33,924 bases of DNA, taken from Desulfobulbus propionicus. Its GTDB lineage: Bacteria; Desulfobacterota; Dissulfuribacteria; Dissulfuribacterales; DYLC01. A program made the translations under genes and the position numbers. This document shows positions 1-33,924 of this stretch, piece after piece. The notes under the pieces are model-generated. The model worked only from the letters and a program-made list of their open reading frames with translations. It had not been told where the DNA came from and did not search any database. The stretch covers positions 1 to 33,924 of the forward strand of contig DYLC01000005.1 of the NCBI GenBank assembly GCA_020722285.1, given 5' to 3'. Position 1 is the stretch's first letter. Each line of letters starts with the position of its first letter.

Positions 1-2
1 CT

Positions 3-143
3 TCCGCTAATATGGGCTCTGTGGATATTCAAAACTCTAATGTAAAGGGCACTGTATCCAATAAGGCAGACATCAAGAATGCCGCCAACATTGCTATAGG
101 CGCTGGCGCTTCCGCTGACATGGGTTCAGTTGTAATCAAGTAG
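3..143 (+). CDS. C-terminal end of a repeat-containing, probably secreted protein (36-aa repeat; 5' end outside window)
   Basis: Frame 3 translation SANMGSVDIQNSNVKGTVSNKADIKNAANIAIGAGASADMGSVVIK*; the SA[ND]MGSV.I motif recurs after 36 residues; stop TAG at 141-143. Confidence 0.75.
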   Translation, partial: SANMGSVDIQNSNVKGTVSNKADIKNAANIAIGAGASADMGSVVIK

Positions 144-180
144 TTTTACTGACACTATCTAAATATCAGTCAAATTGTCT

Positions 181-220
181 CGTGGTGGCTATCAAAAGAC
201 AGCCACCACGAAATTTTTTT
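181..220 (+). terminator. Rho-independent terminator
   Basis: Perfect 10-bp stem CGTGGTGGCT / AGCCACCACG with 10-nt loop (atcaaaagac), followed by AAATTTTTTT. Confidence 0.88.
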
Positions 221-230
221 GAGGTTCACA

Positions 231-614
231 ATGAAGATTTCTGTCTTTTTTTTCTCAGTTCTTTTGCTGTGTTTAATAGGTTTCTCTTTGTCTGCCATCG
301 GAGATGACTTGAATGATGGCATATCCAAATACACTGAAGAAGGTATTGGCAAAGACAATGACGTTTTTGAAAAAGATATCAATATCAAATACTTAAAAAT
401 GAAAGCTGCAGGCAAGTCATCGGCCGCAAAACAAAAAGCAGAGGCAGAAGAGCAGGAAAAGTTTGCTGAGATGTATAAAAAGGAAAGGGAAAAAGAGCTT
501 GAACAGCTTAAAAAGACACAGCAGGCGTCACAATCAAATAATTCAAACCCAGTCAATTCGATCAAGCAGGCGGGTGAAGTTCAATCTGCTGCCAGCAAAA
601 TGATACCAAGATAA
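231..614 (+). CDS. Small secreted protein with Lys/Glu-rich probable coiled coil
   Basis: ATG at 231 with upstream GAGG; N-terminal hydrophobic signal MKISVFFFSVLLLCLIGFSLSA; KKEREKELEQLKK-type charged region. Confidence 0.7.
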   Translation: MKISVFFFSVLLLCLIGFSLSAIGDDLNDGISKYTEEGIGKDNDVFEKDINIKYLKMKAAGKSSAAKQKAEAEEQEKFAEMYKKEREKELEQLKKTQQASQSNNSNPVNSIKQAGEVQSAASKMIPR

Positions 615-628
615 TAAATGGGGTAACT

Positions 629-943
629 ATGCAATATCACAAAGGCATGGCTATTAGTTTATTTGTATTTACAACCTGTGCATTTTCACTTGCAGCCTAT
701 GCAGACAACAAAATAATTTCCGGCGCAAAATCAGGTGATGTAATCAGTAATAAAAGTGTGGAGTTGCAGCCAGGTACAAAGGTAAAAGGCGATATCATTA
801 TCGTTCCTGACAAGAAAAGCAAACATGAAATAGAAGAGCAAGCTGCAATGGGGGAAGATGTGAACAGTGTCATACTTGGAAAAGGCAGCAAGGTAAAGGG
901 TGATGTCGTCATACTGCCTGACAAACCAAATTTGAAATGGTAA
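629..943 (+). CDS. Small secreted protein with two 37-residue-spaced beta-type repeats (GTKVKGDIIIVPDK / GSKVKGDVVILPDK)
   Basis: ATG at 629 preceded by GGGG; signal peptide ending AAYA; internal repeat SVELQPGTKVKGDIIIVPDKK / SVILGKGSKVKGDVVILPDKP. Confidence 0.75.
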   Translation: MQYHKGMAISLFVFTTCAFSLAAYADNKIISGAKSGDVISNKSVELQPGTKVKGDIIIVPDKKSKHEIEEQAAMGEDVNSVILGKGSKVKGDVVILPDKPNLKW

Positions 944-985
944 CCAGATAACATTTATATATTACAGAAAGGGTGGGATTATCTT

Positions 986-2428
986 ATGGCTTTTGTAAAA
1001 AAACTTAAAACAAAGACATCCTGGTGTCTCAAGGCGGTTTTGATAGGCTGTGCTTCTATGGCGCTGGTGTCATGCGAAGGCGATCCTGGCAAGGTAGAGG
1101 TAGAGCTAAAAGAGACTGCTGCCTATACCAAAATTACTTCCTACACCAAGGCGCTTAGAGATATAGGCATGATGTCAGAGATATATGGAACTGGAGCTCT
1201 AAGAATCCTTGCAAGCCCTATTGGAGACAACACAGGTTCCTCTATGCCAACAGGTGGAGAGATACCAAGGGATATAACAGAGATGATGAAGAGTGCTCTC
1301 AATGCCATTGGAGGCAATGTTCTCTACATCCCTTATGACCCATCCTTTATCCAAAACTCGATGGTTACAGGTTATTCAGCCTTTGAAGACAAGATAAGCC
1401 CTGATGTCGTGGTTACAGGAGGCATCACCGAGTTTGACAGAGGTCTTGAGACCCGCGGCAAGGGTACAGAGGCAGGATTCGAGGCTGACATAAATATCGG
1501 AAGCAATGCTCCTGTGTCAGGAAAGGTCGGATTTGACTATTCGGATGTGAACAAATCAGGGCTTGCAAGAATAACTTTAGACTTCAATCTGGTAAACTTC
1601 AGAACGATGGCCGGCATTCCAAGGATGAATGCAGTAAACAGCATTGAGGTACACAAGGCAATGGCCGAGAAGGAGCTTGGTGTCACCCTTTTTGGAGCCA
1701 ACTTTGGACGCCAAGGCTCCATAAAAAAGGTACAGGGTCGTCACGCAGCGGTCAGGCTTCTGGTGGAATTGAGCATGATCCAGGTAGTAGGAAAATACTC
1801 TGTGCTTCCTTACTGGAGGGTGTTGGGCGAGGATGCCCAGCCTGATGATGTCGTAACAGATGCATTTATTAAGGGGTATTACAAAATGGCCCCCGCAGAT
1901 CAAATAGCCGCTGTTCAGGAATGGCTGTTCCTGCATGGCAATGACATCCAGATCAATGGCACATTGGATGCTTTAACGATCTCTGCAATCCAGAGGTTCA
2001 ACCCGTCTTTTTCAGGCGCAAATGGGATGGTGGATGCTGATACTGCATCAAAGATTTATATGAGTATACCGATTGATAATAATGCTTATGGCAGACGGAT
2101 GATGCTTGCAAGTGGCACATATACAGCTCCTGCTTCGCTGCCTGCCGCCCCTGCACCGGAGTATGTCCCATCAGTAGCTGTAGCGCCTGCGCCAGCTCCT
2201 TCTGCACATGTCCCTGTGGAAGAAGCGCCTCCTGTGCAGGCAAAACCGCAGCAGGCGCCTATTGCAGCAGCTCCGCCGCCAACACCACAGCCCAAACCTG
2301 CACAGGCAGCAGCTCAACCGAGGCAACCTGTGTCAACAGTGGAAACTGCACAGGTCGGAGGCGTTAAGCGACAGACTACGAAGAGTAGCCGTTCTATTGG
2401 GCGGATGCTTGGCGATTCGGATTGGTAG
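986..2428 (+). CDS. CsgG/HfaB-like outer-membrane lipoprotein with C-terminal peptidoglycan-binding-like domain and Pro/Ala-rich tail
   Basis: Lipobox ALVSC|E; CsgG/HfaB-like region (ARITLDFNLVN...GRHAAVRLLVELSMIQVVGKYSVLPYWRVL); PG_binding_1-like VQEWLFLHGNDIQINGTLDALTISAIQRFNPSF...DADTASKIY; Pro/Ala-rich segment after that. Confidence 0.75.
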   Translation: MAFVKKLKTKTSWCLKAVLIGCASMALVSCEGDPGKVEVELKETAAYTKITSYTKALRDIGMMSEIYGTGALRILASPIGDNTGSSMPTGGEIPRDITEMMKSALNAIGGNVLYIPYDPSFIQNSMVTGYSAFEDKISPDVVVTGGITEFDRGLETRGKGTEAGFEADINIGSNAPVSGKVGFDYSDVNKSGLARITLDFNLVNFRTMAGIPRMNAVNSIEVHKAMAEKELGVTLFGANFGRQGSIKKVQGRHAAVRLLVELSMIQVVGKYSVLPYWRVLGEDAQPDDVVTDAFIKGYYKMAPADQIAAVQEWLFLHGNDIQINGTLDALTISAIQRFNPSFSGANGMVDADTASKIYMSIPIDNNAYGRRMMLASGTYTAPASLPAAPAPEYVPSVAVAPAPAPSAHVPVEEAPPVQAKPQQAPIAAAPPPTPQPKPAQAAAQPRQPVSTVETAQVGGVKRQTTKSSRSIGRMLGDSDW

Positions 2429-2430
2429 CC

Positions 2431-2961
2431 ATGAAAAAATACCTGCTTACAGTATCTTTTGTTAGTTTCAGCGCCATGCTTTTGTTTGACAATACCTCCT
2501 ATGCGGGCAACAAAAAAATGGTGGGGGACGAGGCAACCAGGCTGAATACTTTAAATAAAGAGATTGTAGCGTCACAACCTGACTTACCAATGGATGGGAA
2601 AGTCTATCTCTCAGGGAATGTCAAATACAAAAATGGCAAGCCTCATTTTGAGGGAACAAAAAAAATTATTAAAGGCAAAAAAGAAACGGCGACAGCCATA
2701 CCAAACAAAAATCCTTCTGCACCAGTGGAACTGATGGCTGTTGTCCCCAGGTTTGATGTGGAACTTGGGAGGACATTTGAGCAGATGTCAGACATTGTAG
2801 CTATCAAGGTCAAGCTTGGGAGCAGCGGGGGATTTAAAGGCGTTTCTGACGGCATTGTCGTTGACAGCGCACATTTTGATGTGGTTGGAATGAAACACAG
2901 CGGCATAAAAACCTGTATGGTCAAGGAGGAAAATATCTATGTTGGCGCACCGAAACCTTAA
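2431..2961 (+). CDS. Secreted protein of unknown function (CsgG-locus accessory)
   Basis: ATG at 2431, 2 nt after upstream stop; signal peptide MKKYLLTVSFVSFSAMLLFDNTSYA; mature N-terminus GNKKMV. Confidence 0.7.
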   Translation: MKKYLLTVSFVSFSAMLLFDNTSYAGNKKMVGDEATRLNTLNKEIVASQPDLPMDGKVYLSGNVKYKNGKPHFEGTKKIIKGKKETATAIPNKNPSAPVELMAVVPRFDVELGRTFEQMSDIVAIKVKLGSSGGFKGVSDGIVVDSAHFDVVGMKHSGIKTCMVKEENIYVGAPKP

Positions 2962-3682
2962 TATCTCTGTATTCCTGTTAGCCTTTTTTTTAGTGGCTGG
3001 ACTGGAAGGAATGGCATTGGCAGGCAACAAACGCATTATGAGCATCAACGCAGCCAGAGTGACTGCGGAAAGGGCACTTGTGGAAACTGTCTATGGACTT
3101 AAGCTCAGGGCTACTGAGGAGGTTCAGGATATGATTGCCACAAATTTTGAAGGAAAAACAGAATCAAAGACGTCTGCAATGATGAAGGGGGTCAAGTTCG
3201 AGGAAATGGTTTATGACCCCCAGAAGGATATAGCCAAGACTGTTGCGAGCGTCACTTTGACGGAAATTACGAATGTTAATGGTGATACCATACCACTTGG
3301 CAACAAAACATTCAGACGTGTAGGCTTTGGCACCTCATCTCCAGAGACAGCAGGCCCGCTTAAGGCAATGCGCGCTGCAGAAATTGACGCTTATAAGCAA
3401 CTAATGAAGCAGTTAGTGGGTTTTCAACTGGAAAGCCAGACAACAGTGGAAAACTACATGCTCACCTCTGATATCATCAGGACAAAGGTGATGGCGACCT
3501 TATTTATGGCGGAAATCTCTGAATATGGCTGGACAAAAGAAGGTGATGCCTATGTCAAGATGGTTCTCAACATAAAAGATGTGTCTGAAATGCTTGGGGA
3601 GAATCTTGTATCTGACAGCGAGACACTTGAGGTCGAAGGCTGGGGCGCACAGCAAGACGATTACAAAAAGGCTAAAAAATAG
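2939..3682 (+). CDS. Secreted LPP20-like protein with apparent internal duplication
   Basis: SD AAGGAGGAAAATATCTATG; signal peptide ending ALA; AMRAAEIDAYKQLMKQLVGFQLES... typical of LPP20/FlgP-like domains, with related N-terminal half INAARVTAERALVETVYGLKLRA. Confidence 0.7.
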   Translation: MLAHRNLNISVFLLAFFLVAGLEGMALAGNKRIMSINAARVTAERALVETVYGLKLRATEEVQDMIATNFEGKTESKTSAMMKGVKFEEMVYDPQKDIAKTVASVTLTEITNVNGDTIPLGNKTFRRVGFGTSSPETAGPLKAMRAAEIDAYKQLMKQLVGFQLESQTTVENYMLTSDIIRTKVMATLFMAEISEYGWTKEGDAYVKMVLNIKDVSEMLGENLVSDSETLEVEGWGAQQDDYKKAKK

Positions 3683-3694
3683 CGAGGTGGTTGT

Positions 3695-4009
3695 ATGAAC
3701 CAGGTCAGTCAGGAAAAAATCAAGATTTTTTTGTTAGGTGTTATAGCGTCCCTGTTGGTCATAATACTTCTCGGAGTGGCCGGAGGAAATCTGAATGAAG
3801 GAGCCTACTATGGTCCGCCAAACTATGGAAGATATCAGATAGCTTCATGGGGCACACAGCTTGGACCGAGCTCAGGGATTCTGGGAGTTTTTGTTGTGGA
3901 TACTGTTTCAGGAGAAACCAAAACTGTCTATAGCAGGATTTATGGACAGGAGGACAATGGGGTTACGCTAAGAAATGAACTCTATAAGCCATTTACTGCA
4001 ATTAAATAA
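3695..4009 (+). CDS. Small membrane-anchored protein of unknown function
   Basis: GAGGT upstream; single N-terminal TM IFLLGVIASLLVIILLGVAGG. Confidence 0.6.
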   Translation: MNQVSQEKIKIFLLGVIASLLVIILLGVAGGNLNEGAYYGPPNYGRYQIASWGTQLGPSSGILGVFVVDTVSGETKTVYSRIYGQEDNGVTLRNELYKPFTAIK

Positions 4010-4018
4010 GGTGTAATC

Positions 4019-4843
4019 ATGCTTAACAGTCTGTTATCCAAATTGTCATTAGGGGTTGCTATGACCAGTGTGTCATGGATGTTTGGGGTCTCTGGAGTAT
4101 ATGCTGACAGCATCGTCATCGGCGAACGAGGGATAGTGCTGGATTCCAGCAGTGGTTCTAAAGTGGTTGTAGGTAAAAATATAGGAAAAGTATCTTCCAA
4201 CGTGGACTCTATCTCCATCAATGGAGGCAAGGCAGTGACAGGCAGAATTTCCGGAGACTGTGAGGAGGGCAGTGGTAAAGTAAAAACAGAAACCCGTATA
4301 GTTTCTGGTTTTAAATCCATAAATGTGGAAGGCGCCTACGATCTTGTAATAACCGCAGGCAGTCCTTTTTCTCTGAAAATCACATCAGATGACAATCTCC
4401 TGCCCTTCATCAAAACCGCAGTGGAAAACGGGACACTAACTGTGACATCTTCAAGATCAATTTGCACTAAAGCTGACCTTAAAATTCAGGTAACAATGCC
4501 GGAATTAACTACTCTGACATCTGAAGGTTCTACAGATATAAACGTAATGGGCGTAAAGAACAAGAAGCTTAATCTCAATATAGGGGGATCTGGCACCCTT
4601 ACAGCAGCAGGCGAAACGCAGCAGCTTGAAATAAATGCATCAGGCTCTGTTGATATAACTGCGACTGAACTCAAGGCAAAGACTGTATTTGTAAAGATGG
4701 AAGGGGCTGGCGATGCAAAGGTCTCTGCATCGGATACCTTGAAAGTCAACCTGGAAGGCGCTGGCTCTGTATTGTACAAAGGAAAACCCCAAATCACCAA
4801 GACAATTGATGGGGTCGGTGAGGTTGAGCCTTTAACCGAGTAA
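4019..4843 (+). CDS. Secreted DUF2807-like (head GIN domain / putative autotransporter adhesin) protein
   Basis: SD AAGGTG; signal peptide to YA; FKSINVEGAYDLVITAGSPFSLKITSDDNLLPFIKTAVENGTLTV ... NIGGSGTLTAAG ... MEGAGDAKV ... LEGAGSVLYKG pattern. Confidence 0.7.
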   Translation: MLNSLLSKLSLGVAMTSVSWMFGVSGVYADSIVIGERGIVLDSSSGSKVVVGKNIGKVSSNVDSISINGGKAVTGRISGDCEEGSGKVKTETRIVSGFKSINVEGAYDLVITAGSPFSLKITSDDNLLPFIKTAVENGTLTVTSSRSICTKADLKIQVTMPELTTLTSEGSTDINVMGVKNKKLNLNIGGSGTLTAAGETQQLEINASGSVDITATELKAKTVFVKMEGAGDAKVSASDTLKVNLEGAGSVLYKGKPQITKTIDGVGEVEPLTE

Positions 4844-4845
4844 TA

Positions 4846-6357
4846 ATGTCAGATGATTTCAAAAACGCTGCCAATCACACTATGGCTGTGCAGTGTTGTC
4901 TCTTTTTCGCATTTCTTGTTATCAGTTTACTCTCTTACTCTTTACTCTTTGCATCAGTTAAAGATGCTGTCGTAAAAATTTATACAGTCTCAAACGCCTA
5001 TAACTATCATGAACCATGGCAAATGATGGGTCAAAAATCCAGTCATGGTTCTGGTTTCATTATTGAGGGAGAAAAAATTCTTACCAATGCCCATGTAGTA
5101 GCTTGGGCAACCTTTGTGCAGGTTCGACGCTCAGGTGAGGCAAAAAAATACACGGCAAAGGTGGAAGTAGTAGCTCATGAATGTGATCTTGCAGTTCTTT
5201 CTCTGGAAGACAAGAGTTTTTTCAATGGGATCACTCCTTTGAAAATATCATCTCTTCCCGAATTGCAGGATGAAGTTGTGGTTTATGGCTTTCCTGCCGG
5301 TGGTGACAAGTTAAGTCTTACAAAGGGTGTCGTTTCAAGAATAGAACACATTATCTACAGCCATAGCGGGGCCTACCTGCTGGCAGGCCAAATTGACGCA
5401 TCCATAAACAGTGGAAGCAGTGGCGGTCCTGTGCTGAAAGGCGAAGACGTTGTGGGAGTGGCGTTTCAGGGGATGCTGAGGAGTGGTTTTGAAAACGTAG
5501 GCTACATTATCCCTGCCCCGATAGTCAAACATTTTCTTAAAGACATCCAAAATGGCAAATATGACGGCACTCCTGAACTCGGGATATTCATGCAAAAAAT
5601 GGAAAATCCAGCTTTGCGCAAAAAATATGGGATGTCGGACATCGAAACAGGTGTTCTTATAAACAGAGTTTATCCTGACAGCCCGACTAAAGATAAAGTT
5701 CTTGTAGATGATGTTATCTTGAAAGTTGACGGTATCACTGTGGAAAACGACGGAACAGTTGAGTTTAGAAAGGGAGAGCGGACATTTCTTGGCCATCTCA
5801 TCCAGACAAAATACATCAATGATATAGTTACAATTGATCTCCTTAGAAATACTCAGAGAATTAAGGTTGATGTCAAACTGGAAAAACCAATTGGTTGTGA
5901 AAGGCTTGTACCCAATATGAAGTACGATATGCAACCGACTTATCTTATCTATGGAGGGTTGGTATTTACTCCGCTAACCCTGAATTATTTAAAAGAATAT
6001 GGAGATGAAAACGACTGGTCTGCCAGAGCACCTTCACATCTTGTGCATTATTATTTAAACGAAGAGCCTAAACAGGACAGGCGGAGTATAATAATCATCA
6101 GCAAGGTGCTGGCTGATGAGAGTAACATTGGGTATCATGCCTATCAGGACGGCGTGGTAGTAAAAATCAATGGCAGACATATCAATACAATAGATGATGT
6201 GGTCAAAGCACTATCGGAAAACAGCGGAAAATTTGTTGAAGTAGAAGATACAAAAGGCTATCGCCTGGTACTTGACAGACAGATGGCCATTGAGGCAAAA
6301 AATAACATACTCAAACGTTACAAGATTACAGCGGATCGTTCACTTGACCTGCTATAA
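4846..6357 (+). CDS. Deg/HtrA-type trypsin-like serine protease with PDZ-like regions (Deg9-like)
   Basis: Catalytic triad motifs TNAHVV, CDLAVL, INSGSSGGPV; PDZ-like GVLINRVYPDSPT...DVILKVDG; N-terminal TM anchor. Confidence 0.85.
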   Translation: MSDDFKNAANHTMAVQCCLFFAFLVISLLSYSLLFASVKDAVVKIYTVSNAYNYHEPWQMMGQKSSHGSGFIIEGEKILTNAHVVAWATFVQVRRSGEAKKYTAKVEVVAHECDLAVLSLEDKSFFNGITPLKISSLPELQDEVVVYGFPAGGDKLSLTKGVVSRIEHIIYSHSGAYLLAGQIDASINSGSSGGPVLKGEDVVGVAFQGMLRSGFENVGYIIPAPIVKHFLKDIQNGKYDGTPELGIFMQKMENPALRKKYGMSDIETGVLINRVYPDSPTKDKVLVDDVILKVDGITVENDGTVEFRKGERTFLGHLIQTKYINDIVTIDLLRNTQRIKVDVKLEKPIGCERLVPNMKYDMQPTYLIYGGLVFTPLTLNYLKEYGDENDWSARAPSHLVHYYLNEEPKQDRRSIIIISKVLADESNIGYHAYQDGVVVKINGRHINTIDDVVKALSENSGKFVEVEDTKGYRLVLDRQMAIEAKNNILKRYKITADRSLDLL

Positions 6358-7251
6358 GCAGGCGCTGGAAATGGTTTCTGAATCCTCAATAGCTGAAAGC
6401 GTTATCAATTCCCAAGCGCTGACATCCCGTTTTAACGCCTCCATCAAGGATTGATGCATTGTGTGCCCACTTTTATATGCGGTAATCTTTCCTATAATTG
6501 GATGCCCCAACAGATACATATCGCCTACGAGGTCAAGCGCCTTATGTCTTGCGAATTCATCAGGGTAGCGAAGACCTTCAGGATTCAAAATGCTATCATC
6601 TCCCACTACTACAGCATTTTCCAGAGAACCCCCTCTGGCAAGTCCATTTTTTTTGAGAAAATCAACTTCATGAAAAAAACCAAATGTCCTTGCCTTACTG
6701 ATTTGTTTTTCAAACAGACAGGGGGTCATCAAATCAACTGATATCTTTTGCTTTGATATAACTGGATGTTTGAAATCCACTTCAACGTCCAAAGCAAAAT
6801 GATCCCACGGTTCAATGGCGATACATTTGTCATCCTGAGTGATTTCTATTTTTTTAAGTATATTGATGTATTTTTTTTCTATATGCTGTCTTGACAAGCC
6901 AGTATTTTTTAAATACTGAATAAACGGATAAGCACTGCCATCCATTGCAGGAATTTCAGGGCCATCAATTTGCACCACAGCATTGTCTATTCCAGTGCTG
7001 AAAAATGCTGCCATGAGGTGCTCTACTGTCGATATCGTGCCTGCCTGTGTCCCAATGGTTGTAGCAAACCTGGTATCTTTTATCTGGTTTACGGAAGCTT
7101 GAAATAAAGCCATTGGATTTATATCAGTTCGGATAAAACGAATGCCGCTGTTTACAGCCGCAGGCTGAACAGTCACTTTTACATTGGCTCCAGAGTGAAG
7201 ACCAATTCCAGTAAACCTGACAGGAGATTTAATTGTCTGCTGAAAAATCAT
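6352..7251 (-). CDS. lpxC: UDP-3-O-acyl-N-acetylglucosamine deacetylase
   Basis: QQTIKSPVRFTGIGLHSGANVKVTVQPA, STVEHLMAAF, DGSAYPF, HKALDLVGDMYLLGHPIIG; start chosen at MIFQQ with GGTGAG upstream (ORF can extend to 7263). Confidence 0.93.
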   Translation of the reverse strand: MIFQQTIKSPVRFTGIGLHSGANVKVTVQPAAVNSGIRFIRTDINPMALFQASVNQIKDTRFATTIGTQAGTISTVEHLMAAFFSTGIDNAVVQIDGPEIPAMDGSAYPFIQYLKNTGLSRQHIEKKYINILKKIEITQDDKCIAIEPWDHFALDVEVDFKHPVISKQKISVDLMTPCLFEKQISKARTFGFFHEVDFLKKNGLARGGSLENAVVVGDDSILNPEGLRYPDEFARHKALDLVGDMYLLGHPIIGKITAYKSGHTMHQSLMEALKRDVSAWELITLSAIEDSETISSACL

Positions 7252-7415
7252 TAATCTCACCATAGCAAATTATTGATCGTGAATAAAATGTAATTTGCAT
7301 GGATAATGCCAAAATATGTCAAATCAATTTCTATAAAAAATTCTGATGGTTATCATTGGCTGGCCGATTTTGCATAGATATTGAGACGCAAAAGGCTCGT
7401 TCGAACAACAAAGCA

Positions 7416-7433
7416 AGAGACTTTTTTGTCTCT
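7416..7433. terminator. Small perfect hairpin downstream of era (possible terminator)
   Basis: AGAGAC-TTTTTT-GTCTCT; lies about 45 nt after the era stop on the minus strand; no clear T tract. Confidence 0.35.
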
Positions 7434-7477
7434 CAGGTAACAACCTGCATCACGTTGATCTCTCTACGTTGCTCTTC

Positions 7478-8404
7478 CTATTCTATCAATCCTATTCTCT
7501 TAAGATATTTTTGATCCTTCGACCAATTTTTAAGCACCTTGACCCAGATATCAAGCTCAATGCGAGCATCCCACATCTGCTTGAGTTCCTCAAGAACCAA
7601 CCGTTTGTTTTTTCTTATAAATTTAGCATCTTTTCCGATGATTATGCCTTTTTGAGATGGCTTCTCCACATAAACTGTAGCATGGATTGTAATGGTTTTT
7701 CTATCTCTTGTAAACTCAAATGGCTCCACCTCTACAAAAGTGGAATATGGCACTTCCTCTTCAGCCATCAAAAATATTTTTTCCCTAATAAGTTCAGCGA
7801 CAAACATCTCCTTAGTCTGATCTGTTAAAAATGTAGCATCATAAAACTGAGGGCCTTCTGGCATAAGCCTCATAGTTTCATCAAGCAAAAGAGCAAGTCC
7901 TTCATTATGTATGGCTGAAATAGGAATAATTGACTCAAATGGAAAAAAATCCTTCATTTCATTTATGATAGGCAGCAGATTTTCCTTTGCTACCAGGTCA
8001 ATTTTATTTAGCACCAATAGAACTGGCTTGCCTGTATGTTTCAGCAGATCGAGAATGGCAAGCTCTGTAGCTGGCCACCTTCTCGTGATATCAACAACAA
8101 GCAGAACAGCATCCACATCAGCCAATGCTTTCGTCGCCCAGTCCACAATAACTTTGTTCAGGAGGTGCTTGGACTCATGGATTCCTGGCGTATCAACAAA
8201 AACAATCTGGAAGTTTGCACCAGTAAGTATCCCCCTGATTTGTTGCCTTGTGGTCTGGGGCTTTGGGGTAGTAATAGCAATTTTTTGCCCTAATAACTGA
8301 TTAAGCAATGTGGATTTGCCAGTATTTGGAGCGCCAATAATGGCAACAAAACCAGAACGAAACCCTTCTTTGCCCTGTGTGGTAATTAACTGATCATTCT
8401 CCAT
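7478..8404 (-). CDS. era: GTPase Era
   Basis: GAPNTGKSTLLNQLLGQKIAITTPKPQTTRQQIRGI, DTPGIHE, NKIDL, KH domain QKGIIIGKDAKFIRK. Confidence 0.95.
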   Translation of the reverse strand: MENDQLITTQGKEGFRSGFVAIIGAPNTGKSTLLNQLLGQKIAITTPKPQTTRQQIRGILTGANFQIVFVDTPGIHESKHLLNKVIVDWATKALADVDAVLLVVDITRRWPATELAILDLLKHTGKPVLLVLNKIDLVAKENLLPIINEMKDFFPFESIIPISAIHNEGLALLLDETMRLMPEGPQFYDATFLTDQTKEMFVAELIREKIFLMAEEEVPYSTFVEVEPFEFTRDRKTITIHATVYVEKPSQKGIIIGKDAKFIRKNKRLVLEELKQMWDARIELDIWVKVLKNWSKDQKYLKRIGLIE

Positions 8405-8673
8405 TTCTGATAACCGATTATCTTGTTAATATAGTTTATTAACCTATAGTGCCTGCAAAAACTTCAACAATACTATTTGGTTGTGCAGTGTCATGATGGC
8501 TTGACAGCGAGGTGTATATACAAAGAGTCTGTTGAGCTGTTAGATGACAAGCTATTGTGAGTTTAAGCTCGTTATCTTTTTACAATCAGCCAAATTTTTT
8601 ATACAAAGTTGTTGTATCCTCGCGCCTTTCTAACGAACAAATCTTTATTTTTTTGGAGTTACTTGAGGATAGT

Positions 8674-9399
8674 TCAAGAACTGCCTGGAGCTGGAAGTTT
8701 TGCAATTGCTTCCCTGGCAGCTCTCTGTTCTGCTTCTTTTTTGTTTTTTCCGCTTGCCATGACGATAAACCTGTCTTGTAAATACAAGGCAACTGTAAAT
8801 TTTTTATCATGATCCGGCCCTTCAGATGCCTCGACCCTATAGGTTGGTGCGGTTTTATAAAGCGCCTGAGTATGCTCCTGCAATATGCTTTTATAATCAT
8901 TAAGGGGAGTTTCCGGATCAATCTGTTCAATTTGAGGCATAAAAATCTTTCGCACCACCTCTAAACTTCGCTCATAGCCACCATCAAGGTATATGGCTCC
9001 TATTACCGCCTCAAATACGTCTGCAAGGATAGATGGCTTGTTGTAACCTTTGGCGTTGAACTCACCCTTGCTGAGCCTGATATAGTGTGAAAAAAAGAGT
9101 TTCTTTGCCAAGGAGGCAAGCCTGGTTTCATTGACCAAGCTTGCTCTCATACGCGTCAATACGCCTTCTGAATACTTGGATGCAAAAGATTCAAAGAGGA
9201 TATGACTTATAATGAGCTCCAGAACAGCATCACCTAAAAATTCCAGCAATTCATTGTCAGCCACAGAAGCCTCTTCACTTTTGCAGGAACTGTGGGTCAT
9301 CGCTTGTACCAATAGGTTGATATTGTTAAATGAATAGCCGAGTATACTTTCAAATTCATTAAATTTTTTATTTTGTAGCTGAGGATATATATTGCTCAT
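8674..9399 (-). CDS. rnc: Ribonuclease III
   Basis: NELLEFLGDAVLELIISHILF, ILADVFEAVIGAIYLDGG, dsRBD YKSILQEHTQ...GKNKKEAEQRAAREAI. Confidence 0.95.
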   Translation of the reverse strand: MSNIYPQLQNKKFNEFESILGYSFNNINLLVQAMTHSSCKSEEASVADNELLEFLGDAVLELIISHILFESFASKYSEGVLTRMRASLVNETRLASLAKKLFFSHYIRLSKGEFNAKGYNKPSILADVFEAVIGAIYLDGGYERSLEVVRKIFMPQIEQIDPETPLNDYKSILQEHTQALYKTAPTYRVEASEGPDHDKKFTVALYLQDRFIVMASGKNKKEAEQRAAREAIAKLPAPGSS

Positions 9400-9466
9400 G
9401 TTTTAATTATATCAAGATTATATGAAGTTTGACTAATTTTAAGCAGGCTCAAGATGCTCAGTGTTA

Positions 9467-10528
9467 TTACACTCGGACATCAAAGCTAACTGCTTTCAAT
9501 AAATTTTGCAGGGATGGTTCTATGGCGAGTTTTGTTTTAACGACCCATACAGGATATGTAAAATTGAAATCATGCAGTTTTATTGCATCCTTTTCCGTTG
9601 TAACAAGGGCATCAGCTTGTATTTTTTGGGCAATCTTGCAAAGCTCGAAAACGTCGTCCTGTGTATAACAATAGTGATCCGCAAATAACACCTGTTCTAT
9701 CACAAAACCACCTGAACTGGAAAGGGTTTTTACAAACGCCTCTGGATGTCCTATGCCACAAAAGGCGACCATTTTTTTTTGATGTAACTGATTAACTCCC
9801 ACAAACTGTCCGTCCAGCGATGTCACACCTGCAACAACGGTTTTGCTTATAAGCATATCAGCATCCGGGGCAAGCTTCTTTAGTGTTTTTTGCAGTCTTA
9901 ATATCTCTGAAGAATCAGCGAAGACGTCAGCCATGGTTATGATAACTGCATCTGCCTTTGACGCGGCTTCAAGGGGTTCTCTTAGGTCACCACCAGGGAA
10001 AACTTTTATATTACCAAATGGGTCAATGGCTGAAAAGCACAGTATATCCATGTCCCTATCAAGTTTCATGTGTTGAAAACCATCATCAAGTACAATTATT
10101 TCAACTCCATTTTGCACTGCAAGCATTCCTCCCGCGCGCCTGTCCGATCCCACAACAACCACAAGTCCTGGTAGTTTTTCGGCCATCATCATAGCCTCAT
10201 CACCGGAAATTTTGACTTCTGTTAAAATCTCCCTGCCATCTGAAACAAGTACAGGGCCCTTTCCTGCCTTACCCTTGTATCCTCGACTCACAACAGCAGT
10301 TTTTTTCCCTTTTTTAATAAAAAAATCTGCTATCTCCATGACTACCGGGGTTTTCCCCGTACCACCCATAGTGATATTTCCAACACTTATTACAGGAACA
10401 GGCAGTCTGTATCGTCTCAACAGATTGTTGTTATACAAAGCCCTTCTCATCTTCATCGTCCACCCATAGGCAAAAGAAAACATAGCGCCGATGCGAAATA
10501 ACTGGTTCTTGTATCTGCTTAAATCCAT
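9467..10528 (-). CDS. lpxK: Tetraacyldisaccharide 4'-kinase
   Basis: PVPVISVGNITMGGTGKTPVVMEIADFF, VVSRGYKG, DDGFQHMKLDRDMDILC, FPGGDLREPL. Confidence 0.94.
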   Translation of the reverse strand: MDLSRYKNQLFRIGAMFSFAYGWTMKMRRALYNNNLLRRYRLPVPVISVGNITMGGTGKTPVVMEIADFFIKKGKKTAVVSRGYKGKAGKGPVLVSDGREILTEVKISGDEAMMMAEKLPGLVVVVGSDRRAGGMLAVQNGVEIIVLDDGFQHMKLDRDMDILCFSAIDPFGNIKVFPGGDLREPLEAASKADAVIITMADVFADSSEILRLQKTLKKLAPDADMLISKTVVAGVTSLDGQFVGVNQLHQKKMVAFCGIGHPEAFVKTLSSSGGFVIEQVLFADHYCYTQDDVFELCKIAQKIQADALVTTEKDAIKLHDFNFTYPVWVVKTKLAIEPSLQNLLKAVSFDVRV

Positions 10529-10534
10529 GTTAAA

Positions 10535-11878
10535 TCAGATTGTCATGTGCCCCTTCAGCCAATCAATATGCCTTGATATGACGCCCTTGTTGCGCATGGC
10601 AAATTCCATGGCATTTCTGCCTATGTCCTTGCGCAGCATTCTGTCTGAAAAAAAAGAAGCAAGCCTTTCAAAAAGCATGTCGTCATTCTCTACCAGAACT
10701 CCACCGTTACTAAGCAGAAGCCCATGAGAAACCTCCTCACAGCTTTCAACAAAAGGCCCAAAAAGAACAGGTATGCCATGCTGGGCAGGCTCAAGCAGAT
10801 TATGCCCTCCAACTGGAACAAGACTTCCTCCCACAAACGCCGCATTCGCCACTCCATAAAGGCTTGCAAGCTTACCCATCTCATCCACTATTGTAACATC
10901 AGCCCCGCCTTCTCCACGACAATGGCTCAACCTCTGTGTGCTAAGCCCATAGCTTTTGGCAAGCTTCAGGATCTCTTCCACTCTTTGGATATGACGAGGC
11001 GCAATGAGCAGTTTTATCTCTGAAAATAACTCCTTAAGCCTCTTGTGAACCTTAAAAACATCTGCCTCCTCTCCCTCATGGGTGCTGCCTGCAATCCACA
11101 AAGGGACTTTGGGATTAATGGCAGTTCTGGCAAAAAATATCCGTTTTTCTTCCAGACTCAATGGGTTAACATCAGAATCAAACTTCAAATTGCCCAACGC
11201 ATACACCCTGTCAGGCTCAATGCCAAGCTCAATCAGTCTGACCTTGTCAGCCTCGGACTGCATGGAGATAGCCTCGAAGCCATCGTAAAGAAGCCTTGCA
11301 AGATACGGGAAAAATTTTAGCCGTGAAGAGGCCTTGGACGAAATACTTCCGTTTATGAGAAAAACTGGTACGCCTGCCTCTTTGAACGTCCATATCCAGT
11401 TCGGCCAGATATCAGTTTCAACAATAACCAAACAACTCGGCTGATAGCAGGCCATAAAACGTTTTACTGAAATGCGAAAGTCAAAAGGTGGAAAGATAAT
11501 CTGGTGATATGGGAAAAGCTGGCCAAGCCTCTCTGAACCACTTCTAGTCGTGGCTGACAGGATCAAACCTGATTGAGAAAAAGCATTCTCCATGCCACGA
11601 ATAAAGGCTGCGGCTGCATTGACCTCGCCTAATGACAGGGCATGTATCCATGGCCTTTTTTGCGCACATTTGCTGAAAACAACATTTGGAGAACATGGCG
11701 CATTTCCATATTTACTTCTACTCGTTAAATCAAGCCCTAAACGTTGTGCTGCGATTTGCCTGTAATAGCCGTTAGTTGCCCCCAAAAATAACAAAATGGG
11801 CGCTAAAGCCGGTATGGAAGCTAATTGCAGAATATTGTAGAGTGTCAAAAAAAAATGGGAATCGGTTTTTTGAGACAT
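10535..11878 (-). CDS. waaA: 3-deoxy-D-manno-octulosonic acid transferase
   Basis: WIHALSLGEVNAAAAFIRGM, VETDIWPNWI, NGSISSKASSRLKFFPYL, GGHNLLEPAQHGIPVLFGP; start placed at MSQKTD rather than the 12031 ORF start. Confidence 0.9.
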   Translation of the reverse strand: MSQKTDSHFFLTLYNILQLASIPALAPILLFLGATNGYYRQIAAQRLGLDLTSRSKYGNAPCSPNVVFSKCAQKRPWIHALSLGEVNAAAAFIRGMENAFSQSGLILSATTRSGSERLGQLFPYHQIIFPPFDFRISVKRFMACYQPSCLVIVETDIWPNWIWTFKEAGVPVFLINGSISSKASSRLKFFPYLARLLYDGFEAISMQSEADKVRLIELGIEPDRVYALGNLKFDSDVNPLSLEEKRIFFARTAINPKVPLWIAGSTHEGEEADVFKVHKRLKELFSEIKLLIAPRHIQRVEEILKLAKSYGLSTQRLSHCRGEGGADVTIVDEMGKLASLYGVANAAFVGGSLVPVGGHNLLEPAQHGIPVLFGPFVESCEEVSHGLLLSNGGVLVENDDMLFERLASFFSDRMLRKDIGRNAMEFAMRNKGVISRHIDWLKGHMTI

Positions 11879-12641
11879 GAATGACGATAACAGGGAAGCA
11901 TCTGCAACACAAGCAGTAAGGGTACAGAAATTTTTGTCGCAAGCAGGGTTTTGCTCAAGAAGAAAGGCGGAAGAACTGATCATTACAGGCAAAGTCAAGG
12001 TAGATGGACAGGTTATAACTGAACTGGGCACTAAAATTTATCCTGACAGACAAACTGTAGTTGTGGATAACAAGCACATCAATGGTGTTAGGAAAAGAAC
12101 CTATGTCTTGATGCATAAACCTGCAGGCTACCTCACAACACTGCATGATCCTTTTGCAAGACCAACCATTCTGGATATTCTCCCCAAAAATATGCCCCGC
12201 ATTTTTCCTGTTGGCAGGCTGGATATGAACAGCGAAGGGCTGTTATTGCTGACTGACGACGGAGAGTTGACCAAAAGACTTCTACATCCAAGCTTCAAGG
12301 TAGCCAAAACATACAGATGCGTTATTAGCCCCATTGCTTCCAACGAACAACTGGAGAGATTACGAAGAGGTATTGTGGCAGCAGGATTAGGGCCGCGTAA
12401 AACAATGCCATGCACAATCAAAACCATTCGACAAACCCATGACAGATCTACTGTTGAAATCACCCTTAAAGAAGGAAGAAAAAGACAAATAAGGTTGATG
12501 TTTCAGGCTGTTGGCTGTGAAGTGCTGAGATTGATAAGAATCAAAATGGGTTCTCTTGAACTTAAAGATCTTGCTGCCGGAACTTTTCGTGAACTTACAG
12601 AAAATGAAGTGGCAAAACTTAAAACAGAAGCTGGTCTGTAA
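11877..12641 (+). CDS. RsuA/RluB-family pseudouridine synthase with S4 domain
   Basis: S4: VRVQKFLSQAGFCSRRKAEELIITGKVKVDGQ; catalytic FPVGRLDMNSEGLLLLTDDGEL; KEGRKRQIRLMF. Confidence 0.92.
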   Translation: MNDDNREASATQAVRVQKFLSQAGFCSRRKAEELIITGKVKVDGQVITELGTKIYPDRQTVVVDNKHINGVRKRTYVLMHKPAGYLTTLHDPFARPTILDILPKNMPRIFPVGRLDMNSEGLLLLTDDGELTKRLLHPSFKVAKTYRCVISPIASNEQLERLRRGIVAAGLGPRKTMPCTIKTIRQTHDRSTVEITLKEGRKRQIRLMFQAVGCEVLRLIRIKMGSLELKDLAAGTFRELTENEVAKLKTEAGL

Positions 12642-12661
12642 CAGTTACGGTTACAGACCAG
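12631..12661. terminator. Perfect 12-bp hairpin between converging pseudouridine synthase and csp genes (possible bidirectional terminator)
   Basis: CTGGTCTGTAAC-AGTTACG-GTTACAGACCAG; includes the stop codon of the upstream gene; no long T tract. Confidence 0.5.
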
Positions 12662-12674
12662 AATAAGTTGCGCT

Positions 12675-12878
12675 TTAACGAATTATTTTTACATTAGAAG
12701 CCTGAGGTCCTTTAGGGCCGTCGGTTACCTCAAACTCTACGTCCTGTCCCTCTTTCAGGGACTTAAAACCCTCCTGCTGCACAGCACTGAAATGTACAAA
12801 TACGTCCGCTCCACCATCCTGACTGATAAACCCATACCCTTTCTGGTCATTAAACCATTTGACCTTCCCTTTTGCCAT
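12675..12878 (-). CDS. Cold shock domain protein (CspA family)
   Basis: [33 protein letters not shown]...; SD AAAGGAG upstream of ATG at 12878. Confidence 0.96.
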
Positions 12879-13125
12879 TTGACTTACTCCTTTGTTTATT
12901 ACATATTTGGGATTACCCCACTTGAAACGCAAATCACAACCGATAGGTCTGCCGTCAACTTTGCACTGCGATGGCGACAAAAGGGTCTGCCAAACATCAA
13001 AGGTAAAACGTGTTGCCACTGCCACATCGGATGTATTTTTATAGTTAGTATCAAAGTAACCATAAAACAACTTGAACGTCAACTAAAATTTGGATAGTAC
13101 AATGCAAATGATGCGTCTTGATAGT

Positions 13126-13162
13126 GGGAAGTTCTAAAAATTTCTAATTTCTGGAATTTCCC
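13126..13162. repeat. Minimal palindrome resembling the TIRs of the dispersed repeat family
   Basis: GGGAAGTTCTAAAAATTTCTAATTTCTGGAATTTCCC; imperfect inverted repeat. Confidence 0.45.
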
Positions 13163-13260
13163 TACAGATGAAAACAGTCTTGTTGAATCTTGGCAGCGCA
13201 TTGTTATTACTGTATATCTGACAGATATGAAAGTAAGATGTTGCTGACTGGAGGGTTGAA

Positions 13261-14379
13261 ATGGGCATAAATAATGTTGTTTTTCTTGAGATACTGGAAT
13301 GGTTTGATGAAAGCGGCGCAGAGGTGGCCCACAGGCTGCCTCAAGAGGGTTCTGGAGAACTCAAGTTTGGCGCTCAGGTTATAGTCAGAGAGAGCCAGGC
13401 AGCGGTCTTTTATTCAAGCGGCGTGGCCTGTGATGCCCTTGGCCCTGGCAGACACACCCTCAGCACTTACAACATACCTGTCCTTACGAAACTTCTTTCG
13501 CTTCCCTGGGCATTTTCAAGCCCGTTTCGGGCAGAGGTTTACTTTACAAACCTCAAGATATTTAACAACCTACGTTGGGGCACAAGAGACCCTGTTGCAT
13601 TCAGGGACAGAGATCTTGGGCTTGTCAGAATCAGGGCTAATGGCATTTTCAACCTTCAGGTTACCCAGCCTGTTCTGTTCATCAACAGCCTTATTGGCAC
13701 GAGTCCGAGTTACACAATCGGCGATCTCGAAAAATATTTTAACGAGATTATCATCTCAAGGCTCAATGACCTCATGGGAGAGGAACTCGACACTCTTTTT
13801 GATCTGCCAGGCAGGTATGACGATTTCTCAAAAAATCTCTCTACAAGATTGGAGCAGGATTTCAGCGAATATGGCCTTGCATTGCGTGGTATCTATATCA
13901 ACTCTATAACTCCTCCAGGAGAAGTGCAGCAGGCCATTGACGACAAAGGCAGACTTGCGCTTTTAAATGCCAACCTTGGAGACTTCATGCAGATGAAGGC
14001 AGCCATGGCAATGGAGGGGGCGGCGACGTCCGGCAATGGCGCGGCCGGCGCAGGAGTGGGCATGGGTATAGGGATGCTGCTTCCAGGGATGCTGACTGCA
14101 TCACAGGGAATCAAGCAAACTGAGCTGCAACTACAGACCTGCCCCAAGTGCGGGACAACAACCGGCGCTGAATCCAAGTTCTGTCCAAGCTGTGGACATC
14201 AACTCCTTACCATCCGAAAGTGCAGGATGTGCAGCGCCGACCTGCATCCTGCATCACGATTTTGCCACAAATGCGGGGCAAAAGTGGAACAGGAGAAAGA
14301 GCCACGGATATGCAAGGAATGCTCAATGCAAAACAGACCTGAGGCGGTTTTCTGCAACAATTGCGGCGCCAAACTGTAA
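13261..14379 (+). CDS. SPFH/band-7 (virion core-like, YdjI-like) protein with C-terminal tandem zinc ribbons
   Basis: GAQVIVRESQAAVFYSSGVACDALGPGRHTLSTYNIPVLTKL SPFH N-terminus; CPKCGTTTGAESKFCPSCGH, CRMCSADLHPASRFCHKCGA, CKECSMQNRPEAVFCNNCGA. Confidence 0.88.
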   Translation: MGINNVVFLEILEWFDESGAEVAHRLPQEGSGELKFGAQVIVRESQAAVFYSSGVACDALGPGRHTLSTYNIPVLTKLLSLPWAFSSPFRAEVYFTNLKIFNNLRWGTRDPVAFRDRDLGLVRIRANGIFNLQVTQPVLFINSLIGTSPSYTIGDLEKYFNEIIISRLNDLMGEELDTLFDLPGRYDDFSKNLSTRLEQDFSEYGLALRGIYINSITPPGEVQQAIDDKGRLALLNANLGDFMQMKAAMAMEGAATSGNGAAGAGVGMGIGMLLPGMLTASQGIKQTELQLQTCPKCGTTTGAESKFCPSCGHQLLTIRKCRMCSADLHPASRFCHKCGAKVEQEKEPRICKECSMQNRPEAVFCNNCGAKL

Positions 14380-14394
14380 CGGAGCCTTATTCCT

Positions 14395-15681
14395 TTGGCC
14401 GGAGTTGCATCCTCACTGAAGTGTCCTCAGTGCTCAGGCAGTATTGAGTTTTCAGGGGCAGAGACCGTAGTTACCTGCGGATTTTGCAAAAGCAGGCTTT
14501 ACATGGTCACAAAAGGGGCTTTCAGGTTCCTGCTTCTGCCAACAGGCTTTGAAACTGCCGGAAATGAATTGCCTTCAAACCTGATTTACATACCTTTCTG
14601 GCGCTACAAGGGCGGTTTCTTTCGTGTTCTTGAGGATTTCAGCATCCAGTGGAGCAATTTCGACAGCACAATATGCGCTATCCCGGAACTTATGGAAAAC
14701 CTCAACCTTGGCATCAGACATCAGACCATGACAATGCGTTTGCTTGATGATATGCAAAAAATGCCTTCACCTCAAATTAGTTTTCACGAAGGCCTGGTTA
14801 ATGCCCAGAAACGTTTTGGGACATTTCTTGCTCAACCGCAGCTTGAACGTTTTATCGGAGCACATCAAAGCGCAATCTATGCCCCTTTTGCAATCAAGAA
14901 CAGGGCGAACAAGCACCTGCTTGAACCATTGATACAAGGCATGGCAGCCCTGTCTGTCAGCGATAACCTGCTTCAGGCCCTTTTGGCGCCAGTGGACAGA
15001 TCGGGGGCTACTGCCCTTGTTCCCCTTTTGTGCCCTGAATGTGGTGCTGATATGCCTGCCCAAAACAGGGTTATAGCGCTAATGTGCGATAGATGTCAAA
15101 AGGCATGGCATATAAGAAAGCGGAGATTTTCTCCCCTTTCCTATCGGATCGTTGCGCCTTCAGGGGCTGATTTTAATGCCAAAAGCGTGGGCATCTGGCT
15201 GCCTTTCTGGGTAACAGAGGTTAAACTCAACGGGCTTGGCCTTGACAACAGGGCAGCCTTTAACCTTGCAGCAATCTCCTACTGGCCAGTGAACAAAGAC
15301 TGGCATGAAAAAAATATCTGTCTTGTGACCCCTGCCTTCAATCTTTCCCCCAAGATGCTTTTGAAATTGTCTGCCAAGATGACCATAGCGAGGATCTCTT
15401 ACGATTCAAGCGAAATAAAACTGGATTGCGGCGCAAGACTTGCGCCAGTAACCCTGCCTTACGATGTCTCAGCAAAAATGTTCAAGTTTATACTTGCGGA
15501 GTTATTCCAGCGCCACAAAAAAATCGCCCCTCTGGTCCATGACAGCGGCATCAAGGCAATCAATACAACCCTTTGTTATCTTCCTTATAAACAAAATGGA
15601 AATGATTTAATATGTCAGCATACAGGAAACGCTATCTCTGCCCAGGCTGTTGAGATAGGTATGCGCATAATATCTCCTTAA
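14395..15681 (+). CDS. Zinc-ribbon protein of unknown function (partner of SPFH protein)
   Basis: TTG start 15 nt after the SPFH gene; two zinc ribbons LKCPQCSGSIEF...VTCGFCKSRLY and LCPECGADMPAQN...LMCDRCQKAWHI. Confidence 0.7.
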   Translation: MAGVASSLKCPQCSGSIEFSGAETVVTCGFCKSRLYMVTKGAFRFLLLPTGFETAGNELPSNLIYIPFWRYKGGFFRVLEDFSIQWSNFDSTICAIPELMENLNLGIRHQTMTMRLLDDMQKMPSPQISFHEGLVNAQKRFGTFLAQPQLERFIGAHQSAIYAPFAIKNRANKHLLEPLIQGMAALSVSDNLLQALLAPVDRSGATALVPLLCPECGADMPAQNRVIALMCDRCQKAWHIRKRRFSPLSYRIVAPSGADFNAKSVGIWLPFWVTEVKLNGLGLDNRAAFNLAAISYWPVNKDWHEKNICLVTPAFNLSPKMLLKLSAKMTIARISYDSSEIKLDCGARLAPVTLPYDVSAKMFKFILAELFQRHKKIAPLVHDSGIKAINTTLCYLPYKQNGNDLICQHTGNAISAQAVEIGMRIISP

Positions 15682-15702
15682 TGCTTAATCTTTTAAAAAC
15701 TG

Positions 15703-15747
15703 GTAACTATTCAGTATAATGCCGAAAACGAACGAAAACCACCATAC
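15703..15747 (+). repeat. 45-bp dispersed repeat, left copy (inverted relative to 22307..22351)
   Basis: GTAACTATTCAGTATAATGCCGAAAACGAACGAAAACCACCATAC; matches reverse complement of 22307..22351 at 43/45 positions. Confidence 0.9.
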
Positions 15748-15756
15748 TGATGATAT

Positions 15757-15782
15757 GCGTGGTCTGAAGATACAGACCACGC
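15757..15782. other. Perfect 10-bp hairpin
   Basis: GCGTGGTCTG-AAGATA-CAGACCACGC. Confidence 0.75.
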
Positions 15783-15797
15783 CGCAGAAGCGATGGG

Positions 15798-15943
15798 GAA
15801 CTGCCCACCCTTGAAGAACAGGAAAAGACCTAATAGAATGGGCGCTGAATGAAGCGGTTGACAACAAGACAGAGGCAGCCCGGATCCTTGGTATTGACAG
15901 GGTATCGCTTTGGAGAAAACTCAAAAAATTCGGGATGGAATAA
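15798..15943 (+). pseudogene. Frameshifted C-terminal remnant of a sigma-54-type response regulator (Fis-type HTH)
   Basis: ELPTLEEQEK in one frame continues after an apparent 1-nt deletion as DLIEWALNEAVDNKTEAARILGIDRVSLWRKLKKFGME*. Confidence 0.7.
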
Positions 15944-15947
15944 GGTC

Positions 15948-17129
15948 ATGTTCAACATCATTGAGCAGTATCCAGTTAAAAAGCTTTATAACCTCGTAAG
16001 ACTTCAAAGAGCAGGGGATATCCTGCTTTCAGGGCTTAAGATGACGTTATCTGAGGTCAATCTCCTGCTGACAGATCAGAATGGAATAAAAGCATTGAAT
16101 GAGAAATGGCTGCAAAGGCCGTGGCCTACAAATGTGATTTCATTTTCTCCTGCATATGATGAACATGCCCCGATCTCCCACCAAAACGGTTTCCTCGGCG
16201 ACATTGTGATTTCAGTGGATGCAGGATGCAGGGAGGCTGAAGCACAGGGAACCGATCTCACGACCAGAATCGAACAGCTTCTGATCCATGGCATAGCGCA
16301 TCTTCTTGGTGAAGATCACGAACAGGGAAAGCAGGCTGCCGGGAAACAGGCGGAGAAGGAATTTGAACTGCAAAAACTACTTATGAAAGGCGGGATGCAA
16401 ATGGCGGAACTTTGCGTAAATATTGACCACATTGCAACTATCAGACAGGCCAGGGGAGGGGTTGAGCCGGACCCTGTCCATGCAGCCACTCTCGTGGAAC
16501 TTGCCGGTGCAGACGGCATTGTCGTGCATCTTCGTGAGGACAGGCGTCATATCCAGGACAGAGATTTGAAACTGTTGCGGGAGATCGTGCAGACAAGGCT
16601 GAACATGGAGATGGCGGGCACAAAAGAGATGGTGTCCATAGCCTGTGATGTCAAGCCCGATATAGTCACTCTTGTTCCTGAAAAAAGACAGGAACTCACC
16701 ACTGAAGGTGGGCTGGACGTAATAAAAAATCTTGTTGCCACAGGCGATGCAGTTGCAACCCTGAAGGCTGCCGGAATACAGGTCAGCATTTTCATTAACC
16801 CTGATAAAAAACAGGTTGAGAGCTCATTTTCCATCGGAGTGGACTGCGTGGAAATACACACAGGCCGCTATGCTGACGCAGACAATGTGGCTGCACAGGA
16901 TGAAGAGTTTGAAAGGATCGTAGAGACTGCTCGAATCGCAAAAGAGTATGGCCTCAGAGTCCACGCCGGTCATGGTCTCAACTACCGCAACGTCGCAAGG
17001 CTTTCGCCAGTGGCAGACATTGACGAGTTTTCCATCGGACATTCGGTCATTGCCCGGGCGGCACTGGTGGGAATGGAGCGGGCTGTCAGGGAGATGCTCT
17101 CGCTTGTAAAACGCGGGATGCCTCTGTGA
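15948..17129 (+). CDS. Single ORF joining YbeY (endoribonuclease/rRNA maturation) and PdxJ (pyridoxine 5'-phosphate synthase)
   Basis: YbeY part 15948..16400 with HGIAHLLGEDHE; PdxJ part from ATG 16401 MAELCVNIDHIATIRQARGGVEPDPVHAATLVELAGADGIVVHLREDRRHIQD; no stop between them. Confidence 0.88.
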   Translation: MFNIIEQYPVKKLYNLVRLQRAGDILLSGLKMTLSEVNLLLTDQNGIKALNEKWLQRPWPTNVISFSPAYDEHAPISHQNGFLGDIVISVDAGCREAEAQGTDLTTRIEQLLIHGIAHLLGEDHEQGKQAAGKQAEKEFELQKLLMKGGMQMAELCVNIDHIATIRQARGGVEPDPVHAATLVELAGADGIVVHLREDRRHIQDRDLKLLREIVQTRLNMEMAGTKEMVSIACDVKPDIVTLVPEKRQELTTEGGLDVIKNLVATGDAVATLKAAGIQVSIFINPDKKQVESSFSIGVDCVEIHTGRYADADNVAAQDEEFERIVETARIAKEYGLRVHAGHGLNYRNVARLSPVADIDEFSIGHSVIARAALVGMERAVREMLSLVKRGMPL

Positions 17130-17503
17130 TTGTTGGCATAGGCATTGATCTGGTACACATCCCCCGCATAGCCAGGGCAATGGAGCGATGGGGCACACGC
17201 TTTCTCGAACATGTTTTTACAGAGCAGGAAATCGGATTCTGTATGAACTCAAACCCCCCTGAACTTCGCTTTGCAGTGCGCTTTGCAGCCAAGGAGGCCT
17301 GCTCAAAGGCCCTTGGCACTGGCCTTCGTCAGGGTGTCACATGGAAGGACATGGAGATTATGCACGAATCATCTGGCAAACCCTTGCTAAAACTCTCTAA
17401 TCAGGCGCTTATAAGGGCAACCCTGCTTGGCGCGAAGCAACTTCACATAAGTTTGACGCATGAACGAGACTATGCCAGCGCCGTGGTCATACTTGAAAGA
17501 TGA
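17126..17503 (+). CDS. acpS: Holo-[acyl-carrier-protein] synthase
   Basis: GTG start overlapping the pdxJ stop; MIVGIGIDLVHIPRIARAMERWG, FAAKEACSKALGTGLRQGVTWKDMEI. Confidence 0.93.
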   Translation: MIVGIGIDLVHIPRIARAMERWGTRFLEHVFTEQEIGFCMNSNPPELRFAVRFAAKEACSKALGTGLRQGVTWKDMEIMHESSGKPLLKLSNQALIRATLLGAKQLHISLTHERDYASAVVILER

Positions 17504-17560
17504 TGGCGTCGCAAAAAGTCGCCAACTGCCCCAACTACTGCTATAGTGCGCTGCATCCTT

Positions 17561-20500
17561 TCAGGCTGGAAACAGCTCATTCAGGGCATCATAGAATTGA
17601 CGTCTGGAAAATGGTTTTTTTAGATAGTAATTAATCTCAACTTCACTGGAGTTTTCTTCATCCACAAAGGCATTATAACCAGAGATCAGGAGCAGGGTTA
17701 TATCTTTTTTGGAAGCGCGAATCTTTTGCATCATTTCCAGACCGCTCATCTCAGGCATTGAGTAGTCGGTTATGATAAAGTTGAAACGTTCCGGTTCCTT
17801 CTCAAAGGCCCTAAGGCCTTCAAGCCCGCTTGTGCAGACTTCGTAACTCCAGCCGATATCGGTGAGCAAGGCAGACAAAACATCCCTGATAGGTGCCTCG
17901 TCATCCACAAGCAGGACATTTTTTTTCATTGCCCGGAACCTGCTGAGATCACCCCCTGAATCTCCTCCACCATCACCATTCTGGATAACCCCTTCCTCTG
18001 ACACTGTCGGCAGATATACATCAAACCTCGACCCCTTGTCCTTTTCGCTTGCCACTGTTATCTCTCCCTTGTGCTTCTTTACAATCCCAAGCACAGTGGC
18101 AAGACCAAGACCAGTGCCTTTTCCAACAGGTTTTGTGGTGAAATAAGGCTCAAATATCCTGCTTAAGACATCTGGCGTCATGCCACAGCCATCATCCTCC
18201 ACAGAAAGCCTGACGTAATCGCCAGGGGCCAGATCATGTACACCCTGCATGTTGTCAGAAACCAGCCTGACCTGCGTCAGCGTGACCTTGAGTCGTCCTT
18301 TTTCACCCATTGCATACACTGCATTGACACACAGGTTCATCAAAACCTGCTGTATCTGCCCTGCATCTGCAAGCACCATACGGCACCTTGGGTCTATGTC
18401 AGAGGTCATGGCGATAGTTGCTGGGATGGTATTTCGCAGCATTTTTATGGTTTCTTTCACAAGCGGCTGAAGCTGTATCGCCATCATGGAGGTGTCGAGT
18501 TTGCGGCTGAACGTCAATATCTGTTTTACGAGGGCGGCAGCCCTTTCACTCGATTTAAGGATGTGGTCAAGATATTTCAGCAGTTTTTCATCACCCTTCT
18601 GTTTGCAAAGCTCGATCGTCAGTTCAGCATAACCCATTAACGCCATCAATATATTGTTAAAATCATGGGCTATGCCGCCGGCAAGCGTGCCGATTGCCTC
18701 CATCTTCTGCGCCTGGCGCAACTCCTCTTCTTTCTTTAACTTCTGTGTAATGTCGCGTGCAACAACAGCCATGCACACAAAGCTGTTGTTTTCATCCAGA
18801 ACAACAAAGGCGTTTACTTCCACTGGGATAGCCTTGCCTCCTGAATGCAATAGCTGTGCAACACCATGCCACTCCTGCGTATTCGCAATTGCCTTGGTGA
18901 TATCCTGCTGCTCCTGTGATGAAAGAAATGAAACAAGAGAATATGGCGCTATATCACTATTGCCACCAATGCTAAGCATATCTCTGCCTGCTTTATTGAT
19001 GTATTCTATCTGGGTGTTTTTATCGCAGAGAAACACTGCCGCATCTGAATGCTCTATTACTGCGGCCAGCTTCTTGAGCTGTCTCTCCGCATCCTTGTTA
19101 GCGGTGATGTCCGTCGCTATTTCCAGCCTTACAATCCTGCCATCCACCCATTTTATTGCCCTGTCCACACAAAGATAGGTGCGATGATTGTCAGTATTCC
19201 TAAACTCCCATGTGTAGGGTTTGGCAAGGAAGCCATCCTCATTTATCAGATAACTGTTAGTACAGAAAGGACATGGTCCTGATTGTTCAGCAATGGCCTG
19301 CCAGCATATCCTGCCTGTTATATCCCCGAATATATCCTTTACGTATTGGTTTACATATAACAGCTCATAGGTTTTCATATCAGAAACATAAATAATCGCA
19401 TCAATTCCATCGAGTATAGTCAGCAAACGCTGATGCGCCTCTTTAGTATGCTCTATTTGTTTCTGCTGCTCATCCACCATTTTATTAAAGGCTTTTGCCA
19501 GGCCTCCAAGCTCGTCATCTTCATGGTAATTGAGCCTGGTATTGATGTTGCCTTCAGAGATATCTGTTGCTACAGTGGAAGTCTTTTCGATAGGCTTTAC
19601 AGCAGCTTTGCCCACAAGCACAGCTACCAATACCGCCACCGCTAAAGCAATGCTTGCCAGTAACAATATAAGCCTGTAAAAGGGATACAGGGCATCCAAG
19701 ACTACTTGCTCAGGCACAACTATGCCAAGACCAAGGTCAGTGCCTGCAATTGGCTGATAAAAAAGATATTCTTTAGAACTGCTATCAGGATCGGCAAGCA
19801 AGACATGGCCATGCCTTTTTGCCAGAAGCTGCATTCCGGCCTCAACAAGCCCAGGTGACATTTCCTCTGTGATCTTGTGGCCAACCTCTATCTTCTCCCC
19901 GATTTCATTCAGGACAAACACGCCTTTTTCATCAGTTTTCAGATGAAGACTCTTTTCCTTGTCAAAATGATAAAAATACGTGCCATCCCGGCTTACTATA
20001 AAGAACCTGGCAGCCCCGTAAAAGTTTGAAAACAGAAGCTCTTGCACAGACATAAAAAGCCTTTCCATTTCATTCCAGTCAAGCGAGCCCCCGATCATGC
20101 CAAGAACCTTACTGCGGTCATCAGAGAGGACTGTCGAGGCGATTATCACCTGTTTTACGCCGGTGACATAGGAAATGATGGGATTGGAAATGAAAGTCCT
20201 TGGCTCTGCTGCGTGATTATCACCTACAGTGCTCAGCCAGTAGTCTCGTTTTTTTATGGTGCGAAGCCTGGCAGTAGGGGAGGTGTTGTCATGGCTTGCA
20301 AGCCCGCCAAAGTAAGGATTGCCTTCTGTGGTTATGTAATAATGCGCATCTTCATTGGCAAGACCCAAGAGCATTTTTTCATAATGTCTGAGTCTTTTCT
20401 GCTCATTGATAAGAAACGGTTTGATGTTTTGCCAATCCATTGTCCTTACAAGAGGAATGTTGGCATAAGTGGAAATTTCAGCCTTTCTGGCATCAAAATA

Positions 20501-20662
20501 GGCAGTTATCACCTCAGAAGCAGCATTGGTAAGGGTATCGCCCAGTTGCAGGGTATTGCTGCGGATATCTTTAGGATAAAGAGATAGCACCGCGATGTTT
20601 ACAAACAATACGCTGACAATGGCGGACAAAATCAGACTGGTTATCTTGGTTCTTATTTTCAT
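17561..20662 (-). CDS. Hybrid sensor histidine kinase (Cache-like sensor, HAMP, PAS x2, HisKA, HATPase_c, C-terminal REC)
   Basis: N-terminal TM and large periplasmic region, HAMP-like KPIEKTSTVATDISEGNINTRL, GGIAHDFNNILMALMGYAELT, ATPase boxes, REC NVLLVDDEAPIRDVLSALL...ITDYSMPEMSGLEMM. Confidence 0.9.
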   Translation of the reverse strand: MKIRTKITSLILSAIVSVLFVNIAVLSLYPKDIRSNTLQLGDTLTNAASEVITAYFDARKAEISTYANIPLVRTMDWQNIKPFLINEQKRLRHYEKMLLGLANEDAHYYITTEGNPYFGGLASHDNTSPTARLRTIKKRDYWLSTVGDNHAAEPRTFISNPIISYVTGVKQVIIASTVLSDDRSKVLGMIGGSLDWNEMERLFMSVQELLFSNFYGAARFFIVSRDGTYFYHFDKEKSLHLKTDEKGVFVLNEIGEKIEVGHKITEEMSPGLVEAGMQLLAKRHGHVLLADPDSSSKEYLFYQPIAGTDLGLGIVVPEQVVLDALYPFYRLILLLASIALAVAVLVAVLVGKAAVKPIEKTSTVATDISEGNINTRLNYHEDDELGGLAKAFNKMVDEQQKQIEHTKEAHQRLLTILDGIDAIIYVSDMKTYELLYVNQYVKDIFGDITGRICWQAIAEQSGPCPFCTNSYLINEDGFLAKPYTWEFRNTDNHRTYLCVDRAIKWVDGRIVRLEIATDITANKDAERQLKKLAAVIEHSDAAVFLCDKNTQIEYINKAGRDMLSIGGNSDIAPYSLVSFLSSQEQQDITKAIANTQEWHGVAQLLHSGGKAIPVEVNAFVVLDENNSFVCMAVVARDITQKLKKEEELRQAQKMEAIGTLAGGIAHDFNNILMALMGYAELTIELCKQKGDEKLLKYLDHILKSSERAAALVKQILTFSRKLDTSMMAIQLQPLVKETIKMLRNTIPATIAMTSDIDPRCRMVLADAGQIQQVLMNLCVNAVYAMGEKGRLKVTLTQVRLVSDNMQGVHDLAPGDYVRLSVEDDGCGMTPDVLSRIFEPYFTTKPVGKGTGLGLATVLGIVKKHKGEITVASEKDKGSRFDVYLPTVSEEGVIQNGDGGGDSGGDLSRFRAMKKNVLLVDDEAPIRDVLSALLTDIGWSYEVCTSGLEGLRAFEKEPERFNFIITDYSMPEMSGLEMMQKIRASKKDITLLLISGYNAFVDEENSSEVEINYYLKKPFSRRQFYDALNELFPA

Positions 20663-21435
20663 CTGGAAAGCTCCTGTACAGGAGAGATGGTCTCTTGGCT
20701 GCTCTGCTTGCTACCTGTGCTGGCTGATTCAACAGTAAAATTTGTAGGTCTGGTGGGTTGCAGAAAAACAATCTCAACCCTTCTGTTTTTATACCCACCT
20801 TCCGACGTTAGATCAACCGGCCTGTACTGTGCATAACCTGTGGCTGTAAAACGGTTCGGCGCTATATCGCCCGTGCTTGTAAAATATTCCACCACAGAGG
20901 CGGCTCTGGCAGCGGAAAGGCTCCAGTTGGAAGGATAGGTCTGGGTGTGGATGGGAGAGCTGTCTGTGTGGCCTGTGACCACTATGTCGCCTGGGGTCTG
21001 GGCAAATACAGGCCTGAGCTTGTCAATGATTGCCTTTGCATCAGGTTTCAAGGTAGCACCTGACTTTTCAAAGGCAAGCTCGTCGTTCATGCGAAGCACT
21101 ATCCTGTCATCTATAAATTCTATATCAATCTGGCCCTTGATCAGCTCCATCTTAAGGGTTGACTTCATCTTCTCCATTACCTCTTCAGCCGAAAAAAGCG
21201 CCTTGAACTCCCGCGAAATCATATCAATGCCTTTTGGCTGCTCAATCTGAATCTCCTCCCTCTGTACCCCGAAGGCGCGCACAAGAGAGCCGGATACATC
21301 CTTGAACATCTTGGGATCAGTTGTCGAAAAAGACAGGAGGAGCACAAAAAAACACAGAAGCAGGCTCATCAGGTCAGCAAACGTGACCATCCAGACTGGT
21401 GCCCCCTTTTTAGGTGGATAATCCCCGTTTTTCAT
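20659..21435 (-). CDS. motB: Flagellar motor protein MotB
   Basis: APVWMVTFADLMSLLLCFFVLLLSFS plug/TM region and OmpA-like VVTGHTDSSPI...NWSLSAARAASVVEYF...NRRVEIV. Confidence 0.92.
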   Translation of the reverse strand: MKNGDYPPKKGAPVWMVTFADLMSLLLCFFVLLLSFSTTDPKMFKDVSGSLVRAFGVQREEIQIEQPKGIDMISREFKALFSAEEVMEKMKSTLKMELIKGQIDIEFIDDRIVLRMNDELAFEKSGATLKPDAKAIIDKLRPVFAQTPGDIVVTGHTDSSPIHTQTYPSNWSLSAARAASVVEYFTSTGDIAPNRFTATGYAQYRPVDLTSEGGYKNRRVEIVFLQPTRPTNFTVESASTGSKQSSQETISPVQELSR

Positions 21436-22193
21436 GGCTGATCAGGGGTTTTTCTTTCGGCAGCAGGCAAAAACACACTGAGCAATTCTTCAATGTAGGC
21501 AGGGTGAAGGCCTTTGTTCAATGCAAGGATGCCCTCAATGACAAGCCGCTTGGAAAGCTCTTCCTCAATGCTCCTGCGCCTGAGCTTGTCGGCCACGGGA
21601 AGGGCAAAAAGATAAGCGAATAGCGCTCCGTAAAGGGTAGTAAGAAGGGCTACAGCCATCGAAGGGCCTATGCTTGACGGGTCTTTCATCTGGGCAAGCA
21701 TTGCCACAAGGCCGATAAGGGTTCCGACCATGCCAAAGGCAGGCGCTGTCTCACCCATGGCAGTAAAGATGCTCTGGCCAAGGCTGTGGCGCTGAAGCAT
21801 CATCTCTATGTCTTTTTCAAGCGCATCCTTGATAAAAGATGGCTCATATCCGTCAACACAGAAACGGATGGCTTTCTTCAAAAACGGGTCTTGGACAGGG
21901 ATTTTTTCAAGTCTTAAGATGCCCTCACGGCGGGAGATGTTTGAAAGTTTTATCATCTCCCTGATGAGGCTTTCAGGTCTTGGATCTTCGCCGAAAAAGG
22001 CGTTCATGGCCACCTTTATGCTGTTAATGACATCCTTCAGCGTAAAACGAATGAGCGTAGTGGCGATCACGCCTCCAAGCACAATCATTACGGAAGGCAG
22101 ATTGAAGTAGATCGCAGAGTATCCACCGAGAAAAATGGAAATACCTACGAGCAAAAGTCCGAGAATCAATCCTGATATTGTTCCTAAGTCCAT
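21432..22193 (-). CDS. motA: Flagellar motor protein MotA
   Basis: MDLGTISGLILGLLLVGISIFLGG...; ETAPAFGMVGTLIGLVAMLAQMKDPSSIGPSMAVALLTTLYGALFA. Confidence 0.92.
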   Translation of the reverse strand: MDLGTISGLILGLLLVGISIFLGGYSAIYFNLPSVMIVLGGVIATTLIRFTLKDVINSIKVAMNAFFGEDPRPESLIREMIKLSNISRREGILRLEKIPVQDPFLKKAIRFCVDGYEPSFIKDALEKDIEMMLQRHSLGQSIFTAMGETAPAFGMVGTLIGLVAMLAQMKDPSSIGPSMAVALLTTLYGALFAYLFALPVADKLRRRSIEEELSKRLVIEGILALNKGLHPAYIEELLSVFLPAAERKTPDQP

Positions 22194-22306
22194 AAGCTGA
22201 TTGTAACGTCAAACTGTTTGAAATGCTATTATTTTTGAACTGTTTTTAACCAGCTTTTCGACATTAGGCCTCTTCCTTGCATCTGGGGCACTGCTGAATA
22301 GTTACT

Positions 22307-22351
22307 GTACGGTGGTTTTCGTTCGTTTTCGGCATTATACTGGATAGTTAC
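22307..22351 (-). repeat. 45-bp dispersed repeat, right copy (inverted relative to 15703..15747)
   Basis: GTACGGTGGTTTTCGTTCGTTTTCGGCATTATACTGGATAGTTAC; 2 mismatches to reverse complement of left copy. Confidence 0.9.
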
Positions 22352-22368
22352 AAAATACTTTCAGAAAA

Positions 22369-22412
22369 GAAATAACTGTCCCTCTTTCAGACAAAAGATG
22401 GACAGTTATTTC
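22369..22412. other. 13-bp perfect inverted repeat
   Basis: GAAATAACTGTCC (22369-22381) / GGACAGTTATTTC (22400-22412). Confidence 0.8.
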
Positions 22413-22424
22413 TCGCTTAAGGAA

Positions 22425-22541
22425 GGTTCCAAAAATTAGAAATTTTGTTCAAGGGCAAGACATCTATGCCCTGCGCCTTGCAAGAAAAGGTAAGGCTTGG
22501 AAAGCTGAAGCTTGTGCGGGCAAAAGAGCAATTTTTGGAAC
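22425..22541 (+). repeat. MITE-like repeat copy A (short form)
   Basis: Perfect 12-bp TIR GTTCCAAAAATT (22426) / AATTTTTGGAAC (22530); shares TATGCCCTGCGCCTTGCAAGAAAAGG.AAGGCTTGGAAAGCT with copy B. Confidence 0.85.
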
Positions 22542-22543
22542 AG

Positions 22544-23569
22544 TTAATACGCTTCTTCATAAGAAAGGTCCTTCTCTGTGACCTTATCCCTTAAAAAGAT
22601 ATACACCCACGTCTGATAGCCGATTACGATCGGCACTATCACCAGTGCCACTCCGAGCATTATTTTGAGGGTAAGCTGACTGGAAGCACTGTTGAATGCT
22701 GTTACACTGAAGGCCTTATTGATGCTTGAAGGCAGGATATTCGGAAACAGTCCTCCTACACCGAAAAGTGTAACGAAAACAATTGTGGCGCTGGAGGCAA
22801 ACCATGACTTCCACCATGCAGCCTGCTGAATGAATACACGGGTTAAAAGCAGGGATGCCACAGCCACTCCAGGCAGCATCCACATGAGCGGATATTTGAA
22901 ATAGTTGTTAAACAGGTTGGTTACAACAAAGGTAAACAAGAGGAAAAGAACCGCCACAACAAGGAGCGCAGGCCAGAGTTTTTTTGCCATTGAAGCAGCG
23001 CGAGCCTGGAGTTCGCCTTCAGATTTCACTGCAAGCCACAGGGAGCCATGCACCATAAAAAGGAGTACAAACAATACGCCTCCGGCAAGGCCATAAGGAT
23101 TCAGGAGTGTGAAAAGGGTGCCGTGATAAATGCCACTTTGGTCTATCGGAATCCCCTTGAAGATATTGGCGAAGGCTACGCCAAGAAGGAGGGTAGGCAA
23201 AAAACTGCTGACCGCCATTGCTACATCCCAAAAGGCTTTCCACTGGGGATTATCCACCTTGCCTCTGAACTCGAAACACACGCCCCTTATAATCAAGGCA
23301 AAAAGCAGAAGCAGCAGGGCTGAATATAGCCCGTTGAACATGATTGCGTATGCTGTCGGAAAGGCCGCAAACGTTGCTCCTCCGGCAGTGACCAGCCAGA
23401 CCTCGTTTCCATCCCAAAACGGCCCCATGGAATTATAAACAATGCGGCGGTCAGTCTCGTTTTTGGCAAGGGCTGGCATCAATGCGCCAAGCCCGAGGTC
23501 AAAGCCATCCAGCATGAAGTAAACTGCCCAAAGAACACCCCAAAGTATGAACCAGATTGTTTCAAGCAT
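22544..23569 (-). CDS. cydB: Cytochrome bd ubiquinol oxidase subunit II
   Basis: MLETIWFILWGVLWAVYFMLDGFDLGLGAL, MGPFWDGNEVWLVTAGGATFAAFP. Confidence 0.95.
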   Translation of the reverse strand: MLETIWFILWGVLWAVYFMLDGFDLGLGALMPALAKNETDRRIVYNSMGPFWDGNEVWLVTAGGATFAAFPTAYAIMFNGLYSALLLLLFALIIRGVCFEFRGKVDNPQWKAFWDVAMAVSSFLPTLLLGVAFANIFKGIPIDQSGIYHGTLFTLLNPYGLAGGVLFVLLFMVHGSLWLAVKSEGELQARAASMAKKLWPALLVVAVLFLLFTFVVTNLFNNYFKYPLMWMLPGVAVASLLLTRVFIQQAAWWKSWFASSATIVFVTLFGVGGLFPNILPSSINKAFSVTAFNSASSQLTLKIMLGVALVIVPIVIGYQTWVYIFLRDKVTEKDLSYEEAY

Positions 23570-23587
23570 ATTGTTAATCCTCCTTTT

Positions 23588-24889
23588 TTAATGAACCGGG
23601 CCTTTTCTGGCATATTTGGCAAGCAGATAAAAATCAACAAGACCGAGCGCTGTATAAAATACCACAAAGGCTGCAAGGGATATCGCCACCTGGGACACAG
23701 CAAGGGTAGAGACACCTTCGGATGTCCGCATCATGCCATAAACGAGCCAGGGCTGCCTGCCGACCTCTGCAACTATCCATCCGGCCTCATTGGCAATATA
23801 CGGCATGGGTATCATTAGCAGAAGAAGCTTCAACAAAGCTGGTGATGAAACCGGATCATTTCGTTTGAGCCATGCAAGCCCTCCAACGAGAGCAAACAGG
23901 AAGCCAAGGCCAACCATCACCCTGAAAGACCAGAATGTCAGCTCGACAGGTGGACGATCCTGTTTCGGAAAGTCTTTCAGACCCTTGACCTCTGCATCAA
24001 GTGTATGAAATGCAAGCATGCTCAACATGCCTGGTATTGGAAGCAGTTCCACTGCATTTTTTTCATTTGCCGGATCCGGAAGGGCAAAGAGATACATAGA
24101 AGCGTTTTTCCTGGTCTCCCAGTGAGACTCCATTGCAGCGAGCTTGGCAGGTTGAACTTTTGCCACTTCTGAGCCGTGAATATGGCCGTTAAAAACCTCA
24201 ACCAGCGCAAATATCAGCGTAAATGTGGCTGCCACCTTGAAGGATTTTGTGAAAAACTGTGTCTCATTTTTACGAAGCAGATGCCATGCAGAGACACCCA
24301 ATACAAAGAAACCAGCTAGGATGTATGCCCCACTTACGGTATGGATAAACTCAATCAGACCAAATGGATTTGTAATAACTGTAATAAAGTTATCCAGCTC
24401 GGCCCTGCCGTTTCTGAGCACATAGCCCACCGGATTTTGCATCCAGCCGTTTGCTATCAATATCCACAGGGCTGACAGATTTGATGATATCGCCACTATC
24501 CATATAAAAGTGGCATGAACGGCAGGCTTAACCTTGTCCCATGTGAAAAGCCAGAGGCCAACAAAGGTGGATTCCATGTAAAATGCCAGTGTAGCCTCAA
24601 TGGCCAGGAGAGAGCCAAATATGTCTCCCACATATTTCGAGTAGGACGACCAGTTTGTGCCAAACTGAAACTCAAGCGTGATGCCTGTCACGACCCCAAG
24701 CGCAAAGTTGATAAGGAAAAGTTTCCCCCAGAACTTGGCAGCGCGCTTGTAGTCCGCATCCCCTGTTTTCACATACTTGGTCTCATAAATCGCTGTCAGG
24801 ATACTGAGTCCAAGGGTCAAGGGGACAAACAAAAAGTGAAACATGGTGGCCACAGCAAACTGTAGCCTTGACAACAAAAGCACATCCAT
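23588..24889 (-). CDS. cydA: Cytochrome bd ubiquinol oxidase subunit I
   Basis: LLSRLQFAVATMFHFLFVPLTLGLS, NPVGYVLRNGRAEL, EAGWIVAEVGRQPWLVYGMMRTSEGVS. Confidence 0.96.
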   Translation of the reverse strand: MDVLLLSRLQFAVATMFHFLFVPLTLGLSILTAIYETKYVKTGDADYKRAAKFWGKLFLINFALGVVTGITLEFQFGTNWSSYSKYVGDIFGSLLAIEATLAFYMESTFVGLWLFTWDKVKPAVHATFIWIVAISSNLSALWILIANGWMQNPVGYVLRNGRAELDNFITVITNPFGLIEFIHTVSGAYILAGFFVLGVSAWHLLRKNETQFFTKSFKVAATFTLIFALVEVFNGHIHGSEVAKVQPAKLAAMESHWETRKNASMYLFALPDPANEKNAVELLPIPGMLSMLAFHTLDAEVKGLKDFPKQDRPPVELTFWSFRVMVGLGFLFALVGGLAWLKRNDPVSSPALLKLLLLMIPMPYIANEAGWIVAEVGRQPWLVYGMMRTSEGVSTLAVSQVAISLAAFVVFYTALGLVDFYLLAKYARKGPVH

Positions 24890-24913
24890 ATCAAAACCTC
24901 CTGTTGATGTATT

Positions 24914-25010
24914 GGGAAGTTCCCAAAATTGTTCATTTGCCTAATGACTGCGTTGCGTGTCGGAGAAAAATAGTTATTTCCTCACGCCTTGCCATTGAAT
25001 AAAGCTGTTA
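24914..25010 (-). repeat. Degenerate, internally shortened inverted copy of the MITE-like repeat (copy D), abutting copy B
   Basis: GGGAAGTTCCCAAAATTG...TGCGTTGCGTGTCGGAGAAAAATAGT...GCCTTGCCATTGAATAAA resembles reverse complement of copy B. Confidence 0.5.
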
Positions 25011-25197
25011 GGGAGATTTCAAAAAATAGAAATTTCATTCAAGGGCAAGGCACGAAGAGGCGAAAGAGCGCAGCATACTCCCTCTATGTGAGCATTTTTT
25101 GCCGACAAGCAACGCAACTATGCCCTGCGCCTTGCAAGAAAAGGCAAGGCTTGGAAAGCTAAAGCTTGCGAGCGAAAAGGTATTTTTTGGTACCTCC
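25011..25197 (+). repeat. MITE-like repeat copy B (long form, about 187 bp)
   Basis: Ends GGAGATTTCAAAAAAT / ATTTTTTGGTACCTCC; internal CAAGGGCAAGGCACGAAGAGGCG and TATGCCCTGCGCCTTGCAAGAAAAGGCAAGGCTTGGAAAGCT blocks shared with A and C. Confidence 0.85.
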
Positions 25198-25200
25198 ATG

Positions 25201-25431
25201 TTATTTGCTTCTACGAAAGGCGCTCTGTGATTTTTTGGCGGAACACCCCCGGCAGATATGAGCCTGTTCTCTTTCAATTTCCTGCTGGATACGATATGCA
25301 CAGTCCCGCATTACCCCGAAAAGCACCCTGCAACCGTCGTCAGGACACTTCTCGTCAGCCTCTGATGCAAGCTCAAGCATGGAGTTTGCTATGCCGCCAG
25401 CCTGCTTTAAAAGAGATTGCCGTTCGTCCAT
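25201..25431 (-). CDS. Small Cys-containing protein of unknown function (76 aa)
   Basis: ATG at 25431 with GGAG upstream; MDERQSLLKQAGGIANSMLELASEADEKCPDDGCRVLFGVMRDCAYRIQQEIEREQAHICRGC. Confidence 0.6.
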   Translation of the reverse strand: MDERQSLLKQAGGIANSMLELASEADEKCPDDGCRVLFGVMRDCAYRIQQEIEREQAHICRGCSAKKSQSAFRRSK

Positions 25432-25707
25432 AAAAAACACTCCAATTTATTTTAAGACAACAAAGCAATCAATATGCCATTAAAATTAACAAATAAAATC
25501 AATATATTGAATGTCTATTACGTAGTAATGCCGCAAAAAATAAAACACTGAGACTATACGATACACTTAATATGCTTATTTTTAAAGATTTTATTGTAAA
25601 ATTATACAAGAGACATGATACAGTGTGGATAAATCATTCTTCGCCATGTATTGTTAAAATCTGCAAGCCGTTGACAGTTGGTCTGGTTTGTGACAACATA
25701 AAAAAAT

Positions 25708-26298
25708 ATGGACACAAAATACATAGAACTGATTCAAACTGCGCTGCAAAGGCATAATCAGCTTGTGCAGCAGTCACTTGAGACGCACAGCGAAAGGCTG
25801 ATTGAGCTTTCCATGCTGCTTGCCAAAACATTTCAAGAAAATTGCAAGCTCCTTCTCTGTGGCAATGGCGGAAGCGCCGCAGACGCCCAGCACATTGCAG
25901 CGGAGTTTGTAAACCGCTTCAAGATGGAAAGAAGACCACTGCCAGCCATTGCCCTCACTACTGACACTTCTATTTTGACTGCTATCGGCAATGATTATTC
26001 ATTTAACGAGGTGTTTTCAAAGCAGGTTGAGGCGCTTGCGTGTCCGGGGGATATTGTCTGGGGCATCAGCACAAGTGGCGCATCTGCCAACGTCATCAAG
26101 GCATTTGAGGCTGCCATTTCAAAAAAAGCCGTCATCGTAGGATTTGTAGGCAAAAACAAGGCGGCAGTTGAGCAACTTGGCGGTTTCGCTGTTGACGTGC
26201 CATCATCTGATACGCCTCGCATTCAGGAGACGCACATTTTCATGGCGCATTTAGTGTGTGAGATGGTAGAGAAAATAATATTTAAGAAGGATGGTTAA
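25708..26298 (+). CDS. gmhA: Phosphoheptose (D-sedoheptulose-7-phosphate) isomerase
   Basis: SIS domain: LLLCGNGGSAADAQHIAAEFVNRFKMERRPLPAIALTTDTSILTAIGNDYSF, GISTSGASANVI, QETHIFMAHLVCEMVE. Confidence 0.93.
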   Translation: MDTKYIELIQTALQRHNQLVQQSLETHSERLIELSMLLAKTFQENCKLLLCGNGGSAADAQHIAAEFVNRFKMERRPLPAIALTTDTSILTAIGNDYSFNEVFSKQVEALACPGDIVWGISTSGASANVIKAFEAAISKKAVIVGFVGKNKAAVEQLGGFAVDVPSSDTPRIQETHIFMAHLVCEMVEKIIFKKDG

Positions 26299-26311
26299 GC
26301 AAAACACACCT

Positions 26312-26353
26312 TTTGTTTGTAAGATCTGTCTGTTTGCTTGTAAGACCTGTCTG
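26312..26353 (+). repeat. Two tandem 21-bp units TTTGYTTGTAAGAYCTGTCTG
   Basis: TTTGTTTGTAAGATCTGTCTG (26312) then TTTGCTTGTAAGACCTGTCTG (26333), 2 mismatches. Confidence 0.85.
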
Positions 26354-26382
26354 TCTTCATAAAACTTGGCATTTAACTTTAT

Positions 26383-26397
26383 GGAGGTTCCAAAAAC
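26383..26397 (+). repeat. Solo TIR-like end of the MITE-like family
   Basis: GGAGGTTCCAAAAAC matches the family terminus; no second end identified nearby. Confidence 0.45.
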
Positions 26398-26448
26398 TTT
26401 ATTAAAGCTGGGGTAACGTAATCTGTTCCCATTGTCTGAGACCTGCTC

Positions 26449-27003
26449 TCAACCCTGAAAAAGTGAAAGGTTTGCTGTGAGGTCTTCTGCTTCTTTAAGC
26501 ACAGGAAGGCATGAGAGGTCTTTGAGTTCAAAAAATTCGAGGAATGCACGGGTAGTACCGTATAGCAATGGGCGGCCTGGGGTCTCTTTCCTGCCTGCAA
26601 TGCGGATGAGTTTTCTGTCCAGCAGATACCTGAGCGATGCGCTTGAATCTACTCCCCTCAATTGTTCAACTTCTGCCCTTGAGACAGGCTGCTTATAGGC
26701 TATTATGGCGAGGGTTTCCTGTGTAGCCCTGCTCATGCGATCCTTGTAGGTTTGCCTGATTCTTGACACCCAAACCCTGCATGTCCTGCTGGTCTGCATT
26801 CTGTATCCCCCTCCAACCTCGGCTATCTCAATGCCACGGCTGTGATACTCAGTCTGTAATATCGTAAGGACTTCCTTGATGCTTTTTAAGGAAAATTCAG
26901 GCAAAACAGAGACAAGTTCTCTGGCTGAAACAGGATGATCTGCTGCGAATAGAATGGATTCTATTATCCGTTTGAGTGAAGGAGGCGATTCTGTCAGACT
27001 CAC
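26449..27003 (-). CDS. scpB: Segregation and condensation protein B
   Basis: LKRIIESILFAADHPVSARELVSVLP, ATQETLAIIAYKQPVSRAEVEQLRGVDSSASLRYLLDRKLIRIAGRKETPGRPLLYGTT. Confidence 0.93.
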   Translation of the reverse strand: MSLTESPPSLKRIIESILFAADHPVSARELVSVLPEFSLKSIKEVLTILQTEYHSRGIEIAEVGGGYRMQTSRTCRVWVSRIRQTYKDRMSRATQETLAIIAYKQPVSRAEVEQLRGVDSSASLRYLLDRKLIRIAGRKETPGRPLLYGTTRAFLEFFELKDLSCLPVLKEAEDLTANLSLFQG

Positions 27004-27021
27004 TGCGCCTTGGACAACATA

Positions 27022-29169
27022 TCAACCTTGCAGTAAAAGCTGATGAATCAGCGCGTTAAGTTTTTCGATCTTGCAGGGTTTGGACATGACAGCATCAACT
27101 CCTTTTAAGCTGAGGTCTTGTCCTTCAAACTCAGCCCCCCAACCAGTCAGGAGTATCACGCTTGGCTTGACATCAGACTCCTTTGCCTTCTTGGCGATTT
27201 CCCAGCCTGTTATACCAGGCATCCCAAGGTCTGTAATCACGAGGTCAAAATGTTTATTTGTAAGCGCTGACATTGCCTCTTTTGGATCGGACAAACATAT
27301 GACAGTATGCCCCTCAGCCTCAAGCATTGAGGCAATCACTTCTGCGATGTCTTCCTCATCGTCAATTACCATAATATCAAGATATTTTTTGACTGAACCG
27401 TCAGTTTTTGCTGGCGTATCCTGTGTAATTTTAACTACTGGCAGTTTAACCCGAAAAGTTGTACCTTTTTCAAGAGTAGTCTCTACTTCTATGATGCCTT
27501 TTGCCGCTTTGATTGCTGTATAGGCTACACTTAATCCAAGGCCAGAAGCTGCAACACCTTTCGTTGTAAAAAAAGGATCAAATATTCGCCTTTTTACCTC
27601 TTCAGTCATGCCAACACCTGTGTCAGATACTTCCAATATGGCGAAATCTCCCAATTGAAAAAGTTTGACATGGACGTTTCCGCCCCGAGGCATTGCTTCA
27701 ATCGCGTTGATTAAGAGATCTGTAACCATTTCTCTGAAATCTGCTTCATTCATTGCCACTTTCTGACAAATCTCAAGCTCTGTTGAGATTTCTATAAGGA
27801 GTCCCTTTTTTAAGGCCTCATCTTGCCAGACTGGTTTGGTAAACTCCACCACTTCAAGGATGGCCTGGGAAGCTTCAACAGCATTTTTGATTGAAGACGG
27901 CTCTCCCACACGCGTAAAGGCTTGCAGCCTTCTGACTGCCTGCGCTCCATCCATTACAGAATATTCAATATTTTTCAGACGCCTTTTCAGTGTAGGATCT
28001 TCAATGGACATATCCAGCAACTGCACGTTTCCCAATATCGAGGCCAGAAGATTGTTAAACTTATGAGCTATCCCTTCGGCAATTACCATCAATGCCTTGT
28101 GTTTTTCAGCAACCAGCAGCTTTTCTGCGGCTGCCTTCTGCTCTGAAATGTCGTGGATGATGAGCATGCTTTGCTGTGGCTTGTCAGAATCCTGTGAGCC
28201 GAGTGAATGAAGAAAGACATCTGCATTAAAGACACTGCCATTTTTTCTTTTAATCAGTGTCTCCGTAAGGTTAGTTACGCCGTGATCAAGCTGGCCAGCC
28301 CTGAGCCCAACATAGCTTTCCGGTACAGGGAACAAGATTGCAGGGTTGTTGTATAAAAGCTCATTTTTTGCAAAACCTGTCAGTTTCAACAAACTTGGGT
28401 TCAACATCTGTATTTTACCATCCTGTCCAACTATGCAGATCCCCTGAGGCGCTGAGGAAATGATAGCTTCAAGCTGCGTAAGTGTTTGACTGATTTCAAG
28501 ATTGGCATTCTGCAGGTCACGCGTCCTTTCTTCCACCACTTTCTGGAGATACTCGTGGCTTTTGTCTAACCGCTCCTTCATGGCTGTGGTTTCCAGAAGT
28601 CCGCTGATGATCTGAGCAAGCAGGATAAGCTCGCGGCGTCTCTGAGGGGAAATTGCCTTGACATAGGAGGTGCTGAGATTTAAAACACCAAACTGTTTAA
28701 GCGGAAGACAGACGATGGTCTTGATGGGTACTTTTGAACCGATTTTGAGAAAAACGCTATCGTTTTCAAGGGCTACATCCTCGATAAAAATTGCCTCCTG
28801 GTTTTCAAAAACTTTCCAGGCAATGCCCTCTCCCTTTTTAAAGGACAGATCAAAGTTTATTTCAGCCTGTTTGTCCGCCTTTAAAATATCCAGGACTCCA
28901 GCCGCAGCAGCAAGCTTAAGGGTATTTTCTTCCTGAACGAAAAGCAGGATAGATGCATTCTCAAAGTCAAGCTCTTCTACAAGCACGTGAACACTTTTTT
29001 TGAGAATATCCTGTATAAATATGCTGTTCTTGGCGATCTCAAGCAGACGAAAGATAACACCCATGGCCTTGATGGTGTCATTTTTCTTGACATTTATCTC
29101 CAAAAGACCTGAGCGCAAAAGCTCTTCAAGATTTTTCATTGTGTTCGGACTCATTTCAAGGTTTCCCAT
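27022..29169 (-). CDS. Hybrid sensor histidine kinase (GAF, PAS, HisKA-like, HATPase_c, REC)
   Basis: GAF-like ILLFVQEENTLKLAAAAGV, PAS SAPQGICIVGQDGKIQMLNPS, AHKFNNLLASILGNVQLLD, ATPase boxes, REC MVIDDEEDIAEVIAS...VITDLGMPGITGWE. Confidence 0.88.
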   Translation of the reverse strand: MGNLEMSPNTMKNLEELLRSGLLEINVKKNDTIKAMGVIFRLLEIAKNSIFIQDILKKSVHVLVEELDFENASILLFVQEENTLKLAAAAGVLDILKADKQAEINFDLSFKKGEGIAWKVFENQEAIFIEDVALENDSVFLKIGSKVPIKTIVCLPLKQFGVLNLSTSYVKAISPQRRRELILLAQIISGLLETTAMKERLDKSHEYLQKVVEERTRDLQNANLEISQTLTQLEAIISSAPQGICIVGQDGKIQMLNPSLLKLTGFAKNELLYNNPAILFPVPESYVGLRAGQLDHGVTNLTETLIKRKNGSVFNADVFLHSLGSQDSDKPQQSMLIIHDISEQKAAAEKLLVAEKHKALMVIAEGIAHKFNNLLASILGNVQLLDMSIEDPTLKRRLKNIEYSVMDGAQAVRRLQAFTRVGEPSSIKNAVEASQAILEVVEFTKPVWQDEALKKGLLIEISTELEICQKVAMNEADFREMVTDLLINAIEAMPRGGNVHVKLFQLGDFAILEVSDTGVGMTEEVKRRIFDPFFTTKGVAASGLGLSVAYTAIKAAKGIIEVETTLEKGTTFRVKLPVVKITQDTPAKTDGSVKKYLDIMVIDDEEDIAEVIASMLEAEGHTVICLSDPKEAMSALTNKHFDLVITDLGMPGITGWEIAKKAKESDVKPSVILLTGWGAEFEGQDLSLKGVDAVMSKPCKIEKLNALIHQLLLQG

Positions 29170-30038
29170 GTAGAATTCACCAATGCCCTGAACTTCTCCG
29201 CAAGTTCATACTGCTTCAAATGTTTTTCTTTGGTAAGGCCAAGCAATTCAAGCGCTGACTCATCTAAAGGGGTTTTATGGGTCAAAATATGTGCCTCTTC
29301 ACCTGTTTTGCTGATGTTATCTGCAATATGCACTATTGCCAGTTCCTTTTTGTGTGAATTTGAGGCGGAAGGGTTGTGATGATATTTTATTGCTAAAGCA
29401 ATATGTACAGGCAGCGACCATTTGCATGCCAGAAGAAAGCCTAATTCTGTATGTGAACACCCTTGCTGAATCTCATTTTCATACAAAGAAAGCCTGGTTA
29501 TAGCTGACATTGCAGCAACGCTATCAAAAAGATCAGGCAAGGCAGTGGCAACCGTTATTCGACCGATATCATGAAGAAGTCCCATCAGATAAATGCCATC
29601 CAGGCATATCAAAGAGTCATACTTAGTCGCCATGTCCCTTGCAATCATGGCTGTCAGCAGACTGTGCTTCCAAAAAAGATCTGGCTCAAAGGATTTAGCC
29701 AGTTTTTGGGGTGAAAACTGCTGTTTTATGGCAATTGTAAGGCAGATACTGAGCACTTCTCTTATCCCAAGGATATCAATAGCCCTTTGAATGCTTGTAA
29801 CCTCTCCCCTGGCTCCATAAAAAGCGCTGTTTGCCATTTTGAGGATTTGAGAGCAAAGTGAGGGATCCATCAAAAGAAAATCTTTTAATTCCAAAATATT
29901 AAGATTGTCATCTTTTAAAAACTCCAAAAGATTTGCAAGAAGAGAGCTCGTCAGGGGCAAAGACTCTTCATTGCACACACATGTAGCTATAGTATTTTCT
30001 AACATGTCTGCATTATCTTCAGAGGCTACGATATTCAT
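29151..30038 (-). CDS. HDOD-domain signalling protein
   Basis: LPLTSSLLANLLEFLKDDNLNILELKDFLLMDPSLCSQILKMANSAFYGARGEVTSIQRAIDILGIREV, LLHDIGRI; start MNIVASE with GGAG upstream. Confidence 0.88.
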   Translation of the reverse strand: MNIVASEDNADMLENTIATCVCNEESLPLTSSLLANLLEFLKDDNLNILELKDFLLMDPSLCSQILKMANSAFYGARGEVTSIQRAIDILGIREVLSICLTIAIKQQFSPQKLAKSFEPDLFWKHSLLTAMIARDMATKYDSLICLDGIYLMGLLHDIGRITVATALPDLFDSVAAMSAITRLSLYENEIQQGCSHTELGFLLACKWSLPVHIALAIKYHHNPSASNSHKKELAIVHIADNISKTGEEAHILTHKTPLDESALELLGLTKEKHLKQYELAEKFRALVNSTWETLK

Positions 30039-30144
30039 AAAAATACTCCAGAGGCCATTCGAAGTTGACCATAGATACAAACCCAATATAAATATAACAA
30101 TACTATCATTTCAAGGGAAAAAAACAAGAAAATATGCAAAAAGA

Positions 30145-30915
30145 TTACAAATTGGTGCTCACGTTGATCATGGTTTCAAGCACAGCATATGAGTTTGGAA
30201 TAGTTTTCAGATGCAAACAATGCAGCTTTTTTGCTGTATTCCACCCTTCAGCCAACTGCTGTGGGGAAGGTTTCAGGCGCATCACCTCCTTAGCCGACCT
30301 TATAGAAAGATGCCTTAGGCAGTAGAGTGTGCCCATCTGAATTTGCTGGGCGCTGTCTTCCTTCTCAGCACAGGAAGAACAGAGCACGCCCTTGCCATGT
30401 TGCTCAATCGTTACGCTGTTTCCAGTGGGTTTGTTTCCACATTTTACGCAAAATTGCAACTCAGGGGCATAGCCCACAAGGGCCAGAAGTCTGAGCTTGA
30501 AAAAAAGTGTAAGCTTGTAAATATCCTGCTTTTGAGAAAGACAGTTGAGATAGTAAAGCAGGTTGCGGAAGATATCTATATGAGGATCCATTTCTTTTGT
30601 CCAGCGATGGATCAGTTCACAGCAAAGGTTTGCTGCTGTGAAAGAAAGAAAGTCCTGCCTTAGAGCCTCAAAGGACATCTTAATCTTGACTGAGTCAAGA
30701 CGCGTAAAACCTGTTGCACGCGGCATTACAAGGCTTGCATCCAGAAACGAAAAGGGTTCAAGGGCATTAACAAACCTGTGTAATGATTTTTTAGCTCCCT
30801 TTGCAATGGTTTCTATTTTTCCATGCTCAGGCGTGAAAAGGGTAATAAGCCTGTCTGATTCAGCAAAATCGCGGGTTGCTATTACAATAGCTTCTGTTTC
30901 AATGGGTTGTTGCAT
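30145..30915 (-). CDS. recO: DNA repair protein RecO
   Basis: IETEAIVIATRDFAESDRLITLFTPEHGKIETIAKGAKK; zinc motif CVKCGN...CSSC; start set at MQQPIE. Confidence 0.9.
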   Translation of the reverse strand: MQQPIETEAIVIATRDFAESDRLITLFTPEHGKIETIAKGAKKSLHRFVNALEPFSFLDASLVMPRATGFTRLDSVKIKMSFEALRQDFLSFTAANLCCELIHRWTKEMDPHIDIFRNLLYYLNCLSQKQDIYKLTLFFKLRLLALVGYAPELQFCVKCGNKPTGNSVTIEQHGKGVLCSSCAEKEDSAQQIQMGTLYCLRHLSIRSAKEVMRLKPSPQQLAEGWNTAKKLHCLHLKTIPNSYAVLETMINVSTNL

Positions 30916-31010
30916 ATAACTGACGGCAGAGTGGCTGAGAAAATATTTTTTGATTGCATAAAAGAGGGAAAGGCTGAAAAAACAAATAGTCCATAAGTGA
31001 GTATTTACAG

Positions 31011-31125
31011 GGGAGGTTCCCAAAAATGTCCTTTTGCTCGCAAGCTTTAGCTTTCCAATCCTTGCCTTTTATTGCAAGGCGCAGGGCATGGCTGCGTAGC
31101 TTGTCAACGAAAAATGCTCACGTAC
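31011..31125 (-). repeat. MITE-like repeat copy C (truncated, inverted)
   Basis: GGGAGGTTCCCAAAAATGTCCTTTTGCTCGCAAGCTTTAGCTTTCCAATCCTTGCCTTTTATTGCAAGGCGCAGGGCAT... matches reverse complement of copy B; stops next to the surA-like stop codon. Confidence 0.8.
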
Positions 31126-31129
31126 AGAC

Positions 31130-32089
31130 TTACAGGAGAATCTTAATGGTGGCTTTGGAGCGTAATTGCCGTAGCCATTCTTCAAATTTTACATTTATTT
31201 TTTTTCGATAGATCTCATCCTTAAGCTTTTCCTTCAGTTCCTCGTCTATATTGTTCTGTTGCATTGAAGTCTGGGTGTATTTAAACATCTGAAATCCTAT
31301 CGGCGTTTCTACAATGTCGCTTAGTTCGCCAGGCTTAAGTTGTTGAATTATATTTTTAATAAATGGCGCCAGTTCCTGTTCGGAAAATGTCCCAAGCATC
31401 CCACCTTCTGCTGCTACAGAAGGGTCTGCAATCTGCATTGCCGCATCTTCAAAAGAGACTCCGGACTGGATAGCCTTGCGAGCTGTTGCAAGACGCTCTT
31501 TTGCTTTCAACATGGATTCAGTCTGACTGTCTGCCGGCTTCACAGATATGTGATAAATCTCCAGTTTATTTGTATCTGGCTTATGCTGCTTACCTTCTTT
31601 TTTTAAAGAATCAACTAACTCTTCATCTGTTACAACGATTTTAGACTTTACCTGAAATCTGATAAGCTTCGAACGCTCAATCTGAGATTTTATTTCGTCT
31701 TTATATTGCTCAAAGGATATGCCGTCTTTTTCAAGTTTGGACTTTAATTGGTCAACAGATATCTGATTTGAAGCGCACAATTTGGTCAGATAGTCATCAA
31801 TCTCTGCAGCATTTACAGAAATACCAAGCCGTTTTATCTCATCAGCAGCAAGATACTCATCTATGACTTGTGGCAAGAGCTGAGTTAATGCCTCACGCCT
31901 GGTTGCCTCGTCAATAATACGCTTGTTTTTAAATTCATATTGCTTGAAATATGGTTCAGCCTTTTTCTCAAGCTCCGACAGAGTGATCACCTGATTGTTG
32001 ACAATGGCAACTATTTTATCAACAACTGCTGCTTCTCCCCTGGGGCTTATCCAGAAGAGCAAGAATAGAACTGCAATAATTCTATACAC
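31130..32089 (-). CDS. SurA-like periplasmic peptidyl-prolyl cis-trans isomerase
   Basis: Signal peptide, VDKIVAIVNNQVITLSELEKKAEPYF SurA_N, parvulin-like KLEIYHISVKPADSQTESMLKAKERLATARKAIQSGVSFEDAAMQIADPSVAAEGGMLGTF. Confidence 0.88.
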   Translation of the reverse strand: MYRIIAVLFLLFWISPRGEAAVVDKIVAIVNNQVITLSELEKKAEPYFKQYEFKNKRIIDEATRREALTQLLPQVIDEYLAADEIKRLGISVNAAEIDDYLTKLCASNQISVDQLKSKLEKDGISFEQYKDEIKSQIERSKLIRFQVKSKIVVTDEELVDSLKKEGKQHKPDTNKLEIYHISVKPADSQTESMLKAKERLATARKAIQSGVSFEDAAMQIADPSVAAEGGMLGTFSEQELAPFIKNIIQQLKPGELSDIVETPIGFQMFKYTQTSMQQNNIDEELKEKLKDEIYRKKINVKFEEWLRQLRSKATIKILL

Positions 32090-32095
32090 GTTAGC

Positions 32096-32386
32096 TTAAC
32101 CCATTCCACCGTTTATTTTTTTTTTCAGCACTCCAGATGGCCTGAAGGTCACAACGCGCCTTGCATCCAGCATCAGGTCTTCGCCGGTATGAGGATTGCG
32201 GCCTCGCCTTGGCCTCTTCTCCCGGACATTAAATTTGCCGAATCCACTTATTAGCACATCATTGCCCTGTTCAAGATTTCTTTTCATGACCTCCAGAAAT
32301 GTCTCAAAAACCCTCACAGCATCTGGCTTGTCAAGTATCTCAGTCTCATATATCCTTTTAACGATGTCTGCCTTTGTAAGAGTCAT
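32096..32386 (-). CDS. ihfA: Integration host factor alpha / HU-family DNA-binding protein
   Basis: LTKADIVKRIYETEILDKPDAVRVFETFLEVMKRNLEQGNDVLISGFGKFNVREKRPRRGRNPHTGEDLMLDARRVVTFRPS; start with GAGG upstream. Confidence 0.9.
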   Translation of the reverse strand: MTLTKADIVKRIYETEILDKPDAVRVFETFLEVMKRNLEQGNDVLISGFGKFNVREKRPRRGRNPHTGEDLMLDARRVVTFRPSGVLKKKINGGMG

Positions 32387-32487
32387 TTCACGCTCACCTC
32401 GCATGGAAATCTTAATTGTTAAATAACTATTTGATATTACACAAACAAGAAGTAAAGTCAAGAAGTCAGACGGAAACTTAGTGTTTT

Positions 32488-33192
32488 TTATGCAAGTTGA
32501 CTGTAAAGGTTGTGAAAATGTTCGGCTGAAAGCTGGCCAGGTGCTGTTACAGCAGTTTCATCACAACTTACATACGTCAGGCAAGACCCCAAGGCCGTGC
32601 ATATCAAACGGCTCAAGCGACCTTTGCCACCCATACAAAACGCACACAACCTTATTTTTTTTGTAGCAGGGTGAAAATAAAGCGACATGACCCCTCTGAT
32701 ATCCTTTGGCTCAAGACAGGTAGTCACGATTTTTGCAATGTCCGCTTCAGTAGCACACATCTGTGTTAAAATACCTTCAAGCACTGCCATTTCTGGCGTA
32801 ATCTGAAAATCATGGTGAGATACAATCACCTTAACTTGCTTCTTTTTAGCCAAAAGAATAAGCCTTTGTCGTACAATCGGTTCTGTTTTGAGTTCCACAT
32901 CAATAAAGTTGGCTCCAGCTTCTATCGCCAACTCAAGCAGATGCAGCCTTTTTGCGTCATCATCTTTACACTGACCGCCTTCCCACGCAGCTCTGTTTGT
33001 AAAAAGAAGTGGAACTGGGCTGTATCTAACGAGCCATTTCAGGCTGTCAAGGCTGCAGTCATGTAGATAATCCAGACGGATTTCAGCAATGCTGATCAAC
33101 TTCTGCCTGTCAACAATAGCCTTAAGCGCCTCCTGGACAGTGCTTCTTGCAACAGAAAGGCAAATATCAAAGTCAGCTGGCTTAAAAGGCAT
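32488..33192 (-). CDS. aroD: 3-dehydroquinate dehydratase, type I
   Basis: EIRLDYL, FTNRAAWEGG, VIVSHHDFQ, CMGGKGRLSRLICTALGS, TAPGQLSAE; start codon uncertain (33192 or TTG 33216). Confidence 0.88.
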   Translation of the reverse strand: MPFKPADFDICLSVARSTVQEALKAIVDRQKLISIAEIRLDYLHDCSLDSLKWLVRYSPVPLLFTNRAAWEGGQCKDDDAKRLHLLELAIEAGANFIDVELKTEPIVRQRLILLAKKKQVKVIVSHHDFQITPEMAVLEGILTQMCATEADIAKIVTTCLEPKDIRGVMSLYFHPATKKIRLCAFCMGGKGRLSRLICTALGSCLTYVSCDETAVTAPGQLSAEHFHNLYSQLA

Positions 33193-33203
33193 CAAATCTG
33201 GGA

Positions 33204-33803
33204 TTAAAGATCGCAACCCTTAAGATATTCTGTGATGGCCTTGTCATAGGCAGAGGTAAGGGCAAAAATCTTTTTTGCAAGATAAAACCGTGTGGATAGT
33301 GTTGTGCCGCCAGCGTTTTCCTTTATCTCTTTAAGTACAAGCCCATAATCTGCTGGATCAACCACCACTGTGACATACTTATAATTTTTGGCAGACGCCC
33401 TGAGAAGGGTAGGGCCTCCGATATCAATATTTTCAATCGCCTCCTCCAGTCTAACCCCAGGCCTTGCCACTGTCTTTTCAAAGGCATACAGATTTACCAC
33501 TACCAGATCAATTGGCACAATGCCATTTGCGTTCATGGCCTCAAGGTGTTGAGGATTCTCTCTGATTGCCAGGATGCCCCCATGCACCTTGGGATGCAAG
33601 GTTTTCACCCTCCCATCCATCATCTCCGGAAAGCCCGTCAGATCAGAGACATCCTTGACAGAAACACCTGCCTCCCTGATAGTTTTTGCCGTTCCGCCAG
33701 TGGATATCAGCTCAACGCCGAGCCTTGAAAGCTCCGCTGCCAATTCCACAACCCCGGCCTTGTCTGTCACGCTTATCAATGCTCTTTCTATTTTTGCTGT
33801 CAT
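33204..33803 (-). CDS. purH: Stand-alone IMP cyclohydrolase (N-terminal MGS-like domain of PurH; no AICAR transformylase domain)
   Basis: [83 protein letters not shown]; stops after [17 protein letters not shown]. Confidence 0.9.
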
Positions 33804-33924
33804 AATTTCCCCTTATTACGAATACTACTCCGACAATTTACATTTTTAGGACCGAAGAGAGCGAAAAATCTTCCCGTTCAGAGGCTTATCTGCAAGATTC
33901 CTCGTCGCTTGAGCTCCTTGGGAT

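Follow-up and report, generated by a model that had tools for sequence, protein, structure and literature searches.

What kind of system is encoded by a compact run of genes for secreted proteins, in which a CsgG-like lipoprotein follows a repeat protein, and how it relates to curli, Fap and holdfast anchors, is the question raised by the locus analyzed here. The locus lies at the start of the window, the whole stretch of 33,924 nucleotides under study (contig C7, positions 1–33924), which belongs to a draft genome (G000) of 1.69 Mb in 100 contigs. The gene set has the look of a hitherto undescribed relative of the machineries assembling amyloid-like fibres on cell surfaces; in it, a putative curli-like outer-membrane export pore is paired with an unrelated repeat protein. 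In a recent genome survey, loci counted as functional amyloids only where curlin or Fap repeats stood close to further curli or fap genes (PMC12822426). Systems of CsgG type whose subunit differs would escape this rule, and such fibre systems may therefore be more numerous and more diverse than has been counted. No description of the gene set was found in the open-access literature, which was the scope of the search (subscription papers and preprints lay outside it). A conserved CsgG-type export operon with its own, predicted solenoid subunit is presented as real and apparently undescribed.

Materials and Methods

The gene set, its conservation, the relationship to CsgG, the solenoid prediction and the hairpin were established by computation. 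Signal peptides, the lipobox and the membrane anchor were read by eye, not with a predictor. Conservation was assessed with profiles of the operon genes run over the fetched loci, of which 14 had intact upstream context: the window, L009, L011, L012, L013, L014, L015, L029, L030, L031, L046, L047, L048 and L049. Among these, L030 has a weak repeat match (E=0.002), and the 46-residue repeat fragment of the window, being under the size cut of the script, was counted from separate ORF and contig evidence. Outside the 14 stand L028 (cut at the contig start), L050 (a lone second g3) and the distant L032–L034. The assignment to two phyla rests on the Nitrospiraceae label of L014 and on non-overlapping genome sets.

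Results

Locus organization

Positions 1–6357 hold the cut-off 3' end of a gene with 36-residue repeats, followed by eight whole ORFs (g1 to g8), all on the + strand, with distances of -23 to +42 nt among the eight. The tight packing reported in the first-pass annotation was found as described, its nine genes only if the truncated one is counted, since eight follow the repeat gene. The latter is represented by the C-terminal 46 codons of the putative exported subunit (3–143), as the contig begins within the gene. The end of g8 is convergent with lpxC (6352–7263, named by eye).

The repeat gene and g1 are separated by 87 nt, which contain a strong hairpin, a stem-loop followed by a T run (180–211, + strand; z -5.7 against dinucleotide shuffles). 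Situated between subunit gene and machinery, it may act as attenuator, terminator or processing hairpin. The same gap folds with z of -2.3 to -7.1 (simple shuffles) in 13 of the 14 loci, the hairpins of which are unrelated to one another in sequence. This suggests selection for uneven expression, the subunit being made in excess over the machinery. Contig C53 of the same genome carries, upstream of the repeat gene, a divergent gene that looks like a regulator of the sigma-54 enhancer-binding type when inspected by eye; a simple pattern search gave no clear sigma-54 promoter.

The repeat protein

About 1.3 repeats are visible in the window (SANMGSV...SADMGSV, spacing 36 residues), and the regular repeat noticed there at the gene end proved common to the relatives. 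The assembly breaks at the repeats: contig C53 (L054, 1–2516) starts inside the N-terminal part of a repeat gene, apparently that of the window; this part comprises 142 codons, shows a signal peptide when read by eye, and has repeats that are almost the same as the ones opening C7. Because no exact overlap of the two contig ends was found, the join of C53 and C7 is a putative one, with repeats presumably missing in between; the sequence upstream of the window thus supplied the N-terminal part, but not a joined complete gene.

Among the sampled genomes the closest relative of the window genome is G001, recorded as 'Deltaproteobacteria bacterium STE_37', whose homologue (L011, 8648–9475) is 275 residues long, with about seven repeats. 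The shortest of the other relatives has two repeats in 93 residues, the longest more than 12 in 656. The consensus of 39 repeats, each of exactly 36 residues, reads N-V-A-I-G-K-G-N-x-A-N-M-G-S-V-x-I-x-N-S-x-V-K-G-x-V-x-N-x-A-N-I-K-x-S-x. AlphaFold predicted a beta-solenoid for the STE_37 protein (mean pLDDT 91, repeats 92–99), in which the strand pattern recurs every 36 residues, corresponding to one turn per repeat. AlphaFold often gives regular repeats high confidence, and therefore the model carries much weight for the local geometry and less for the biology. According to this model the repeat protein is predicted to fold as a stiff beta-solenoid rod.

Curated families gave no credible match to the repeats, and scattered Pfam matches (Hirudin, Adap_comp_sub and others) were judged to be chance. 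A fold search of the solenoid against solved structures returned nothing at E<0.001, the best being pentapeptide-repeat proteins; sequence matches of the repeats to pentapeptide or synthetic solenoid proteins look compositional.

The CsgG-like lipoprotein

The g3 product (986–2428, + strand) is a CsgG-like lipoprotein with a peptidoglycan-binding-like domain at about residues 285–375 and a Pro/Ala-rich tail; the lipobox cysteine is invariant in all 14 g3 sequences. As a single sequence it stays below the cut-off of the Pfam CsgG family (E=0.0017). A profile of 14 relatives, however, aligns with E. coli CsgG in hhalign at 86% (E=5e-6, 230 columns); the alignment runs from the signal peptide across both membrane-hairpin regions as far as the last helix and takes in nearly the full length of CsgG. 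With the signal peptide removed, mature CsgG scored 34.6 against the g3 profile, a value reached by none of 200 shuffles (maximum 27.1) nor by the reversed sequence (20.2). The CsgG-like nature first read from the letters of this gene was thereby borne out, and g3, on the evidence of these profiles, is related to CsgG. That it forms an outer-membrane pore is suggested by the same alignment; as the AlphaFold prediction for g3 was too poor to use (pLDDT 39), the putative pore-forming hairpins are read from sequence alignment alone. A PDB sequence search with the g3 profile gave no match.

PG_binding_1 was matched in seven of 11 g3 relatives at the position of the additional domain (best E=1.4e-4), and weakly by the window protein alone (E=0.07). 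The PDB profile matches of this wall-binding-like domain all lie above E=0.05 and are mostly wall-binding proteins. A second copy of g3 occurs in genome G732 (L050, 8268–9707), with neither a repeat protein nor g1 as neighbour.

Accessory genes

The small secreted protein g1 (231–614; DLDDGISKYTDD...) represents a new family, with no credible match in Pfam, and always lies between the repeat gene and g3. The likewise small and secreted g2 (629–943), found in the window only among the fetched loci, resembles the C-terminal segment of g1 relatives (GSKVKGDVVI) and matches the g1 profile (E=1.9e-5); its match to Bactofilin is weak and below the cut-off (E=2e-4). The secreted g4 (2431–2961, alternative start 2422), which is without known family, is always paired with g5 (2939–3682), a secreted protein that exceeds the Pfam LPP20 cut-off slightly (26.3 versus 25.9 bits). 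LPP20 is matched by seven of nine g5 relatives, and the g5 profile retrieves structures of FlgP-type lipoproteins. The product of g6 (3695–4009) is a small protein with a single N-terminal membrane anchor (GRYQISAWG...VVDTVSGETK). The two last genes were placed by Pfam: g7 (4019–4843) as a secreted DUF2807 (GIN domain) protein with 114 bits, and g8 (4846–6357) as a Deg/HtrA-like serine protease with trypsin domains plus PDZ_3 (146 bits) and catalytic H, D and S motifs by eye; all these genes are on the + strand. The gene set which the first-pass annotation had listed beyond the exporter, with its PG-binding-like, LPP20-like, DUF2807-like and Deg-like members, was therefore recovered by Pfam or by matches of relatives. 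Roles given below to g1, g2 and g4–g8 are guesses from family and position.

Conservation and distribution

The succession of repeat gene, g1 and g3, adjacent and on the same strand, was present in each of the 14 loci whose upstream context is intact, across two phyla, so that the neighbours are kept together in other genomes, a second phylum included, as a fibre locus had been expected to show. This fixed order is the one expected of a substrate and its exporter. Directly after g3, g4 and g5 always occur together (nine loci), while g6 was found in ten loci and g7 and g8 in five each, the g8 of L029 being inverted to the other strand. In L048, which belongs to the same phylum as the Nitrospiraceae record L014, the repeat gene, g1 and g3–g8 stand in the order of the window, with g2 missing.

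Carriers are rare, with 11 of 395 sampled genomes in the phylum of the window (in the two weakest matches the similarity is confined to the wall-binding-like part) and seven of 396, one of them weak, in the other phylum. Most deep forks of the g3 tree lack resolution, but one well-supported branch (100/100) unites a sequence of the window's phylum with two of the other phylum, which requires at least one transfer or an equivalent event. Genomes G401, G174 and G200 have distant versions with altered repeats.

Discussion

Relation to curli

The operon shares with curli a CsgG-like lipoprotein exporter next to a predicted beta-solenoid repeat protein, accompanied by small secreted accessory proteins. 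Curli and FapC subunits, too, are beta-solenoids (PMC10192328; PMC12392863), and the number of CsgA repeats varies freely, too (PMC3521004). However, curlin repeats comprise 22–23 residues with N and Q ladders (PMC10192328), whereas those of the operon have 36 and are without the curlin N-x5-Q motif; g3 carries the extra wall-binding-like domain, and the partners are LPP20, DUF2807 and Deg-like proteins. The early impression that CsgE, CsgF and curlin are missing held across carrier genomes: neither CsgE nor CsgF was detected in any of 12 (E. coli control positive), and curlin repeats (PF07012) were found neither in these genomes (E. coli control working) nor in the repeat proteins, by which curlin membership of the latter was rejected. 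The operon resembles curli in its proposed working but falls outside the curli definition.

Proposed mechanism and alternatives

We consider it fairly likely that the locus is a variant of CsgG-type secretion, that is, an operon dedicated to export and surface assembly of a beta-solenoid subunit. Modelled as a whole on the nucleation-and-secretion pathway of curli, the repeat protein would enter the periplasm by Sec, be held unfolded with the help of the small secreted proteins, and cross the outer membrane via an oligomeric pore of the g3 lipoprotein, fixed to the wall by its peptidoglycan-binding-like domain. At the surface it would fold into rods, which probably stack end to end as a fibre. 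The always present g1, together with g4, may substitute for CsgE, CsgF and CsgB as chaperone, gate or nucleator; the LPP20-like g5 may act as a FlgP-related periplasmic ring or scaffold, and the Deg-like g8 in quality control, removing subunits that are misfolded or not exported. By virtue of the hairpin that follows the subunit gene, many subunits would be made per exporter. Export, fibre formation and an amyloid nature of the repeat protein we infer from this comparison, and an adhesive or amyloid function, as proposed in the first-pass annotation, is plausible for a predicted beta-solenoid that is not a curlin-repeat protein.

Some proteins with the CsgG fold, LpoB among them, do not form pores. 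Accordingly, g3 might act like LpoB or like a ring component of FlgO/FlgP type and hold the solenoid between outer membrane and peptidoglycan, in a periplasmic or outer-membrane-to-wall scaffold. This would suit the peptidoglycan-binding-like domain of g3 as well as g5, which belongs to LPP20, the family of the flagellar disk protein FlgP, and is related to that ring-forming protein, although g5, unlike FlgP, stands in an operon without flagellar genes, always accompanies g4 and lacks a lipobox by eye. The g3 profile covers both membrane-hairpin regions of CsgG, beyond the core, and near-perfect repeats in varying number would more usually be met in the subunit of a polymer; a scaffold is hence regarded as unlikely. 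Still less probable, in our estimation, is a holdfast-type anchor in the manner of HfaABD, where the exported solenoid would tie surface polysaccharide to the cell. A CsgG/HfaB-like outer-membrane lipoprotein and exporter, accessory secreted proteins and the annotation of DUF2807 as adhesin head are in its favour, but the HfaB half of the designation CsgG/HfaB-like is weak: g3 reaches 14.1 bits with the HfaB model, far under its cut-off of 300, and does not qualify as an HfaB equivalog. No NCBIfam match named HfaA or HfaD was obtained for the neighbours, in a library which may not contain such models, and no polysaccharide export genes were recognized by eye beside the operon in the window.

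Descent from known subunits was considered as well, the operon then being a true but divergent curli or Fap system with curlin or FapB/C repeats drifted past recognition. Besides the CsgG exporter, the repeat length speaks for it, being close to the 38–39 residues of Fap repeats, with which the N-x-A-x-G-x-x-N segment is held in common (PMC12392863). In hhalign, though, the 36-residue repeats reached 2% with Fap repeats and below 1% with curlin. Only three of 300 column shuffles scored as well as the Fap alignment, which was made with repeats of solved FapC and of Fap-like proteins from several genomes, so that the register is suggestive and the profile match insignificant; on these two values common descent with Fap is not claimed. 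Fap moreover has almost always exactly three repeats and FapF as exporter (PMC12822426; PMC12392863), as opposed to two to more than 12 contiguous repeats, instead of separated ones, and a CsgG-type exporter here, where no FapF was recognized next to the operon. Together with the absence of curlin repeats, CsgE and CsgF in the carriers, this makes such a descent improbable. An HMMER comparison with FapC fragments was set aside because composition bias spoils its null, and plasmids searched with FapC yielded no match. Fap-like repeat proteins occurring in pairs (FapB/FapC-like) were seen in genomes of the window's phylum (L055, L056, L058 and L059).

Returning to the CsgG-type secretion variant, it might even constitute a separate class of surface fibres beside curli and Fap, possessing an unrelated beta-solenoid subunit with 36-residue turns, a wall-anchored CsgG-type pore and its own accessory set, and occurring in scattered members of two or more phyla, now and then by transfer. 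This wider proposal is put forward tentatively, as somewhat less likely than not. For structural work and materials, the long near-perfect repeats offer a simple modular rod.

Additional loci

A second gene group (L010, on contig C74 of the window's genome, 1–6216; L011, 14863–21332) starts with another 36-residue-repeat protein and continues with several consecutive secreted proteins that resemble CsgG, LpoB and LPP20. It lies directly downstream of the Deg-like protease in STE_37 and on a separate contig in the genome of the window. In L033 (6498–11450) and L034 (7830–12401), distant g3 relatives are accompanied by repeat proteins that are short and altered and by additional secreted proteins. 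They adjoin the genes of a large secreted protein and of an ABC-type ATPase, and represent perhaps another variant of the system. Elsewhere in the window, inspection by eye of one ORF of 426 residues (15849–17129) suggests YbeY joined in frame to a downstream PdxJ, by either a fusion or the loss of a stop codon.
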